A stretch of 64,000 nt of DNA from contig NZ_QLME01000010.1 of NCBI RefSeq assembly GCF_003259895.1, positions 1 to 64,000 of the forward strand, in the 5' to 3' direction. Every line of letters starts with the position of its first letter. Within the stretch, counting starts at the first letter, position 1. This DNA is from Halanaerobium saccharolyticum (GTDB lineage Bacteria; Bacillota; Halanaerobiia; Halanaerobiales; Halanaerobiaceae). Shown one piece after another: positions 1 to 64,000 of this stretch. Made by a program: the position numbers and the translations under genes. The notes below the pieces were generated by a model. The model was not told the DNA's origin, did not search any database, and saw nothing but the letters and a program-made list of their open reading frames with translations.

Positions 1-127
1 AAGGATAGGGTAGTGACTGAATATTCTGTAGATAGTATACTTTACCAATAACTCAAATTTGACAATGCTTAAATATTTTTATGCAATGCTAGTGAGTTAA
101 TTTTAAAAAATAAGTAAAATCAAAAAA

Positions 128-178
128 ATCCTCTGATTAGTAAACAGAATTCAATTAATCTGTCTACCGCCAGAGGAT
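128..178 (-). terminator. Rho-independent terminator of the DUF1858/ABC operon
   Basis: Read on the minus strand, an 8-bp stem (128-135 with 171-178, ATCCTCTG/CAGAGGAT) with an inner ACAG/CTGT pair is followed directly by a run of seven T. It sits about 100 bp after the stop of the ABC ATPase gene, as expected for the end of that operon. The 1-120 stretch holds no gene that I can support. Confidence 0.65.
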
Positions 179-228
179 AATCTCCGCTAAATTGGTCAAA
201 TATTTAAAAACTATGTGAAATTAATATC

Positions 229-262
229 TAGTACCAGGTACAAACGTTTGTACCTGGTACTA
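229..262. repeat. GTACC-N-GGTAC double palindrome, copy a
   Basis: A perfect 34-bp palindrome. It contains two inverted copies of the 11-bp core GTACCAGGTAC (231-241 and 250-260) separated by 8 bp. It lies just 3' of the ABC ATPase gene. Five related elements occur in the window (near 3.2, 8.5, 26.5, 53.9 and 55.6 kb), always between genes. Confidence 0.85.
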
Positions 263-274
263 ACTAATTAATAA

Positions 275-1312
275 TTATGCAGTTTTTATTTCAGCAAGTT
301 CATCGCTGATTCGGGATAAATTATTACCATAACGCAAATCATCCCTTAAATCAGTCATTACCTTATCTAACACTTTTAATTCCTGCATTAATTCTTTTTC
401 TTCAACAGTAGTCTCAATGATATCTTTAATTCCACCATTATTAATGATAATCCGCTTATCTCCCATTAGAGCCAGTATTGGATCATGGGTAGCCATTAGA
501 ACAATTTTCTCTTCTCCTACCAGCAGTTCAAGAGCTTTTTCGCGGTTAATACCTGCATTCTCAATCTCATCAATCAAAATAATAGGGGAAGAACTTAAAA
601 TTGCAGTATCTGCTATCATCAAGGCTCGAGACTGGCCACCACTTAAACTCGTAATTTGAGTCCCCCGGCCAAACTGTTCTCCGGCCAGCTGATTTGCTTC
701 ATTAAAAATTCTTTCCACAACCTCTTCCTGATTATCGATCAAACGGCTTTCTGCATGCAGATTTAAAAACTCCATCACAGAAAGATCCATCACAAAATTC
801 ATATTCTGTGATAACTGGGCCACCAGCTTTTTCCCACCGGTAAAACGCCATTTTTTATCAGGAACCTCATCGTTAATTAAAATCTGTCTTTCAGTCGGAG
901 TATCTCCCTGAGCAGTCCACTCAATATCTGCCAGCAGACGACTTTTACCTGAACCAGTAGGACCAACTATAGAAATAATTTCTCCACTCTTAATATCTAA
1001 TTTATCATAGCCTTCTTTGTTTCCATCTTTATCATTTCCAGCCAGAATGGAAAGTGTACCTACAATCGAATCATTTTCTCCCAGAAATTCCTGCATATTT
1101 CTAATATGAGAAGCAAGACTATCTGCAAACTGATCCAGATCAAAAACTACATCTTCCATCTCTTCCCTAGTTAATTCGGAAAAGATTTCTTTTAAACTTT
1201 TATCCTGATCATCAACAGCCAACTTTTGATCTTCAAAAAGGCCTTCTGTATAAGGATATTCCTCTATAATTTCATTAACACTTAAATTTTTTAATTTATC
1301 TTTACTGATCAT
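275..1312 (-). CDS. Solo ABC-type ATPase with N-terminal DUF1858-like domain
   Basis: A soluble 345-residue protein. Residues 1-60 resemble a DUF1858/ScdA-N type helical domain (SVNEIIEEYPYTEGLF). Then follows an ABC nucleotide-binding domain with Walker A GPTGSGKS (117-124), signature LSGGQ (223-227), Walker B ILIDEIE (245-251) and H-loop His276. No membrane segment is seen and no permease is encoded nearby, so this is not an ordinary importer ATPase. The start codon overlaps the stop of the upstream GTPase by one base (TAATG), which indicates translational coupling. It is the last gene of an operon with a HypB-like GTPase and a soluble binding-protein-like partner. The ABC fold is certain; the role is unknown and could be ATP-driven metal or cofactor handling in the cytoplasm. 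Confidence 0.85.
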   Translation of the reverse strand: MISKDKLKNLSVNEIIEEYPYTEGLFEDQKLAVDDQDKSLKEIFSELTREEMEDVVFDLDQFADSLASHIRNMQEFLGENDSIVGTLSILAGNDKDGNKEGYDKLDIKSGEIISIVGPTGSGKSRLLADIEWTAQGDTPTERQILINDEVPDKKWRFTGGKKLVAQLSQNMNFVMDLSVMEFLNLHAESRLIDNQEEVVERIFNEANQLAGEQFGRGTQITSLSGGQSRALMIADTAILSSSPIILIDEIENAGINREKALELLVGEEKIVLMATHDPILALMGDKRIIINNGGIKDIIETTVEEKELMQELKVLDKVMTDLRDDLRYGNNLSRISDELAEIKTA

Positions 1313-2007
1313 TACTCATCACCCAGTTCTATTTTTCTAACATTTCCTAATTGGTGTTCTTTTCCGATTCTTGTTTCGCCAAGACAGTAAGAACACATCG
1401 CAGAAGGCATAGAAAATCTCAACTTTTTACCGGTTACAGTCTCTATATGATCTTCTTCATCATAGAGTAGAGTTGAAAACTCAAAAGCACCCTGACCGGT
1501 AAGTCCATTAACATTCATTACCATAGCATCAGGATTAACTGTACTGACCCGGGAGGAAAAAACTTCTCTTTCTGCCTGAGAAACAATATCTCCCTTGGTA
1601 ATTACTACAATATCTGCTGTTTTTAACATCGGACCAATTTTTTTAGGAGTATTAATTCCACTTAAATTATCAATCACACAGATTGCCTTGATATCTTTGA
1701 TATAAGGGGAACAGCGGTTACATAATCCCGCACTTTCTGTAATTAAAAGATCCAAATCTCTTTCTTTACCCCACTGTACAACTTCTTCTATATTGCTGAC
1801 AAAATAGTGATCCGGACAGAGAGAACCTGATAAACCTTTTTTAACTGGAACCCCTGCTTTTGCATAAAGCTCATCATCATCTGTATATAAACAGTCAAAT
1901 TTAACTACTCCCACTTTTAATCCACGCTGCTGAATAGCCTCTATTGTTTTTAAAATTACAGCAGTTTTACCGGAAGAAGGTGGTCCAGAAAAAGTCACTA
2001 AATTCAT
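1312..2007 (-). CDS. HypB/SIMIBI-like GTPase with Cys pairs
   Basis: A 231-residue P-loop protein: GPPSSGKT at 8-15, an ESAGLCNRC segment at 91-99 in the place of the HypB G3-type loop, and a TKGD guanine-specificity motif at 137-140. It is rich in potential metal ligands: CPDH (64-67), C96/C99 and CSYC (205-208). HypB-type GTPases deliver nickel or assist metallocentre assembly. By analogy this one may load or sense a metal or Fe-S cluster, but no target enzyme is identified. It overlaps the upstream gene by four bases and the downstream ABC gene by one, so the three proteins are probably made together. The fold assignment is strong; the function is inference. Confidence 0.8.
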   Translation of the reverse strand: MNLVTFSGPPSSGKTAVILKTIEAIQQRGLKVGVVKFDCLYTDDDELYAKAGVPVKKGLSGSLCPDHYFVSNIEEVVQWGKERDLDLLITESAGLCNRCSPYIKDIKAICVIDNLSGINTPKKIGPMLKTADIVVITKGDIVSQAEREVFSSRVSTVNPDAMVMNVNGLTGQGAFEFSTLLYDEEDHIETVTGKKLRFSMPSAMCSYCLGETRIGKEHQLGNVRKIELGDE

Positions 2008-3212
2008 ACTGCAGCCACCTCCACAGCCTTATTAAATTCTGCATCTAAGTCTCTTAAAAGTTCGCCTGGATTTTCCCCTCTCAGGAAATCCCAGCCAGGC
2101 CACATAAAATCTGCATTTTCGGGCAGTCCATTATCAACTTCAGGCAGTACGCTCGGGAATAATCCCTGTTCAGCCAGAATTTTACCCATTTTTTCGGAAG
2201 CCATTAAATCAATTAAAGGCTGCATCTGTTCTATCTTCTCTTTTTTAGTTAACATAAAGATTGGCGAAACAATTGCTCCATCTTCAGGCCAGACAAATTC
2301 CATATGCGGAAAACGCTTTGCCATTCTGGTAAAGAAATAGGGCATGATTGTAATTGCCGGTTGATCATCAGCTTTACGGCCGCCTTCTTTAACCATCTGT
2401 GAAGGATGCAGTGCTTTTTTCATTGAACGGCCCAGATTCTGCACTCCTTCTCTGCCATAAGCTTTATAAATGTTTAATAAAATTGCATTAAATAGATCAA
2501 AATCACTAACAGGCAAACTGACACTGTTGGCAAATTCTTCACTTAAAATTTCTTCCCAGCTTCTTGGAATTTCTCTTCCGTCTAATTCTTCTTTATTGAC
2601 CAGAAATACTGCTGGTACTATACTTAAAACAGAATAGTCACCTTCAGGATCCAATAAATCAACACCTGCTTCAGTAAAATCTTGGTTGAGTTCTTTAATT
2701 CCAGTAGCATCTTTAAAAACATCCTGGCGGCGGAAGCGATCCATTAAGTCTTTATCAAAAAACAGATCAAAACCGGCGGAAATAAAAATATCAGATAACT
2801 CATCAGCTGACTTTATTTCTTCGAATCCATCCTGCAGCCACTCCAGACCCTGAGAAGCAGATTTAAGATCAAGCTCTACCTCATAATCAAGTTCTGCTGT
2901 TATTTTCTCCAATTCTTCAGTCATTGGAATTTTTACCGGACAGGGTAAAGAACCTGATACTTTAATTTTGTCTCCACTGACATTCTTGGTGGATTTCTTT
3001 GCAATCTCTGTTTCCATGAGATCTACAAGTTTTTCTAAATCCAGATTTTTAAGACCTGCCGCCTGCTTTAGTGTTATCTGTTTACCAAAACTTTTTCTTT
3101 TCGCTTCATCATCAAGTTGATTAAAACCTTTATTAACCAGTACCGAAATAACTTCCGGATATTCTTCAGTTATCTCAAATAAATTATTATTAATATCAAT
3201 TTTTCTTTCCAT
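2004..3212 (-). CDS. Cytosolic substrate-binding-like protein with DUF1858 domain
   Basis: The start is placed at the ATG at 3212, preceded by AAGGAG at 9 bp. The longer frame back to 3260 runs into a 41-bp palindrome and has no ribosome binding site. The product is 402 residues. Its N-terminal ~70 residues look like DUF1858 (FEITEEYPEVISVLVNKGF). After a short linker comes a type-2 periplasmic-binding-protein-like fold (about residues 95-385, with SIVPAVFLVNKEEL and AIVSPIFMLTKKEK segments). There is no signal peptide, lipobox or membrane segment, so a domain normally found outside the membrane appears to work in the cytoplasm. It is the first gene of the GTPase/ABC operon and carries a Crp-like site upstream. 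The ligand is unknown. Confidence 0.75.
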   Translation of the reverse strand: MERKIDINNNLFEITEEYPEVISVLVNKGFNQLDDEAKRKSFGKQITLKQAAGLKNLDLEKLVDLMETEIAKKSTKNVSGDKIKVSGSLPCPVKIPMTEELEKITAELDYEVELDLKSASQGLEWLQDGFEEIKSADELSDIFISAGFDLFFDKDLMDRFRRQDVFKDATGIKELNQDFTEAGVDLLDPEGDYSVLSIVPAVFLVNKEELDGREIPRSWEEILSEEFANSVSLPVSDFDLFNAILLNIYKAYGREGVQNLGRSMKKALHPSQMVKEGGRKADDQPAITIMPYFFTRMAKRFPHMEFVWPEDGAIVSPIFMLTKKEKIEQMQPLIDLMASEKMGKILAEQGLFPSVLPEVDNGLPENADFMWPGWDFLRGENPGELLRDLDAEFNKAVEVAAV

Positions 3213-3231
3213 TCTCCAACACTCCTTATTT

Positions 3232-3272
3232 GGTACCGGGTACTTGGAAATAATTTCCAAGTACCCGGTACC
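3232..3272. repeat. GTACC-N-GGTAC double palindrome, copy b
   Basis: A perfect inverted repeat with 20-bp arms and a 1-bp centre. The inverted cores are GTACCGGGTAC and GTACCCGGTAC (3233-3243 and 3261-3271). It lies between the operon start codon (3212) and its likely promoter, so it would fold in the 5' leader of that transcript. Confidence 0.85.
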
Positions 3273-3301
3273 TGCTTTTTTGCTTTTTATTAACTATTTA
3301 A

Positions 3302-3344
3302 AGTTTAGCATTTTACTCAAGTTTATTCTGTGACATAACTCACT
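3302..3344 (-). promoter_or_regulatory. Crp-like operator and promoter of the DUF1858/GTPase/ABC operon
   Basis: TGTGA-CATAAC-TCACT at 3329-3344 matches the CRP-type consensus TGTGA-N6-TCACA in 9 of 10 positions. On the minus strand a weak -10 (TAAACT, 3307-3302) lies about 34 bp from the site centre, the same geometry as at hcp and the DUF438 gene. An ACTTGAGT motif (rc, 3314-3321) lies between. The divergent crp gene makes autoregulation from this intergenic region plausible. Confidence 0.5.
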
Positions 3345-3430
3345 CAAACAAAACTTTTTTTAATTTTTTATTTTTGATAATATAAATTTGAATCAACAAA
3401 ATAAGTATATCACCAATTTCCTTCTGACTC

Positions 3431-3508
3431 TGCGCGTTATATCACAAAAACACTATATTTTATCAATAAATCTTTAAGGTTGAGTATTTTACTTGCTTTT
3501 TTTATAAT
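3431..3508 (+). promoter_or_regulatory. Promoter of the Crp/Fnr gene with a half-conserved operator
   Basis: TTGAGT (3480-3485), a 17-bp spacer and TATAAT (3503-3508) form a near-consensus promoter for the gene at 3554. TTATATCACA (3437-3446) matches the conserved half of the hcp and DUF438 sites but the other half (TGCGC) is poor. The -35 box is part of the TTGAGTATTTTACT motif shared with neighbouring promoters. Confidence 0.55.
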
Positions 3509-3553
3509 TATTACTTATTATAGAAATAGAAAATAAATTTGAGGTGGAAATAG

Positions 3554-4222
3554 ATGAGTGTAGTTAAAGAAATACCTTTTTTTAGTTTGCTGACAGAAGA
3601 AGAATTAAATTTAATTGATGAGATTGCCGCTGAAAAAGAATTTAAAAAAGGAGAATATATCTTTTTTGAAGGTGAATCGGGTGATAAATTTTTCATTATC
3701 AAAGACGGTCAGGTAAAACTGACTAAAATGATAAAAAACGGAGATGAACAGATTTTAAACATTTTTAGTAACAATGATATTATTGCAGAAATCGTCGCTT
3801 TTGATAAGGGCAATTATCCGGCTTCGGCAGTTACTATGACTGATACTGAAGTAATTGTTTTTGATCAGTCAGAATTGGAAAATTTAATTTTAAAACATCC
3901 GACTATTGGAGTTAAATTACTTCGGGAAATGAGCGGCCGCTTACGTCGGGCCCAGCAAAATGTTCGAGATCTGGCTTTAAAAGATAGTTCTGCTCGAGTG
4001 GCTGGATTATTAATCTTTCTGGCTGAAAAATATGGGAAAAAGAAAAAGAATAAAGTAGTTTTAGATATTTCTTTAACTCAGCAGGAATTGGCCAGCATGA
4101 TTGGCAGCAGTAGAGAAACTGTTTCCAGGATTTTAGGGAAATTTGAAAATGAAGGCTTAATTAAAACTTCCCGCAAAAAAATCAACATTTATCAACCTGA
4201 TAAAATTAAATCATATACCTAG
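3554..4222 (+). CDS. Crp/Fnr-family transcription regulator (Hcp-type regulator candidate)
   Basis: A 222-residue protein with an N-terminal cyclic-nucleotide-binding-type beta-roll (about 5-120), a dimerisation helix, and a winged helix-turn-helix (about 170-215). The recognition helix reads SSRETVSRIL, and R187, E188 and R192 coincide with the CRP residues that read TGTGA. The protein has no cysteine, so it cannot carry an FNR-type Fe-S cluster; its signal is unknown. It is flanked by hcp, RIC and rubrerythrin genes, and TGTGA-type sites occur upstream of several of them. Together this suggests an HcpR-like regulator of nitrosative-stress genes. The start ATG follows GAGGTGG at good distance. 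Family certain, regulon inferred. Confidence 0.85.
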   Translation: MSVVKEIPFFSLLTEEELNLIDEIAAEKEFKKGEYIFFEGESGDKFFIIKDGQVKLTKMIKNGDEQILNIFSNNDIIAEIVAFDKGNYPASAVTMTDTEVIVFDQSELENLILKHPTIGVKLLREMSGRLRRAQQNVRDLALKDSSARVAGLLIFLAEKYGKKKKNKVVLDISLTQQELASMIGSSRETVSRILGKFENEGLIKTSRKKINIYQPDKIKSYT

Positions 4223-4252
4223 TTAAGCTGAATTATATGTTTCAAAAAATAA

Positions 4253-4518
4253 CTAGAATATTAATTGTTTTAAGCACTTAAAAAGTCCCGGGACATAATT
4301 TCCCGGGACTTCTTTTTCTTCTAAATTCTTATATACAGAAAAGAAATGCTCGTATTCTTTAAGCAGATGTTCTTCCAAATATCCATAATCAGCAGGATAA
4401 TAAACCGGTGAATACATAACTCTATCAAGTCGAAACTTGCCTTTTTCCTTATCATACTCATATTTGTTATTGCTTCCCTTTGGTATCTCACAAAAACATC
4501 AATTAGATTATCACTCAT
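4253..4518 (-). pseudogene. ppa: Decayed inorganic pyrophosphatase (family I)
   Basis: An ATG at 4518 with a GGAGG site starts [10 protein letters not shown]. One base is then missing near 4490. In the next frame the sequence continues [19 protein letters not shown], then [18 protein letters not shown], which are hallmark segments of soluble family I pyrophosphatase. The frame then jumps directly to [20 protein letters not shown], the typical C-terminal end, so roughly the central 100 residues including the catalytic aspartates are deleted. The remaining frame runs into the crp terminator and stops at 4253-4255. The gene has therefore suffered both a frameshift and a large internal deletion and cannot make an active enzyme. 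Confidence 0.8.
4283..4320 (+). terminator. Terminator after the Crp/Fnr gene
   Basis: An 11-bp perfect stem AAGTCCCGGGA/TCCCGGGACTT (4283-4293, 4301-4311) with a 7-nt loop, followed by a T-rich tract. It lies about 60 bp after the crp stop. The A-rich left side would let it act in the other direction too. Confidence 0.85.
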
Positions 4519-4561
4519 TTTCTTGCCTCCAATTTTATTAAATATATTTACATTAACATCA

Positions 4562-4614
4562 GACCTTGCTGCTTCTATTTCCGCATTCAAACCCAGTATT
4601 TTGGTTTTGACTAC
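4562..4614 (-). pseudogene. Short relic of a methyl-accepting chemotaxis protein
   Basis: The minus-strand frame just upstream of the pyrophosphatase relic reads VKTKILGLNAEIEAARS, closely resembling the chemoreceptor signalling tip ([15 protein letters not shown]). It is cut off by a stop on one side and runs on into non-coding sequence on the other. A complete chemoreceptor gene starts 250 bp away on the other strand. The match is short, so this is tentative. The rest of 4519-4864 shows no gene. Confidence 0.4.
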
Positions 4615-4864
4615 TTTACACTAATAATTATTTTTAGAACAACATCCTTACTCCTGCTTTTTTGAACCAGATTAGTCAAAAACAAAGATAAGCTTTAACT
4701 TTTTTTGTAAATCTGATCAAAAAAAGCATTTCGTATTTATAAAGGTTATATATTTTACTTTTAATAAAAAAAGTATGTGATACAATTAAGCCTAGATTTA
4801 CTTTTTTCAACAATTTTCGCATTATTTTATTACACATTATTAATCAAAACAGGGAGGAAATTTA

Positions 4865-6640
4865 ATGGGATTTAAAAATTTAAATATTGCCAAGAAAATA
4901 TTTTTAGTAATTGGGCTGAGTTTTTTAGTTTTAGTATTGATTATGGGGTATTTTTTGAACTATCAATTTAATTCCTTAAGTAAAAACAATACCGAAACAG
5001 TTAGTAGATATCTGCTAGATGCAGAAAAAGAACGAATTAAAAATGCAACCGAAACAGCTTCTCAGTTTTTGGGAGAGCTGGTTGCTGAGAGATCTGATGA
5101 GCTCAACTCAGAAGAAATAACAGCTTTAATTAGAGATTACAATCAGGATCTGGAATTTGGAGAAGTAGGTTACTTTTTCATTTATGGTCTTGATGGTACT
5201 ACAATCTCTTTACCACCAACTCCAGAAATCGAAGGGACAAATCGCTGGAATCTGCAGGATGAAAACGGAAAATATATTTTGCGCTCTCTGGCAGAAGGAG
5301 CTGAAGCTGGAGGTGCCTTTGTAGACTATATTTATGCAAATCCAGATACAGGGGTAGAGGAAAATAAAATTAGTTATGTAGCACCAATTTCTGGTACAGA
5401 TTATTTTATCGGAGCAGGTACATATGATGGAATAATTAATGCTGAGGTGAACTCAGTTCGGGGAGAACTGGAATCTTTGATCAGCGAAATTTCTACTTCT
5501 TTACTTGTTTTCTTAATTATCACTGCTTTAATCTTTGCTGTAATCCTCTTCTTCATTTCTCGATATATTTCAAAAAATATCAATCAGGTTTTAGCCGGAA
5601 TGAACAAAATGGCTAATGGAGATTTAACTTACAGAATGGATATAAATAGTAATGACGAAATAGGAAAACTGGCTCAGGCATATAATAAAACTGCTGAATC
5701 ACAGAAAAATATGGTTGCTGAGATTCAGATGGAAGTTAGTGAATTAAGTGCTCAAAGTGAGGAACTCGCAGCCTCCGGTCAGGAAGTGGAAAGAGCTGCC
5801 GAACAGGTTGGAGGAGCAATTGAAAATGTTGCTTCCGGAGCCGAAGAACAGTCAGCCCAGATTTCTGAAACAAGTAAAAATGTCAGTCAGTTAATTAACC
5901 AGATTGAAACAACTCGTAAAAAATCTAAAGATATGGATCAATCTTCAACTCAGGTTATTGAAAATGTTAAAACAGGAACTGAATCAATAGAAAGCTCAAT
6001 TAAGCAGGTTAACAAGGTAAAAGATAATTCTGCAGAAATTGGAATTACCATTAATAATCTGGGAGACTTATCAGAAGAAATTGGAGATATCGTTCAATTA
6101 ATCAACAATATCTCACAACAGACAAACTTACTGGCTCTAAATGCTGCTATCGAAGCTGCAAGAGCAGGTGAAGCTGGACGAGGATTTTCAGTTGTTGCTG
6201 ATGAGATCAGACAGCTGGCTGAAGAATCGGCGGCTGCTACTGATAATATTTCTAAACTAATTGATAAAATACAGGCTGGTGTTAATAATGCAGTTCAAAA
6301 GATGGATGGTACAGAATCTGCTGTAAACAGCAGTGTTGAAGTTATTGAAGACACCGGTGAAGTATTTAAAAACATTGAAGGTGCAGTTACTCAACTGAGC
6401 AGTTTAATCAAAGAAATAGATAACGAAACTATGCAGATGGCAGATATAAGTGAGAATGTTGATAATATGATCAATAATGTTGCCGCTGTTAGTGATGAAG
6501 CTGCCAGCAATGCTGAAGAAGTTGCAGCCTCCAGTGAAGAACAGATTGCTTCAACTGAAGAAATTGTATCTGCGGCTCACAGATTGTCAGAGATGTCAGA
6601 TAATCTTAAAAACATGATTTCTAAATTCAAGGTCGAGTAA
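4865..6640 (+). CDS. Methyl-accepting chemotaxis protein with Cache sensor
   Basis: 591 residues. It has an N-terminal membrane segment (about 12-32), an extracytoplasmic single-Cache-type sensor (about 35-200, including [14 protein letters not shown] and FIGAGTYDG), a second membrane segment (about 206-230), HAMP (about 230-283) and a long coiled signalling domain. The signalling tip contains the invariant [20 protein letters not shown]. Such receptors sense small ligands outside the membrane and control CheA. No che genes are in the window. GGGAGG lies 7 bp before the start. The upstream region has part of the motif seen at the neighbouring stress promoters (TATTTTACTT near 4751) and a lone TGTGA half-site, which is too little to claim co-regulation. 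The ligand is unknown. Confidence 0.92.
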
Positions 6641-6705
6641 ATTAATCATTGTATCTGATTTATTCAACCTGGTTAAAATATTACTTTAAAAATCTGAATA
6701 ACCTA

Positions 6706-6739
6706 AAATCCCCCGAGCAAATTTACCGGGGGATTTTTA
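6706..6739. terminator. Bidirectional terminator between the chemoreceptor and RIC genes
   Basis: The 10-bp perfect stem AAATCCCCCG/CGGGGGATTT (6706-6715, 6727-6736) ends in a T run on the plus strand and is flanked by A/T on the other side. It separates convergent genes ending at 6640 and 6765. Confidence 0.85.
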
Positions 6740-6764
6740 GATTATGCACTTTCTGAACAGGTAA

Positions 6765-7478
6765 TTATATATTATTATTTTCCAGCCTGGCAAAAAGAAT
6801 ATTATTTTCTAAATGAATATGCTGGAATAAATCTGATTCTAAGTTCTGAAGTAATTGATAAGTTAACTTATAAGAATTACAGGCATCTTCAGGCAGGCGA
6901 TAATCAGCAGTAATTTCTCTCAGCTCTTTGATTATATCCCCAGCTGTATCATGTTCAGCTTCCAGTTCCAAAATTCCATTTAGAGTTTCCTGCCGATCAG
7001 CATTTTCTTTTGCCTGAGAATATTCTTTAATTAAAGGAAATATTTCTTCTTCCTCTTTGATTAAGTGTTCTTCCAGTTCCATCTTTAAAATATTAAAGAG
7101 TCGATGCACCTTCTTTAAAACTTCTCCGTGTTTTTGGCGATGGGCCCGTAAAACCTTAGTTGTAAGTTCTGAAAGCTGGGGCAGTGTCTGCTGTAAAAAA
7201 GCATGGTGATTATCTACAATATATTCAATTAACTGCGACTGTGAAAGGTTTTTAGGATCCTCAATCTCTGCATAATAGTCCTTTTTCTCAGAATAATTTT
7301 CATTTATTTCTTTGAGTATTGATTCTGCTTTTACACTTTCCTCTAAATCTTCCTTTACTGCTTCTTCTAACTTTCTGTCCCCTCCACAGCAAAAATCAAT
7401 TTTATTTTCCTTAAAAATCTCTGCCGCTCCAGGAAATTCTGTCACAATATTTCCAACTGTATCATTTAATTTAAACAT
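6765..7478 (-). CDS. ric: RIC-type iron-sulfur cluster repair protein (ScdA/YtfE family)
   Basis: The start is set at ATG 7478 (GAGGTG six bases upstream); a GTG nine bases earlier lacks a site. 237 residues. The N-terminal ScdA-N/DUF542 domain contains the hallmark DFCCGG, and the rest is a hemerythrin-like four-helix bundle with conserved His and Glu (HHAFLQQ, EEHLIKEEEEIFP, EAEHDTAG, FQHIHLENNILFARL) that would bind a di-iron centre. Members of this family repair Fe-S clusters damaged by nitric oxide or oxidants. The DUF438/hemerythrin gene ends about 70 bp upstream on the same strand, so the two are probably cotranscribed. The hcp gene next to them points to the same stress. Confidence 0.9.
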   Translation of the reverse strand: MFKLNDTVGNIVTEFPGAAEIFKENKIDFCCGGDRKLEEAVKEDLEESVKAESILKEINENYSEKKDYYAEIEDPKNLSQSQLIEYIVDNHHAFLQQTLPQLSELTTKVLRAHRQKHGEVLKKVHRLFNILKMELEEHLIKEEEEIFPLIKEYSQAKENADRQETLNGILELEAEHDTAGDIIKELREITADYRLPEDACNSYKLTYQLLQNLESDLFQHIHLENNILFARLENNNI

Positions 7479-7547
7479 TTTCTGCACCTCATTCTAATTT
7501 AATATTATGATTTGTTCACTGTTTTCTCAGATTTCATTCACCCTGAG

Positions 7548-8315
7548 CTAATTATTAATCTCTGCTTCGGGAGTAAAACCGCAGTAACCAATCTGATCAC
7601 TTTGAGCCTTAATTTCTTCCCACTTGCTCTCTTCAATTACATCTTTAGCTGTCGGATATAAAATATTATTTTCCTTAAAGATATGGTCTCTTAAAGTCAC
7701 AACTACATATTCTGTATGCTCTTTGAGCTCCTTTTTAAACTTATCAAAATCCATTGCTCCCGCTTTCTCAGCCAGTTCATTAATCTTTTCTTTATGAGGC
7801 CAGAGATCATCGTGCTCCATCCGCATAATTCTGGTTGGCCCGGTGACTCCACTTTTATCTACTTCCGGAAAAAGAGTCTCCTCTTCTCTGGTGTGGTGTT
7901 TTTCGGTATCTAATAATTTTGCGCCCAGCTCTTTTAATTCCTCAAAAACAGGGTTTTCAGCATCATAACTTTCTAAAGTCTGAATTTCTGAATTAACTTG
8001 ATCTAATCGATCCAGTATTTTTAATATTTCTTCATGCTCAGCTATTAAAGTACTCAAAGGATGACCTACCGGTACATTAGTTTTCAGTTCTTTTAACTCC
8101 TCTGCCATTGCTTCAATATGTGCAGTACATAGATGTCTCAGTTCTGTCTCATCTAAACCTTCATTAATTAATTCCTGTTCAGCTTCCGAAAGTTCTTTGG
8201 CACTAATACTTTCAATTAATTCCTGAGCTTCTTTTTTGACTTCCTCTGCTGCCTGACCACTATTCAATCTTTCTAAAAGATCTTTTAATTCTTCTTTTCT
8301 TGCTGCTGCAGTCAT
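7548..8315 (-). CDS. DUF438/hemerythrin-domain protein
   Basis: 255 residues. The N-terminal ~75 residues match the DUF438 style (ELKDLLERLNSGQ...LCTAHIEAM). Residues ~85-240 form a hemerythrin-like bundle with the histidine motifs HPLSTLIAEHEEI, HHTREEETLFP, MEHDDLWPHKE and LRDHIFKENNILYP. The family often carries a C-terminal PAS domain; this copy ends after the hemerythrin part. A di-iron role in NO or O2 sensing or protection is likely from the family and from the neighbours (RIC, hcp). GGAGGC precedes the ATG. The promoter carries a Crp-like site centred about 41 bp upstream of the predicted start. Confidence 0.85.
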   Translation of the reverse strand: MTAAARKEELKDLLERLNSGQAAEEVKKEAQELIESISAKELSEAEQELINEGLDETELRHLCTAHIEAMAEELKELKTNVPVGHPLSTLIAEHEEILKILDRLDQVNSEIQTLESYDAENPVFEELKELGAKLLDTEKHHTREEETLFPEVDKSGVTGPTRIMRMEHDDLWPHKEKINELAEKAGAMDFDKFKKELKEHTEYVVVTLRDHIFKENNILYPTAKDVIEESKWEEIKAQSDQIGYCGFTPEAEINN

Positions 8316-8370
8316 TTTACTGCCTCCTTATATAAATTATATTTAAACTTGAGTAATTTACTATGTTTTA

Positions 8371-8413
8371 ATTATGACATTTATTTTTAGGCAGCTCTAT
8401 GACATATATCACA
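8371..8413 (-). promoter_or_regulatory. Crp-like operator and -10 of the DUF438-RIC operon
   Basis: TATGA-CATATA-TCACA at 8398-8413 (TGTGA-N6-TCATA on the coding strand) is nearly identical to the hcp site over 21 bp. A -10-like CATAAT (8376-8371) places the site centre close to -41.5, the class II activator position. No good -35 box is present, which fits activation. Confidence 0.6.
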
Positions 8414-8431
8414 TAAGTTAGACTTTTAAAT

Positions 8432-8466
8432 AAAAAAAGACCTGCCCGCATAATGAAGGCAGATCT
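8432..8466 (-). terminator. Terminator after hcp
   Basis: On the minus strand AGATCTGCC pairs with GGCAGGTCT (one G-U) around a ten-base loop and is followed by seven T. It lies about 75 bp beyond the hcp stop and before the DUF438 promoter. Confidence 0.8.
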
Positions 8467-8515
8467 TTTTCAATATATTATCAACAGCATTACAGCTGTT
8501 ATTTTACATTTTAAT

Positions 8516-8534
8516 CCAGGTACCGGGTACCTGG
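8516..8534. repeat. GTACC-N-GGTAC single palindrome, copy c
   Basis: CCAGGTACCGGGTACCTGG is a perfect 9+1+9 palindrome containing one 11-bp core. It lies seven bases beyond the hcp stop codon and upstream of the hcp terminator. Confidence 0.75.
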
Positions 8535-8540
8535 AAATTT

Positions 8541-10211
8541 TTACTCACCAGCCATGATAGCTGTAACGTCTTCTTTAACCTCACCCGTTGGCTTGATATC
8601 AAACTTATCTACTAATACATTAAGCACATTTTCGGAAACAAATGCTGGCAGTGTGGGTCCAAGACGAATTCCTTTTACTCCTAAAGCTAGAAGTGCAAGT
8701 AATACACAGACAGCTTTCTGCTCATACCAGGCAATATCGTAAGAAATTGGTAGATCATTAATATCATCTACACCCATAGCCTCTTTTAACTGTAGAGCAA
8801 TATAAGCTAAGGAGTAAGAGTCATTGCACTGACCCGCATCTAAGACTCTTGGAATTCCACCAATATCTCCCAGATCAAGCTTGTTGTAGCGGTACTTAGC
8901 ACAACCAGCTGTTAGAATTACTGCGTCTTCTGGTAATTCTTTAGCTACATCTGTAAAGTAATCTCTGGACTTAAAGCGGCCGTCACAACCACCCATTACT
9001 ACAAAGCGTCCGATATCTCCATTTTCTACAGCTTCGATTACCTTGTCAGCAACACTCATCACAGTATTACGAGCATAACCACCAGGGATTGTTCCTTCTT
9101 CTATCTGAACTGGAGAATCACAGGTTTTAGCTAATTCAATAATTTCGGAGAAGTCTTTGCTTTCTCCTTCTTTACGATCAGGAATATGAGTAACTTCTGG
9201 ATATCCTGCCATACCAGTTGTAAAGATACGATCTTTATAAGAATCTTTAACCGGAGTAATACAGTTAGTTGTCATCAGGATAGGACCATTAAATGTTTCA
9301 AATTCCTTGTCCTGCTTCCACCATGAGTTACCATAGTTACCAACAAAATGATCATACTTTTTAAAAGCTGGATAAGAGTTAGCAGGTAACATTTCACTGT
9401 GAGTATAAACATCTACTCCAGTACCTTCTGTCTGCTCAAGTAACTCTTCCATATCTTTTAGATCATGTCCACTGATTAAAATACCAGGATTATCATTTAC
9501 ACCAATATTTACATTAGTTGGCTCCGGATGTCCATATGCAGAAGTATTAGCCTCATCTAGAAGAGCCATTGTTTCTACAGCCATCTCACCAGTTTCCATA
9601 ACTAATCCTACTAAATCATCAACACTCAGGCTGTCATCTGTAGTTGCAGCCAGACATTTTTGAGCAAATCTATCAATTTCATCTTTCTGCTTTCCTAATA
9701 CTCTTGCATGATCACCGTAAGCTGCAATACCTTTAAGTCCGTATGTAGCAAGCTCACGTAAAGATCTTACATCAACATTTTCAGTTTCGAGAACTCCAAC
9801 ATCTGTACCTTTATCATAATAATCGCTTACATCATCACTATACCAGGTTGCATGTTCAGGTAAATCTCCACTGAATTCTTCACCGTGATTTTCTTTATAA
9901 ACTTTTTCAAATTTAGCCTGAACTTCATCTCTAAGTTCAAAAGCTTCTTCAATTAAATCTTCAAATCTCTCAGAATCAAAATTAGCATTAGTAATTGTAG
10001 CAAATAAACCTTCCATAATAAATGGAGCTGTTTTATCAGAAAGATTAAGTCCTTCTTCTTCAGCTTTTTCTGCATAAACAGAAATTCCTTTAAGTACAAA
10101 TACTAATAAATCCTGTAAGTTGGCAACATCTTCATCTTTTCCACAGACACCTCTAACTGTACAGCCTTCATTTTTTGCTGTTTCCTGACACTGATAACAA
10201 AACATGGACAT
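8541..10211 (-). CDS. hcp: Hybrid cluster protein (hydroxylamine reductase/S-nitrosylase type)
   Basis: 556 residues. The N-terminal ligands C5-x2-C8-x8-C17-x5-C23 have the spacing of the class I enzymes of strict anaerobes. Hybrid-cluster ligand segments are visible further on ([74 protein letters not shown] as separate blocks). The protein reduces NO or hydroxylamine and protects against nitrosative stress in the cytoplasm. It stands alone without an hcr reductase gene in the window. GGAGGAATAATT precedes the ATG. Its promoter has a Crp-like site at about -41 and no -35 box, so activation by the neighbouring Crp/Fnr protein is expected. Confidence 0.97.
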
Positions 10212-10291
10212 AATTATTCCTCCTTTTGAAATAAGTTGCTACTGCAGATTTATCTGATTTTTGCTGCAGTTTAAATTAAATTTAAAGTATA

Positions 10292-10352
10292 AGTTCTTCA
10301 CTCAAGTATTATTATATAACAATCTAACTTTTCTTCTATGATTTATATCACA
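10292..10352 (-). promoter_or_regulatory. hcp promoter with Crp-like operator
   Basis: TATGA-TTTATA-TCACA (10337-10352; TGTGA-N6-TCATA on the coding strand) lies with its centre about 33 bp before a TATAAT -10 box (10316-10311), which puts it near -41 from the start. An ACTTGAGT motif (rc 10300-10307) follows the start point, at the same place as in the DUF438 promoter. Confidence 0.65.
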
Positions 10353-10365
10353 TAAGAAATCAAAA

Positions 10366-10518
10366 AACACCTGCAGTCAGAATTGCTTTAGCTTACACTT
10401 ACAAATATATATCTAACTGAAATTAAAAACCTAACCGTCTCCATTGAAAGAAACAAGTAATTCAGCAAAACATAACTTTATCATGCAAAATCTATTATAA
10501 ACCCCGACTACAGGTGTT
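10366..10518 (-). other. Long-range stem between rubrerythrin and hcp
   Basis: A 13-bp arm AACACCTGCAGTC (10366-10378) pairs with GACTACAGGTGTT (10506-10518) across about 127 bp. On the minus strand the structure ends in a T run (TTTTTTGATTT) just before the hcp Crp-like site. It may be a large-loop terminator for the rubrerythrin gene or a small structured RNA. No open frame of note is inside, and nothing else was recognised in 10212-10554. Confidence 0.4.
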
Positions 10519-10554
10519 GTTGGAATATATTAAATTAATTTAAGTTTACAGTTT

Positions 10555-11049
10555 TTAGTAATCCTCCAGGTGATACCACTCGGCGTCTTCAAGCCAGGTG
10601 TTAGGACGATTAACCATTTCGATAATATTATCTATGATTCGCTCATGCTTTTTTTCTTCTTCTGCCAGACGTTTAAATGTCTTTTCTACTGCAGGCAGAT
10701 CTGTTTCTGCTGCCTTTTCTGTATAAAATTTAAAGCTGTCAACTTCCATCTGCTTTGCCTTTGTATAAACATCAACCTGCTGCTGGGTAAAAATACTATC
10801 TTCTGCACCAGTCACATCTTTAGAGATTGACTCAAAAGCATCTTTAGCTTTGGGAAGAATACCGGACTCAACTTCGTCAACCTTCTTTTCTTCCATCAGC
10901 TGTCTTACTATATTTTCATGCTTTTTTTCTTCTTCTGCCAGCTCCAGAAATACACCTCTAAGATTTTCATTATCCGATTCTTCCGCACATTCTTCATAAA
11001 ACTTGCGATTTTCCACCTCAAAATTGATGGCAAATTCATAAATATTCAT
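10555..11049 (-). CDS. Rubrerythrin-like di-iron protein without rubredoxin domain
   Basis: The start is at ATG 11049 with GGAGG upstream; the longer frame to 11079 has no site. 164 residues, all in a ferritin-like four-helix bundle. Two repeats of LAEEEKKHE (about 47-55 and 130-138) supply the paired ExxH ligands, with E11/E14-type (NFEVENRKFY) and MEVDSFKFY helices as partners, typical for rubrerythrin-type di-iron sites. No CxxC rubredoxin module follows. These proteins remove peroxide or store iron in anaerobes. It sits between korAB and hcp on the same strand. Function by family; electron donor unknown. Confidence 0.85.
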   Translation of the reverse strand: MNIYEFAINFEVENRKFYEECAEESDNENLRGVFLELAEEEKKHENIVRQLMEEKKVDEVESGILPKAKDAFESISKDVTGAEDSIFTQQQVDVYTKAKQMEVDSFKFYTEKAAETDLPAVEKTFKRLAEEEKKHERIIDNIIEMVNRPNTWLEDAEWYHLEDY

Positions 11050-11130
11050 TATAACAGCCTCCTTAAAATTATACTTCACTTTATTTTTTTAGTTCTAACA
11101 ATTTGCTATTTTCTAATTTAATAGTCAATT

Positions 11131-11982
11131 TTACTTAAACTCATCTATTAAATGTTTTAAGTCATCAACCTGTACATCACGATCAACTAAAGCCTTATCT
11201 TTTAAATAGGGGATTCTATCTCTAAAGGTAGGTTTTTCTTCCCGATAAATGATTCCAATTGGAATTTCATCTCCAAATTCCTGGGCCACCTTCATTGCTG
11301 CTGCATGGTCAGTTGGATCATGGTCTTCTAATTTATAGACCCGCTTACTGTACCACTGATAGGTGTTAATTTTATTAAAAGACACACAGGGCTGAAAGAT
11401 ATCAATTAAAGCATAACCCTTATGTTTTTTAGCTTCTCTAATCATTTCTTTAAGGTGATCCCGATCTCCAACAGTACTCCGGGCCACAAAACTGGCCTTC
11501 ATCCCAACTGCAAAGCGCACAGGATTAAGTGGTTCAGCATTTACTCCATGAGTCTGAACCGGAGTTCTGAGCTCTTCCACACTGGTCGGGGAAGCCTGTC
11601 CTTTGGTCAAACCATAAATCTGATTATCGTGAACCAGATGAATAATATCCGGATTACGTCTCATATTATGCAGAATATGGTTTCCACCTTCACCATAACT
11701 ACAGCCATCTCCAGATTCAACAATTACTGTCATTTCAGGATTGGCAACCCGCATTCCAATTGCAGGTGGAAATGAACGTCCATGCAGTCCATTAAAAGCA
11801 TTAACCTTAATATAATGAGGCATCTTTGCTGCCTGTCCAATTCCGGTGTACATTGTAACTTCCTCAGGCTTTAAATCCATCTCAGCTAAAGCATCTGCTA
11901 AAGCTGTTCTTAAAGGAAAGTTACCACAGCCTGGACACCAGGCAGTTTCTCGATCAGCTTGATAAAGATTTTTATCTACCAT
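11131..11982 (-). CDS. korB: 2-oxoacid:ferredoxin oxidoreductase, beta subunit
   Basis: 283 residues. CPGCGNFPLR near the N-terminus and GDGCSYGEGGNHILHNMRRN (about 90-110) are the thiamine-diphosphate/Mg-binding region of the beta subunit of 2-oxoacid:ferredoxin oxidoreductases. With the alpha/gamma subunit encoded just upstream it should oxidatively decarboxylate a 2-oxoacid (2-oxoglutarate, pyruvate or a branched-chain acid) to an acyl-CoA while reducing ferredoxin. The two genes meet at a shared base. The short two-subunit layout without a ferredoxin subunit is closest to KorAB types. The exact substrate cannot be read from the sequence. Confidence 0.92.
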   Translation of the reverse strand: MVDKNLYQADRETAWCPGCGNFPLRTALADALAEMDLKPEEVTMYTGIGQAAKMPHYIKVNAFNGLHGRSFPPAIGMRVANPEMTVIVESGDGCSYGEGGNHILHNMRRNPDIIHLVHDNQIYGLTKGQASPTSVEELRTPVQTHGVNAEPLNPVRFAVGMKASFVARSTVGDRDHLKEMIREAKKHKGYALIDIFQPCVSFNKINTYQWYSKRVYKLEDHDPTDHAAAMKVAQEFGDEIPIGIIYREEKPTFRDRIPYLKDKALVDRDVQVDDLKHLIDEFK

Positions 11983-13658
11983 TATTCACTCACCTCTTCT
12001 TTAAATCTTCTATAAATTTCTCGGCCAGAAAATGGTCGGCCATCATCTTTTAAAATATTATAGTCAGCTTTAATTCCTGTTTCACTTCTGACAAGTCTGT
12101 CAAATTGAGCTCCTGCATTATTTTCTACAAAGACCAGTTTAGCATCTTTTTCTGCTATTTCCTCTAAAGTTTTAGTCGGCAGCGGCCAGACATCATTAAA
12201 CGCCAGCTGTCCAACTTCATATTCATCAGATAGAATCTCTTTAGCTTCTCTAAGCGGGCCAGCAGTTGAACCCCAGCCTACTAAAATATAATCAGGTGCT
12301 TCTGGACCTGTGTATTCTGGTTCCAGCAGATCTTCTGACTTTAATTTTTCCATTTTTTTATTTCTTTTAGCAACCATCTTATTTCTGGTTTCTGCATCTT
12401 CAACAATATGAGCATATTCGTCATGTTCATCACTATCTATAAGTACAATATTATCTTTCAGCTGTCCTGGATAGGCTCGGGGAGAAATTCCATCTTCAGT
12501 ATATTTGTAGCGTTTATACTCTCCTTCTACCTCTGCTGGATCAACTAAATGTCTTTCAATTTTCATTTCGGATGTATCTATTTCTTTGATAGTCTTTGAG
12601 CCATCACCCAAAAACTGATCTGAAAGAATAATAACCGGAATCTGATATTTATCGGCAAGATTAAAAGCTCTAAATGTCTGATAAACAGCATCTTCCTGGT
12701 CTTTAGGAGCTAAAACCATCAGTGGAAACTCATCCTGAGCAATATTAATTGCAAATAATAAATCTCCCTGTCCAGTTCTGGTAGGTAAACCTGTTGCAGG
12801 TCCTGGACGCTGTACATCGGCGATTACAATTGGTATTTCTGTAATTCCAGCCAGACCAATTCCTTCAGCCATTAGAGCGAGTCCACCACCTGAAGTACCA
12901 GTCATCGATCTCATGCCGGCATAAGAACCACCAAGTGCCATATTAATTGAAGCAATCTCATCTTCAGACTGTTCGACAACTATTCCCAGTTCTTCCTGTT
13001 TACCAGCAACATAATGTAAAATCCCGGTAGAAGGTGACATTGGATAGGCAGTATAATAACTTAAACCTGCCAGCAAAGCACCCAAGCCAACGGCACTATT
13101 ACCGTCAATCACCATATTTTCTTCTTTTTTACCGAGGTCCTTAAGATTATATGATTGTTCTACTGCTTCATAACCCTTTTTTAATAAATCTAAGTTATCA
13201 TCAACTACTGCTTCTTTTTTAGCAAAATGTTCTTTAACAGCTTCTTCAGCCTGATCTGTTGGTAAGCCCATAATCTTGAAAGCAGCACCAACAAAGACTG
13301 TATTAACTGCACGGGGGTTAACCTCTTTAGCTATTCCGCTTGCATCAAGGTATACCATCTCATCTTTATCAGATTCAACTTCAGATAAGATTGTTCCATC
13401 CTCACTCATTTCAGGACGATGAATTTCCACACTTTCTTCATTTAAAGCCAATAATAAATCTATGCCTTCATCAGGACCTTCAAGCTTCTGGTCACTTATT
13501 CTAATCTGCATAAAGTTATGTCCACCTCTAACCCGGGACATATAATCTTTAGTGCTGAATAAGTAATAACCATGACGGGAAAATGTTTTAGTCAGCATTG
13601 CTTCGACTGTCTTTAAACCCTGTCCTGCCTCTCCAGCAATCACAATATTAAAATCCAA
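11982..13658 (-). CDS. korA: 2-oxoacid:ferredoxin oxidoreductase, fused gamma-alpha subunit
   Basis: 558 residues. The gamma domain comes first (about 1-175; GEAGQGLKTVEAMLT, RVRGGHNFMQIRI), followed by the pyrimidine-binding alpha domain (about 183-400; NSAVGLGALLAGLSYYTAYP, then MSPSTGILHYV) and a C-terminal transketolase-C-like domain. This is the usual gamma-alpha fusion partner of KorB. A GGAGG site precedes the ATG. A promoter of the form TTTACC-17-TATATA can be drawn around 13.73 kb but is weak. It is an operon with korB. Confidence 0.92.
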   Translation of the reverse strand: MDFNIVIAGEAGQGLKTVEAMLTKTFSRHGYYLFSTKDYMSRVRGGHNFMQIRISDQKLEGPDEGIDLLLALNEESVEIHRPEMSEDGTILSEVESDKDEMVYLDASGIAKEVNPRAVNTVFVGAAFKIMGLPTDQAEEAVKEHFAKKEAVVDDNLDLLKKGYEAVEQSYNLKDLGKKEENMVIDGNSAVGLGALLAGLSYYTAYPMSPSTGILHYVAGKQEELGIVVEQSEDEIASINMALGGSYAGMRSMTGTSGGGLALMAEGIGLAGITEIPIVIADVQRPGPATGLPTRTGQGDLLFAINIAQDEFPLMVLAPKDQEDAVYQTFRAFNLADKYQIPVIILSDQFLGDGSKTIKEIDTSEMKIERHLVDPAEVEGEYKRYKYTEDGISPRAYPGQLKDNIVLIDSDEHDEYAHIVEDAETRNKMVAKRNKKMEKLKSEDLLEPEYTGPEAPDYILVGWGSTAGPLREAKEILSDEYEVGQLAFNDVWPLPTKTLEEIAEKDAKLVFVENNAGAQFDRLVRSETGIKADYNILKDDGRPFSGREIYRRFKEEVSE

Positions 13659-13843
13659 TCTTATTACCTCCTTTTCCAGTTTTGAAAATTTCCTTTAATT
13701 TTCGCATAAACATAGTATTTCTCTTTCTAATATATATTATTCAAGAGACAGCTGGTAAATCCTGCTTCAAAATGGGAAATTTTTGGACTAATCCGTCAAA
13801 TATTTAAATTAATTTAATAGCAATAATGATTATCACTGTTGCA

Positions 13844-13884
13844 ATAAAAAGGCTCCCAGCTAAATATATTTTAACTGAGAGGCC
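13844..13884 (-). terminator. Terminator after wecB
   Basis: On the minus strand GGCCTCTCAGTTAAA (13884-13870) pairs with TTTAGCTGGGAGCC (13864-13851), with two G-U pairs and one bulge, followed by TTTTTATT. The rest of 13659-13955 contains only the korA leader and a Fur-box-like sequence at 13821-13835. Confidence 0.8.
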
Positions 13885-13955
13885 TCTAAAATTTCTCATA
13901 TTATTTTTTATCCCAATAAACATTTATTTATTCATTTTATTTGCTTTATTGAAGA

Positions 13956-15104
13956 CTAAAGCTCAAAGTCATGTGGACGTTTTTTACTGATTCCAAAGTA
14001 ATAATTCATCGCTTTAATTATTCTCTCCACAGCTTTCCCATCACCATAGGGATTAACTGCTGCAGCCCGCCTTTGATATTCTTCAACATCTGTTAATAAT
14101 TTTAAACTTTCACTATAAATTGCTTCTGCACTTGTTCCAACTTTGAGTACAGTACCTGCTTCCACAGCTTCCGGTCTTTCAGTTGTATCTCTTAAAACCA
14201 GCACAGGTTTTCCCAGAGATGGAGCCTCTTCCTGAATTCCGCCCGAATCAGTTAAAACCAGATCAGATCTGGCCATCAAATTTGCAAAGGGCAGATAATC
14301 AAGAGGCTCAATCAAATGTATTTGTTGATTTTTGGCCAACATTTTTTTGCTCAATTCCCGGATCACAGGATTTAAATGGACAGGAAAAATAACTTCTAAA
14401 TCCTTCATCTTCTCTGTCAGCTGCTGCACTGCCCTGAAGATATTTTCCATCGGCTCACCCAGATTTTCCCGGCGGTGAGCGGTCAGTAAAATAACTTTTT
14501 TATTCTCAAAATCTAAATTTTTGAGCAGTTCATTTTCAAATTTATAATTCTGATCTACTACAGAAAGCAGGGCATCAATAACTGTATTACCAGTCACAAA
14601 TATTTTTTCAGCTGCTTTATTTTCCAGCAGGAGGTTTTCTTTAGCTCTTTTTGTGGGGGCAAAATTTAAATCAGCCAGCACCCCTGTCAGCTGTCTATTC
14701 ATCTCTTCGGGAAAAGGTGAATATTTATTGTGAGTTCTCAATCCAGCCTCCACATGAGCTATCTCTATCTGGTGATAAAAAGAAGTTAAAGCTCCAATGA
14801 AAGTGGAAGAAGTATCACCATGGACCAGTAAAAGATCCGGCTTTTCTTCTGCCAGAATTCCATCCAGTTTAGTAATTATTCTGGCTGAAAGCCCACTTAA
14901 AGTCTGCCTGTCTTTCATTATATCAAGGTCATAATCAGCCTTCAGCTGAAAAAGATCCATAACCTGATCCAGCATTTCTCTGTGCTGAGCAGTAACTGTA
15001 ATAAGCAGCTGATAATTTTCATTTTTCTGCAGAGCTTTTAATAAAGGAGCCATTTTAATAGCTTCCGGTCTAGTACCAAAAACAGCCATAATTTTTTTCT
15101 GCAT
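13956..15104 (-). CDS. wecB: UDP-N-acetylglucosamine 2-epimerase (non-hydrolysing)
   Basis: 382 residues, the usual length for the family. Motifs: GTRPEAIKMAPL (10-21), HGDTSSTF, HVEAGLRT (the conserved substrate-site Glu region), LTAHRRENLG and DSGGIQEEAPSLGKPVLVLR. The enzyme interconverts UDP-GlcNAc and UDP-ManNAc for cell-surface polysaccharide. It begins only 11 bp after the stop of the DUF6530-like gene, so it is the second gene of that operon and shares its strong promoter and operator. No other surface-polysaccharide gene is near. A rho-independent terminator follows. Confidence 0.95.
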   Translation of the reverse strand: MQKKIMAVFGTRPEAIKMAPLLKALQKNENYQLLITVTAQHREMLDQVMDLFQLKADYDLDIMKDRQTLSGLSARIITKLDGILAEEKPDLLLVHGDTSSTFIGALTSFYHQIEIAHVEAGLRTHNKYSPFPEEMNRQLTGVLADLNFAPTKRAKENLLLENKAAEKIFVTGNTVIDALLSVVDQNYKFENELLKNLDFENKKVILLTAHRRENLGEPMENIFRAVQQLTEKMKDLEVIFPVHLNPVIRELSKKMLAKNQQIHLIEPLDYLPFANLMARSDLVLTDSGGIQEEAPSLGKPVLVLRDTTERPEAVEAGTVLKVGTSAEAIYSESLKLLTDVEEYQRRAAAVNPYGDGKAVERIIKAMNYYFGISKKRPHDFEL

Positions 15105-15115
15105 CTTGCCCCTCC

Positions 15116-15595
15116 TTAATAGCCCATATCTTTTAAAAGTCGGGCCAGTACTGCCAGTCTTTCTCCAATTAACTCATCATCACTGTGTAAAGCCTGATCA
15201 AATAATTTTATATCTTCTTTTAAATTCTCATTATCTTCTGCAACTGCTACAGTCATTGCATCTCCCTGCAGTCCAATGCGATCCAATTGAGGATTTTCTG
15301 GATCATATAAATTGTCGAAACGATAAGCTTCTTTAAAGTGTTTAGAGGTTCTGGCCACCAAAATTGCCAGGTCCAGCACCCGATGCAGCGGTAATTCTTC
15401 CGATTGCCGGGACCATTTATTGCCTGTATGGCGCCAGACCTTAGCTGAAATATCTACTTTACCGCGGTCATTCCACTGAGCTAAACCTAAAGAAATCCCC
15501 TTTGCATCAGAGTCATAAGCTTTCCTGCCATCAATATTTTCATAATTCTCACAGACGATTACCGGTTTGTGTTTTAATTTTGTTGGTATTTCCAT
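15116..15595 (-). CDS. Conserved hypothetical protein, DUF6530-like
   Basis: 159 residues, soluble, no signal or membrane segment. The sequence (IPTKLKHKPVIVCENYENID; SAKVWRHTGNKWSRQSEELP; LHRVLDLAILVARTSKHFKE; LYDPENPQLDRIGLQGDAMT; ERLAVLARLLKDMGY) agrees with what I remember of the DUF6530 family in Firmicutes. No function is known to me. It is the first gene of an operon with wecB. The AAGGAG site and ATG are preceded by a perfect TTGACA-17-TATAAT promoter and a 17-bp palindrome over the start point, so expression seems strong but tightly controlled. Confidence 0.7.
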   Translation of the reverse strand: MEIPTKLKHKPVIVCENYENIDGRKAYDSDAKGISLGLAQWNDRGKVDISAKVWRHTGNKWSRQSEELPLHRVLDLAILVARTSKHFKEAYRFDNLYDPENPQLDRIGLQGDAMTVAVAEDNENLKEDIKLFDQALHSDDELIGERLAVLARLLKDMGY

Positions 15596-15622
15596 ATTAA
15601 ATTCTCCTTTTTGATTTACTAG

Positions 15623-15678
15623 TTTAGTAAATTACTAAATTACTAATTAATTATAATCCTATTTTTTTCTGTTGTCAA
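15623..15678 (-). promoter_or_regulatory. Consensus promoter with palindromic operator (DUF6530-wecB operon)
   Basis: On the minus strand TTGACA (15678-15673), a 17-bp spacer and TATAAT (15655-15650) match the sigma-A consensus fully. Directly downstream lies the perfect palindrome TTTAGTAAATTACTAAA (15623-15639), flanked by further TTACTA half-sites. A repressor bound there would cover the transcription start. The regulator is not identified; MarR-type proteins bind such sequences. Confidence 0.75.
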
Positions 15679-15739
15679 TATTTTTTTAAGAACAAAATTT
15701 CATTCATAACAAACCATTAATTATAATTTCCTGGCTGCT

Positions 15740-15768
15740 AAAAAAACTGCAATCATTAGACTGCAGTT
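15740..15768 (-). terminator. Terminator after the DUF4130-type gene
   Basis: On the minus strand AACTGCA (15768-15762 region) pairs with TGCAGTT around a ten-base loop and is followed by a run of seven T. It lies directly after the stop at 15777. Confidence 0.75.
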
Positions 15769-15776
15769 AATAAATC

Positions 15777-16565
15777 TTATTTGATTTTAAATTTTCGACT
15801 GCTGCCAGGACTCTCTATTAAATGTTTCCAGTATTTTTTAGGCATAAACTGGCGCTGAGTTCTGGGATTGCTGCGATTTTTGATGCTGACTGCCGAAAAG
15901 AAAGCCTGCCAGAGCTGCTGTACATCCTTTTCTTTATTAGACAGTTCTGGCTCAAATTCTTTTTCTAAATCAATTACAAGCCATTCTTTTTCTGCTGCTG
16001 AATAAATAACGGCTTCTTCTCTTTTTTTATCATGGATTATCCAGTCCATTGTCGAAAATCTATTTTTAAAATGAGGTGCCATTAAGACTAAAGTCTTATA
16101 ATCTGGTTCAACTGCTGCATAATACTTTCCTCCTGCTGCTTCCTGCAGCCGGATTAGGCCCTTAAGCCGGTGGCTTTCGTGTCTCACCTTATGAGCCAGA
16201 TCCTGAACCTGGCGCACATAATCCTTTGTTAAAAACTCATCAACTTTTTTTCCCACCTTAAAACCGGTAAATAAATAGCGGAAAATATAGAGTTCCATTT
16301 TTTCTGCTTCAGATAAATAGGCATGAAAAATATTATTTAAGGTCTGAGCTGAAATATGTTCTTTAATCTGATCGCTGAAAAATTGGGCTTTTTCGTTCTC
16401 AGTTTTCACTTCTACCTGCTGATAAAAAAGATCATCTTTAAATTCAGCCTGAGCCACAATTTTAATTGGAACTTCCCGCAGCTTAAACGCTTGATATAAA
16501 GCAGTCAATAATCCCTGATAACTTCCATCATAAATATATACTTTTTTATTCTCTGTATTCTTCAT
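15777..16565 (-). CDS. Probable DNA metabolism protein, TIGR03915/DUF4130 type
   Basis: 262 residues, soluble. The N-terminus (VYIYDGSYQGLLTALYQAF) and the C-terminal block (SNPRTQRQFMPKKYWKHLIE) match the DUF4130 family that is almost always encoded next to the radical SAM protein TIGR03916. In some genomes the two are fused or joined with a uracil-DNA-glycosylase-like domain, which is the basis for the DNA-repair guess. Here it lies 30 bp after the radical SAM gene and is probably cotranscribed. The reaction is unknown. Confidence 0.85.
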   Translation of the reverse strand: MKNTENKKVYIYDGSYQGLLTALYQAFKLREVPIKIVAQAEFKDDLFYQQVEVKTENEKAQFFSDQIKEHISAQTLNNIFHAYLSEAEKMELYIFRYLFTGFKVGKKVDEFLTKDYVRQVQDLAHKVRHESHRLKGLIRLQEAAGGKYYAAVEPDYKTLVLMAPHFKNRFSTMDWIIHDKKREEAVIYSAAEKEWLVIDLEKEFEPELSNKEKDVQQLWQAFFSAVSIKNRSNPRTQRQFMPKKYWKHLIESPGSSRKFKIK

Positions 16566-16595
16566 AATTACCGTACCTCTTTAAATTAAGATAGC

Positions 16596-17876
16596 TTATT
16601 CTGCCTTTTCTAAATCCCAGCTTTTACTGCTCTCATCACTGCCAGAACTGGATCCAAATAAAGAAAGCTGCTGGCATTCGTTCTCTGCCAGTCGGTCATA
16701 AATCACACTGCTTTCAAAAGGAACTGCCGCTGCATATTTCCCATCACAGGTGATAAAAAAATTGGCTCTTTTTAAAACAATCCGCATCTTTTTTAGGTTA
16801 TAGTGAGTCAAAGTTTTTTCTTTTCTGGCCTTAACTATTTTTGCTGCCGAGCGTGGTCCAATCCCGGGCACCCTGAGCAGCATCTCATAATCTGCAGTGT
16901 TAACCTCTAGCGGAAATTTATCTAAATTATTGAGAGCCCAATCGGCTTTGGGATCAATCTTTAAATCAAAATTTTCTCTGCCTGGAGTTAATAACTCATC
17001 TGCTTTAAAACCATAAAACCGCAAAAGCCAGTCTGCCTGATATAAGCGGTGCTCTCTTTTTAATGGTGGCCCGGGGAGAGTAGGTAAAAGCGAAGAATTA
17101 TTAACCGGTAAATAAGCAGAATAATAAACTCTTTTTAAATTGAAATGATCATATAATCCTTCTGAAAGAGAAATAATCTGTCTATCTGATTCGGGGCTGG
17201 CTCCCACAATTAGCTGAGTTGACTGACCAGCTGGCACAAATTTATCCTTAACCTTATATTTTTTCCGCTCAATAATATTGTTTTCTATTCCAGCTCCAAT
17301 TCCCTTCATCGGAGCTAAAATACCTGCCTTTTTCTTCTGGGGAGCAAGTTTTTCCAGGCTGCTCTCACTGGGAAGCTCTATATTGACACTCATCCGATCT
17401 GCCAGCAGACCTGCCTGGTAAATCAATTTGAAGTCAGCACCAGGAATTGCTTTTAAATGAATATATCCCTGATAATTATATTTATTCCGGAGCAGCTGTA
17501 CCGTTTTTAAAAGCCGTTCCATAGTCCAGTCCGGATCTCTGCTGACTGCAGAGCTTAAAAATAAGCCTTCAATATAATTGCGTTTATAAAAATCAACAGT
17601 CAGCTTTGCCACCTCTTCTGGAGTAAATGAAGCTCGAGCCCGATCATTGCTGGCCCGATTAACACAGTAGTGACAGTCATAAATACAGTAATTTGTAAAA
17701 AGAATTTTAAGCAGCGAAACACAGCGTCCATCATCAGTCCAGCTGTGACAGATACCAGCCGCTTTGGTATTACCCAGACTGGAACCGTCACCACGTCCAC
17801 TGCTGCCGCTTGAAGAACAGGAAACATCATATTTAGCTGCATCACTTAAAATTTCAAGCTTTTTCTGAAGTTCCAT
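16596..17876 (-). CDS. Radical SAM protein, putative DNA modification/repair (TIGR03916 type)
   Basis: The ATG at 17876 is preferred over a GTG nine bases upstream because AAGGAA is then better spaced. 426 residues. The radical SAM cluster motif is CIYDCHYC (CxxxCxxC), preceded by a Ser/Gly-rich segment and GICHSW...CVSLLK. A helix-hairpin-helix motif (LLRVPGIGPRSAAKIVKARK) in the C-terminal half suggests nucleic-acid binding. This layout is that of TIGR03916, partner of the DUF4130-type protein encoded downstream. The substrate is unknown; a role in repairing or modifying DNA bases is a family-level inference. Confidence 0.9.
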   Translation of the reverse strand: MELQKKLEILSDAAKYDVSCSSSGSSGRGDGSSLGNTKAAGICHSWTDDGRCVSLLKILFTNYCIYDCHYCVNRASNDRARASFTPEEVAKLTVDFYKRNYIEGLFLSSAVSRDPDWTMERLLKTVQLLRNKYNYQGYIHLKAIPGADFKLIYQAGLLADRMSVNIELPSESSLEKLAPQKKKAGILAPMKGIGAGIENNIIERKKYKVKDKFVPAGQSTQLIVGASPESDRQIISLSEGLYDHFNLKRVYYSAYLPVNNSSLLPTLPGPPLKREHRLYQADWLLRFYGFKADELLTPGRENFDLKIDPKADWALNNLDKFPLEVNTADYEMLLRVPGIGPRSAAKIVKARKEKTLTHYNLKKMRIVLKRANFFITCDGKYAAAVPFESSVIYDRLAENECQQLSLFGSSSGSDESSKSWDLEKAE

Positions 17877-17890
17877 TTTTCTCACTTTCC

Positions 17891-18262
17891 TTAATTTTGT
17901 TTCATTTCTCGATTTAACTTCTTATCAAAAGAAAATATAGCAATTTTATCAATGTTATTATATGAATATAAAATACAGTCTACAAAATCTAAATTTACTT
18001 TGCTATATTTTTGTAAGGCATTAATTAAAACTTCTTCTTCTTTTAAGTTTATATTTTCAAAATCAATTAGTTCCAATATAGTTTTTGATATTTTATTTTT
18101 TTCAAGATTATACACTCCCTCTAAAACATAAACAACTTCTGCAATTACTTCAGGTAAAAGCAAAATATTCTCTGATTCAATAATTTGAGCAGCTTTTTTT
18201 GACATTTTTTTTGAATCATTCATAAAATATCTTAAAATAACATTTGCATCAATTATCTTCAT
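17891..18262 (-). CDS. PIN-domain toxin (VapC-like)
   Basis: The ATG at 18262 is chosen; a GTG lies three codons upstream. 123 residues with the PIN-nuclease order of acidic residues: IIDANVILRYFMND (Asp near the N-terminus), a Glu in the first third (EVIAEVVYVLEGV), NLDFVDCILYSY (Asp) and FSFDKKL near the C-terminus. PIN toxins are Mg-dependent RNases. The gene overlaps the end of the small upstream antitoxin gene by 14 bp, the typical type II arrangement. It is inserted 15 bp before the radical SAM gene and more AT-rich than its neighbours, which suggests acquisition. Confidence 0.85.
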   Translation of the reverse strand: MKIIDANVILRYFMNDSKKMSKKAAQIIESENILLLPEVIAEVVYVLEGVYNLEKNKISKTILELIDFENINLKEEEVLINALQKYSKVNLDFVDCILYSYNNIDKIAIFSFDKKLNREMKQN

Positions 18263-18494
18263 ATTTTTCACTCACCGCGTTTCTCCATGCTTTATTTTCT
18301 TTTTCAATTAAATAGGGATTAGCATCTTCTTCAAAAACACCAAGCAAACTTTTTTTCTTTTTTATGCCATCCTCATCATTAGCATTACTGGCCGGAAGAA
18401 TAATAATCTCAACTTTTTTATGTTTTAATTCCTCCGGGATATTAATTATCTTTTCCAAAATATCACTATCAATTATTTTTCTAATATACTCCAT
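18249..18494 (-). CDS. Antitoxin partner of the PIN toxin
   Basis: 81 residues. The N-terminal part (ILEKIINIPEELKHKKVEIIILPAS) resembles short AbrB/DUF2281-type antitoxin N-termini, and the charged C-terminal half (KKKSLLGVFEEDANPYLIEK, then NKAWRNAVSEKY) would wrap around the toxin. A GGAGGGAG site precedes the ATG. It forms a type II pair with the PIN gene that overlaps its end. Family identity is moderate; the pairing is the main evidence. Confidence 0.7.
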   Translation of the reverse strand: MEYIRKIIDSDILEKIINIPEELKHKKVEIIILPASNANDEDGIKKKKSLLGVFEEDANPYLIEKENKAWRNAVSEKYEDN

Positions 18495-18586
18495 TATTTT
18501 CTCCCTCCTTTATTAAATTCTTCTACTATTATTATACTACATTTAAGTTATTAAATCATAATTAGTGTTAAACTAAGAAGATTTAG

Positions 18587-18624
18587 AACTTTTCCCTGTC
18601 TGACTGAAAGGAGTTAGGAAAGCT
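18587..18624. repeat. Conserved-loop hairpin A
   Basis: A short imperfect stem (CTTTTCCCT/AGGAAAG) encloses GTCTGACTGAAAGGAGTT. The same loop sequence recurs in hairpin B about 215 bp away, and in reverse complement it resembles the loops near 49 kb. It lies in the 518-bp spacer between the antitoxin and encapsulin genes, which contains no gene I can support. Confidence 0.6.
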
Positions 18625-18732
18625 CATCACTCTGATAATTAGATAGTTTCAAATAAATAATTACATCGGAATAGTTCTAAATAATCCATAGCAGGGAATT
18701 AGTTTTTTATGTTTTAAATCTCTATAACCTGA

Positions 18733-18896
18733 TAATTAAAGATATCAATAGTAATGATTCAATCGAAATAGTATAGTTTTGTTATTTTAAGGTATTAAGC
18801 TTCTCACTGTCTGACTGAAAGGAGTTAGAGAAGCTCCTTAAAATAACAAAACTATACGTTAAATGAAGATTGTATTACTATTGATATCTTTAATTA
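18733..18896. repeat. 164-bp cruciform-type inverted repeat with hairpin B at its centre
   Basis: The outer arms are 23 bp perfect (18733-18755 with 18874-18896). After an unpaired bulge the next arms are 21 bp perfect (18772-18792 with 18836-18856). The innermost stem is AGCTTCTC/GAGAAGCT (18798-18805, 18828-18835), enclosing the conserved loop CTGTCTGACTGAAAGGAGTT. No ORF lies inside. It could be a non-autonomous mobile element or a strongly structured RNA. There is no clear target duplication. Confidence 0.8.
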
Positions 18897-18949
18897 TATT
18901 ATACAACATCAAAACAAATATTTCAAACAAATGTTTGCAAAACAGCTAA

Positions 18950-18988
18950 AAAAAATACCGCCCACTAAAATCATTTAGCAGACGGTGA
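18950..18988 (-). terminator. Terminator after the encapsulin operon
   Basis: On the minus strand ACCGTCTGCTAAA pairs with TTTAGTGGGCGGT and is followed by ATTTTTTT. It lies about 25 bp after the encapsulin stop. Confidence 0.85.
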
Positions 18989-19012
18989 TTTATAATTTAA
19001 CTTATCCAAGTT

Positions 19013-19813
19013 TTACTTCAATACTACAGCGGCTTCCGGTCCATTTACTCTAAAGGTAAATGTTTCAAGGAAGAATAATTCTACCTCATCACCTTTTCTC
19101 TCTTCAAAACCAAGAGAAATATCCTGACCAACTGTTAATTCAAAGTCTCCACCGCGTTCGGAAATTAAAAGACCTCTATTGCCGAGATCAGGTACTAAAA
19201 CAGCACCACTCTCAACCATTTCTTCAACCTTACGCTTGAGTGGATAACCTTTATCATCTAATTCATAGAGTAGAGAATAAAGCTCTGATCCTAATAGTAA
19301 ACGCTTGGGTCCACCAACACTATTTTCTTCAAATAGAGTAATTGCCTTCAGGAGACCAGAAATCAATTCTTTTTCTCCGGCTGAAACACTTACTTCTTCG
19401 TATTCAGAAGCTTCTACAATACCTTCAATGTTAACTTTATCAAGGCCGTAAAATACAGCTTTATTTTCCGCTTTTGCAAGCTTAGAAGCAGCCTCAATTA
19501 AGTTATCTGTATCAACATCTTCTGCACCTCGAGCCAGAGCATCGATTTCGCTGAGCTTCATTGTAAATGGAACCTTTAATTCTACTAAAGGAAGAACCTC
19601 TCTGGTAGAATAACTTACTCCTTCAACATCTTCAATGCCTACAGGACTAAAGCGACCTGTATTTACTGAAGATAATTCTAAACCTTTAGGGCCCAGAAAA
19701 TCCACCTCTTTACGAGCTTTTAACTTCTGACCCAGTACATCAGTTGCCTCTTCATCTAAAAAATCCCAGGCTTCTGCTGCAAATGGTGCTAATGAGCGTT
19801 TTAAAATATCCAT
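19013..19813 (-). CDS. enc: Encapsulin shell protein (family 1)
   Basis: 266 residues, the standard size for a T=1 family 1 encapsulin with the HK97 phage-capsid fold. Family segments: MDILKRSLAPFAAEAWDFLD, ATDVLGQKLKARKEVDFLGP, LELSSVNTGRF and PFTMKLSEIDALARGA. It should form a protein nanocompartment in the cytoplasm that encloses the ferritin-like protein encoded just upstream. The ATG follows the upstream stop directly, and its GGAGGAG ribosome binding site lies within the last codons of the cargo gene, so the two are translationally coupled. A terminator follows. Confidence 0.96.
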   Translation of the reverse strand: MDILKRSLAPFAAEAWDFLDEEATDVLGQKLKARKEVDFLGPKGLELSSVNTGRFSPVGIEDVEGVSYSTREVLPLVELKVPFTMKLSEIDALARGAEDVDTDNLIEAASKLAKAENKAVFYGLDKVNIEGIVEASEYEEVSVSAGEKELISGLLKAITLFEENSVGGPKRLLLGSELYSLLYELDDKGYPLKRKVEEMVESGAVLVPDLGNRGLLISERGGDFELTVGQDISLGFEERKGDEVELFFLETFTFRVNGPEAAVVLK

Positions 19814-20185
19814 TTATTCTCCTCCTCTCATATTACCTAAACCAAGTGTTTTACTGGAAGCAGGAGCTTCTTTCACTTCTCCTTCTTCACCTTCACCCTC
19901 TTCTTCTATTTCAGTTATTTTTGCAGTTTGAAAAAGGAAAGTTCTTAACATTTCATCCCAGACAGGATTATTACGGCGCAGCCATTCTAATCCCATACAG
20001 GCATGTTCAATCTCCTCATCACGATTATGTTCCACAATTGCCTGTACATCCGGATCATTAGTAGCTACAGCACGCTGATTGTACCAATCTACCGCCTCTA
20101 ACTCCTCAATTACACTCTTGATAATACGATGATAATCAATTGCTTCTTCCGTTAATTTTTCTTCTGGTTCATGATATTCGCCCAT
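19814..20185 (-). CDS. Encapsulated ferritin-like protein (EncFtn)
   Basis: 123 residues. The core (about 1-95) has the encapsulated-ferritin pattern LEAVDWYNQRA plus NRDEEIEHACMGLEWLRR, giving the Glu and ExxH ligands of a di-iron ferroxidase site that forms between two subunits. An acidic linker (EEEGEGEEGEVKE) leads to the C-terminal KTLGLGNMRGGE, a typical encapsulin-targeting peptide. The protein oxidises ferrous iron and passes it into the encapsulin shell. It is the first gene of the operon and has a GGAGGT site upstream. Confidence 0.95.
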   Translation of the reverse strand: MGEYHEPEEKLTEEAIDYHRIIKSVIEELEAVDWYNQRAVATNDPDVQAIVEHNRDEEIEHACMGLEWLRRNNPVWDEMLRTFLFQTAKITEIEEEGEGEEGEVKEAPASSKTLGLGNMRGGE

Positions 20186-20235
20186 AAATCTGACCTCCCT
20201 TTAATTTTAAATTCCTAAATCAAAAATTAAAAAAA

Positions 20236-20285
20236 TGATAGTCATTCTCAAAGATCATTATACAATTTCACCCTGCAAAAGTCAA
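20236..20285 (-). promoter_or_regulatory. Promoter with Fur-like box for the encapsulin operon
   Basis: On the minus strand TTGACT (20285-20280), a 17-bp spacer and TATAAT (20262-20257) make a near-consensus promoter. Just after it TGAGAATGACTATCA (20250-20236) matches the Fur 7-1-7 box TGATAAT-N-ATTATCA in all but two of 14 defined positions. Binding there would cover the transcription start and repress. A PerR-type regulator is the alternative reader. Confidence 0.7.
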
Positions 20286-20368
20286 ATTTTAACTTTGTCG
20301 AAAAATGTTAATAAAGACTGTCAAAACAGCGATTAATATTTTGAATTGAACTTTTAATCCAATTCTAA

Positions 20369-21766
20369 TCAAGCATGAATCGCACCATCTTTAAGGTCTA
20401 GAGCCGCTTCGTGAATCACTTCCGCCGTTGTTGGATGAGCATAAATTGTTTCTCTTAAATTTTCTGCAGTCAAACCAAGATTTACTGCCAGAGTAAGTTC
20501 AGCAATTAAATCACTGGCCTCAATTCCAATCAGAGCAGCTCCAATAATTCTGTCGCTCTTCTTCTCAGAAATTATTTTAACCAGACCTTCTCTTTCTCCC
20601 ATGGCCATTACTTTACCGCTGGCTGCAAAAGGAAAAGTCCCAATCTTATAATCGATCCCCTCCGCTTTTGCTTCAGACTCGGTTAAACCCACTGCTCCAA
20701 TTTCTGGAGAAGTGAAAATAGCAGCCGGGACAGCCTGATAACTCATTTCCTTATCCCTTCCCATAATATTTTCTACTGCAGTAATACCCTGGTGAGAAGC
20801 TACATGTGCCAGAAGAATTTTATCTGTCACATCACCTACAGCATAAATCCCTTCTGTACTGGTCTGCATTTTTTTGTTAACCTGAACTGCCTTTCTACTT
20901 GCAGAAACTTCTACTCCTACATTTTCCAGCTTTAGCCCCTCGACATAGGGTTTGCGACCAACTGCCATCAGCACTTTCTCAGCCCGGGCAGACTTTTCTT
21001 TTTCCTGCTGCTGATAAACAACCTCAAAACCAGCCTCGGTTTTTTTGATTTCCTTTACTTCTGAAGAAGTTTTAACACTAATCCGACGGCGTCTGGCAGA
21101 GCGATTAAGTTCGGAAGCTATATCGGCATCAACCCCAGTCACCAGCTGATCTAAATATTCAATGACAGTTACCTCAACTCCAAAGTTGCGGAAGATAAAG
21201 GCAAACTCCATGCCAATAATTCCTCCACCCACAATCACCAGTGATTCCGGTAATTGCTCTAAATCAAGAGCCGATTTGCTGTCCAAAATGCCGTCAAGAT
21301 CCGCTCCAGGAATGGGCAGGGAAGCCGTCTGAGAGCCGGAAGCAATTATAATATTTTCCGCCTCAATTTCTACTGTCTCAGCTTCTTTTTCTATTTTCAA
21401 CCGATTCTGATCAATAAATGAAGCTTTACCATCTAACCGCTCAACATTACTTTTTGTCAGCAGATGCTCAATTCCGCGCACCAGCCGGTTTACTATTTTA
21501 TCTTTTCTTTTTACTACTGCCGGAAAATCTACCTCAGCCTTCTCTACTTTTATTCCAAAATCTTTTGCATTCTGAATATCAGCAAAAACTTCGGCTGAAC
21601 GAACAAAAGCCTTTGTGGGAATACAACCCCAATTTAAACAGGTCCCTCCCAGTGCTTCTTTTTCAATTAAAACAGTGTCTGCTCCCAGCTGGCCAGCTCT
21701 TAAAGCTGCAACATAACCTCCTGGACCACTGCCAATGATTGCAATTTTATATTTTTTATCTGCCAT
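20369..21766 (-). CDS. lpdA: Dihydrolipoyl dehydrogenase
   Basis: 465 residues. FAD-binding GSGPGGYVAALRAGQLG at the N-terminus, redox-active disulfide GGTCLNWGCIPTKA (about 40-53), NAD-binding VIVGGGIIGMEFAFIF, the second FAD motif IYAVGDVTDKILLAHVASHQ, and the C-terminal active-site HPTTAE are all present. It reoxidises dihydrolipoyl groups of 2-oxoacid dehydrogenase or glycine-cleavage complexes. None of these partners is in the window, so the gene is an orphan here. It is unlikely to be a mercuric or glutathione reductase because the motifs fit lipoamide dehydrogenases throughout. Confidence 0.95.
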   Translation of the reverse strand: MADKKYKIAIIGSGPGGYVAALRAGQLGADTVLIEKEALGGTCLNWGCIPTKAFVRSAEVFADIQNAKDFGIKVEKAEVDFPAVVKRKDKIVNRLVRGIEHLLTKSNVERLDGKASFIDQNRLKIEKEAETVEIEAENIIIASGSQTASLPIPGADLDGILDSKSALDLEQLPESLVIVGGGIIGMEFAFIFRNFGVEVTVIEYLDQLVTGVDADIASELNRSARRRRISVKTSSEVKEIKKTEAGFEVVYQQQEKEKSARAEKVLMAVGRKPYVEGLKLENVGVEVSASRKAVQVNKKMQTSTEGIYAVGDVTDKILLAHVASHQGITAVENIMGRDKEMSYQAVPAAIFTSPEIGAVGLTESEAKAEGIDYKIGTFPFAASGKVMAMGEREGLVKIISEKKSDRIIGAALIGIEASDLIAELTLAVNLGLTAENLRETIYAHPTTAEVIHEAALDLKDGAIHA

Positions 21767-21842
21767 TTTTTCAACTCCTAAAGTAAATAATTTATTGGCT
21801 TCAGCAATTTATTTTAATAATTCAGAAAAACAAGTGTAATAA

Positions 21843-23045
21843 TTACTGATCCTGATAAATGTAATTTCTGGTCAAGGGCAGCTCAGTGTTTTTCCCTTTT
21901 GAGAAAAGAATTTGATGAACTGAGGTTGAAGCATAACGAAATGTAAAAACAACACCCATTAAAAAGGTTCTCCACATTCTATAAAAATGCTCATCAAATT
22001 TTTCTTTAACCTGCTCACTAACTTTTTCATAATTATCCAGCCATCTTTCGGCAGTTAGAGAATAATGATAACCAATATCTTCAGCATCTAAAAGATGAAA
22101 ATTATTTTCCGGTAATTCCCAGATTATTTCTCGAGCTGAGGGTATATAACCCCAGGGAAAAATGTATTTTTGAAGCCAGGGATGAGCAGGCTGTTCTTTT
22201 AAATGAGTTATTGAATGAACCAGAGATAATCCTTCATTTTTTAAAAGTTTATCAATTGCTCCAAAATAAATTGGAATGTTATCCTTGCCCACATGTTCAA
22301 ACATACCCACACTTACTATTTTATCAAACTGTAAATTTTCCTCAGCTAAATCCCTGTAATCCTGTCTTCTAATTTCTATTTTATCTGCCAGACCTGCCTC
22401 AGCCGCTCGTCTTTTGGCTTCAATCTCCTGTTCCTTACTTAGAGTTATTCCCATGACGTCTACTCCATATTTTTCTGCAGCTCTCAGTGCCAGTGAACCC
22501 CAGCCACAGCCAATATCAAGCAGTCTTTCTCCTTCTTTTAAGTTCACTTTTTTCAAGACATGATCAATTTTCTGCAGCTGGGCATCCTTTAAATCATCAT
22601 CTTCATTCCTAAAATAGGCACAGGAGTAAGTCATTGTATCATCCTGCCAGAGTTTAAAGAAATCATTCCCAATATCATAATGTTTTCTGACCCCTGCTTC
22701 CTCTTCTGCCGGGGAATCAGAAGTCTGAAAGTCTAGAACCTGATCAATTTTATACTGTTCAACTTCCTCTTTAAGTTCAAAAACATTGTCTCCAGCTGTC
22801 TCAATCAGCTTTTTAATACTTCCCTCAAAGTTAATTTTGCCATCCATATATGCTTCAGCCATTTTGAGTTGAGGACTTTTTCGGATTTCGTTAAGACTTA
22901 ACTTCTCCGAAAAAATAATCTTAAAAGCAGGCTCCGACTGCAGCTGCTGATTAAAAACCTTAGTTTCTCCATCCCAGTATTCAATCTCAAATTTTTGACC
23001 GTCAACTCTTTTAAAAACAGCATCCAAAATTTTCTTTGTGAGCAT
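21843..23045 (-). CDS. cfa: Cyclopropane-fatty-acyl-phospholipid synthase
   Basis: 400 residues. An N-terminal lipid-binding region is followed by a SAM-dependent methyltransferase domain with LLDIGCGWGSLALRAAEKYG (motif I), GITLSKEQ and VSVGMFEHVG. The block VRKHYDIGNDFFKLWQDDTM and CAYFR are signatures of Cfa/mycolic-acid synthases. It transfers a methylene group from SAM to unsaturated fatty acyl chains in membrane phospholipids, often in response to osmotic, acid or solvent stress. It is read in the same direction as lpdA, with 76 bp between. Confidence 0.95.
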   Translation of the reverse strand: MLTKKILDAVFKRVDGQKFEIEYWDGETKVFNQQLQSEPAFKIIFSEKLSLNEIRKSPQLKMAEAYMDGKINFEGSIKKLIETAGDNVFELKEEVEQYKIDQVLDFQTSDSPAEEEAGVRKHYDIGNDFFKLWQDDTMTYSCAYFRNEDDDLKDAQLQKIDHVLKKVNLKEGERLLDIGCGWGSLALRAAEKYGVDVMGITLSKEQEIEAKRRAAEAGLADKIEIRRQDYRDLAEENLQFDKIVSVGMFEHVGKDNIPIYFGAIDKLLKNEGLSLVHSITHLKEQPAHPWLQKYIFPWGYIPSAREIIWELPENNFHLLDAEDIGYHYSLTAERWLDNYEKVSEQVKEKFDEHFYRMWRTFLMGVVFTFRYASTSVHQILFSKGKNTELPLTRNYIYQDQ

Positions 23046-23188
23046 TATTAAAACCTCCTGATTTTTTTGTTTTTAGACTTATTACTAACTGGAATAAATA
23101 TTTTATTACCAGCTTAAAAATATTATAATCTTTGCTAACTCTAGTTTATAATTTTTTGGCTGCGAACTCAAATTTTTGTTCTAAAACT

Positions 23189-23938
23189 TTATATTTCAAT
23201 CTCTAAATTTTTACTATAATTATAGCCCAGATCAAAAAGTTCCTGGCTGTATTTAGTATTTAAAATGTTATATTTTGCAATCCCGGTTGGCTCAATATAA
23301 ATATCAGCTTTTTTTCTTAACTCCATTGCCTTAACAAGTGTTTTTAATTGGAAAGTTCTAACAGCAATATCAGTAATACTCTCGATTTTTTCTTCGAGGT
23401 TTACCGGCATTACATTAACCGCAATTATTTTATCACATCTATTGAGCAGGGGATTGACCGGCAGATTTTCAAATAAGCCACCATCAACATAAAGATCTCC
23501 ATTAATCTCAACCGGAGAAAAAAGCACCGGAATTGAAGAGGACGCCTGAATAATTTTTATCAAATCTCCCTTGCTGAAATATTCCATTCTTGCTTTTTCT
23601 ATATTTGCTGCTCCCACATAAAATGGTATTTTTAAGTCTGCAAAATTTTTAACGCCCAGTGATTTTTCTAAGTTTTTTGTCATATTGTCCAGAGTAAAAA
23701 TTCCTCGATCTGGAATGCTCAGTTTAGCAAAATCAAAAAAGTCACTTTCATTAATTAATTCCATAACCTCTGCCGGCTGTTTACCAGCAGCAATAAAGGA
23801 ACCCACAATTGCACCGGCACTTACACCTGCCAGAACATCTGCTTCAATTCCTTTTTCTGCCAGAGCTTTTAAAACTCCCAGATGAGCAAAACCTTTAACT
23901 CCTCCCCCGGATAAAGCAATTCCTATTTTTGCTGCCAT
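23189..23938 (-). CDS. Patatin-like phospholipase (RssA/YchK type)
   Basis: 249 residues. The oxyanion loop GGGVKGFAHLGVL (10-22), the nucleophile elbow GVSAGA (GxSxG) and the catalytic Asp in VDGGLFENLP define a bacterial patatin-like Ser-Asp hydrolase. Such enzymes cleave phospholipid or acyl esters. No signal peptide is seen, so it acts in the cytoplasm or at the inner membrane. It stands alone between cfa and an ABC importer operon; a role in lipid turnover with cfa is possible but not shown. Confidence 0.9.
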   Translation of the reverse strand: MAAKIGIALSGGGVKGFAHLGVLKALAEKGIEADVLAGVSAGAIVGSFIAAGKQPAEVMELINESDFFDFAKLSIPDRGIFTLDNMTKNLEKSLGVKNFADLKIPFYVGAANIEKARMEYFSKGDLIKIIQASSSIPVLFSPVEINGDLYVDGGLFENLPVNPLLNRCDKIIAVNVMPVNLEEKIESITDIAVRTFQLKTLVKAMELRKKADIYIEPTGIAKYNILNTKYSQELFDLGYNYSKNLEIEI

Positions 23939-23993
23939 AAAACCATCCTTCCTATTTATATCTCAAAAATTAATATTTAAAAAACTGTCAAAG

Positions 23994-24764
23994 TTAAAAT
24001 AACTTTTTAATATCTTCTCTCACATATTCTATATCCGAAACTAAGTCGGTGAAGATCTCCATAATGTTTTCCAGCTGCTGATAAAGTTCTGGATCAGCAA
24101 TTTTGCGGCTATCTCTTGGCTGTTTAATCTTTATTTCCCTTTTTATCCCCTCAGCTTCAGCTGCCAGAATATAAATTCTATCAGCCAGCAGCAGTGCTTC
24201 TTCGGGATCATGAGTAATCAAAAAAATCGTAATCCCGGTTTCTGCCTGAATGACACTGATTAATTTTCTCAAATTAACTCTTGTTTTCATATCCAGTGAT
24301 TTAAATGGTTCATCTAAAAATAAAAGATCAGGTTTTACAGCAAAAGCCCTGATTAATTCTAAACGCTGCTGCATCCCACCGGAGAGCTCATGGGGATAGG
24401 CATCTTTAAATTGTGCCAGTCCGGATAGTTCAAAAAGTAAATTTCTCAGCTCAGCATTCTTTTCCAGACCATAATTTTTTTGGACAAAAACAAGATTTTC
24501 AGCAGCTGTTTTCCACGGTAAAAGTCTGGGAGATTGAAAAACATAAGCAAAGCGGGGATTGTTATTTTTTATTATCTGCCCTGAATCTGCTTTTTCCAGA
24601 CCGGAAGCTACCCGAAAAAGTGTTGTTTTCCCACTTCCTGATGGCCCCAGCAGACAGCAGATTTCTCCCTCATTGATCTCAAGATTCAAATCCTGGAGTA
24701 CTTTTAAGCTTTGAAATGATTTACTAATATTTTTGAGTTCTAAAATTTTATCTGCTTCAGTCAT
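23994..24764 (-). CDS. NitT/TauT-type ABC transporter, ATP-binding protein
   Basis: The ATG at 24764 (AGGTGG five bases upstream) is preferred to an ATG six codons earlier inside the permease gene. About 256 residues, with Walker A GPSGSGKT, Q-loop VFQSPRLLPWKTAAENL (the LLPW wording is typical for the NitT/TauT/SsuB group), signature LSGGMQQR, Walker B LLFLDEPF and H-loop THDPEEA. It energises import through the permease encoded upstream. The C-terminal ~40 residues after the KIKQPR segment are normal for the group. Confidence 0.93.
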   Translation of the reverse strand: MTEADKILELKNISKSFQSLKVLQDLNLEINEGEICCLLGPSGSGKTTLFRVASGLEKADSGQIIKNNNPRFAYVFQSPRLLPWKTAAENLVFVQKNYGLEKNAELRNLLFELSGLAQFKDAYPHELSGGMQQRLELIRAFAVKPDLLFLDEPFKSLDMKTRVNLRKLISVIQAETGITIFLITHDPEEALLLADRIYILAAEAEGIKREIKIKQPRDSRKIADPELYQQLENIMEIFTDLVSDIEYVREDIKKLF

Positions 24765-25509
24765 TTTTCCACCTGCTGACATGTTCTTTTAGTTTTTCTA
24801 AAAGATAATATTCTACAAATAACATAAATAAAATTAAAATTATAGTCCAGGCAAAAAGTCGATCAGTTGCCAGCATAGAATTTGCCCGGCTGAGCTGATA
24901 ACCAATTCCACTTGAGGAAGCAATAAACTCAGCAAAAACCGATGATTTCCAGGCAAAAGCAAAAGCCACACTCAAAGCAGATACTAAAGCAGGCAGCAGG
25001 GAAGGCAAATAAATTTCTTTTAAAATTCTAAAACGGGGGGTAGAATATGCCCTGGCCATCTCAATTAAATCAGTATCTATCTCTTCTAAACCCTGATAGA
25101 TATTAACGAAAATAACAGGCATTGAAACAATAAAAATCAGAAAAATTGGTGTTAAATCATCAGCGACTCCAAACCAGACCACTGCCAGTGAAACCCAGAC
25201 TACTGGTGGTGTAGACTGAATAATTGTAATTAGAGGGCGAAATGTACGCTGCAGCAGAGAAAAACGATGCAGCAAAAAAGCCAGAATTATTCCTGCAGTT
25301 ACAGCCATCCCATAGGCAATTACAGTTCTTTTTAAGGTGATTAAAAAACTTTTCCCTAAAATACCGGAAACAGCAATTTCTTTTAAAGCCTGATATGTTT
25401 CTCCAATAGAGGGCAGGATGAGGCTGTTAAGTCCAGCCGCACCCCTTTCCCAGATTAGAAAAATAACAATTAATAAAATCCAGAATGGTTTAGTAATAAA
25501 ATTCTTCAT
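24757..25509 (-). CDS. NitT/TauT-type ABC transporter, permease
   Basis: The ATG at 25509 is chosen (GGAGGT 13 bp upstream, inside the end of the binding-protein gene); a GTG five codons earlier has no site. About 250 residues with six hydrophobic segments and the permease signature region EMARAYSTPRFRILKEIYLPSLLPALVSAL (EAA loop, given here as neighbouring blocks EMARAYSTPRFR and EIYLPSLLPAL). It forms the membrane channel of an importer with the neighbouring ATPase and binding protein. All three reading frames overlap slightly, so they form one operon. Confidence 0.92.
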   Translation of the reverse strand: MKNFITKPFWILLIVIFLIWERGAAGLNSLILPSIGETYQALKEIAVSGILGKSFLITLKRTVIAYGMAVTAGIILAFLLHRFSLLQRTFRPLITIIQSTPPVVWVSLAVVWFGVADDLTPIFLIFIVSMPVIFVNIYQGLEEIDTDLIEMARAYSTPRFRILKEIYLPSLLPALVSALSVAFAFAWKSSVFAEFIASSSGIGYQLSRANSMLATDRLFAWTIILILFMLFVEYYLLEKLKEHVSRWKND

Positions 25510-26440
25510 CGGGCAGATTTCCACCTATTAATTCTGGATACATTTCTAAGATTTCTCCAAAATAAAGTTCTACTAAATCCCGGGTTTCTGCATCAGAATA
25601 AATGTTTAAATTAACCCGGCTAAATGACTGTTTTAAAAGCGGTGCCGGCATATTAAAGTGTCTGGAAGCAAGCTCAGCTGCTGCCTCAGGATTATTGTTT
25701 ACCCAGTCAACTCCCTGTCTGTAATAGCCGTTAATAATATCTGTAAATTGAGGATATTCTTCAGTAAAATCACCACTTGCAAATAGTGCTACAAATGGAA
25801 TCCGCTCATCTCCATGAATCTTTGCCCATTCTTTTTGAATATCCATTGACAGTTCAGAATTTTCGCCTCGATTAAGACTGACAGTTGCCAGTGGTTCCGG
25901 TAAAAGAATAGCATCTAATTCCCCGGCCATAAATAACTGAGCACTCCCGGGTAAAGCTCTGTAGACTAAGTTTAAATCCTCTTCTGGATCCAGTCCATTT
26001 TCTGAAGCCAAATAGCGGGCCAAAAAGTCAAGTGGTCCTCCTTGTAAAGGTAAGGCCAAGTCTTTGCCCTCTAAATCCTGCCAGCTATCTGCTTTAAAAC
26101 CATTTGTCAGCAGATAATCTATTCCCCAGGTGTTAACATTCAACATTTTAATATTTAGACCACGATTATAGGCATTGGCACCTACATTACTCCCTGTAAC
26201 TAAAAAGTCAATATTATTCTGACCGAGCAGAGAAATTCCCCGCTGATGATTAGGTGACAAATTTACATTTAAATCAATTGCAGCTGGAAGCTCTGCCTCT
26301 TCCTGCATCCAGAAAAACGGCAGTGCTGCCGGTATATTAGGTGTCTGCACCTTAATTTCCATTGCTGCTGCCGGTAAAGACGCCATTAATACAAAACTCA
26401 AAATCATAATTGCTGTTAATAATCTCTTTTTCTTTAACAT
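25490..26440 (-). CDS. NitT/TauT-type ABC transporter, substrate-binding protein
   Basis: 316 residues with a Sec signal peptide (charged KKKRLL, hydrophobic core to about 22, cleavage likely after PAAA). There is no lipobox cysteine, so the mature protein would be free in a periplasm, which fits the diderm envelope of Halanaerobiales. The mature part resembles NMT1/TauA/SsuA-like proteins (NNIDFLVTGSNVGANAYNRG; LPLQGGPLDFLARYLA; ELDAILLPEPLATVS). Candidate ligands of this group include sulfonates, nitrate, bicarbonate and thiamine precursors; the sequence does not decide. It is the first gene of a three-gene operon. Confidence 0.85.
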   Translation of the reverse strand: MLKKKRLLTAIMILSFVLMASLPAAAMEIKVQTPNIPAALPFFWMQEEAELPAAIDLNVNLSPNHQRGISLLGQNNIDFLVTGSNVGANAYNRGLNIKMLNVNTWGIDYLLTNGFKADSWQDLEGKDLALPLQGGPLDFLARYLASENGLDPEEDLNLVYRALPGSAQLFMAGELDAILLPEPLATVSLNRGENSELSMDIQKEWAKIHGDERIPFVALFASGDFTEEYPQFTDIINGYYRQGVDWVNNNPEAAAELASRHFNMPAPLLKQSFSRVNLNIYSDAETRDLVELYFGEILEMYPELIGGNLPDEEFYY

Positions 26441-26464
26441 AAATTATTCCTCCTCATTTTTCAC

Positions 26465-26492
26465 TTGTGTTTGTTTGTGTTCGTTTGTGTAC
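26465..26492. repeat. Short TTTGTGT-type tandem repeat
   Basis: Three imperfect 9-10 bp units (TTGTGTTTG, TTTGTGTTCG, TTTGTGTACA) lie head to tail between the binding-protein start and the sufB-like stop, directly next to palindrome copy d. Confidence 0.55.
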
Positions 26493-26511
26493 ACGCACCG
26501 GGTACCTGTAC
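26489..26511. repeat. GTACC-N-GGTAC palindrome, degenerate copy d
   Basis: An 11+1+11 palindrome with two mismatched pairs (GTACACGCACC-G-GGTACCTGTAC). It carries one core with a single change (GCACCGGGTAC). It lies ten bases beyond the sufB-like stop codon. Confidence 0.55.
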
Positions 26512-26519
26512 ATATTATG

Positions 26520-27458
26520 TTAATCATTTAATAGTCCCTGAATAATTACTTCTGAGGCCTCTTCTTCATCCAGACCACGAGCCATCAGAGTCTGCAGCTG
26601 TGTACTATCCACACTACCAATTGCCGCCTCGTGAGTTACCTTTGCTTCTGGATGACGGACATCTACAATTGGAATTGCCCGGGCAATAGCCTGATCTTTA
26701 ATAATCTCAGTACAGTCAACATGGCCCATTGCTCCTGCAGCATCTGCAGTCAGCTCATTATAAATTTCAGCCTCTGCCTGATCTTTTAAAGCAATCTTGG
26801 AATCTAAAACTCCCCGGGCTGACTCACCATTTAAATGAGCTGCCTCTCTGATTTTAACCAGATCATCTTTCTGGCCGCTGATCCGGGCCAGCATTTCTAC
26901 TGTTCCATGTTCAGCAATTTCTGCTTCATAATCAAAATCTATTTTACCAACTCTACCTTTAAGCAGGTCAAATTTTGTCACCAGTTTTCCGTGAGCCTCA
27001 ACATTTATATCTGATTTGGCAATTACTTCTACTCCTCCGCTCTCACCGTGAAAGTGATGTTCCTTATAAATATAGCTGCCGCCTTCTCCAATATTAATCA
27101 CTGCATCCATGATATGCTCAACTTTGACTGCATTGGGAAAAACACAATCTGCTCTTACTTCTACCTGAGCATTTTTCTGGATTTCGACATTCATATCTAT
27201 TATCTGTTTACCTTCTTTCGGTAAAACTCCAAAACACATATGCACCGGCTTTTCAATTTTATAGCCTTCTCTGACAGTAACTTTAACTTTCACTTTATTA
27301 GCCTCTACCTTATCTGCTACAACTTCCAGCCCATCAACAGCATGCATTCCCAGAATTTTATCTCTTTCCAGAACCACATGAGCTACATCACTATCAGAAA
27401 AGATATCTTCTCCACCTGCATCCTTATAAGCATCAACCATCATCTGATAATCATTCAT
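26520..27458 (-). CDS. smsB: SufB/SufD-like Fe-S scaffold protein (SmsB type)
   Basis: 312 residues, much shorter than classical SufB (about 470) and close to the minimal archaeal/anaerobic SufBD-core proteins. Core segments: MHAVDGLEVVAD, GGSYIYKEHHFHGESGGVEV, GESARGVLDSKIALKDQAEA and GHVDCTEIIKDQAIARAIPI, followed by PEAKVTHEAAIGSVD, the usual end of the beta-helix. With the neighbouring ATPase it should assemble Fe-S clusters. No other suf genes (SufD, S, E, U) are present, matching the two-gene SMS layout described for strict anaerobes. Coupled to the ATPase gene (shared base at 27458). Confidence 0.9.
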   Translation of the reverse strand: MNDYQMMVDAYKDAGGEDIFSDSDVAHVVLERDKILGMHAVDGLEVVADKVEANKVKVKVTVREGYKIEKPVHMCFGVLPKEGKQIIDMNVEIQKNAQVEVRADCVFPNAVKVEHIMDAVINIGEGGSYIYKEHHFHGESGGVEVIAKSDINVEAHGKLVTKFDLLKGRVGKIDFDYEAEIAEHGTVEMLARISGQKDDLVKIREAAHLNGESARGVLDSKIALKDQAEAEIYNELTADAAGAMGHVDCTEIIKDQAIARAIPIVDVRHPEAKVTHEAAIGSVDSTQLQTLMARGLDEEEASEVIIQGLLND

Positions 27459-28210
27459 CAGCTGGCCACCTCCGTCTCACATTCTTCTTCCTTAACACAG
27501 GGACCACAAAAAGACTTAAAATATTCACTGATATCAGCTGGATTTCCCTGACGAATGATTTCTCCTTCACAGACCAGGGCTGCGCGGTCTGCATATTTCA
27601 GCATTTCCTCAGAGTGGGTAATCAATAAGATTCCACTGCCGGATTCCTTAAAATAATTAAGCATATCAGCTATATTATTTAAAGCAACTACATCAACCCC
27701 GGAATCTGGCTCATCTAAAATAATTAGTTCTGGATGCATTAAAATCAAGGAAGCAAGCTCGATCCTTTTTCTTTCGCCACCACTTAAACTTTTATCAACA
27801 AAGCGGTTCAAATACTGATTTGGATTGATTGCTACTTTATTTAAGGCATCTCTTAATTTTTCCTCTGTAACTTCTTCCCCTTTGCTTTTAAGTCCTAATG
27901 CTAAAAAATCACGCACAGTTACACCCTGATAACGGGCCGGCTCCTGCCAGGCTAAGGTAATACCTTTTTTGGCTCTTTCGTTAATTGCCAGCTCATTGAT
28001 TTTTTCACCTTTAAAAAATACTTCTCCTTTTTGCGGGTGATAATTGTTAATCCCCATCAGGCTATAGGCCAGAGTTGATTTACCACAGCCATTAGGCCCA
28101 ATTAAAGCAAAAACTTCCCCTTTTTTTAGAGAAAATTCCATTCCCTTTAAAATTTCTGCATCCTCAATCTTTAAATGCAGATCTTTAACTTCCAATAATT
28201 TTGACATCAT
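27458..28210 (-). CDS. smsC: SufC-like Fe-S assembly ATPase (SmsC type)
   Basis: 250 residues. ABC ATPase with Walker A GPNGCGKST, Q-loop AWQEPARYQGVTVRDFL (typical of SufC), signature LSGGERKR and Walker B LIILDEPDSGVDVVAL. The partner is the SufB-like scaffold encoded next. The C-terminal extension holds Cys residues (FCGPCVKEEEC), which is not usual in E. coli SufC and may bind metal. GGAGGAATATG gives a good start. A long imperfect inverted repeat lies in its leader (28227-28315). Confidence 0.92.
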   Translation of the reverse strand: MMSKLLEVKDLHLKIEDAEILKGMEFSLKKGEVFALIGPNGCGKSTLAYSLMGINNYHPQKGEVFFKGEKINELAINERAKKGITLAWQEPARYQGVTVRDFLALGLKSKGEEVTEEKLRDALNKVAINPNQYLNRFVDKSLSGGERKRIELASLILMHPELIILDEPDSGVDVVALNNIADMLNYFKESGSGILLITHSEEMLKYADRAALVCEGEIIRQGNPADISEYFKSFCGPCVKEEECETEVAS

Positions 28211-28226
28211 ATTCCTCCTATTTTGC

Positions 28227-28315
28227 CTACCGTTTACCAGACCATTTTTTTCAATTTATAATTCATTTAACTGGAAACTTAAATCAATGGTAAAAATTGG
28301 TCCCATAAACGGTAG
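28227..28315. other. Inverted repeat in the smsCB leader
   Basis: CTACCGTTTA (28227-28236) and TAAACGGTAG (28306-28315) are perfect 10-bp arms. Inside them GACCATTTTT and AAAAATTGGTC continue the pairing with small bulges. The arms enclose about 40 bp that include a possible -10 (TATAAA). It may be a terminator for the upstream fucose-isomerase-like gene or a control structure of smsCB. Confidence 0.45.
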
Positions 28316-28322
28316 CTGCACG

Positions 28323-29546
28323 TTATTCCTTACCTAAAAATTCATTAATCTGATCTGCATGTCTGCCGGGGATAATCAAATGATGATTACCAATCGCATC
28401 ATTTAAGAAATAATCCGAACTCTGGGGTAAAGATACTTTAAGCTGGGTTCTGCAGGCATTGGCTGAATCCAGATTCTCTATAATCTCACCTTCAGCCACA
28501 AAATACTGCTCCAGTCCGGCCCCACCAATTTTAAAGACTGTCACCGGTCCTTCTTCCATAATTCCCTGAATTCCAACTCCAATCCCGGTTTCAAAATGGG
28601 ATCGAATAATATATTCTTTGCTGATATCTGTAGCTACAGTGCAGTGAGCAAATAATATTTCATCTTTATTTTTATCTATTGCTGCCGGATTAGCCATAAA
28701 GGGCATTTGTCCAGTCAGCTGATGAGCTAAAAACATCGTAAAAGCTGCTGGAACATCACCTTCACAGCCTGCAACCAGGCCTTCATTATTTAAAAGAGCC
28801 AGAGCCAGACAGCCGGTTGTATTAAGCTCCATTACAATGTCAAAACAGCGAATAGTCAGAGCATCCAGATCATTGTTTGTAATTACTTCCTTTAAAGCCA
28901 GATAGATTTTAGAAGCCTCTACCAGATCTCCTTCATTGCTCTCTACAATTTCAGCAGCATTTTCTAAAAAATCAGCTGCAATCCGCTTTGCTTTTCCAGC
29001 ATCAATTTTTTCTAATGCCTGATATACTTCTTCCAGTTCAATGTCCACAAATTCAGTTCCCCAGTGATGGGCTGCATGTTGATAATCAATCTGGCTGCCA
29101 ATTAACCAGTCAGACGGCTGACCGATAATTCCAAGTCGGGCTTCAGCAATACTATCCCTCACCTTTTTATATTCTACCAGTTCTTCAATTTCATCCACCA
29201 GCTCTTCCATTTCTCCATGCAGAATTTTTCCATCCAGCCCTTCCGCATTTAAAAAACTCAAAATTTCTAAAGCAGCAGGAAGAGAGTTGTGCAGTTCAGT
29301 TGCTAAAAGATAAACTGGCTGAGGCAGATATTCCACATTTTCTGCAAAAATACTTTCCGAACCACCTGATTTAATAAAATTAATCGTCAGATCAAATTCA
29401 GTAAAATCAGTATATGGAACCTCATCAGCTGCAATCTCTTCCAGCTCAAAATTATCCTCCAAAATTTGATACTTAGCTTCTAAAGTCTCATTTATTTCTT
29501 TTTGATCATGAATCTCAGATACAATAGATACTAATGCTATTTTCAT
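28323..29546 (-). CDS. L-fucose/L-arabinose isomerase-like protein
   Basis: 407 residues, soluble. The C-terminal half has features of the FucI/AraA-like fold (GCLALALLNNEGLVAGCEGD as the metal-site Glu/Asp region, then PFMANPAAID, LFAHCTVATD and IIPGRHADQINEFL). It is shorter and more divergent than true L-fucose isomerase (about 590) and belongs to the broad group annotated as fucose-isomerase family proteins without a known substrate. No sugar kinase, aldolase or transporter for fucose lies next to it, so a catabolic role cannot be inferred. The gene is alone between smsC and glgA. Confidence 0.75.
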   Translation of the reverse strand: MKIALVSIVSEIHDQKEINETLEAKYQILEDNFELEEIAADEVPYTDFTEFDLTINFIKSGGSESIFAENVEYLPQPVYLLATELHNSLPAALEILSFLNAEGLDGKILHGEMEELVDEIEELVEYKKVRDSIAEARLGIIGQPSDWLIGSQIDYQHAAHHWGTEFVDIELEEVYQALEKIDAGKAKRIAADFLENAAEIVESNEGDLVEASKIYLALKEVITNNDLDALTIRCFDIVMELNTTGCLALALLNNEGLVAGCEGDVPAAFTMFLAHQLTGQMPFMANPAAIDKNKDEILFAHCTVATDISKEYIIRSHFETGIGVGIQGIMEEGPVTVFKIGGAGLEQYFVAEGEIIENLDSANACRTQLKVSLPQSSDYFLNDAIGNHHLIIPGRHADQINEFLGKE

Positions 29547-29694
29547 TGTTCAACCTCCAGCTATTATTTAAGATATGTTTTTAATCAAAATAAACTCATA
29601 TTTCTCTACCTCTATTATATTTAATCTATAAGCTATAAGCAAACAAAAGCGAGATTTTTATTCAATTGTGATATTTTTATCAACATTTAACAAG

Positions 29695-29721
29695 AAAAAG
29701 ACCGCCAGCGAAGACGGCCTG
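29695..29721 (-). terminator. Terminator after glgA
   Basis: On the minus strand AGGCCGTC pairs with GGCGGTCT (two G-U) around TTCGCT and is followed by TTTTTC. It lies about 25 bp after the glgA stop. Confidence 0.85.
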
Positions 29722-29746
29722 AAGATTCATTTTATTATTAAAGCAC

Positions 29747-31531
29747 TTAGATAGTTAACAAATTAGATATTTTCTGATATTTTTTCTTACCAATCCCTTT
29801 AACTCTGATCAGTTCAGATTTCTTTTTAAACTCACCATTTTTTTCTCTAAAGGCGGCTATTCTTTCTGCATAGGCATTTCCAATTCCGGGTAGTTCAGCC
29901 AGTTCAGAAACTGAAGCCTGATTGATATTTACTAGATCTTGCTTTTTACTTTTAACTTTTTTTGCCGTCTCTGGCTGCTCTGGCTTCTTTTCTTCAGCGC
30001 CTGCTGCTTTTGAATCAGGTTGATAAACCTTAATTTTTACCGATGGAGGTGTCACCTGCTGAACTTCCTGCTGCTCATCTTCCTCCGCAGTCAATTGTTG
30101 ATAGAGCTCAGAATATTCTTTAGCAGAATGATGCCAGCTGTAATCTAAATTCATAACTCGATTAACTAACTTGTTCCAGACACCCTTCTGGTCATAAAAA
30201 GAAACTGCTCTCTCAATTGTATGCAGCATATCGTGAGCATTATAATCACTGAAGCTAAAACCTGTACCTTCACCAGTCTCTTCATTATAGGGAACAACAG
30301 TATCATTTAAGCCTCCAGTTTCTCTAACTATGGGAATAGTTCCATAGCGGAAACTAATCAGCTGACTTAAACCACAGGGCTCAAATCGGGAAGGCATTAA
30401 GAACATATCAACACCTGCATAAATTTGATCTGCCAGCTGAGCATCATACTTAATATTAACCGACAGATTATCCGGATATTGATGCTGTTTAGCCTCAAGG
30501 AACTCTTCGTACTCCCTCTGACCTGTACCCAGAATTAAAAACTGAGCTCCAGTTGCCATTATTTCGTCAAAGACACCCTGAATCAGATCAAGACCTTTCT
30601 GTTCAACCATTCTCGAAATAAACCCAATTAGAGGCTTATCTCCATTAACTTCCAGACCAAGTTTCTGCTGAATGTGAACCTTATTGGCTATTTTTTTATC
30701 AGTTTCTCCCTTTGAAAAACGAACTGCCAGATTCTTATTGGTCTCAGGATCAAACTTATCATAACTGATCCCATTTAGTATACCAGTTAAATCATCGCCC
30801 CTCATTCTTAATGAATAGTCCAGACCTTCACCAAAATAGGAAGTCTGAATTTCGTTGGCATAACTTTCACTGACTGTAGTTACATGATCAGCATAAACAA
30901 TTCCTGATTTCATATAATTAAGCAGACCATTATGTCTAATATTTCCACTTTCCCAGTGGTGAGGAGCTACCCCTAAGACATCTCCGGCTACATGGCCTGC
31001 AAACTGGCCCTGATAACGGAGATTATGGATTGTAAACACTGTTTTAATGTCCTGATAATAACTCTGCTGACGATAACGATCCGCAAAAAGCAAAGGCAGG
31101 GGACCAGACTGCCAGTCATTTGCATGAATAATATCTGGTTTAAAACCAATTACAGGCAGCATATCCAAAACCGCCTGTGAGAAAAATGCAAACTGTTCAT
31201 GTTTATCTTCATTTTCATAAATTGAATCGCGATCAAAGTAATATTTGTTATCAATAAAATAAACTGGAACCCCGTCTTCTTCTAATCTATTAACACCTAA
31301 ATATGTATCTCTCCAGCCCAGCTTTGTTCTAAAATGGCAGACTGCTTCCATTCTATCTTTGTAGTATTTCTGTGGAATCTGTCTGTACTGTGGGATTACC
31401 AGTCGAACATCGTATCCTTCATCCCTCAGTGCCTGCGGTAAAGAACCGGCAACATCAGCCAGCCCTCCGGTTTTAATAAATGGATCCGCCTCTGAAGCTA
31501 CAAATAAGATTTTCTTCTTTTCATTATTCAT
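29747..31531 (-). CDS. glgA: Glycogen synthase with C-terminal HhH (ComEA-like) extension
   Basis: The start ATG at 31531 follows GGAGGTGG; the longer frame has no site. About 594 residues. Residues 1-480 are a GT5 glycogen synthase: KTGGLADVAGSLP near the N-terminus (ADP-glucose site), HANDWQSGPLPLL, TIHNLRYQG and the C-terminal domain with MPSRFEPCGLSQL plus ETGGLNDTV. A Lys/Glu/Pro-rich linker follows. The last ~65 residues (VNINQASVSELAELPGIGNA; then AERIAAFREKNGEFKKKSEL; IRVKGIGKKKYQKI) are a tandem helix-hairpin-helix of the ComEA type, normally a DNA-binding module. I know of no such fusion in standard GlgA. It transfers glucose from ADP-glucose to glycogen. It is divergent from glgBCD. 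Confidence 0.95.
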   Translation of the reverse strand: MNNEKKKILFVASEADPFIKTGGLADVAGSLPQALRDEGYDVRLVIPQYRQIPQKYYKDRMEAVCHFRTKLGWRDTYLGVNRLEEDGVPVYFIDNKYYFDRDSIYENEDKHEQFAFFSQAVLDMLPVIGFKPDIIHANDWQSGPLPLLFADRYRQQSYYQDIKTVFTIHNLRYQGQFAGHVAGDVLGVAPHHWESGNIRHNGLLNYMKSGIVYADHVTTVSESYANEIQTSYFGEGLDYSLRMRGDDLTGILNGISYDKFDPETNKNLAVRFSKGETDKKIANKVHIQQKLGLEVNGDKPLIGFISRMVEQKGLDLIQGVFDEIMATGAQFLILGTGQREYEEFLEAKQHQYPDNLSVNIKYDAQLADQIYAGVDMFLMPSRFEPCGLSQLISFRYGTIPIVRETGGLNDTVVPYNEETGEGTGFSFSDYNAHDMLHTIERAVSFYDQKGVWNKLVNRVMNLDYSWHHSAKEYSELYQQLTAEEDEQQEVQQVTPPSVKIKVYQPDSKAAGAEEKKPEQPETAKKVKSKKQDLVNINQASVSELAELPGIGNAYAERIAAFREKNGEFKKKSELIRVKGIGKKKYQKISNLLTI

Positions 31532-31806
31532 AGAGCCACCTCCTGTAAGTATCCAACTCAATTCTATTCACTGTTTTCTAATTTACAAATTCATCTAAAT
31601 TTTTATATCTTACATCTTTAGTTTAATAAAAGTAAAGTCTAATGTCAACTAAATCGATTTTTAAGAAAATAGTAGCAGACTGACTGCTTAGACTCTGATT
31701 AATTAAAGGAAAATTTAAATAAATAGAGAATAAATATAATACAACAGAAGATTTTTACTCTTTTAAAATAAATTTAACTTAACTAAGACTATAGGGGGGA
31801 AGTTTA

Positions 31807-33789
31807 ATGCCAAAAAATAATTTTCCTGGTGATTACGACCGCTACCTTTTTCATCAGGGCAGACATTATGAAAGTTATAATTTCTTAGGAGCACATATCA
31901 CAGAAGAAAACGGTAAAAAAGGAGTGCGTTTTACACTCTGGGCACCAAATGCAGAAGAAATTAGTGTGATTGGTGATTTTAATGACTGGGATAAACTTCA
32001 AAATCCAATGCACAAAATTAAGGATTCTGGAATCTGGACCACTTTTATCGAAGGTGCAGAAAATAAGATGTATTATAAATACTGGATTCGAGGCTACAGG
32101 GGAGTAGTTCGAGTTAAAGCAGATCCCTATGCCAGAAGACAGGAACCAGCTCCCAAAACAGCTTCTCAAATTTATGAAGCTGAAGCATACAGCTGGAACG
32201 ATCAGAAATGGGTCAAAAAACGAAAAAATTCCAATCATCATAAAGAACCTCTCAGTATTTACGAAATGCATCTGGGTTCCTGGAAACAAAAAGATGGAGA
32301 GTTAATGAATTACAGAGAAATTGCGGCTGAACTGGTACCCTATATTAATGAAATGGGTTTTACTCATGTAGAGCTAATGCCCTTAACTGAATATCCATTT
32401 CCCGGTTCCTGGGGCTATCAAACTACAGGTTATTTTGCCTTAACATCCCGCTATGGCACTCCCGAAGATTTTATGTATTTTGTAGATCAGCTGCATCAGA
32501 ATGATATCGGAGTTATTATGGACTGGGTTCCAAGTCATTTTTGTAAAGATGATCACGGTTTAAGATTATTTGACGGCTCCCATCTCTATGAAAGTTCTGA
32601 TCCCCGCCGGGCCGAAAATATCCAGTGGGATACTCTAAATTTTGATTTCGCTCAAAATGAAATCTGGAGTTTTTTAATTTCCAGTGCTAACTACTGGCTG
32701 GATAAATTTCATATTGACGGCTTAAGAGTTGATGCAGTCAGTAATATGCTTTATTTAAACTACGAAAAAGAAGATGGCCAGTGGGCTGCCAACGAATATG
32801 GTGGTTTTGAAAATTTAGAGGCCATAGAATTTATTAAAGAATTGAACAGTGAAATGTTTGAGCGTTACCCTGGAGTTTTAATGATTGCTGAGGAATCAAG
32901 TGCCTGGCCTTTAGTCACAGCTCCGGTTAATGAAGGTGGACTCGGTTTTAACTTCAAGTGGAATATGGGGTGGATGAACGATACTCTTGCTTATATGGAA
33001 CATGATCCAGTTTATCGAAAATGGGAACACAACAAATTAACATTTTCCAGTATGTACAGCCAGAGTGAAAATTATATGCTTCCCCTCTCCCATGATGAAG
33101 TTGTTCACGGCAAAAAGTCATTACTCGACAAAATGCCGGGAGATTACTGGCAAAAATTTGCCAACCTGAGGCTTCTTTTTACCTATATGTATGCTCACCC
33201 GGGCAAAAATCTCATCTTTATGGGAGGAGAATTCGGGCAATTTATTGAATGGGATTTTAAACAAAGTCTGGACTGGCTTTTACTGGACTATGAAAAACAT
33301 CAATTAACTCAGGAGTTTCTGCAGGAATTAAACCAGGTTTATCTCAAGGAAAAAGCCCTCTGGGAACTGGACCATGCACATGCCGGTTTTCGCTGGATTG
33401 AAGCAGATGACTATGAGCAGAGTGTGATCAGCTTTATCAGAAGTTCCGAAAATGAAGCTCAACAATTGGTCATTGTTTTAAACTTTACTCCTGTCCCAAG
33501 AGATGACTACCGAATAGGTGTTCCCGGGCCTGGAGAATACGAACTTCTTTTAAACAGTGATCAAAAAGTCTATGGAGGCTCTGATTATGAAACAGCAGCC
33601 AGAGTCAAAGCTGAAGCAAAACCTTTTCATGGTTTTGATTACTCAATTAGTATCAACCTGCCACCTCTGGCCGGTATTTACTTGAAATACAAAGCAGAAA
33701 GCAAAAAACAGAAAACTGAGCCAGAAACTGAAAATAAAAAAATTGAACAGAAAAAGGAAAAAGTGAAAAACAAAAAAGAAAAAAAGTAA
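31807..33789 (+). CDS. glgB: 1,4-alpha-glucan branching enzyme
   Basis: 660 residues. An N-terminal CBM48 domain (GVRFTLWAPNAEEISVIGDF) precedes the GH13 barrel with MDWVPSHFC, GLRVDAVSNMLY (nucleophile Asp), MIAEESSAWP (acid Glu) and LSHDEVVHGKKS. The final ~35 residues are a Lys/Glu-rich tail (KKQKTEPETENKKIEQKKEK) beyond the normal beta-sandwich end, unusual and probably disordered. The enzyme introduces alpha-1,6 branches in glycogen. A GGGGGGA-type site precedes the ATG. It starts the glgB-glgC-glgD operon on the plus strand. Confidence 0.96.
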   Translation: MPKNNFPGDYDRYLFHQGRHYESYNFLGAHITEENGKKGVRFTLWAPNAEEISVIGDFNDWDKLQNPMHKIKDSGIWTTFIEGAENKMYYKYWIRGYRGVVRVKADPYARRQEPAPKTASQIYEAEAYSWNDQKWVKKRKNSNHHKEPLSIYEMHLGSWKQKDGELMNYREIAAELVPYINEMGFTHVELMPLTEYPFPGSWGYQTTGYFALTSRYGTPEDFMYFVDQLHQNDIGVIMDWVPSHFCKDDHGLRLFDGSHLYESSDPRRAENIQWDTLNFDFAQNEIWSFLISSANYWLDKFHIDGLRVDAVSNMLYLNYEKEDGQWAANEYGGFENLEAIEFIKELNSEMFERYPGVLMIAEESSAWPLVTAPVNEGGLGFNFKWNMGWMNDTLAYMEHDPVYRKWEHNKLTFSSMYSQSENYMLPLSHDEVVHGKKSLLDKMPGDYWQKFANLRLLFTYMYAHPGKNLIFMGGEFGQFIEWDFKQSLDWLLLDYEKHQLTQEFLQELNQVYLKEKALWELDHAHAGFRWIEADDYEQSVISFIRSSENEAQQLVIVLNFTPVPRDDYRIGVPGPGEYELLLNSDQKVYGGSDYETAARVKAEAKPFHGFDYSISINLPPLAGIYLKYKAESKKQKTEPETENKKIEQKKEKVKNKKEKK

Positions 33790-33830
33790 AAATTAGATAA
33801 TAATCTCTATTTTTGAAGGAGGTAATAGAT

Positions 33831-35021
33831 ATGCCTAAAGAAGAAATGGTAGCTATGTTACTTGCCGGTGGCAAAGGAACAAGACTGGGAGTTTTGACTA
33901 ATAACATTGCTAAACCAGCTGTTCCCTTTGGTGCAGAATATCGGTTAATTGATTTCCCCCTCAGCAACTGTACTAATTCGGGAATCACTACTGTTGGAGT
34001 TTTAACCCAGTATAAACCTCTGGTTTTAAACAGCTACATCGGCAGCGGCAGTTCCTGGGATCTTGACCGCCATAATGGAGGGGTAACTGTACTTCCTCCC
34101 TATGTTAAAGAAGGTGGAGGCTCCTGGTATAAAGGAACTGCAGATGCAATCTACCAGAATATAGAATTTTTAGATATTCACGATCCAGAATATGTGCTTG
34201 TCCTCTCAGGTGACCACATCTATAAAATGGATTATGCAGAGATGTTAAATTATCATAAAGAAAAAAATGCTGACATCACTATTGGAGTGCTGGAAGTTCC
34301 CTGGAAGGAAACTCACCGCTTTGGCATTATGAACACCAATCAGGAACAAAAAATTATTGAGTTCCAGGAAAAACCAGAAAATGCCAAAAATAATCTTGCT
34401 TCAATGGGAATTTATATCTTTAACTGGGAATATCTCAGAAAATATTTAATTGAAGAAGCAGAGGAAAACGAAGATTCGGCCGGAGATTTTGGTCACAATA
34501 TCATTCCAAAAATGATGGCTGATAATTTAAACTTCTATGCCTATACCTTTGAGGGATACTGGAAAGATGTGGGAACAATCGAGAGTTACTGGCAGGCCCA
34601 TATGGATCTTCTGGGTGAAGAACCAGAGCTGGAACTCCAGGACAGAAACTGGATTATCTACAGTGTTAATCCAAATCGACCGCCCCAGTATCTATCCGAA
34701 GATGCAGTGGTAGATAATTCGATGATCAATAAAGGAACCCAAATTATGGGAACAGTAAAAAATTCAGTTCTCTTCTTTGGAGTTAAGGTGGCCCAGGATG
34801 CTGTTGTGGAAGACTCAGTTATCCTGCCCAATACCAGAATCAATAGTGGCGCTAAAATCAAAAACTCTATTATAGGTAGAAATGTAATTGTAGAAAAGGA
34901 TTCTAAAATTGGCATTGAAAAAGAAAAAGAAGCCAGTGATGAACTAAAAATTACAGTTATCGGCGATGACGAAGTCATCCCAGAAGCTTCAAATATTAAA
35001 GCAGGAATGGTGGTGGGATAA
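33831..35021 (+). CDS. glgC: Glucose-1-phosphate adenylyltransferase
   Basis: The ATG at 33831 has AAGGAGG upstream; an in-frame TTG six codons earlier is part of that site. About 396 residues. Nucleotide-binding [42 protein letters not shown], the G1P-binding FQEKPEN and the SMGIYIF block are present, followed by a left-handed beta-helix ([20 protein letters not shown]). It makes ADP-glucose from glucose-1-phosphate and ATP, the committing step for glycogen. It is the second gene of the glg operon. Confidence 0.96.
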
Positions 35022-35061
35022 AATGATGATGACACCCGTTTATAAAAAAGGCGGAGCAAAT

Positions 35062-36176
35062 ATGAATAATGTAATGGCTATTATCAACAATGCTCTTGAT
35101 GAATCATTCCTGGATAAATTAACCGGTCACCGCTCTTTAGCTTCTGTTCCTTTTGGAGCTCGCTACCGACTAATTGATTTTCCTTTATCCAACCTTGTTA
35201 ACTCAGGAATAACTAATGTTGGTCTGCTCTTACAAACTAAGTACCGCTCATTAATGGATCACATTGGTTTTGGCAAAGCCTGGGATTTAGACCGCAAGCG
35301 CAATGGCCTCTTTATTCTGCCTCCAGCTCATATTTATCAGGCAAATAGAGCCTACAAGGGAGATCTGCAGAACTTCGCCAGTAATATTGATTATATTAAA
35401 AGAAGTAATCAGGAATATGTAATTATCGGCAGTCCCAACATTGTGGCCAACATTGATTATCGGAATGCCTTTAAATATCACGTAGAAAATGAAAATGATA
35501 TTACAATAATTTACCGTGAACTCAATGTCTTCCGCCGAGATACAACTTATACAGTAATTAATACTGATGATAATGATCGAATTATTGACATGAAAGTTGA
35601 CCCCAAAAATAATTTTTACAAAAAGATTTCTCTCCAGCGATATATAATGAAAAAGAACTGCTCCTGGATATTATTGATGACTGCATTTCTAAAGGAGAAT
35701 GGGATTTTGTTAAAAATGCGATTATTGGTAATCTGGATAATTTGAAAGTCTATGGTTATCCATTCCATTCCTATGCAGCTGTAATTAATTCTATCAATGG
35801 TTATTACAAGAGTAATCTGGAACTATTAAAACCCAATGTCTGGCAGGACCTCTTTCTGAAAAACGGACCGATCTTCACTAAACCCAAAGATGAAGCTCCA
35901 ACAGCCTATAAAAATGGTGTCAACGCCAGAAACGTCCTGGCTGCAAATGGGTGCTTAATCAAAGGTGAAGTCCAGAATAGTGTTTTATTTAGAGGGGTTA
36001 AAGTCCACCCTGGTGCAGTTATTAAAAATTCAATTATTATGCAGAAATCAGAGATCGGAGCCAATGCTTATCTGGAAAATGTGATTCTGGATAAAGGGGT
36101 TCAGATAACTTCTAATAAATCACTTAAAGGTGATACTAATTTACCAATGATTATTCCCAAAAATACCATAGTTTAA
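35062..36176 (+). pseudogene. glgD: glgD (GlgC-like regulatory subunit), frameshifted
   Basis: The frame opens at ATG 35062 ([40 protein letters not shown]) and is typical GlgD to KKISLQRYIMKK. At a five-A run (35650-35654) the homologous frame shifts: the continuation ELLLDIIDDCISKGEWDFVK runs on in another frame to the beta-helix (NGCLIKGEVQNSVLFRGVKV) and the stop at 36176. One extra A would restore a full-length ~372-residue protein. GlgD assists GlgC in Firmicutes and lacks catalytic residues itself. The break may be a true mutation, a slippery site or a sequencing error in a homopolymer. Confidence 0.85.
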
Positions 36177-36220
36177 TTTTAAAAAATAAATAAATAAAAA
36201 ATAGCAGCTTAAAGTTAACT

Positions 36221-36250
36221 AAGGCAGGGGAAACTAACCCCTGCCTTTTT
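36221..36250 (+). terminator. Terminator of the glgBCD operon
   Basis: AAGGCAGGGG and CCCCTGCCTT form a 10-bp stem with a seven-base loop, followed by TTTATTATTT. It lies about 45 bp after the glgD stop. Confidence 0.85.
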
Positions 36251-36322
36251 ATTATTTCAATTAAATTTTAATTTATTTAGAAAACATCGGTATTATTTTA
36301 CAGTCTACTATTTGCTCTCCCA

Positions 36323-37690
36323 TCAGGCAGACTTATCCTGCTCTACTTCCAGCAGATAGTCATCCTTCTCTTTTACAATTACGCCCGCCAGAACTACCAG
36401 AGCAATCAGGTTAGGTGCTGCCATCAAACCATTTAAAGTATCTGCTAACAGCCAGATTGGTTCTAATGCACCAACTGCACCTACAAAAAGTAAAATTACA
36501 AAAACAAAACGATATGGTTTTACTATTTTCTTACCAAATAAATACTTCCAGCTTTCCTCTCCATAAAAACTCCAGGTAAGCATTGTAGTATAGGCAAAAA
36601 TTATGATGCTGATATTAATAATATATCCACCCGGTCCCGGTAAGCCGCGGGTAAAACCTTCAGCCGCCAGCACTGCACCTGTTTCGCCAGTTCCCAGAGC
36701 TCCGGTCAGCAGGACAACCAGAGCAGTAATTGTACCTACTACAATAGTATCAATAAAAACTTCCCAGATACCCCACATTCCCTGACGGGTTGGCTTGTTC
36801 CTTGCCTGAGCATGGACCATCGAAGCAGCTCCCAGACCGGCTTCATTAGAAAAAACTCCCCGGGCTATACCAAAGCGAACTGCCATCCTGACAGAAGCAC
36901 CAGCAAATCCACCAAAGGCTGCAGCAGGATTAAAGGCACTGCTGACTATATTTACTAAAACACCAGGTACTGCAGAGATATTGGCAAAAATAATTACTGC
37001 CCCACCAATAAAGTAAAAAGCAGCCATTAAAGGAACCAACTTTTCTGCTACCTTTCCAATTCGTTTAATCCCTCCCAGAACAACCAGTCCAACCAGAAAT
37101 GATACTACCAGACCGGTAATCCAGGTTGGAACAGCAAAACCATCTGCGGCTGCATGAGCCAGAGTATTGGACTGCACCATATTTCCAATCCCAAAAGCTG
37201 CCATGCCTGCAAAAAAGGCATATAAAGAAGCCAGCCATTTCCAGCGGCCGCCCATTCCTTTTTCTATGTAATACATTACACCACCACTGTACTCATCTTC
37301 TCCTGTTTTTTCTCTAAACTTAACTCCAAGCTGAGCTTCAGCAAATTTAGTTGCCATTCCAACTAGAGCAGAAATCCACATCCAGAAAACCGCTCCTGGT
37401 CCTCCAAGCGATAAAGCAGTACTAACTCCCGCAATATTTCCTACACCCAGAGTGGCTGCCATTGCCGAACTAATAGCCTGAAAAGATGATAATACTCCTT
37501 CTTCATTCTCTACATCTCTCCGAAAATAACGGCCAAAACTTTTATCCCAGGACAGTTTAAAATGTTTAAATTGTAAGAAATCAAGTCTGATGGTCAAATA
37601 AAGACCAGTTCCGACCAGTAAAAATAAAAATGGTGGTCCCCAGACAATTGAATTAACAGCACTATTGATAGATAAAAACCATTCTAACAT
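36323..37690 (-). CDS. Sodium:alanine symporter family protein (AGCS)
   Basis: 455 residues with about ten hydrophobic segments. Family motifs: GTGLYLTIRLDFLQFKHF, SAMAATLGVGNIAGVSTAL, GGPGAVFWMWISALVGMATK, RFGIARGVFSNEAGLGAASM. It imports alanine, glycine or glutamine-like amino acids with sodium (or proton) in the cytoplasmic membrane, reasonable for a salt-adapted organism. It lies between the glg operon and the sucrose genes and has its own GGAGGAG site; no functional tie to the sugar genes is evident. The exact substrate is undetermined. Confidence 0.93.
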   Translation of the reverse strand: MLEWFLSINSAVNSIVWGPPFLFLLVGTGLYLTIRLDFLQFKHFKLSWDKSFGRYFRRDVENEEGVLSSFQAISSAMAATLGVGNIAGVSTALSLGGPGAVFWMWISALVGMATKFAEAQLGVKFREKTGEDEYSGGVMYYIEKGMGGRWKWLASLYAFFAGMAAFGIGNMVQSNTLAHAAADGFAVPTWITGLVVSFLVGLVVLGGIKRIGKVAEKLVPLMAAFYFIGGAVIIFANISAVPGVLVNIVSSAFNPAAAFGGFAGASVRMAVRFGIARGVFSNEAGLGAASMVHAQARNKPTRQGMWGIWEVFIDTIVVGTITALVVLLTGALGTGETGAVLAAEGFTRGLPGPGGYIINISIIIFAYTTMLTWSFYGEESWKYLFGKKIVKPYRFVFVILLFVGAVGALEPIWLLADTLNGLMAAPNLIALVVLAGVIVKEKDDYLLEVEQDKSA

Positions 37691-37793
37691 AAGTCTCCTC
37701 CTTTTAGTTTTATAGATAACGATAAAAAAATTATATCACAAATCTATAATATTAAAACAATTATCCATGTATACATTAATATTATTAAATAAT

Positions 37794-38768
37794 TTATGTT
37801 GATTCTCTTACAATCAATTCGACATCTAAAATATTTTTTTGCTGATGCTCTTCTCCATTTACTGCCTTCAGCAGCTGCTCCACAGCTTCCCGTGCTATCT
37901 CTGCTGTCGGCTGTCTAATTGTTGTAATCTCCGGATTATATAAACAGGCCAGTTCAAGATCATCATAACCAAGCACCTTTAAGTCCTCAGGAACCCTGAT
38001 TCTGTTTTTCTGTGCTTCCTTAATCACGGCAGCAGCAATCAGATCACTGCCGGCAAATATACCATCAACCTCTTTCTTCTCAGAAAAAATTTGGGCTGCC
38101 AGCTGCTGATATTCTCTGCGGTCAAAGCTGTCCAGCTGACACTGATAATTTTGAACCCTAACCCCCGCTGCTGCCGCTTTCTCTTTAAAAATCTGATAAC
38201 GCTGATTGGAAAGTAAATCCAGCTCCAGACTACCTCCGATATAGGCCAGCCTTTTTGCTCCCCGGGCCAGCAGATGTTCTGCTGCCAGCCTCCCCCCTTT
38301 TTTGTTGTCAGCACAAATATAGGGAAGACCTTCAATTTTTCGATCAAAAGTTATAACAGGCAGGTCAATCTTCATTTCTGAAGCAATATCTAAAGTGTGG
38401 CTGGCCAGAAAAATTCCGTCTACCTGCTGGGCCCGCAGCATATTAAAATAGTCTTTTTCCTTTTCTGCCTCCAACCTTGAATTACAGAGCATAATCTTAT
38501 AGTCCTGCTGATAGGCAAATTCTTCTAAATAGGATAATAAACTGCTAAAAAAGGGGTGATTAACTGTCGGCAAAATAACGCCCAGAACATTCGATTTCTG
38601 TTTAGTTAGTGATCTGGCAACAGCATTGGGACGATAATTCAGCTCTTCCATTACCTGAAAAACTTTATTTTTTGTCTCTTCTGCTATATAACCCCGATCA
38701 TTAATCACCCGGGAGACTGTAGTTACAGTCACCCCCGCTTTTTCGGCTACATCCTTCTGGGTAGTCAT
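37794..38768 (-). CDS. LacI-family repressor, probably of sucrose phosphorylase
   Basis: 324 residues. The N-terminal HTH TTQKDVAEKAGVTVTTVSRV with hinge YRPNAVARSLTKQKSNVLGV is followed by a periplasmic-binding-protein-like effector domain (VDGIFLASH, ADNKKGGRLAAEHLLARG, VLGYDDLELACLYNPEITTI). The gene begins 46 bp after sucrose phosphorylase on the same strand, so it is probably cotranscribed and autoregulated. A palindrome with a central AAGCGCTT overlaps the -35 box of that operon (40378-40399) and is the likely operator. The effector is presumably sucrose or a derivative. Confidence 0.92.
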   Translation of the reverse strand: MTTQKDVAEKAGVTVTTVSRVINDRGYIAEETKNKVFQVMEELNYRPNAVARSLTKQKSNVLGVILPTVNHPFFSSLLSYLEEFAYQQDYKIMLCNSRLEAEKEKDYFNMLRAQQVDGIFLASHTLDIASEMKIDLPVITFDRKIEGLPYICADNKKGGRLAAEHLLARGAKRLAYIGGSLELDLLSNQRYQIFKEKAAAAGVRVQNYQCQLDSFDRREYQQLAAQIFSEKKEVDGIFAGSDLIAAAVIKEAQKNRIRVPEDLKVLGYDDLELACLYNPEITTIRQPTAEIAREAVEQLLKAVNGEEHQQKNILDVELIVREST

Positions 38769-38814
38769 CTTAATTTCTCCTCCATTATTTTAAATCTTTT
38801 AGACAAGCGGTTAT

Positions 38815-40266
38815 TTATATATTTAAAGTTTTCATCTCTTCTGCTTCCTGATCAAAATAACGGATTTCAAAACTGTTATTAGTAAAATCAGCACTTAAGT
38901 GAGCTTCTGTTTTTCCATTCTGCCAGCTTATCTCTAAAATTTCCTCAATCTCCGAATCATGAATTGTATAATCTCCAGCAAAGGCAGGATAATAATTGCG
39001 AAACTCCATTAATTTTATCAGCTTCTGAACCACAGGTCGCTTTACTTCCCTCTCTATTTCTGCTTTAGAATAATAGTGGCGGTTAATATTGCGCCCCACC
39101 TTTGTCTCTTCTAAAAGCTCGATATCATTTTCTCCAGCCAGCATTCCTACATAATAAACCTGGGGAATACCCGGAGCAAAAAACTGAACCGCCCTTGCTA
39201 AAAGATAAGAATCATCGTCATTACCTAAGGCTGAATAATAACTGCAGTTAATCTGATAAATATCAAGATTATCATAAGCTTCACTGCTGTAGATTTTTTT
39301 AACATTAGAACCCTGTTTATAAAGCATTTCTCTGGTTGCTTCGATTTCCTGATCTGTCATTAAATCTTTGACATCAACAACTCCAATTCCATCGTGAGTA
39401 TCAAGAGTGGTATATTGATTATCAGGACATTTCTTAAGCCAGTCTCTCAGCCTTTTCGAATTTGAACTGTAAATGGAGTGCAGCAGCAGCATCGGCAGCG
39501 AAAAATCATAAACAGGATGTCCTTTTTCGGCAATTTTAAGCTGAATTGAATAATGCTCATGAATCTCAGCTAAGATCTCTACATCTTTTTCTGCTAAAAT
39601 TTCTTTACAGTAATCTAATAATTTCCAGATATCAGGTTCAATAAAGAAACAGCTGCTGCCTGCCTTTTTAATTGCATAAGCAAAAGCATCAAGCCTAATA
39701 ATTGAAGCTCCTTTAGCTGCCAAAAATTTGAGATTTTCTTTAATAAATTCTTTTACAACCTCAGACTCCATATTTAAATCAAGCTGTTCTTCGTCAAAGG
39801 TACACCAGATCTTCTCAGCTATACCATCTTCAAATTCCACCTCAATATAGGGAGCCCTTGGTTTTCTCTTATAAATCAAATCGACTTCCGCTTCTGTTGG
39901 CTCACCATCATCCCAGAAATCCTGATAGCGAATAAAAAAATCAGAGTACTTAGAATCATCCTTATGCTGTTGAAAATCCTTAAAATACTCAGATTGTTTT
40001 GAAATATGATTAACCATAAAATCAAACATTAGATAATAATTTTCTTTTAAGGCTTCAAGATCACCCCAGTCACCAAATTTCGGATCAACCTCTCTGTAAG
40101 TTAAAGGTGCAAATCCCCTATCTGCAGAAGAAGGATAAAAAGGAAGAATATGAACTCCCCCCACTGCTTTTTTAAAATGAGTGTCTAATACTTCTTTTAA
40201 ATCTTTTAAGTTCTGACCCATACTATCGGCATATGTAATTAACATTATTTTATTCTCTACTGTCAA
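38815..40266 (-). CDS. Sucrose phosphorylase (GH13_18)
   Basis: The start is placed at TTG 40266, because GGAGGGG lies five bases before it; the ATG at 40245 would lack a site. About 483 residues. The opening ITYADSMGQNLKDLKEVLD and VGGVHILPFYPSSADRGFAP are specific for sucrose phosphorylases, with catalytic-region blocks IIRLDAFAYAIKKAG (nucleophile Asp), EILAEIHEHYS (acid Glu) and TLDTHDGIGVVDV. It converts sucrose and phosphate to glucose-1-phosphate and fructose. The glucose-1-phosphate can feed GlgC or glycolysis. Related glucosylglycerate or sucrose-6-phosphate phosphorylases are an alternative substrate class. Confidence 0.88.
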   Translation of the reverse strand: MTVENKIMLITYADSMGQNLKDLKEVLDTHFKKAVGGVHILPFYPSSADRGFAPLTYREVDPKFGDWGDLEALKENYYLMFDFMVNHISKQSEYFKDFQQHKDDSKYSDFFIRYQDFWDDGEPTEAEVDLIYKRKPRAPYIEVEFEDGIAEKIWCTFDEEQLDLNMESEVVKEFIKENLKFLAAKGASIIRLDAFAYAIKKAGSSCFFIEPDIWKLLDYCKEILAEKDVEILAEIHEHYSIQLKIAEKGHPVYDFSLPMLLLHSIYSSNSKRLRDWLKKCPDNQYTTLDTHDGIGVVDVKDLMTDQEIEATREMLYKQGSNVKKIYSSEAYDNLDIYQINCSYYSALGNDDDSYLLARAVQFFAPGIPQVYYVGMLAGENDIELLEETKVGRNINRHYYSKAEIEREVKRPVVQKLIKLMEFRNYYPAFAGDYTIHDSEIEEILEISWQNGKTEAHLSADFTNNSFEIRYFDQEAEEMKTLNI

Positions 40267-40357
40267 CTTAACCCCTCCCAATTAATATCTTTTAATTTCT
40301 AAAATAATTCAAATCTATTATCCAATTAAACAATAACCCAACTTTAATTATATCCCT

Positions 40358-40399
40358 ATTTTAATATTAAAAATTTCATATGTCAAGCGCTTAACATAT
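40358..40399 (-). promoter_or_regulatory. Sucrose phosphorylase promoter with LacI-type operator
   Basis: On the minus strand TTGACA (40386-40381), 17 bp and TAAAAT (40363-40358) form a strong promoter. The near-perfect 22-bp palindrome at 40378-40399, with centre AAGCGCTT, includes the -35 box. This is the arrangement of LacI-family repression, and a lacI gene ends the same operon. Confidence 0.8.
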
Positions 40400-40497
40400 T
40401 TTTTAAAAAAGAAGAGCTGCTAACTCTCTTTTTATTTTTAGTTTGTACTTTTAATTATAAGCTTCAGCATTTTCGGCTAATCAAAGCAATTATATTT

Positions 40498-42399
40498 TTA
40501 AATCTGCCTGATTATCGGTTCACCTTCTATCAAATCACAGTAATCATCTACATCACCATCATTAAGCGCAGTCTCAATAATTTTTCTACCAACAGGATCA
40601 AGACCGGGTTCTAAATACTGTTTAATACACTTTTTGAAGAAATCCGAAAGAATCTTACCACCTAAATCATAAGCCTTTTCGCCAACTTCTGGCTGACGGT
40701 GGACCTGTAAGAATTCTTTTTCTATATGCTGTCCCTCAACCAGCAGCTCCTGCAGTGAATATCCAAGTAAAGGCATTCGCGCCGGCTTCAACTGATCTTC
40801 AGTAAACCAGGCTCCACCACGGCGAGCTAAATATTCTCTGGTAATCCATTCCGGCATAAACCCTACCTTCCAGGCTCCAATGTGCTGGTTAGGAATCAAA
40901 ATATATTTAACCTTTGGTGTCTCCATTATTTGTTCCAGTAATAAATTTGCCTGATCTACCTTTTTACCTGTTGCAAAGGGCCAGTAAGAACCAACACCTT
41001 CTGAACTCATTCCCTCTCCTGTAATAATACTGGGATTTCCATGACCTCTTGGTGCCACCAGACGCCACAGCCAGGCAAGAGCTGGAGGCAGAACATGGAA
41101 GAGCCCCATAATTCCATAAGTAGGATTTTTTTTAGTACAGGGTGGAACTCTAACTCCAAAACTGCGGACATCAATAGAGAGCGGTTCTTTTAAAACATCC
41201 GGTATAATATCTCTGGGAATTGTAACCCGGGGATTAGGACATGGTTTTCCCGGTTCATCTTCAATATGCTCCCAGATTAAAGCAGTGCTGTTTGGTGCTG
41301 CATCAATATTTAAAAATAATAAAGGTTTATCAGGATCAGCTGTAATCGCTTCCAGGTTGGGTTCAGTACCATATTTATCAATATGATCAACTCGTACAAA
41401 CCAGGAATTTTCAGCATCCATTAAAGTTAGCTTGCCATTGTCCTTCTGCAGCGAATTATGACAGATCGCCATATCATCAGTCATCGGTCTTAAACCACAT
41501 CCCTGTGGTAAAGTAATATGGAACTTTTCCTCTGTCATTAAGTTTTTACCAAAGAGCAGGCGACCACTTCTTTCGCGGTGCATATCCTCTAACATCTCAC
41601 TTTTTCCACCACCACTGGCACCTTCATGAGATATGTTGACCGTATTACCATAAGGAGTTACTACCTGGACAGCCGAACAGTGCAGAGTGACCCACTCTTC
41701 TTTTTCTCCCTGGTTGATCAGCATCCCATAAACCCCCTTTTTGGCACTGGGGCCAGGATAAAGATTATAGGCAAACATTTCGTATTTACTGTTCATACGG
41801 CGGTGAACTACTACCTGTTCTCCATTAAAATGAGTGTGACGGAATGGAGGTGCTATATAAATATGAGAACTGGGTTTAAATACTTCCTCCCGCTCCCTGG
41901 TATCTACTATTCCCTGCAGCAGGGAAAGACCAAAAGCAAAAAAAGCAGCATTTGCAGGTACAACCGCCATTGCCTTAACTCCCAGTCCCCTGGGACCTGT
42001 TTCAAAAAAGAATAAAGCAAGTTCCTGCGTCTTTAACCAGTCAAAGGTTTCCCCTCTCACCTTAGCTTCAAATTTCTCTCCAAATCTTTCTTCATATCTT
42101 TCTTTGTCAGTTGGCTTCTCATCTGCAATTAACATACAGTTAGGATCACGACGCCTCATATAGGGATCAGGATAATTGGCAGAAATACCATTACGAACTT
42201 TACAGACTACTGCTTCCACCACCTGCCCCTTATCAGGTATCTCATATTTAACTTCCTGACAGCCGTTTTTGGCATCTCTAACTGAAAGTTCAACCAGCTG
42301 CTGTTCATTATGGGCCACTGTATATTTAGGACAGGCCTCAAGTAATTCCTCAACTTCTTCCGGCAGTTCAACATTCTTTAGATTTTCATCTTTAATCAT
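40498..42399 (-). CDS. PEPCK-like protein of unknown function (DUF4914-like)
   Basis: 633 residues. The P-loop-like ISHEGASGGGKSEMLEDMH (about 258-276) is in the style of phosphoenolpyruvate carboxykinases, and MDAENSWFVRVDHID resembles the NAEN-F segment of GTP-PEPCK, but the classic FPSACGKTN motif is absent. The pattern fits my recollection of DUF4914, an uncharacterised PEPCK-like family. Other marked blocks: IITGEGMSSEGVGSYWPFAT, HIGAWKVGFMPEWITREYLA. It is soluble. It lies on the same strand as sucrose phosphorylase and pullulanase, between them, which hints at a kinase- or phosphotransfer-type role in carbohydrate metabolism. That role is inference. Confidence 0.6.
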   Translation of the reverse strand: MIKDENLKNVELPEEVEELLEACPKYTVAHNEQQLVELSVRDAKNGCQEVKYEIPDKGQVVEAVVCKVRNGISANYPDPYMRRRDPNCMLIADEKPTDKERYEERFGEKFEAKVRGETFDWLKTQELALFFFETGPRGLGVKAMAVVPANAAFFAFGLSLLQGIVDTREREEVFKPSSHIYIAPPFRHTHFNGEQVVVHRRMNSKYEMFAYNLYPGPSAKKGVYGMLINQGEKEEWVTLHCSAVQVVTPYGNTVNISHEGASGGGKSEMLEDMHRERSGRLLFGKNLMTEEKFHITLPQGCGLRPMTDDMAICHNSLQKDNGKLTLMDAENSWFVRVDHIDKYGTEPNLEAITADPDKPLLFLNIDAAPNSTALIWEHIEDEPGKPCPNPRVTIPRDIIPDVLKEPLSIDVRSFGVRVPPCTKKNPTYGIMGLFHVLPPALAWLWRLVAPRGHGNPSIITGEGMSSEGVGSYWPFATGKKVDQANLLLEQIMETPKVKYILIPNQHIGAWKVGFMPEWITREYLARRGGAWFTEDQLKPARMPLLGYSLQELLVEGQHIEKEFLQVHRQPEVGEKAYDLGGKILSDFFKKCIKQYLEPGLDPVGRKIIETALNDGDVDDYCDLIEGEPIIRQI

Positions 42400-42535
42400 A
42401 TTTTACTCTACTACTCCCTTCTTTGGCTTAAATTCTAAAAAATAGTGAAGATTGTTACAATTTCAAAATAAAAGCCTTCTAATTTTCAAATACTTAATAT
42501 TAATTTTATCATAAGTGCAGAAAAGCTACAAGCTT

Positions 42536-44455
42536 TTAATAGCCTGTAACCAGATCTGCTGCATAGATTACCATTCCCGAAATCGGCGGCACCATTACTT
42601 CATTAGAATGAAAAAATCTTATTGGTTCAGTGCCAGCTCCCTGATCATCAACAACTATAGCCCAGGTTCTACTTTCAGGCAAATAAAACTGTTTCCACTC
42701 CTGAGAAGGATTTAAGAGAACAATAATTTTACTCCAGGCATCTTCATTTGCATTGTTAAAAATACCATAACCTACAGTTCCAAAAGGAGAAGCTATAAAA
42801 TGTAAGTTTTCTTTAATTGCTGACCGATTTCGCATCCTGAAAGCAGGATGGTGGCTGCGTAGATTAATTAACCCTTTAAGATAGTTAAAATGTTCCCTGT
42901 AAGTAGTTTTTCTTTCCCATTTTAGTTCATTTACTTCTATACCAGAATCAAAACTGTTATTATCACCAAATTTAGTCCTTAAAAACTCAGTTCCCGCTGG
43001 AATAAAAGGAACTCCCTGAGAGGTAAATAAAATTACCTGAGCTAATTTATGCATTTTTTTCCGCTGCTGTTCATTAGCTCCCGGACAGGATCTGGCTAAC
43101 TTATCCCAGAGAGTTAAGTTATCATGAGAAGCTAAGTAATTAATACTTTCTCCAGGCTGTAAAGCAAAACCATATAAACGTCTTTCTTCTAAACCAATTG
43201 CTCCAATAACTCCCTCATCAATTTCTCGTTCCAGACCAATCTTACCCTGAATAAAACCTTTTCCAGTTCCATCACTATCACCCTTGAGAGCATTACGGAA
43301 ATTATCATTAAAAACTGAAATCCCCGTTCCCCGCTGATCACCCTTGCGAATCTGCTGGTAACTCTCAAGCTGAGGCTCCAGTGCTGTCCATGGTTCACCA
43401 TAGATTAAAACTGAAGGGTTTTCCTCACGCAACTTATTCTCAGCTAAGAGCATAGTCTCCCGATCAATCGAGGACATCAAATCAAAACGAAAACCATCAA
43501 TATGATATTCCCGACTCCAGTATAAAAGTGAATCGACAATATACTTGCGCATCATTTCCCGCTCACTTGCAATCTCATTTCCACAACCAGAAGCATTGGC
43601 AAAACTACTGTCTTCTGTAAATCTATAAAAATAGTTGGGAAAAATCTTCTGAAAGGGAGACTCTTGAGTATGATAGGTATGATTATAGACTACATCCATG
43701 ATCACTCCAATCCCATAAGAATGGAGTGTTTTGACCATCTTCTTAAATTCATAAATTCTACTCTCATTGGCAGGATTAGAGGCATAAGAACCTTCTGGCA
43801 CCATATAATAAAGAGGATCATAGCCCCAGTTGTAGTCATCTGGATCTGTATCATCAACTGTGGCAAAATCATAAACAGGCAGCAAATGCACATGGGTCAC
43901 TCCCAGTTCCTTAAGGTGGGCAATTCCAGTCAGCATTCCTTCTTTATTTACACTGTGTCTTTCGGTAAAAGCTGTATATTTTCCCCGATGTCTAATTCCA
44001 CTCTCTTTAGAAATAGAAAAATCTTTAACATGCAGCTCATAGATCACTGCATCAACCGGATCCTCTAACACAACCCGCTGATCTTTAGTCCAGGTTGGAG
44101 GATATATCCGAGAAGGATCAACAATCAGTCCATACTCACTATTTGTACCTACTGCTTTAGTCCAGGGATCAACAAAATTATATTCCTGGCGGGGAAGCTG
44201 CAGATGCAAGCGATAGTAATTTCCATAATATTTTTGCGGCAGTTTAACTTTCCAGGTATCACTGGGAGCAGACTGCAGTTCGAACTCCTCCAGTTTCTTT
44301 GTTCCCTGATCATCAGCATAAATCTCAATGGCGGCTGATTGAGCAGGTGGTGACCAAATTTTATAAGTTATCTCTGATTCAGAAAATGTCAAACCTAAGT
44401 CATCACCTGGATAATATAATCTTGCCGGCTTATTCTTGATATTTTGCTTAAACAT
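42536..44455 (-). CDS. pulA: Type I pullulanase
   Basis: 639 residues without a signal peptide. An N-terminal CBM48-like part (ITYKIWSPPAQSAAIEIYAD) is followed by the GH13_14 barrel: AVIYELHVKDFSI, the pullulanase signature YNWGYDPLYYMVPEGSYA, VVYNHTY, FRFDLMSSIDRETM (nucleophile), LIYGEPWTA (acid) and YLASHDNLTLWDKL. It cleaves alpha-1,6 branches of glycogen in the cytoplasm so that the phosphorylase encoded at 47.3 kb can finish degradation. It is divergent from the fructokinase-sps operon; the 234-bp region between has no other gene. Confidence 0.95.
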   Translation of the reverse strand: MFKQNIKNKPARLYYPGDDLGLTFSESEITYKIWSPPAQSAAIEIYADDQGTKKLEEFELQSAPSDTWKVKLPQKYYGNYYRLHLQLPRQEYNFVDPWTKAVGTNSEYGLIVDPSRIYPPTWTKDQRVVLEDPVDAVIYELHVKDFSISKESGIRHRGKYTAFTERHSVNKEGMLTGIAHLKELGVTHVHLLPVYDFATVDDTDPDDYNWGYDPLYYMVPEGSYASNPANESRIYEFKKMVKTLHSYGIGVIMDVVYNHTYHTQESPFQKIFPNYFYRFTEDSSFANASGCGNEIASEREMMRKYIVDSLLYWSREYHIDGFRFDLMSSIDRETMLLAENKLREENPSVLIYGEPWTALEPQLESYQQIRKGDQRGTGISVFNDNFRNALKGDSDGTGKGFIQGKIGLEREIDEGVIGAIGLEERRLYGFALQPGESINYLASHDNLTLWDKLARSCPGANEQQRKKMHKLAQVILFTSQGVPFIPAGTEFLRTKFGDNNSFDSGIEVNELKWERKTTYREHFNYLKGLINLRSHHPAFRMRNRSAIKENLHFIASPFGTVGYGIFNNANEDAWSKIIVLLNPSQEWKQFYLPESRTWAIVVDDQGAGTEPIRFFHSNEVMVPPISGMVIYAADLVTGY

Positions 44456-44689
44456 ATAATCATCTCCACTACTACAATTTATACACAGGAAGCATTAATT
44501 TAAATAATTTACTTCCAATTATTACAACTGTCTATATTACTTATTATTCTTTATCTTTATTACTATTCCTGCCCTCAGCTGAGATTAATTAATTTAAAAA
44601 ACAGGTTATTTTTAATTTATGTAGAAATAATATTTAAGAGCTGTTTTAAGAATAATTTTTTTGCAAACAATTTATAATCTAAATGTGAG

Positions 44690-45691
44690 GTGAGGCGATT
44701 GTTGACAATTCATGACAGTTTTAGTTTCGAAGAAAATGACTTCGATATAACTGCTTATGGAGAGGTTTTGCTGGATCTGATATCCAGGGAGGAAGCTCCG
44801 CTAAAACAATGTGCTAATTTTACCCGTTATTTTGGGGGTTCTCCTGCCAATGTTTTAGTAAATATGCAGCGTCTCGAAAACAAAACAGCATTAATCAGCA
44901 GGATTGGAAAAGATGAATTTGGCGAATATTTGAGAGAGATTTTAGAAAATGAAGGTATTAATCTTGACTGTCTCCAGTCTGATCAGGAAGAAGGCACTCC
45001 AATCATATTTGTCAATAAAAGCAAGAAAACCCCATCCTGGCTTGCTTATCGGGGGGCAGATATTAATCTGCAGATCAGCAAACAGATATATGACAAAATT
45101 GATAATTCTTCAATATTTTTTACAAGCAGTTTTATCCTCTCAAAAAATCCAGCCCGGGCAACTGCAATTAAAGCTATAGAATATGCGGTAAAAAAAGATA
45201 AATTTTTTGCTTTTGATCCAAGCTTTAGAGCTAAGCTCTGGTCTGAGGGCAAAAAGGGCGGCCAAATTATTAAAAAACTAATAGCTCAAGCTGATATTAT
45301 CAAACCCTCTCTAGATGATGCTTATCACCTCTATGGGCAGGAGCCCCCAGAAAATTATTTAAAAAAATATCACAGTGATGGAGCAAAGTTTGTAATTTTA
45401 AGTTTAGGAAAAGATGGAGTTCTTGTCTCTGACGGCAGCACTGAACCCCTGCATATTCCTGTTTTTTCTGAGAAGGTAGTAGATGTTACAGGTGCAGGTG
45501 ATTCATTCTGGTCAGGATTGCTAACCGGTATTTTAAAGGGTCTGCCGGTCAAAGAGGCTGCACGCCTGGGAAATGCTGTAGCTGCTTTTAAAATTAAGGG
45601 AGTAGGTGCCCTATCTTCAGTTCCACCGTTAAGGGAAATTATATCTTATTATGATATACAGCCAATTGAAGGAGGTAATTTTAATGAGTGA
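44690..45691 (+). CDS. PfkB-family sugar kinase, probable fructokinase
   Basis: About 330 residues; the start is uncertain (GTG 44690, TTG 44699 or TTG 44702; an AGGTGAGG site favours a TTG). Motifs of ribokinase/PfkB enzymes: ITAYGEVLLDLI, RYFGGSPANVLVNMQRL (di-Gly substrate switch), FDPSFRAKLW and VDVTGAGDSFWSGLLTG with the catalytic Asp. The gene overlaps sucrose-phosphate synthase by eight bases. Fructose phosphorylation to fructose-6-phosphate supplies the acceptor of that enzyme and uses the fructose released by sucrose phosphorylase, so fructokinase is the best guess. Confidence 0.88.
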   Translation: MRRLLTIHDSFSFEENDFDITAYGEVLLDLISREEAPLKQCANFTRYFGGSPANVLVNMQRLENKTALISRIGKDEFGEYLREILENEGINLDCLQSDQEEGTPIIFVNKSKKTPSWLAYRGADINLQISKQIYDKIDNSSIFFTSSFILSKNPARATAIKAIEYAVKKDKFFAFDPSFRAKLWSEGKKGGQIIKKLIAQADIIKPSLDDAYHLYGQEPPENYLKKYHSDGAKFVILSLGKDGVLVSDGSTEPLHIPVFSEKVVDVTGAGDSFWSGLLTGILKGLPVKEAARLGNAVAAFKIKGVGALSSVPPLREIISYYDIQPIEGGNFNE

Positions 45692-47168
45692 AATTAAACA
45701 TGTAGCATTTTTAAACCCGCAGGGGAATTTTGATCAAGATGACAGCTACTGGACAGAACATCCCGATTTTGGAGGACAGCTGGTTTATGTTAAGGAAGTA
45801 AGTATGGCCCTGGCTAAAATGGGAATTAAAGTAGATATTATTACCCGGCAGTTAAATGATCCCGAATGGCCTGAATTTAGTGATCTTTATGACAGTTATC
45901 CCGGCTATGATAATTTAAGAATTATCCGTCTTCCCTTTGGTGGTGACAAATTTTTAGCCAAAGAAAAATTATGGCCTCATTTAAAAAAGTATGTAGATAC
46001 AGTTGCTGAATTTTATGACGAAGAAGGTGCTTTTCCTGACTTTTTTACCACCCACTACGGAGATGGAGGAATGGCCGGAGTCCTGCTTAAAGAAAAAATG
46101 GAGACTCCATTTTCATTTACCGGTCACTCTCTGGGCGCCCAAAAGATGGACAAACTTAACTTTTCTCAGGAAAATTTTGAGCAGCTAATTGACCGCTTCA
46201 AATTTCACAGCCGGATAATTGCCGAAAGATTAACAATGAAATTTACCAATCAAATTATTGTCAGCACCTCTCAGGAAAGAATGGAGCAGTATTCTCATCC
46301 ATATTACGAAGGTGCAGTTGATGTGAATAATGATGATAAATTCTCTGTTATCCCTCCTGGAGTAAATACTGATGTTTTTGACGGCGGTTATTCTAAAACA
46401 ACTCAAGAAATGATTGATCAATATCTTGACCGTGATTTAAAAGCTGAGCGAACAGATAAACCGGCAATTATCTGTGCCAGCCGCCTGGATCAGAAAAAAA
46501 ATCATCTGGCTTTAGTTAAAGCCTTTGCTGGTGATCAGGAACTTCAGCAGCGAGCAAATTTAATTATTACTTTAAGAGGAATTGAAAATCCATTCGAGGA
46601 TTATAGCTCAGCTGCAGGAGAAGAAAAAGAAATCTTAGATCAAATTATGGAAATAATTAAAAATAATGGGCTGGAAGGCAAAGTTTCAATGTTTCCCCTG
46701 AGCAGCCAGAAGAAATTAGCTGAATGCTATGGTTATCTGGCAGAAAGAGAATCAGTTTTCTCGCTAACTTCATTTTATGAACCCTTTGGCCTGGCGCCAG
46801 TAGAGGCAATGGCTGCTGGCCTCCCTGCAGTAGTAACCAAAAATGGTGGTCAAAGCGAAATAATGGCAGATGATGAGTTTGGAATTTTAATTGATCCAGA
46901 AGATCCAGAAGATATAGCTCATGGACTCAAAAAAATAGTTGGTAATAATACTGTCTGGAAGGATTATCAGATAAAAGCAAAAGAAAGAGTAGAATCTACT
47001 TATACCTGGAAACAGACGGCAAAAAGATATCTTAAAGCAATGGAAAAAGGTTTAAGCTTTGATATCCCGGTGATCCATAGTGAAATACCAGCTTACTATT
47101 TCCTGCCGGATAGTGATAATGAACATAAATTATTAGAAAGATTCAAAGAAAAAGTTTTCAGAAAATAG
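45684..47168 (+). CDS. sps: Sucrose-phosphate synthase (GT4)
   Basis: The ATG at 45684 follows GGAGG; the frame before it belongs to the overlapping kinase gene. 494 residues, close to the length of the crystallised Halothermothrix orenii enzyme as I recall it. Motifs: NPQGNFDQDDSYWTEHPDFG, GGQLVYVKEVSMALAKMG, FTGHSLGAQKMDKL, IICASRLDQKKNH and SLTSFYEPFGLAPVEAMAAG (the GT4 ExxGLxxxEA motif). It makes sucrose-6-phosphate from a nucleotide-glucose and fructose-6-phosphate. No sucrose-phosphate phosphatase is encoded in the window. Sucrose may serve as a compatible solute or carbon store. Confidence 0.93.
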   Translation: MSEIKHVAFLNPQGNFDQDDSYWTEHPDFGGQLVYVKEVSMALAKMGIKVDIITRQLNDPEWPEFSDLYDSYPGYDNLRIIRLPFGGDKFLAKEKLWPHLKKYVDTVAEFYDEEGAFPDFFTTHYGDGGMAGVLLKEKMETPFSFTGHSLGAQKMDKLNFSQENFEQLIDRFKFHSRIIAERLTMKFTNQIIVSTSQERMEQYSHPYYEGAVDVNNDDKFSVIPPGVNTDVFDGGYSKTTQEMIDQYLDRDLKAERTDKPAIICASRLDQKKNHLALVKAFAGDQELQQRANLIITLRGIENPFEDYSSAAGEEKEILDQIMEIIKNNGLEGKVSMFPLSSQKKLAECYGYLAERESVFSLTSFYEPFGLAPVEAMAAGLPAVVTKNGGQSEIMADDEFGILIDPEDPEDIAHGLKKIVGNNTVWKDYQIKAKERVESTYTWKQTAKRYLKAMEKGLSFDIPVIHSEIPAYYFLPDSDNEHKLLERFKEKVFRK

Positions 47169-47183
47169 ACATTTGCTGAGAAT

Positions 47184-47241
47184 TTGATATAATGAATAAT
47201 TAGGAATAGATATTATTATAAAATTTGTGCAAGCGTTTGAA
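47184..47241 (+). promoter_or_regulatory. glgP promoter with cre/LacI-type site
   Basis: TTGATA (47184-47189), 17 bp and TAGATA (47207-47212) form a plausible promoter. TGCAAGCGTTTGAA (47228-47241) downstream of the start resembles a catabolite-responsive or LacI-family operator and would act as a road block. Confidence 0.5.
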
Positions 47242-47268
47242 TTAAAATTAACAGGGAGTGATTTATTA

Positions 47269-48879
47269 ATGAACAATAGTAAGCCGCACACAGCTTATTT
47301 TTGTATGGAATACGGTTTAAATGAAAATATGCGTATTTATGCAGGTGGGCTTGGAATTTTAGCAGGAGATATTCTTAAAGGAGCAAAAGAATTTTCTTAT
47401 CCTGTAACAGGAATTGGACTTTTATGGCGCAAAGGATACTCAAAACAGGTAATCAACGAAGAAGGTAGACCCGAAAACCAGCATCCCGTAAATAATGAAA
47501 TTTATGAACATGCTGAAGATACAGGAGAAACTGTAACTGTAACCATTAGAGATCAGGAAGTAACTCTTAAAATCTGGAAGTTGGATAAGTTTGATAATGC
47601 AACCTTATATCTACTTGATGCAAATCTTCCGGAAAACAGAAAATATCAGACAATTACTGACGGTCTTTATGATGGTTTTAATGAAAGAAGAATTGCTCAG
47701 GAAATTGCACTTGGTATTGGTGGAGTTAAAGCAATTCGTAAACTCGGCCTTAAAATTGACATTTATCATTTTAATGAAGGCCATGCTGCTTTAGCTGGAA
47801 CTGAATTGATCAAAGAGAAAATGGAAGCTGGAATGGATTTCCATGCTGCCTGGGATGAGGTTAAAGAAGATATCGTCTTCACAACTCACACCCCGGTCAA
47901 AGAAGGTAATGAATCCCACAGTTTAGACAGCCTCAATAAAATGAGTGCTTTCAATACCTTAACTAGAGAACAGATGAAAGAAATTGGTGACAGTCCTTTT
48001 GGAATGACTGTAGCAGGACTGCGATTGTCAAGAATTTCTAATGGTGTGGCTAAACTGCACGGACAGACTTCCCGAGAAATGTGGAAAAATGTTAGCGGTA
48101 AATCACCTATTATCTCAATTACCAATGGTGTTCACAGAGGTACCTGGGTTGATGATAGAATTGTAGAAAACATGGGTGATACAGAAGCTATTTATAATAC
48201 TCACAAAACAATGAAGCAGGAATTGGTAGACTTCATTAAAGAAAGAAATGGTGCCCAATTAGATCCTGATAAATTAATAATTGGTTTTGCCCGGAGAGCA
48301 ACTGCTTATAAGAGACCTAATTTAATCTTTAAAAAGTCTGATATTATCGATCCCTATTTAGAGTCAGGCGAGGTCCAGTTAGTATTTTCTGGCAAAGCTC
48401 ATCCAACAGATGATAACGGAAAAGAAATTGTAGCTAATCTGGTTAAAAAAGCAAAGGAATTTCCAAATAGTGTAGTTTTCTTAGAAGATTACAATATGGA
48501 AATTGCCCGCTATATGACCCGCGGTGTTGATATCTGGTTAAACAATCCCCGCAAACCACTGGAAGCTAGTGGTACTTCTGGCATGAAAGCTGCTATGAAC
48601 GGTGGCTTAAACTTAAGTATCCTTGATGGCTGGTGGGTTGAAGGTTGTGAACACGGAATCAACGGCTGGCAGTTTGGAGATGGCTATGTAGGTGAAGGTC
48701 AGGACGAAAGTGATCTTTACGCACTCTACCGAGTCTTATTCAACGAAGTTGTCCCTACTTTCTACGGCAACAAAGACCGCTGGAAAGATATGATGATGGA
48801 AAGTATTGATACTACCTATGAAAGATTCTCCGCTAAAAGAATGCTGGAGAGATATTATGCGGAAATGTATAATAAATAA
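47269..48879 (+). CDS. glgP: Alpha-glucan phosphorylase (GT35, short type)
   Basis: The ATG at 47269 follows GGGAGTG; the extra 14 codons back to GTG 47227 cover the operator and are unlikely to be translated. 536 residues, the short form of the family. Blocks: YFCMEYGLNENMRIYAGGLG, LAGDILKGAKEF, FNEGHAAL, VFTTHTPVKEGN, GFARRATAYKRP and the pyridoxal-phosphate lysine motif EASGTSGMKAAMNGG followed by LNLSILDGWW. It releases glucose-1-phosphate from glycogen. It has its own promoter downstream of the kinase-sps operon. Confidence 0.95.
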   Translation: MNNSKPHTAYFCMEYGLNENMRIYAGGLGILAGDILKGAKEFSYPVTGIGLLWRKGYSKQVINEEGRPENQHPVNNEIYEHAEDTGETVTVTIRDQEVTLKIWKLDKFDNATLYLLDANLPENRKYQTITDGLYDGFNERRIAQEIALGIGGVKAIRKLGLKIDIYHFNEGHAALAGTELIKEKMEAGMDFHAAWDEVKEDIVFTTHTPVKEGNESHSLDSLNKMSAFNTLTREQMKEIGDSPFGMTVAGLRLSRISNGVAKLHGQTSREMWKNVSGKSPIISITNGVHRGTWVDDRIVENMGDTEAIYNTHKTMKQELVDFIKERNGAQLDPDKLIIGFARRATAYKRPNLIFKKSDIIDPYLESGEVQLVFSGKAHPTDDNGKEIVANLVKKAKEFPNSVVFLEDYNMEIARYMTRGVDIWLNNPRKPLEASGTSGMKAAMNGGLNLSILDGWWVEGCEHGINGWQFGDGYVGEGQDESDLYALYRVLFNEVVPTFYGNKDRWKDMMMESIDTTYERFSAKRMLERYYAEMYNK

Positions 48880-48923
48880 AAACAATAAAGATAATTAGCC
48901 TAGTCTTCACGACGACTACAGCT

Positions 48924-48991
48924 AAATAAAATTAAGGTCTGCCCTAACTCGTTCCACTCAAACAAGGGGCAGACTTTTCTTAATTTTATTT
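48924..48991. repeat. Conserved-loop hairpin C
   Basis: Arms AAATAAAATTAAG-GTCTGCCC and GGGGCAGAC-TTTTCTTAATTTTATTT enclose the loop TAACTCGTTCCACTCAAACA. A further outer pairing (AAAGATAATTAGC near 48887 with GCTAATTATCTTT near 49018) extends the structure. It may terminate glgP. Confidence 0.75.
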
Positions 48992-49004
48992 GCTTTTAGT
49001 CTGT

Positions 49005-49068
49005 TTCGACTAAATTGCTAATTATCTTTTTGTTTTATTTTGTCAACAACTTAAATAGAAGCTGCAGT
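49005..49068. repeat. 64-bp direct repeat, copy 1 (filled site)
   Basis: The segment from TTCGACTAAATTGCTAATTA through CAACTTAAATAGAAGCTGCAGT recurs with one mismatch at 49369-49432, 364 bp away. Here the repeat is followed by hairpin D. Confidence 0.85.
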
Positions 49069-49163
49069 TCCTAACTCCGCTGCTCTGACGGCCTCGATGG
49101 CCTAATTCTAACTCGACCATGCGTAATAAAACGAAGAGTTAGTGAGACAGGGAAACTGCAATA
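49061..49163. repeat. Conserved-loop hairpin D (compound)
   Basis: The stem GCAGTTCC/GGGAAACTGC encloses TAACTCCGCTGCTCTGAC, an inner GGCC-TCGAT-GGCC hairpin, a TAACTC...GAGTTA hairpin and GTGAGACAGG. It starts and ends with the same loop family as hairpins A-C and E. It sits exactly where the second copy of the 64-bp repeat is uninterrupted. Confidence 0.65.
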
Positions 49164-49238
49164 GCTTATTATTTATATTCAAGTCTGTTCCGGTTAAAGT
49201 GCCAATTCTTTTTTTATTTATATTTATTTGGAGATATT

Positions 49239-49298
49239 AAAATTAAGGCCTGCCCTAACTCGCTTCGCTCAAGCATGGGGCAGGCTTTTCTTAATTTT
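49239..49298. repeat. Conserved-loop hairpin E
   Basis: Arms AAAATTAAGGCCTGCCC and GGGCAGGC-TTTTCTTAATTTT enclose TAACTCGCTTCGCTCAAGCA. It is closely similar to hairpin C, 300 bp upstream, with compensating changes in the stem (GGTCTG/CAGAC against GGCCTG/CAGGC). Confidence 0.75.
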
Positions 49299-49368
49299 AT
49301 CTACTTTAAGTCTGCAACCTTAAACTGTGCTTGTAACGGTCTGTATCAATGGGGAGTGCCCCAGGCGC

Positions 49369-49432
49369 TTCGACTAAATTGCTAATTATTTTTTTGTTTT
49401 ATTTTGTCAACAACTTAAATAGAAGCTGCAGT
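49369..49432. repeat. 64-bp direct repeat, copy 2 (empty site)
   Basis: The second copy of the repeat at 49005. After GCTGCAGT it continues CGCTTATTAT without hairpin D. The whole stretch 48880-49446 contains only these nested repeats and no gene. Confidence 0.85.
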
Positions 49433-49446
49433 CGCTTATTATCTTT

Positions 49447-49995
49447 TTATTTTTTAACCAGCATTGCTTCTTCCAGCTCAGATCTTTTCTCAGCATCGAT
49501 TAAATATTCAACAATTGTCATCGCAAACTCCATGGCAACTCCGGGACCTCTACTGGTAATTATATTCTCATCAATTACGACTCTTTCTTCCCGGTAATTA
49601 CAGGAAGGCATTTGATCATCAAAACCTGGATAACTGGTTGCATTTTTTCCTTTTAAAACCCCGGCAGCTTCCAGGACTATTGGACCTGCACAGACTGCTG
49701 CACAGAGTTTGTCTTCCTCATAAACTTCTTTGATAAGCTTGAGCAGTTCTTCACTCTCACGCAGATTGGCTGCACCCGGCATTCCACCAGGTAAAACTAC
49801 AGCTTTAAGTTCAGCTGCATCTACTTTTGAGATCTCAGTATCTGTTTCAATTTTTATTCCATGGTCTCCTTCAATTTCATTACTTCCTATACCAGCAGTC
49901 AATACATCAAATCCAGCCCGCCGTAGAACATCAATGTTGGTTATCGCTTCAATTTCTTCAAAACCAGGTGCTAAAGGAATTAAAATCTTAGCCAT
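49447..49995 (-). CDS. DJ-1/PfpI family protein
   Basis: 182 residues, soluble. Typical DJ-1/ThiJ segments: KILIPLAPGFEEIEAITNID, AVVLPGGMPGAANLRES, AAVCAGPIVLEAAGVLKG with the nucleophile-elbow Cys (about residue 100) and SRGPGVAMEFAMTIVEYL. The Glu-Cys pair (E17-type and C100) is conserved as in the human DJ-1 group. Members act as stress chaperones, glyoxalases or deglycases. No operon partner; GGAGGC precedes the ATG. Confidence 0.93.
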   Translation of the reverse strand: MAKILIPLAPGFEEIEAITNIDVLRRAGFDVLTAGIGSNEIEGDHGIKIETDTEISKVDAAELKAVVLPGGMPGAANLRESEELLKLIKEVYEEDKLCAAVCAGPIVLEAAGVLKGKNATSYPGFDDQMPSCNYREERVVIDENIITSRGPGVAMEFAMTIVEYLIDAEKRSELEEAMLVKK

Positions 49996-50077
49996 AAATT
50001 TAGCCTCCTTAAATTTTTTAGTCTTTATTTTAAAACATCTCTTAACTTATTTAAACTTTAACAAAGAATTACGATTC

Positions 50078-51475
50078 TTAACCATCTTTATCCAGCTTAT
50101 CCTGTTCATTATTATCCTGACCTTTATTCTCCGAATTATTATTCTTAGCCTTATCTTTTTGCTTAATCTCCCTATTTTGATTTAAAAAGTTATTCAGGTC
50201 ATCTGGTAGGGACTTCAGATGATGATCTCGCTGTGGAAATGGAATTTCAACATTATTTTCCTTAAAACTATCCCAGATAGAAAGCAGTACCTGACTGCGG
50301 ATATTCTGGATTCCATTTCGTGGGTCACTGATCCAGAAACGGAGCTCAAAATTAACTGAGCTGTCACCAAAACCCATCAAAAGCACATTTGGAGCAGGGT
50401 CTGTTAAAATTCTTTCCTTTTCTGTAATGGACTGCATCATCAATTCCTGAACTAATCTTAAATCACTATTATAAGCAACTCCAACTTTGGCCTCAACTCG
50501 GACCAGCTCATCACTATAGGACCAGTTAATAACTTCTTTTGTGATAAAGTCTTCGTTTGGAATCAAAAATTCTTTGCCGGAACGAGTTACTACCGATACA
50601 AAACGAGTATCAAGTTTTCTAACCCAGCCGTAGACATCTCCAATTTCCACCACATCCCCTGGCTTAATTGATTTATCTGCCAGAATAATAATTCCACTGA
50701 TAAAATTAGAGACAATTTTCTGCAGTCCAAAACCTAAGCCAACACCAATAGCACCACCGAGGAAAGCAAAGGCACTTAAGTCAATCCCAACTGCACTTAG
50801 AGTAAATAAGATTGCAGATGTGAAAATTAAAAACTTGGCTATCTTGGTTAATAAAACTTTTACAGAGGGCGTAAGATCCTCACTCTTATCAATCCTTCCG
50901 GTTATCAGGCGGCTTAATTTTCCAGCCAGCCAGAATAAAACACTAAATATAATTACTACCTTTATTATTAATAATAACGAAATACGCAAGTTTCCGCTGT
51001 TAAAAGCTAAACTATCTAACAAATTAATTGTTTCCTGATAAATATTTAAAATTCTTAAAGCTGCAATTATCCAGATTAAAGCAGAAAGAAAACGAAACAT
51101 CCTGTTGCGGGGAAAAAATAGACTAATAACTTTAACAATCAGCCAGGCTGAAACCAGGTTGCCAAAAATACCAATAATTACAGTCGGCAGGTTAAGGGCC
51201 GCTGCCGCAACAAAATAAAACCCGATTAAAATCATTAAAATTAAAGGAAATAATAATTGATCAATAATTCTCAGTTTTTTACGTTTTGTTAAAGCCTTGA
51301 TTTTACTCAGCAAGTCCTCGACATGACTGTATAAAAATTTAGAAAGAAAAAAAGCTGAGGCAGTAAGGACAATAAAAACAATTAATTCTAATAAATTAGA
51401 CCAGACTAAAAGACTGTTTTGAATTTTGTCCATTATCTGCTGTAAGTATCCTTCGACTTGAATGTTCTCAAACAT
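50078..51475 (-). CDS. Mechanosensitive ion channel, MscS family
   Basis: 465 residues. About five hydrophobic segments in the first half lead to the pore helix region DLSAFAFLGGAIGVGLGFGL and QKIVSNFISGIIILADKSIK, then the beta-domain (GDVVEIGDVYGWVRKLDTRF, NEDFITKEVINWSY) and the C-terminal alpha-beta part. The last ~50 residues are highly charged and Asn/Lys-rich. It releases solutes on hypo-osmotic shock, relevant in a halophile. It lies alone; GAGGTGAG gives the start. Confidence 0.93.
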   Translation of the reverse strand: MFENIQVEGYLQQIMDKIQNSLLVWSNLLELIVFIVLTASAFFLSKFLYSHVEDLLSKIKALTKRKKLRIIDQLLFPLILMILIGFYFVAAAALNLPTVIIGIFGNLVSAWLIVKVISLFFPRNRMFRFLSALIWIIAALRILNIYQETINLLDSLAFNSGNLRISLLLIIKVVIIFSVLFWLAGKLSRLITGRIDKSEDLTPSVKVLLTKIAKFLIFTSAILFTLSAVGIDLSAFAFLGGAIGVGLGFGLQKIVSNFISGIIILADKSIKPGDVVEIGDVYGWVRKLDTRFVSVVTRSGKEFLIPNEDFITKEVINWSYSDELVRVEAKVGVAYNSDLRLVQELMMQSITEKERILTDPAPNVLLMGFGDSSVNFELRFWISDPRNGIQNIRSQVLLSIWDSFKENNVEIPFPQRDHHLKSLPDDLNNFLNQNREIKQKDKAKNNNSENKGQDNNEQDKLDKDG

Positions 51476-51572
51476 TAACTCACCTCTTTAATTCTTATTA
51501 TTTATTTAAATTATTATTTTTGTTAGCTATTTTAAAAATTAAATTTATTAGCTTTATTCCTGATATTATATT

Positions 51573-52616
51573 TTAAACGACTGATCTGATAAAAACATTC
51601 TGCATAAAAAATAATAAAATAAAGGAAATAACCGCCGCTGTAATTGGAGTTAGTATCCAGCCAACTCCAATTTTACCCAGCAGCTTAAAGTTAATATTTC
51701 TTCCTCCTTTAGCCAGACCCAGTCCTAAAACTGCACCGACCACAGCCTGTGAACTAGAAACCGGGACCAGTGGTAAAGAAGGCAGTCCAAGCATTATCAA
51801 AAAATCTTTTAAAGTTGCAGAAGCAAAAATAAAAAGAGTTGTTGAGCTTGCCAGGACTACTATAAAAGCCCCAATGGGAGAAATATCCATTATGTTAGAG
51901 CCGACAGTAAGCATCACCTTTTTAGAATAGCTGACAACTCCAACAGAAATTGCAATCCCACCGAGTAAAAATAGCTGCTGAGCACCACTAAGTGTTAGCA
52001 GACCAATATTATAATCAGGAATCTCCATAATCCCGGTAAAGACTCCCATTACATTGGCAATATTATTGGCTCCCAGGGAATAAGCACCAAAGGCTCCTAC
52101 AATTAATAATCCCCATCTTGTATAAAAATCAAGATGCAGCAGATGAATTTTGGCGTTATTTAACCATTTTTTAAAAATGAAAAATAAGACTACTGCAAAA
52201 ACAGCAGATAAAATAGGCGAAAATATCCAGGCTCCTACAATTTCTCTTAAGACTCCTAAATCTGTAGCAAAACCGGAATAAAGGTTCCAGCCAATAATGC
52301 CTCCTACAATTGAATGAGAGGTAGATACAGGCAGACCCAGTTTGGTCATCCAGTAGACTGCAACTGCTGCTGCAAAGGCCACAACAAAGGCAGCAGGCAG
52401 AGTTCCAACCTGACCTAAAGCTCCCAGAGTATGGGAGGCCCCTGCTCCGCTGACTACTGAACCTAAAATAACAAAAATAGTCATGATTAAAGCAGCGGTA
52501 GAAAATTTAACCATTTTACTGCCAACCGCAGTTCCAAAAATATTGGCCGCATCATTGGCACCCAGGGACCATCCCAAAAAGAGGCCGCTGGAGAGATAAA
52601 TAATAACTTCAATCAT
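51573..52616 (-). CDS. pit: Inorganic phosphate transporter, PiT family
   Basis: 347 residues with about ten membrane segments. The duplicated PiT signatures are present: GWSLGANDAANIFGTAVGSK in the N-terminal half and AYSLGANNIANVMGVFTG in the second half, with GLPVSTSHSIVGGIIGW and PVSSSQAVVGAVLGLGLAKG. It imports phosphate (or metal-phosphate) with protons or sodium. It begins 24 bp after the DUF47 gene, its usual accessory partner, so the two form an operon. Confidence 0.94.
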   Translation of the reverse strand: MIEVIIYLSSGLFLGWSLGANDAANIFGTAVGSKMVKFSTAALIMTIFVILGSVVSGAGASHTLGALGQVGTLPAAFVVAFAAAVAVYWMTKLGLPVSTSHSIVGGIIGWNLYSGFATDLGVLREIVGAWIFSPILSAVFAVVLFFIFKKWLNNAKIHLLHLDFYTRWGLLIVGAFGAYSLGANNIANVMGVFTGIMEIPDYNIGLLTLSGAQQLFLLGGIAISVGVVSYSKKVMLTVGSNIMDISPIGAFIVVLASSTTLFIFASATLKDFLIMLGLPSLPLVPVSSSQAVVGAVLGLGLAKGGRNINFKLLGKIGVGWILTPITAAVISFILLFFMQNVFIRSVV

Positions 52617-52639
52617 TTTTTACACCACCATTTACTGAT

Positions 52640-53296
52640 TTAAATTCTCCTTTTTACAGCTGCTACTGATACTTCTTCACTAACCATTTCTGCCTGATCA
52701 GATAAGGCGGCAATCTCTTCAATAAAATATCTCAACTGCAGCTTATAAGCTATCTCAACTTCCTGGCATTCCTCCGAAAAAATTCTTCTTTTTAACCTCT
52801 CCTCATTCTTATCTGCCTGATGTTCAAAAAAATGGACCTTATTTACATAATCATTAACCTGGGCAATTTCTTCAAAAAATGATCTGACTGCTTTGACCAG
52901 CATATCAACGGCCTCGGCACTGTTTTCCACCAGCTCTAAAAAATCACTTTCCAGTTGAGCCGGAATTACTGGTTTTTCTATAGAAATCTCATAAATCACT
53001 TCTTTTGCCAGATCAGTAATAGTGTCAATTTCTTCAATAATATTTAAGACATCAGCTCTCGAATCAGGTATCAGCATATATTTATAGAGCTTATACTTAA
53101 TATCTTTTTGATGCTCATCAGCATTATTTTCAATCTCCTTGATGTCTATCAGGGCCTCTTCGAAAAGTTCAAAATCTTTTTTGATATATCTTTTGAGATC
53201 TCTTTTAAAAGTTAAAGCCCCCTGATTAACCAGGTCTAAATATTCTGTGATTTCGATTTCCAGCTCTTTGGATCGACCAAATAAAATATGAGGCAT
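52640..53296 (-). CDS. DUF47/PhoU-like Pit accessory protein
   Basis: The ATG at 53296 has GGGAGTG six bases upstream; a GTG three codons earlier is within that site. About 218 residues, all helical, in the TIGR00153/DUF47 style (DLVNQGALTFKRDLKRYI; ENNADEHQKDIKYKLYKYML; EEIDTITDLAKEVIYEI; FFEHQADKNEERLKRRIF). PhoU-like proteins bind di- or trimetal clusters and adjust phosphate uptake. It is encoded directly before pit and after a HAD phosphatase. Confidence 0.9.
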   Translation of the reverse strand: MPHILFGRSKELEIEITEYLDLVNQGALTFKRDLKRYIKKDFELFEEALIDIKEIENNADEHQKDIKYKLYKYMLIPDSRADVLNIIEEIDTITDLAKEVIYEISIEKPVIPAQLESDFLELVENSAEAVDMLVKAVRSFFEEIAQVNDYVNKVHFFEHQADKNEERLKRRIFSEECQEVEIAYKLQLRYFIEEIAALSDQAEMVSEEVSVAAVKRRI

Positions 53297-53301
53297 TTTT
53301 G

Positions 53302-53904
53302 TCACTCCCTGAGATATAATTTTAACTCCGCTCCTAAACTAGCTGCATCCGTAAAATGAATTACTCTAATTCCCTTTTTAAGGGCTGCTTTGATGTTCGG
53401 TTGAGAATCATCTATAAAAAGTGTTGCTTCCGCTTTTAAGTTGAATTTATCTAAAAGATGTTGATAGATCTCCAGCTCAGGTTTGATCATCCCGATATCT
53501 GCAGAAATCACCCGACCATCAAAATAATTGAAAAAATCATACTTACTGCTGACATGCTCAAAGGCCTGCTGATGAAAATTTGATAATATATATAAATTAA
53601 AATCTCTGGCAGCTAAATTTTTTAAAATTTCTAAACTATCTTCTTTTAGAGTAAGCATTTTTTCCCACTCTGACATCACATCTGCAATCTCTTCCTCTAA
53701 TTCAAGATTGCGCTGCTGCCATTTTTCAACTGCCTGCTCCTGAGTTATAGTTCCCCGATCAAGCATCAGCCACTCCTCTGTTTCAAATATTTCTGCCTTT
53801 AATCTATCTTTAATTTCCCCGCTATAACCTAATTTTTTTAAATAACTGTCCGGATCAAAATTAAGAAGTACATTACCCAGATCGAATATAATATTTCTAA
53901 TCAT
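53302..53904 (-). CDS. HAD-family phosphatase (subfamily IA)
   Basis: 200 residues. The HAD motifs are IIFDLGNVLLNFDPD (D8, D-x-D variant with N/V between), YILSNFHQQ (motif II) and LFIDDSQPNIKAALKKGI (motif IV Asp pair), with an alpha-helical cap of subfamily IA between. It dephosphorylates a small sugar or nucleotide phosphate; the substrate is unknown. It lies five bases before the DUF47 gene and so opens the phosphate operon. A sucrose-phosphate phosphatase role is conceivable, since that activity is otherwise missing, but nothing in the sequence supports it specifically. Confidence 0.9.
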   Translation of the reverse strand: MIRNIIFDLGNVLLNFDPDSYLKKLGYSGEIKDRLKAEIFETEEWLMLDRGTITQEQAVEKWQQRNLELEEEIADVMSEWEKMLTLKEDSLEILKNLAARDFNLYILSNFHQQAFEHVSSKYDFFNYFDGRVISADIGMIKPELEIYQHLLDKFNLKAEATLFIDDSQPNIKAALKKGIRVIHFTDAASLGAELKLYLRE

Positions 53905-53924
53905 TATTCAGCCTCCATCTTGAT

Positions 53925-53998
53925 GGTACCGGGCACTTGTAAATTTTTGTAAAAAATATCAAGCTTAATCTGACAAAAATTTACAAGTGCCCGGTACC
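53925..53998. repeat. GTACC-N-GGTAC double palindrome, copy e
   Basis: 26-bp perfect arms (53925-53950 with 53973-53998) and a 22-bp loop. The cores GTACCGGGCAC and GTGCCCGGTAC share a matched T-to-C change in both arms. It lies just upstream of the HAD gene start. Confidence 0.85.
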
Positions 53999-54068
53999 TA
54001 AATATCTTCTTAATATATAATATTCTAGCTTGATTAAAGTTCTCCTGTTTATTAGCAGATAATAGATA

Positions 54069-54112
54069 AAATAAAACCCTGCTGGACTTATTATAAAGTC
54101 AGAGCAGGGTTA
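54069..54112 (-). terminator. Terminator after the two-gene hypothetical operon
   Basis: On the minus strand AACCCTGCT pairs with AGCAGGGTT, with an inner ACTT/AAGT pair, and is followed by TTATTTTAT. It lies about 80 bp after the stop at 54193. Confidence 0.8.
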
Positions 54113-54192
54113 ATTTAGCATTATTTTTTTGAGAGAGCAAATACTATTAACACTATCTAAGTAATAATAATCAAAATTAAGCTTTAATTACT

Positions 54193-54771
54193 TTACTCTA
54201 TTTCTGATTTCATTTTTTCTATTAATTTATTGAAGCGTTTATTAAAACCTTCCTGAAATTCTGAAACCTTCTGAGCCAGCTGCTGTTTCATCTGAGCATT
54301 CATTCCACTCTGGCCCTGATCATTCCCCTGAGCAGCAGCCATCGGATTCTGTCCCTGAGCCTGAGCCTGCTCCAGATGTTGTTTTACCTGCTCATCCAGC
54401 TGTTTCTTCTGAGTCTGATACTGCTGCTGCAGGCTCTGAGCCTGAGTAAACTGTTTTTCAAAAAAAGTAGTATTTCCACCCTCTTTTAGTGATTCAACAG
54501 CAACAACAGCTTCTTTGCGCCTTTTTATCTGCTCAGAAGAATTACGAAGTCCAATTGATTCAATTAACATCAGCTGAGCTTCATCTAAATATTCTTCTTC
54601 TTTATCTTCCAGCTGATGCCATAAACCTTCAGCATCCATTTCTTCTTTAAAAAACGGAGCCATAATTTCCTTCAGTTCTTCTCTAATCTCTAAGGAATTA
54701 ACATCCTCATCATCTGTACCATAAACTTCATCCGCTCTTTCCATTGCAATTTCATAAGCACTTTTCATCAT
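54193..54771 (-). CDS. Hypothetical Gln-rich coiled-coil protein
   Basis: I do not recognise a family. 192 residues, soluble. The N-terminal ~100 residues are acidic helices (YEIAMERADEVYGTDDEDVN; LWHQLEDKEEEYLDEAQLML). Residues 110-150 are strongly Gln-rich (QAQSLQQQYQTQKKQLDEQV), followed by a Gly/Asn/Gln/Met stretch (AQGNDQGQSGMNAQMKQQL) and a C-terminal coiled coil. The gene starts two bases after the upstream hypothetical gene, so both proteins are probably made together. It has no obvious mobile or phage character. Confidence 0.6.
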   Translation of the reverse strand: MMKSAYEIAMERADEVYGTDDEDVNSLEIREELKEIMAPFFKEEMDAEGLWHQLEDKEEEYLDEAQLMLIESIGLRNSSEQIKRRKEAVVAVESLKEGGNTTFFEKQFTQAQSLQQQYQTQKKQLDEQVKQHLEQAQAQGQNPMAAAQGNDQGQSGMNAQMKQQLAQKVSEFQEGFNKRFNKLIEKMKSEIE

Positions 54772-54773
54772 TA

Positions 54774-55511
54774 TCAGTCCTCCCTAAACAGATCAAAAAA
54801 TCTATCCTGATATGCATTAAAAACTCCCCAGCGATCAAGTTCCCTTTTTAATTTTGAAGGATCCTCGTCACCATCTTTAACCATCTCAAACATTTTTTCG
54901 ATCTCTTCACTGGCTGCGATTGGCAGTCCTTCGAGATTTCTGGTAACTACAGAGTAGCCCTTATCATCTGTGCTCAAAAATCCTTTTTCCTCATAATCAG
55001 GCAGCTGAGATTTATAGGCACTTTTGAGCATTAGAGTCTGAATAAACTTCATCAATGAAACATCCCAGAGCTCATCTACTCCCTTAATAATAACAGTTAA
55101 ACTATTATCATCTTCATCTATATCATCTCTTATTTCTGCTTCGGAAGCTTCAATTTCTCTAGCAATAGTAAAGGTACTAATTGATTGTTTTTTATAATTC
55201 ATCTTATAAAGCAATCCGGCCAGATCAGGGTTTTCCTGGGCAATAATCTGCATAGCATCCCTGGCTTCACCACTAAACCCGCTCATATTTATCATATAAT
55301 CCGGAGTCAAAAGCTTTGGCTTTTCCCAGGTGATTTTTCCTTCTCTCACCTTTGTTTCTGGACCTTCCTCCGGAAATTCATCCAGATAATATGGCTTGCT
55401 GAGTACATAATAGTGAAGAGTTGTATCATGTTCGGTAGAAATTAAATCGTCTGGCTCAAGCAATATCTCAGTATTCTCCAGTACTTCTTTAATTCTTTGC
55501 TTATCTTTCAT
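54774..55511 (-). CDS. Hypothetical protein, first gene of a two-gene operon
   Basis: The ATG at 55511 follows GAGGAGGAG; the longer frame has no site. 245 residues, soluble, acidic, no recognised domain. Blocks that may help recognition: DTTLHYYVLSKPYYLDEFPE, ISTFTIAREIEASEAEIRDD, LWDVSLMKFIQTLMLKSAYK, DRWGVFNAYQDRFFDLFRED. It is tightly linked to the Gln-rich coiled-coil gene. The promoter region carries repeated ACTCCATT and GGAGTAA elements, so it is probably regulated. Function unknown. Confidence 0.6.
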   Translation of the reverse strand: MKDKQRIKEVLENTEILLEPDDLISTEHDTTLHYYVLSKPYYLDEFPEEGPETKVREGKITWEKPKLLTPDYMINMSGFSGEARDAMQIIAQENPDLAGLLYKMNYKKQSISTFTIAREIEASEAEIRDDIDEDDNSLTVIIKGVDELWDVSLMKFIQTLMLKSAYKSQLPDYEEKGFLSTDDKGYSVVTRNLEGLPIAASEEIEKMFEMVKDGDEDPSKLKRELDRWGVFNAYQDRFFDLFRED

Positions 55512-55524
55512 TTTAACTCCTCCT

Positions 55525-55592
55525 CTCAAGCCTTAATGGAGTTGTTTACTCCTATAATCTATATATTATATTATACATTAAATGGAGTAATG
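55525..55592 (-). promoter_or_regulatory. Repeated ACTCC/GGAGT elements in the promoter of the hypothetical pair
   Basis: On the minus strand ATTACTCCATTTAAT and CAACTCCATTAAGG are direct repeats flanking a TATAAT/TATAATATAAT -10 region, and GGAGTAAACAACTCC forms an inverted pair. This looks like a two-site operator around the start point. The regulator is unknown. Confidence 0.4.
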
Positions 55593-55626
55593 AAGTCAAA
55601 AAAGTAAATTAATGTGAATTATTTCT

Positions 55627-55668
55627 TTAGTACCAGGTACAAAACGACCGTTTTGTACCTGGTACTAA
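55627..55668. repeat. GTACC-N-GGTAC double palindrome, copy f
   Basis: 20-bp arms around a 2-bp centre. The cores are GTACCAGGTAC and GTACCTGGTAC (55630-55640, 55655-55665), the same sub-type as copy a. It lies between the ECF gene terminator and the promoter of the hypothetical pair. Confidence 0.85.
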
Positions 55669-55685
55669 TATATTATCCTACTGAG

Positions 55686-55720
55686 AAAAAAGACTGGAGT
55701 TAAGCCCTCCAGTCTTTTTA
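55686..55720. terminator. Terminator after the ECF S-component gene
   Basis: AAGACTGGAG and CTCCAGTCTT form a 10-bp stem with a seven-base loop. It is followed by a T run on both strands, and lies three bases beyond the ECF stop. Confidence 0.85.
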
Positions 55721-55723
55721 TTA

Positions 55724-56245
55724 TTAACTATTTTTTTGAAAGTTAATTAAAGCTTTACCAATAATTAAAGAAAATACTGCTGCTACTATAATTTCCGGAA
55801 TCCCATTTGTAAATGCTACTGCCAGAGCAGCACTTGAAGGTAGATAACCCCGATAAACAGCTAAAGATAAAACTCCAACTGTATTAACAATAGTACCAAC
55901 TGCTCCCGCCAGAATCAAAGAAGAACTCTGATTGAAATTCTTTGTCGAACGGTAGGCATAATAGGCAGCAACTCCAATAAAGAGTCTTGGCAAAATGGCA
56001 ATAACTGGATCAGCAAAAATTGGATTGGTTGCTCTAATAAAACTGAATACCCCAAAAATTAATCCAATTAAAAGTCCAACTATCGGCCCTTCGATAATAC
56101 CGCCTAAAATAGCAGGCAGATGCATTATTGTTGCATGACCTGCTGCACTGGGCCAGGGAATTAACCCCAGTCCTGTAGCACCTAAAATAATAGAAATAGC
56201 TCCCAACATACCAGCAATTACAATCTGTCTTGTTTTGAGTTTTAT
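55724..56245 (-). CDS. ECF transporter S-component, probable ATA start
   Basis: About 173 residues if translation begins at ATA 56245 (KLKTRQIVIAGMLGAISIIL), which lies eight bases after a perfect GGGAGG. The first in-frame ATG (56209) has no site and would cut into the first membrane helix. About six hydrophobic segments with the S-component pattern: LPWP-like entry (IPWPSAAGHATIMHLPAILG), EGPIVGLLIGLIFGVFSFI and LPRLFIGVAAYYAYR. It captures a vitamin or similar micronutrient and works with EcfA/T encoded elsewhere. The ligand is not evident. A structured leader precedes it. Confidence 0.75.
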   Translation of the reverse strand: MKLKTRQIVIAGMLGAISIILGATGLGLIPWPSAAGHATIMHLPAILGGIIEGPIVGLLIGLIFGVFSFIRATNPIFADPVIAILPRLFIGVAAYYAYRSTKNFNQSSSLILAGAVGTIVNTVGVLSLAVYRGYLPSSAALAVAFTNGIPEIIVAAVFSLIIGKALINFQKNS

Positions 56246-56248
56246 TTT

Positions 56249-56390
56249 CTTTTCCTCCCATCCCAGTCCATTGATCCAGGTGGACTAAACTTATTGTATT
56301 TAACAGCTTTTACTGGGTGCAGCTCTTAAACTTAAGATTCCGCCCCTGCTGTTATAGCTATATTATAATAATAATCTACTTGAATAACAA
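56249..56390 (-). promoter_or_regulatory. Promoter and structured leader of the ECF gene (riboswitch candidate)
   Basis: On the minus strand TTGTTA (56390-56385), 17 bp and TATAAT (56367-56362) form a promoter. The transcript begins close to a closing stem AACAGC/GCTGTT (56353-56348 with 56307-56302) that encloses GGG/CCC and a TCTTAA-GT-TTAAGA hairpin with a purine-rich internal loop (GGAA). A second hairpin AGTCCA/TGGACT ends just before the ribosome binding site. S-component genes are often riboswitch-controlled; I cannot match this to a class I know. Confidence 0.5.
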
Positions 56391-56438
56391 GTGTTTTTAG
56401 GAATTTTTTCTTAAACTCTATTTATTTTATATTTTAAT

Positions 56439-58340
56439 TTATCTTTTTTCGGTCAGCTTCTTTAAATAATTGATAATTATTTGATCAACTTCCATTGCTT
56501 TAAAATGTTCAATCAGCTTATCTTCCTTAAAGTAGCGCAGCAGTCGAACCAGATAACTCATTACTTTATTCTTTTTACTTTCCCGCATCAGCTGCCGGTG
56601 GAAGAGCTCTGTTCCCATTTCATAATAGTTAAGTTTTAAGGCTGCAATTAGTCTATAGAAATCCAGATACTCATCATCTAAATATTTTCCATGCGGAATT
56701 TCTGTTAAAATTGGAGCCGGATCAGCAAATCTAAGGATAGTTTCATAATAGGCAACTGTATCAAAGTAGCTTTCTACACTTGCATCTTTAACTGCCTTGA
56801 TCAACTCTTCCTTTTGCTCCTGTTCCAGTTCCGACTTATACTTTAAGAGCCTTATTTTAGCATAACTTAAGGCGGGAGTATCAACACCTGCAGCTTCTAC
56901 TTCCGAGATAACTTCTTTTAATTCCTGAGTAGTCATTTCTCGACCCTGATCATAAATTGTTTCATCTCCATCCAGGGCGGCCAGACTGATGAATAAACGA
57001 TTATTATAGATATCTTTTGGCTGAATTTGATCAATCAGGCCTGCATCAATTAACTTCAGCAGTTTATCCAGAAGATTTTTTTGATAATTTCTGGCCTCTT
57101 CACTTTCAATTAACATCATTAAACTCGCCAGCAGATTACCCGCTTCTTCCAGAAGTTCAGCAAAATCACTTACAAAATCAGCTAAGTCCTGATCATCACC
57201 GTGTTCAACTAAAAATCTTAAATAATCAGAAGCTACCTGCCAGTTATGGAAATGACCATCTTTGCGGCTCTTTTCAATGGTAAAAGCAGTTTTTATCTTT
57301 GCTTCTGCATCATTTAGCTTACCCTGCTGCGAATCAGCCAGGAATAGGAGCCTCAAGAAATCAGGATTTTTCATATGTTCGGCTTCGAGCTTTTCTGCAA
57401 ATTCTGCAAAATCATCATATAATTCTGCGGCCAGATAGCGGGCCAGAATATCAAGGGCTATCTGAGAATTTTTAGGAGGTAGATCTTTAATTTCATTTAA
57501 TAATTCTCTACCTTCACTCTCAGCTGAACTCATTTTGAGATTATCCAGCTGCTGAAAAACATTGAATATTTCTGCAGCCTGAGATAATGCTTCTTTTTTC
57601 TTCAGCTCTTTATTTTCAGCCAGATTAAATCTTTCTTCAATAAACTCATCTAAAAATGAAATTACCCGCATCTGCTTATACTCTTTTAGCTGCTCATAAT
57701 ATTTCTCAAAGAGACTGAGAGCACTGACTACATCATCTAAATCCATTAAAGTCTCCAGGCGGAAAACAATCAGCTGTAAATTTTCGGGATCAATCTGCAT
57801 TGCCCGGTCAATGATATCATTAACTCGCTGAAAGTTCTGTCCTTTTTTATAAACCTCAGCTAAAGCAATTAAAAGAGGAATGCTTTCTCCCTTTTCCTCT
57901 AAAGCCTGACGCACCACTGACTCTGCCTCATCAATTTCTTCCTGGTCAAGCATAATATTTACCAGTGGTGAGATAAATGCTTCATCCAGATCAGTACCCA
58001 TCAGCTGCCAGGCATGTCTTAAATATTTTCCGGCCTGCTGATAATTATTGCTCTGTAAGGTATAAACAATTAAGGGCAGCAGAAATCTATGTTCCAGAGG
58101 ATAGCCTTTTACAGCTTCTTTAAGTAAGTTTAGTACCTCTTCCTCGTTTTCTGCCTCTTTCACTGCCTCAAAATATTCCTCCACACTTTGATCTGGATTG
58201 CTGCGGGCACAGCATTTTTTAAACTTTTTGCCGCTGCCGCAGGGACAGGGCTCATTGCGGCCAATGCTGTAAGAGCGAACCGTATCTTTTTCTCGTCTTT
58301 TAGCTATACTTTCTTTTAGACCTTTTAATCTTTTATCCAT
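56439..58340 (-). CDS. SEC-C motif and TPR-like repeat protein
   Basis: 633 residues, soluble. Near the N-terminus IGRNEPCPCGSGKKFKKCC is a complete SEC-C zinc-binding motif (CxCx8CC). The rest is a helical repeat solenoid with TPR-like units (LLPLIVYTLQSNNYQQAGKY; LLIALAEVYKKGQNFQRVND; NPDFLRLLFLADSQQGKLND). SEC-C modules bind zinc and often contact ribosomes or SecB/SecA. The combination is widespread among uncharacterised Firmicute proteins. No operon partner. Function unknown; a scaffold or translation-associated role is only a guess. Confidence 0.8.
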   Translation of the reverse strand: MDKRLKGLKESIAKRREKDTVRSYSIGRNEPCPCGSGKKFKKCCARSNPDQSVEEYFEAVKEAENEEEVLNLLKEAVKGYPLEHRFLLPLIVYTLQSNNYQQAGKYLRHAWQLMGTDLDEAFISPLVNIMLDQEEIDEAESVVRQALEEKGESIPLLIALAEVYKKGQNFQRVNDIIDRAMQIDPENLQLIVFRLETLMDLDDVVSALSLFEKYYEQLKEYKQMRVISFLDEFIEERFNLAENKELKKKEALSQAAEIFNVFQQLDNLKMSSAESEGRELLNEIKDLPPKNSQIALDILARYLAAELYDDFAEFAEKLEAEHMKNPDFLRLLFLADSQQGKLNDAEAKIKTAFTIEKSRKDGHFHNWQVASDYLRFLVEHGDDQDLADFVSDFAELLEEAGNLLASLMMLIESEEARNYQKNLLDKLLKLIDAGLIDQIQPKDIYNNRLFISLAALDGDETIYDQGREMTTQELKEVISEVEAAGVDTPALSYAKIRLLKYKSELEQEQKEELIKAVKDASVESYFDTVAYYETILRFADPAPILTEIPHGKYLDDEYLDFYRLIAALKLNYYEMGTELFHRQLMRESKKNKVMSYLVRLLRYFKEDKLIEHFKAMEVDQIIINYLKKLTEKR

Positions 58341-58388
58341 TTTTTTCCCAACCTTTCTTCAGCCAATCTAATATTTTTTACATTAATA

Positions 58389-58421
58389 GAGCTCCATCAA
58401 GCTAAAAAGCTTCTGGAGCTC
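58389..58421 (-). terminator. Terminator-like hairpin after the AEC carrier gene
   Basis: GAGCTCCA and TGGAGCTC with an inner AAGCT/AGCTT form a strong stem. The following T tract on the minus strand is short (CTATTAAT), so efficiency is uncertain. Confidence 0.5.
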
Positions 58422-58514
58422 AATCGATTTTTATTTAAATTTTCATCTCTTTTAATTATAGCAGAACAGCAGCCTTATTTAAAGTTATTATTAACATAAT
58501 TGAGCTTATATTTT

Positions 58515-59447
58515 TTAAAACAAGATTCCAGAAAGATAAATAACAGCTGTTAAAGTAACCGTACTCAATAAGGTTGTTGTTAACACAACCTGGGAGGCAA
58601 AATCTGGCTCATTATTAAATTCGACCGCGATTAAGGCAGTATTAACTGCAGAGGGTACAGCCGAAGAAATAAATAACACCCGGGCCATAACTCCCTCAAT
58701 TCCCAGTAAGTAAATCAAAACAAATGCAATCAGCGCCCCCCCAATTAAGCGGCTGAAACTGGCAAGATAAACATCCAGATCCTTTAGTTCCAGTTTGGCC
58801 AGCGAAAGCTGAATCCCTAAAGTCAACAGAGCTACTGAAATCAGTCCATCATGCATATATTCAAAAGCAGGCCAGATAAAAAATTCAGCCATATTAAAAG
58901 GAATAAGTTTTAATGATAAAGCAATGATTACCGCATATAAGCTGGGCATTTTAGCTGTAGCAATCAGTGTGTTTTTAACATCCATCTGTCCTCTACCTGC
59001 ATTATAAAAGCCGATAGAATTTGTAGTTAAATTTTGAACCATTAAAACCATAATTTGAATTGAGACTGCATAGGCTGCATATTCAGTTCCGGCAAAGACA
59101 AGAGTAATCAGAGGTATCCCAAAATTTCCTGAATTATAAAACATAACCGAATTTTTAAAAGCACTTGCTCTTGCCATTTTATAATCTCTAAATTTTGCCA
59201 TCAAAACAGCCAGCAGAGTCATCGCTGCTAAAAAAGTAAAAGCATAGACTATTGCCCGCATTAATTCAAATTGAATTTCAGTCTGATAAACTTTGACCAG
59301 GACCAGGGCCGGCACAAAAACATAAAAATTCACTTTTGAAAATGAATAAATATCAAGTTCAAAAGTTTTTTCCAGCACATAACCAAGGCCAATTATAAAA
59401 AAGATTGGTGCTATATTATTAATTAAAATGAAGAAAAAAACATTCAT
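58515..59447 (-). CDS. Auxin efflux carrier (AEC) family transporter
   Basis: The ATG at 59447 has AAGGAG ten bases upstream; an in-frame TTG eleven codons earlier has none. 310 residues, about ten hydrophobic segments. Characteristic AEC/MdcF-like blocks: APIFFIIGLGYVLEKTFELD, FVPALVLVKVYQT, FYNSGNFGIPLITLVFAGTE and SSAVPSAVNTALIAVEFNNE. Bacterial members export or import malate, malonate or other carboxylates. The gene follows argD by about 57 bp and may be read from the arg operon. Substrate unknown. Confidence 0.88.
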   Translation of the reverse strand: MNVFFFILINNIAPIFFIIGLGYVLEKTFELDIYSFSKVNFYVFVPALVLVKVYQTEIQFELMRAIVYAFTFLAAMTLLAVLMAKFRDYKMARASAFKNSVMFYNSGNFGIPLITLVFAGTEYAAYAVSIQIMVLMVQNLTTNSIGFYNAGRGQMDVKNTLIATAKMPSLYAVIIALSLKLIPFNMAEFFIWPAFEYMHDGLISVALLTLGIQLSLAKLELKDLDVYLASFSRLIGGALIAFVLIYLLGIEGVMARVLFISSAVPSAVNTALIAVEFNNEPDFASQVVLTTTLLSTVTLTAVIYLSGILF

Positions 59448-59504
59448 TAAAAAACTACTCCTTATATTTTCAGCCTGCAAATTTAAACAAGACAGCTTAC
59501 TCTG

Positions 59505-60701
59505 TTATTTTTCTGCAATTATCTCTTTAATATTTTCTATTAATAAATCAATATCTTCTTTTTCTACAACCAATGGCGGCAGCAGACGCAGAGTATGTTC
59601 TTTAACTCCATTAACCAGAAAACCGCGCTCAAAAAGTTGATTGGTCATCTTTTTAGCTGACAGACTTTCGTCAAACTCTAAGGCCAGCATTAGCCCGAGA
59701 CCCCGGGTTTCAATTAAACTCTCATTTTCAGCCACCAGTTGATCCAATTCAGCTCTTAAATAAATCCCTTTTTCTTTAACAGCTTCCAGAAATCCAGCTT
59801 CCAACATAATATCAACTACCTCCGAAGCCGCTCTGGTTGCCAGCGGATTACCACCAAAGGTTGTTCCGTGATCACCAGGTTCAAAAGCTGAAGCAACCTC
59901 CTCACTGGCCATAAAAGCTCCAATAGGAACTCCACCACCTAAAGCCTTGGCGAGGGTTATTATATCGGCTTCCACACCGTAATTCTGATAGGCAAAAAGT
60001 TCACCGGTTCTGCCCATTCCACACTGAACCTCATCAAAAATCAGGAGAATATCCTCTTGATCACAGAGTTTGCGCACACCCTCTAGATATTCTTTTTCTG
60101 CCGGATAAATTCCACCTTCTCCCTGGATTGGCTCCAGCATAATTGCTGCAGTTTTGTCAGTTACCGCCTCTTTTAGAGCTTCCAGATCATTAAAAGGCAC
60201 TGTGTAAAATCCTTCTGGCAGAGGAGTAAATGGTTTTTTGTATTTATCCTGACCGGTTGCAGTTACAGTTGACATTGTCCGACCGTGAAATGATTTATCA
60301 GCTGTAATAGTCTCAAACTTATTAGTCCCCTTTTTCTTAAAATACTTGCGGGCCAGCTTTAAGGCTCCTTCATTTGCTTCCGAACCACTGTTGGCAAAAA
60401 ATACCCGGTCATAACATGAGTTCTGACATAACTTTTTTTCCAGCTCCGCCTGAGGCTCTATGTAATAGAGGTTAGAACAGTGAATAATTTTATCTATCTG
60501 ATCTTTTAAGGCCTCCTTAAAACGCTGGTTGCTGTAACCTAAGGCATTAACTCCGATTCCAGCCAGAAAATCACGATATACCTTTCCATCTTTGCTGAAG
60601 ATTTTTATCCCCTCAGCTCTTTCAACATAAAGTGGATATCTGCCGCTGTAAACATTCATAAAATGATTTTGATCCATCTCAACAATCTCTTCTATTTCCA
60701 T
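59505..60701 (-). CDS. argD: Acetylornithine aminotransferase
   Basis: 398 residues, class III PLP aminotransferase. Motifs: FFANSGSEANEGALKLARKY, SFHGRTMSTVTATGQDKYKK, LIFDEVQCGMGRTG and ITLAKALGGGVPIGAFMASE with the PLP lysine, then HGTTFGGNPLATRAA. With argC and argB upstream it belongs to arginine biosynthesis and transaminates N-acetylglutamate semialdehyde. Ornithine or succinyl-diaminopimelate aminotransferase is excluded mainly by this context. GGGAG precedes the ATG; the gap to argB is 116 bp. Confidence 0.94.
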   Translation of the reverse strand: MEIEEIVEMDQNHFMNVYSGRYPLYVERAEGIKIFSKDGKVYRDFLAGIGVNALGYSNQRFKEALKDQIDKIIHCSNLYYIEPQAELEKKLCQNSCYDRVFFANSGSEANEGALKLARKYFKKKGTNKFETITADKSFHGRTMSTVTATGQDKYKKPFTPLPEGFYTVPFNDLEALKEAVTDKTAAIMLEPIQGEGGIYPAEKEYLEGVRKLCDQEDILLIFDEVQCGMGRTGELFAYQNYGVEADIITLAKALGGGVPIGAFMASEEVASAFEPGDHGTTFGGNPLATRAASEVVDIMLEAGFLEAVKEKGIYLRAELDQLVAENESLIETRGLGLMLALEFDESLSAKKMTNQLFERGFLVNGVKEHTLRLLPPLVVEKEDIDLLIENIKEIIAEK

Positions 60702-60817
60702 CTTATCAATTCTCCCTTCTAATAATAGAAATAATTTATCCTGAAATACAATAATCTTTAAAATTGATTTTTACTGACAAAAGATCAAATCTGCTTTTCT
60801 ACTTCAATTTCAGACCT

Positions 60818-61687
60818 CTAATCCTGAACAATCATTGTTCCTACTCCCTGGTCAGTAAAGATTTCTAAAAGCAGTGGATGAGCTACCAGACCATTCAGAA
60901 TGTGGGTTCTAATTACTCCACTCTCTACAGCCTGCATACAGCCTTCAACTTTGGGCAGCATTCCACCCTGAATCTTGCCTTCTGCAATCCATTTTTTTAT
61001 TTCGTTAAATGTCAGCTGTGAAACTCTGCTGTCCGCATCATCTGCATCATAGCGAATTCCATTAACATCAGTCAGATAGATTAATTTTTCTGCTTTTAAG
61101 GAAGCTGCCAGTTCTCCAGCCACACTATCGGCATTGATATTTAAACCTTCACCCTGATCATTGACTCCAACTGGTGCAATTACTGGGATATAGCCGTCTT
61201 CAATTAGCTTTTCTATTAGCTCCGGATTGATCTGCTCAACTTCACCTACAAATCCTAAATCTTTTTCTGGATCACTATATTCCTTCTTCTTTGCTCGAAT
61301 TAAATTGCCATCCTTACCGGAAACTCCAACTGCCTTAGCCTGCATCTTATTAATCAGGGCCACTATTTCCTTATTAATCTGAGCTGAAAGCACCATCTCG
61401 ACAATTTCCATTGTTTCTTTGTCAGTTACCCGCAGACCATCGATAAAATTTGCCTTAATATTTAAGCGGTCCAGAGTTTTATTAATCGCCGGGCCCCCAC
61501 CGTGAACAATAACGGGGTTAATTCCTACATATTTAAGCAGAGTAATATCCTCAATCAATTTTTCCTTTAACTCATCATCTGCCATAATACTGCCGCCATA
61601 TTTAATCACAAAAGTCTTGCCAAAAAAGTCCTTAAAATATGGTAAAGCTTCAATTAAAACATTTGCCTTTTCTATTAGTTCTTCTAT
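60818..61687 (-). CDS. argB: Acetylglutamate kinase, probable ATA start
   Basis: The conserved N-terminal helix EELIEKANVLIEALPYFKDF (the arginine-sensing type) is encoded in frame upstream of the first GTG (61609). The only start that includes it is ATA 61687, eight bases after a perfect AGGAGG; no ATG, GTG, TTG or CTG lies between the argC stop and this point in the frame. The product would have 289 residues, normal for the family. Motifs: FVIKYGGSIM, VIVHGGGPAINK, DGLRVTD, INADSVAGELAASLKA, YLTDVNGI and GGMLPKVEGC. It phosphorylates N-acetylglutamate. Second gene of argCBD. Confidence 0.9.
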   Translation of the reverse strand: MEELIEKANVLIEALPYFKDFFGKTFVIKYGGSIMADDELKEKLIEDITLLKYVGINPVIVHGGGPAINKTLDRLNIKANFIDGLRVTDKETMEIVEMVLSAQINKEIVALINKMQAKAVGVSGKDGNLIRAKKKEYSDPEKDLGFVGEVEQINPELIEKLIEDGYIPVIAPVGVNDQGEGLNINADSVAGELAASLKAEKLIYLTDVNGIRYDADDADSRVSQLTFNEIKKWIAEGKIQGGMLPKVEGCMQAVESGVIRTHILNGLVAHPLLLEIFTDQGVGTMIVQD

Positions 61688-61717
61688 TGTACTCTCCTCC
61701 TTGCTGCTAAATAATAT

Positions 61718-62812
61718 TTAAGGAAATAATGCTGTTGCTTTAAGACCGGTATTTTCCGGAAACCCAAAAATAAGATTCATATTCTGGACTGCCTGTCCGG
61801 CTGCTCCCTTGAGCATATTATCAATGGCAGAAACAATAATAATTCTATCTGTGCGCTGATCATATTTAAAACCAATCTGGGCAAAATTTGAACCAGCTAC
61901 ATTTTTAATTTCCGGCAGCTGATCTACCAGCACCTCTACAAAACCTTCCTGATTATAGGCCTGCTGATATAGTTCCAGAATTTCTGCCTCAGAACTTTTC
62001 TCCTTCAAATTAAGATAAATTGTTGCTAAAATTCCTCTTTTAATTGGAACCAGATGCGGAGTAAATAACACGCTGGCTCTTTTTTTAGCTGCCGATTTAT
62101 CAGAATCTACTTTCCCCGGCTCCAGCTCATATTCTCCTGCCAGAAACTGATTTGATATATATTCAATTTCCGAACTATGTCTGTGGACCCCCGGACTGTA
62201 AGCCTTGATTGTGTTATGAGTCTCCGTAAAAAGTAAATTTTGTTTTAAACTGCGCCCGGCTCCACTGACCCCGGATTTAGCATCAATAATAATCGAACTG
62301 AGATCAGCCTTCGAAAACTGCAGCAGTGGTAAAATTCCAAGCAGTGATGCTGTAACATAACAGCCAGGATTTGCCACTAAATCAGCCTTTTCAATCTTTT
62401 CTCGATTTAATTCTACCAGTCCGTAGACGGCTTTTTTTGCCAGCTCAGGGTGCTGATGCTCCACACCATACCATTCCTGATAAACTTCTACATTATGGTA
62501 GCGAAAATCACCACTTAAGTCTATAATTTTTGTACCTTTACCGTAAAGTTCTCCCACAATATTTTGCGAAACTCCGTGAGGTAGAGCTGTAAATATCAGG
62601 TCACTTGCTTCCGGTTCAAAATCTTCCATTGCAATTAGCTGATAATCATTTAAACTCGAAGCTCTAAACTGTGGATAAAGATCAACCAGTCTCTGGCCGG
62701 CACTGCTTTTGGAAACTAAATCTTTAATTTCAACTTCTGGATGCTCATGTAAAAGCCGCATTAGCTCAATTCCCACATAGCCGGTAGCTCCAACTATCGA
62801 AACTTTTCTCAT
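61718..62812 (-). CDS. argC: N-acetyl-gamma-glutamyl-phosphate reductase
   Basis: The ATG at 62812 has AAGGAG upstream; the earlier in-frame start lacks it. 364 residues, a little longer than the common ~345. NADP-binding VSIVGATGYVGIELMRLLHE, FTALPHGVSQ, the active-site VANPGCYVTASLLGILPLL and SGVSGAGRSLKQNLLF, and the C-terminal HLVPIKRGILATIYL are present. It reduces acetylglutamyl-phosphate. First gene of argCBD; argJ, often second, is not between argC and argB. Confidence 0.95.
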   Translation of the reverse strand: MRKVSIVGATGYVGIELMRLLHEHPEVEIKDLVSKSSAGQRLVDLYPQFRASSLNDYQLIAMEDFEPEASDLIFTALPHGVSQNIVGELYGKGTKIIDLSGDFRYHNVEVYQEWYGVEHQHPELAKKAVYGLVELNREKIEKADLVANPGCYVTASLLGILPLLQFSKADLSSIIIDAKSGVSGAGRSLKQNLLFTETHNTIKAYSPGVHRHSSEIEYISNQFLAGEYELEPGKVDSDKSAAKKRASVLFTPHLVPIKRGILATIYLNLKEKSSEAEILELYQQAYNQEGFVEVLVDQLPEIKNVAGSNFAQIGFKYDQRTDRIIIVSAIDNMLKGAAGQAVQNMNLIFGFPENTGLKATALFP

Positions 62813-62881
62813 CTGCTCAACTCCTTTAAGACTCAACTGACTATCAAAAATAATTAAACTTTTAAATTATATCTTTGGCTT

Positions 62882-62910
62882 ATTTTATCGCATTAAAGTA
62901 TTCGAATCAA
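62882..62910 (-). promoter_or_regulatory. argC promoter
   Basis: On the minus strand TTGATT (62910-62905), 17 bp and TAAAAT (62887-62882) form a good sigma-A promoter about 70 bp before the argC start. No clear ARG box was found. Confidence 0.6.
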
Positions 62911-63074
62911 GCTATTTGACTAATTTACATAGATAAAACCCAAAAAGTGTTAAACGGTTAATATAAATTGCCTGTTGAATGGTTTAAGATTATTTATAGA
63001 ATATTTGGAACAGTGTATGATAAATTTACATATGACGGATAAATTAACTTATATTAATAAGGGAGGAAAAAATA

Positions 63075-64000
63075 ATGTTTAAAAAGTTTATGTATTTTAG
63101 TTTAGTTGTATTACTAATTCTTTCAAGCTCATCGTTAATTTTAGCTCAGAATACTGGCAATAATCAGGATCCAGCGCAAGATGTTTTTACTTTAGCTTTA
63201 GAAGATTATAATCAGGAAAATTATAGTTCAGCAGCTGAAAAATTCCAATCTTTACTGGAAAGAAATAATTTAAGTGAGGACCTCAGATTTAGTGTTTTGT
63301 ATTACTCGACTATGACTGCAATAAAAAGATATCAGACTGCTCAGGCGATTGACTATCTGGAGAGCTTTAATCAGGCTGGATTTCAGGATTCTAATTTAAA
63401 CTGGAAAATTGGAGAACTGTTTTTAAACAAAGCTGGTCAATTTGATAGTGCTAATTTTGAAAAAGCACTGGAATATCTCAAAAAAGCAGAAAAGATGGGA
63501 CTTGATAAACTACCATTTAAAAGAGATCTTGCTTATGCATATCTTGAAAATCAGAAACCTGAAACAGCAGAAAAAATATATCAAGAAATAATTAATGAAG
63601 AGGCAACAGCTGCTGACTATTTCAATTTAGCCAGAATTAAAGAAAAACAGGAACAATTTCCCGAAGCTGTAGAGTATTACGAAAATGCAAGAGATATGAA
63701 TGAAAATCGAAGCTCATTGTATTTAAATCTTGGTAATTTATATCAAAAATTAGAAAATTATGATTCTGCTGTTACTATTTTTAATGAAGGAATTGAAAAC
63801 AACGATAATTTTGCCCCTTTATATATAGGATTAGGCGAAAGTTATCTTAATCTGGAAAATTATACAGAAGCCGAAAAAGCACTCAAAAAGGCAGTAGAAA
63901 TCAATGAAAATTCATATTATGGTTACTACCTGCTGGGAGATATTGAAAATCAAAAAGGAAATCAGAGTCAGGCTTTCAATTATTTCGATCAGGCTCTAAA
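63075..64000 (+). CDS. Secreted TPR-repeat protein (cut by the window end)
   Basis: The ATG at 63075 follows GGGAGG; the frame is open to the end of the window (308 codons seen). A Sec signal peptide (KKFMYFSLVVLLILSSSSLI, cleavage likely after ILA) precedes a mature part made of tetratricopeptide-like repeats (DVFTLALEDYNQENYSSAAE; SSLYLNLGNLYQKLENYDSA; PLYIGLGESYLNLENYTEAE). Such proteins serve as scaffolds in the periplasm or at the outer membrane. It is divergent from argC. The C-terminus and any further domain lie outside the window. Confidence 0.88.
   Translation, partial: MFKKFMYFSLVVLLILSSSSLILAQNTGNNQDPAQDVFTLALEDYNQENYSSAAEKFQSLLERNNLSEDLRFSVLYYSTMTAIKRYQTAQAIDYLESFNQAGFQDSNLNWKIGELFLNKAGQFDSANFEKALEYLKKAEKMGLDKLPFKRDLAYAYLENQKPETAEKIYQEIINEEATAADYFNLARIKEKQEQFPEAVEYYENARDMNENRSSLYLNLGNLYQKLENYDSAVTIFNEGIENNDNFAPLYIGLGESYLNLENYTEAEKALKKAVEINENSYYGYYLLGDIENQKGNQSQAFNYFDQAL

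Follow-up and report, generated by a model that had tools for sequence, protein, structure and literature searches.

We report that the 59-nt core of a hairpin (hairpin D) between two convergent genes of Halanaerobium saccharolyticum appears to be a mobile element in its own right, an inference drawn from homologous sites that are found both filled and empty in three settings: the loop of D, the right end of TnpB-type IS, and the interior of other copies of the element. This non-coding double hairpin, TGAC...GTG, hereafter unit 1, would have entered the apical loop of D, with GCTC to its left and AGACA to its right and no target duplication, D itself being an old component of a hairpin stack between convergent genes. 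The second copy of a neighboring 64-bp repeat would be no pre-insertion site; it would instead close a segment that arose by duplication or gene conversion and whose own D has lost its apex, for example by slippage across the hairpin. We consider this joint account of anatomy and history, clean insertion of a 59-nt element into an old D loop together with a copy 2 that is a D without its apex, to be quite probable, the moving enzyme being excluded from that estimate. The window (the whole 64,000-nt stretch of DNA analyzed here) belongs to a genome of 3.31 Mb in 63 contigs (G000), whose closest relatives by glgP are Halanaerobium species.

The hairpin region lies between the convergent phosphorylase and DJ-1/PfpI genes and comprises two terminator-like palindromes, hairpin D, and the 64-bp repeat (Table 1). 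The two copies of the repeat are identical at 63/64 positions, and we judge a 64-nt repeat with a single mismatch to be far beyond chance. Copy 1 is followed by TCCTAACTCC...GGGAAACTGCAAT and then AGCTTATTAT, and copy 2 immediately by CGCTTATTAT. The flanking 77-nt palindromes (48927-49003 and 49238-49314) are alike at 87%, in comparison with which the near-identity of the 64-bp copies looks younger than the palindrome duplication. What the earlier note had described at this place is borne out by the sequence: the 64-bp duplication at 49005 and 49369, the presence of hairpin D after copy 1 only, with copy 2 running straight on, and the conserved-loop sequence at the two ends of D, where it is split in two (CTAACTCCGCTGCTC / 59 nt / AGACAGGG).

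Table 1. Features of the hairpin region and its two neighboring genes, in window coordinates
Feature	Position	Strand	Basis or remark
Phosphorylase gene	47227-48879	+	Upstream neighbor of the hairpin region
First nested palindrome	48880..49041	+	48880-49025 folded as DNA, z -6.9
Inner part of first nested palindrome	48927-48995	+	Terminator-like hairpin; apical loop CTAACTCGTTCCACTCAAACAAGGG, without insert
64-bp repeat, copy 1	49005..49068	+	Pairwise comparison
Hairpin D	49063..49167	+	Outer stem TGCAGTTCC / GGGAAACTGC plus conserved loop; the insert splits the loop
Unit 1, 59-nt double hairpin TGAC...GTG	49086..49144	+	Covariation, RNA fold, R1 match
Second terminator-like palindrome	49238..49314	+	87% like 48927-49003; loop CTAACTCGCTTCGCTCAAGCATGGG, without insert
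Unit 2, another small insert, CAACCTTAAACTG...CCAGGCGC	49315..49368	+	Between AGTCTG and TTCGACT
64-bp repeat, copy 2	49369..49432	+	Pairwise comparison
Remnant D hairpin lacking its apex, AAGCTGCAGTCGCTTATTAT	49423..49442	+	Compared with L056, L057, L061, and L063
DJ-1/PfpI gene	49447-49995	-	Other neighbor of the hairpin region

The same note had read the two copies as a filled and an empty version of one site, with the entire hairpin D inserted behind the GCAGT of copy 1 and the unfilled target kept in copy 2. That reading agrees with a plain alignment of the copies in the window, and the similar words GAAGCTGCAGT and GAAACTGCAAT flank D, but comparison with sister genomes reveals copy 2 as a D hairpin without its apex. 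A coreless hairpin D with an unbroken loop is found downstream of glgP in Halanaerobium congolense (L057), Halanaerobium kushneri (L061), and H. saccharolyticum MA284_T2 (L063), with lower arms AATAATAAGC and GCTTATTATT, and a fourth genome, H. saccharolyticum WC1 (L056), has the arms and loop of D there as well, in the filled form. Copy 2 keeps D's lower arms on either side of the gap (AAGC...GCTTATTAT), with the upper stem and loop absent, and its CGCTTATTAT is closer to the right D arm of the sisters than is the AGCTTATTAT of copy 1. The sister species thus already contradict insertion of the whole of D, and we give it hardly any credence; for copy 2 we prefer the reading of a damaged D hairpin, located where a recent duplication or conversion tract ends. 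The second segment of WC1 also terminates in a D-like hairpin, one that holds a different insert (unit 2). In addition, TTTTGTCAACAACTTAAATAGAAGC, which is part of the 64-bp repeat, is absent from both WC1 counterparts whereas D is present in that strain, suggesting that the near-identity of the window copies is younger than D. Filled and empty copies inside one genome can therefore mislead, and related species can expose an apparently empty copy as a damaged one.

Unit 1 consists of stem 1 (GGCC/GGCC, loop TCGAT) and stem 2 (CTAACTC/GAGTTAG), and its text, TGACGG...TTAGTG, separates the two halves of D's loop. This loop is filled in the window and in WC1 and empty in H. congolense, H. kushneri, and MA284_T2: GCTC/AAACATGGG of H. 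congolense corresponds to GCTC(TGAC...GTG)AAGCATGGG of WC1, a clean difference at the same bond. In H. congolense and in G007 (L020), by contrast, it is the terminator palindrome whose loop holds a relative of unit 1, and this loop is without such an insert in the window, in the first palindrome of WC1, and in G008 (L019). The glgP tree joins the window to MA284_T2 (empty D) and H. kushneri (empty D) to WC1, with H. congolense lying outside. Given this patchy distribution of the filled D, there may have been one gain followed by losses, two gains, or a transfer of the region; the palindrome before D that is common to the window and WC1 speaks more for one history of the whole block than for two separate hits. 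The mobility that had been ascribed to D is therefore better assigned to its 59-nt core, where filled and empty loops across species, TnpB-type IS right ends, and nested copies all speak for it, and is not supported for the whole of D.

We built a model (R1) from 11 copies of unit 1 (alignment A3; L003c, L003d, and L041 were excluded as badly aligned or short), in which 96.7% of cells are paired and two-sided changes occur at 9/11 pairs, compared with 29-45% for slid controls. Among 97 distinct genus copies, drawn from 67/72 loci with five near-duplicates omitted, 96.6% of cells are paired and 331 are two-sided, in an alignment fitted to the structure. Covariation and RNA folding thus agree that the short repeat contains two conserved hairpins lying side by side. 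With R1 we obtained 116 matches in 12/12 Halanaerobium genomes (E <= 0.001), 22 of them in G000, including the window match at 49086-49145 (87.2 bits); 35/61 genomes of relatives have matches at E <= 1e-4, and both genomes from outside the class lack them. Rfam gives no match over the window unit 1 at gathering score and none in L002, L003, and L005 with E up to 1; the plasmid records searched yielded no match, and we found no description of the repeat in the open-access literature searched. G.T pairs account for 22/1003 standard pairs (2.2%) in unit 1, compared with 14/297 (4.7%) in 13 tRNAs, and A.C mismatches number 6. The excess of G.T over A.C suggests that the sense strand is the folding one, and the low G.T frequency mildly favors DNA over RNA.

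We fetched and read 72 genus clusters of unit 1 (L179 in part only), and removal of the 14/72 with identical right flanks leaves 58 distinct contexts. Copies are found immediately upstream of the ribosome-binding sites of acpP, valS, rpmB, and thrS (gene names assigned from the first residues), in 16S-23S spacers and a 23S-5S spacer, and, by eye, ahead of a TPP-like leader. Others are nested in a second unit that is otherwise intact (L164, L167, and L184; less cleanly in L168 and L203). Arrays of variable size occupy the interval between fabG-like and acpP genes in at least 9/12 genus genomes (L153, L164, L167, L175, L178, L184, L201, L210, and L214) and end right at the ribosome-binding site. 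A ribosome-binding site with an ORF lies no more than 40 nt downstream on the unit's strand in 19/58 contexts, compared with 0/58 for the opposite strand and 74/2900 for random positions. Hand-grouping into orthologous sites, with rRNA, tnpB, and convergent glgP sites left out, gives 13 sense and 3 antisense groups; three site groups are antisense to both neighbors (L150/L158, L159/L166, and L170/L174/L198), and in two genomes (L157 and L190) unit 1 lies antisense inside the tnpB coding sequence. Unit 1 may consequently alter the RNAs that it enters, whether in the 3' region of tnpB, in rRNA spacers, or in the bases before ribosome-binding sites. In G025 (L220-L235), a multi-hairpin repeat of ~200 bp carries unit 1 in its first or second hairpin loop depending on the copy (L232 versus the rest).

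The right ends of TnpB-type IS provide further filled and empty sites. The empty form of site beta, ACAACCTCG/CAAGTT, occurs in L212, L244, and L246, and L254 reads GTAACCTCG(TGAC...AGTG)CAAGTT, with no base added or deleted next to the unit. The site is filled in at least 14 copies: L254 and 13 others that have AAAGTT, one base different; several of these 13 come from G007 and are nearly identical to one another. At site alpha the unit is missing from L152, L160, and L186 and present in L192-L196, L244, and L246. We saw no target duplication at the filled IS sites, and the left neighbor of unit 1 in clean cases varies (CTCG, GCTC, GCTG, or GTC).

Unit 1 could be the right end, or part of the omega RNA, of a TnpB-type IS that is left behind as solo ends, as would fit its position just 3' of tnpB at several loci and within repeated sequence in G032. 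The IS end proper is GGAATCCTCG...GGAGGATGTCAA, however, and the same right end occurs without unit 1 at site beta (L212, L244, and L246), empty ends that rule out unit 1 as the right end of this IS; moreover, the position of unit 1 differs between IS copies, and 57/72 genus clusters have no relative of that tnpB in the fetched stretch, a count in which some stretches are short and of which L160 and L213 do lie in such an end. An H. hydrogeniformans-like TnpB (G006), taken as a right-end control, is only ~42% alike and not comparable. We therefore regard an origin of unit 1 as a solo end of a TnpB-type IS as highly improbable. We think as little of the reading of unit 1 as an ancient RNA structure that acts in cis and has been passed down vertically, with the empty loops as losses: its stems do covary and it is retained between fabG and acpP in most genomes of the genus as counted above, yet units lie inside units, the host hairpin differs between species, and IS copies form clean filled and empty pairs.

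If unit 1 is indeed a mobile element inserted into D, its mover is a separate question, on which our best guess, offered tentatively, is an enzyme of the Y1/HUH class (IS200/IS605 TnpA or RAYT) that would act in trans on unit 1 as a single-stranded DNA hairpin. The lack of duplication, a structured element without genes, and several hairpin-loop sites suggest such an activity on single-stranded DNA. Against it stand the left neighbor, which is not fixed, and three element-bearing genomes (G011, G020, and G026) with no match to PF01797; nor did we find a Y1 gene with unit 1 ends, or the fixed tetra- or pentanucleotide to the left of the insertion that marks IS200/IS605 MITEs and PATEs. The ends of unit 1 are not shared with the TnpB-type IS, and by eye none are present beside two RAYT-like genes (L216 and L217), so that we rejected a RAYT-driven REP; L217 carries GTACCAGGTACAAA hairpins, and such hairpins, not unit 1, flank the RAYT-like gene at G000:C6. 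The alternative that unit 1 spreads at the RNA level keeps the same anatomy: it would be joined into structured RNA (rRNA spacers, leaders, the tnpB 3' region, and terminators) and copied back to DNA, as a bacterial counterpart of mitochondrial double-hairpin elements. The strand bias of ribosome-binding sites with ORFs (19/58 versus 0/58), the sense orientation of copies within rRNA spacers and on the 3' side of tnpB, the lack of target duplication, and the G.T to A.C ratio of 22 to 6 are consistent with this route, but three orthologous groups are antisense to both neighbors, the copy within tnpB (L157 and L190) is antisense, five element-bearing genomes (G008, G015, G022, G032, and G035) have no RVT_1 match, and the share of G.T pairs is low for an RNA in comparison with tRNAs, and we consider it unlikely. 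Y1 genes are present in 32/35 element-bearing genomes and 14/26 without the element, and RT genes in 30/35 and 13/26, counts that are both confounded by kinship and mobile-element load; the presence of either does not discriminate. The two flanks pair no better with each other than swapped flanks do, reaching -15 kcal/mol or better in 20/58 contexts, compared with 31% after swapping. When the flanks of single-unit sites with sufficient flank are joined and folded, the junction falls in a loop at 10/33 genus sites (18% of control positions; p 0.07) and at 13/28 sites outside the genus, 12/13 of the latter being copies of one repeat in G025; these figures do not establish a general preference of unit 1 for hairpin loops.

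The window contains further small structured sequences. Unit 2, of ~50 nt, has a close relative in the D-like hairpin of WC1 (about 5120-5175), a different hairpin from its host in the window, and these two places could alternatively reflect rearrangement. It is found in 3/12 genus genomes, the third requiring 2 mismatches, and its RNA fold is no better than those of shuffles; by eye, similar text lies inside a G025 repeat. At 18738-18892 a 155-nt nested palindrome (DNA fold z -11.4) shares the conserved apical loop (CTAACTCCTTTCAGTCAGACAGTG, minus strand) with the hairpins near 49000, and a smaller palindrome lies at 18578-18625. Read by eye on the other strand, the conserved apical loop is GTYTGA-NN-GNA-NN-GAGTTM (window 48944, 49255, 18598, and 18809; L012 and L013), in which the NN pairs covary around a GNA triloop (GC/GC, CT/AG, CC/GG, and GT/AC). 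Inverted TACCAGGTACAAA pairs occur at 213-259 and 55612-55664 (4 exact matches versus 0.05 expected); since these words also flank the RAYT-like gene at G000:C6:16076, they look like its REP family. Finally, the minus strand at 56254-56346 matches the Rfam pan motif (RF01749) with 46 bits, above the gathering score.

An element of 59 nt that inserts cleanly, covaries, and nests would be a compact system in which to study the movement of repeats that are too short to encode anything. The very small mobile repeats of cyanobacteria, the SDRs of Elhai 2008, are reportedly also tiny, structured, and nesting, with no known transposase. Closer in taxonomy, the IS605 of Halanaerobium hydrogeniformans is described as having PATEs plus 61-67-nt inserts in tnpB, which according to that report lie only in tnpB ORFs and have AAGCT in the loop (PMC7290912). 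These inserts share with unit 1 the genus, a hairpin, a host of the IS200/IS605 family, and a similar length; unit 1 is set apart from them, as they are described, by its dispersal and by the TCGAT loop of hairpin 1 (PMC7290912). GTAG- and CGTC-tagged REPs, including RPE-4 and RPE-6 of Rickettsia, are short, palindromic, and often transcribed, the CGTC repeats being without a known transposase, in a study whose accessible portion names no Halanaerobi- taxon and no Firmicutes (PMC3733652). Read on its minus strand, unit 1 finishes with hairpin 1 and then CGTC, with a fitting loop of 5, but hairpin 1 has 4 pairs where those repeats are given an 8-9-bp stem and a 4-5-nt loop, and with two hairpins in 59 nt the resemblance is confined to one hairpin (PMC3733652). 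The GTAG tag of GTAG REPs and RAYTs is absent from the unit 1 consensus. Mitochondrial double-hairpin elements, or repetitive hairpin-forming elements, of Allomyces and sponges are very short, non-coding, and potentially mobile by an unknown route, occurring tandem and nested in intergenic DNA and rRNA genes with no flanking duplication (PMC2800124). Unit 1 is likewise short, non-coding, hairpin-forming, and nested, with no flanking duplication, and differs in residing in bacterial chromosomes, in its sequence, and in its additional presence at TnpB-IS ends and before ribosome-binding sites (PMC2800124). In form, therefore, unit 1 is a double-hairpin element, and the clean comparisons of L056 with L057 and of L254 with L212 point to its mobility without target-site duplication.
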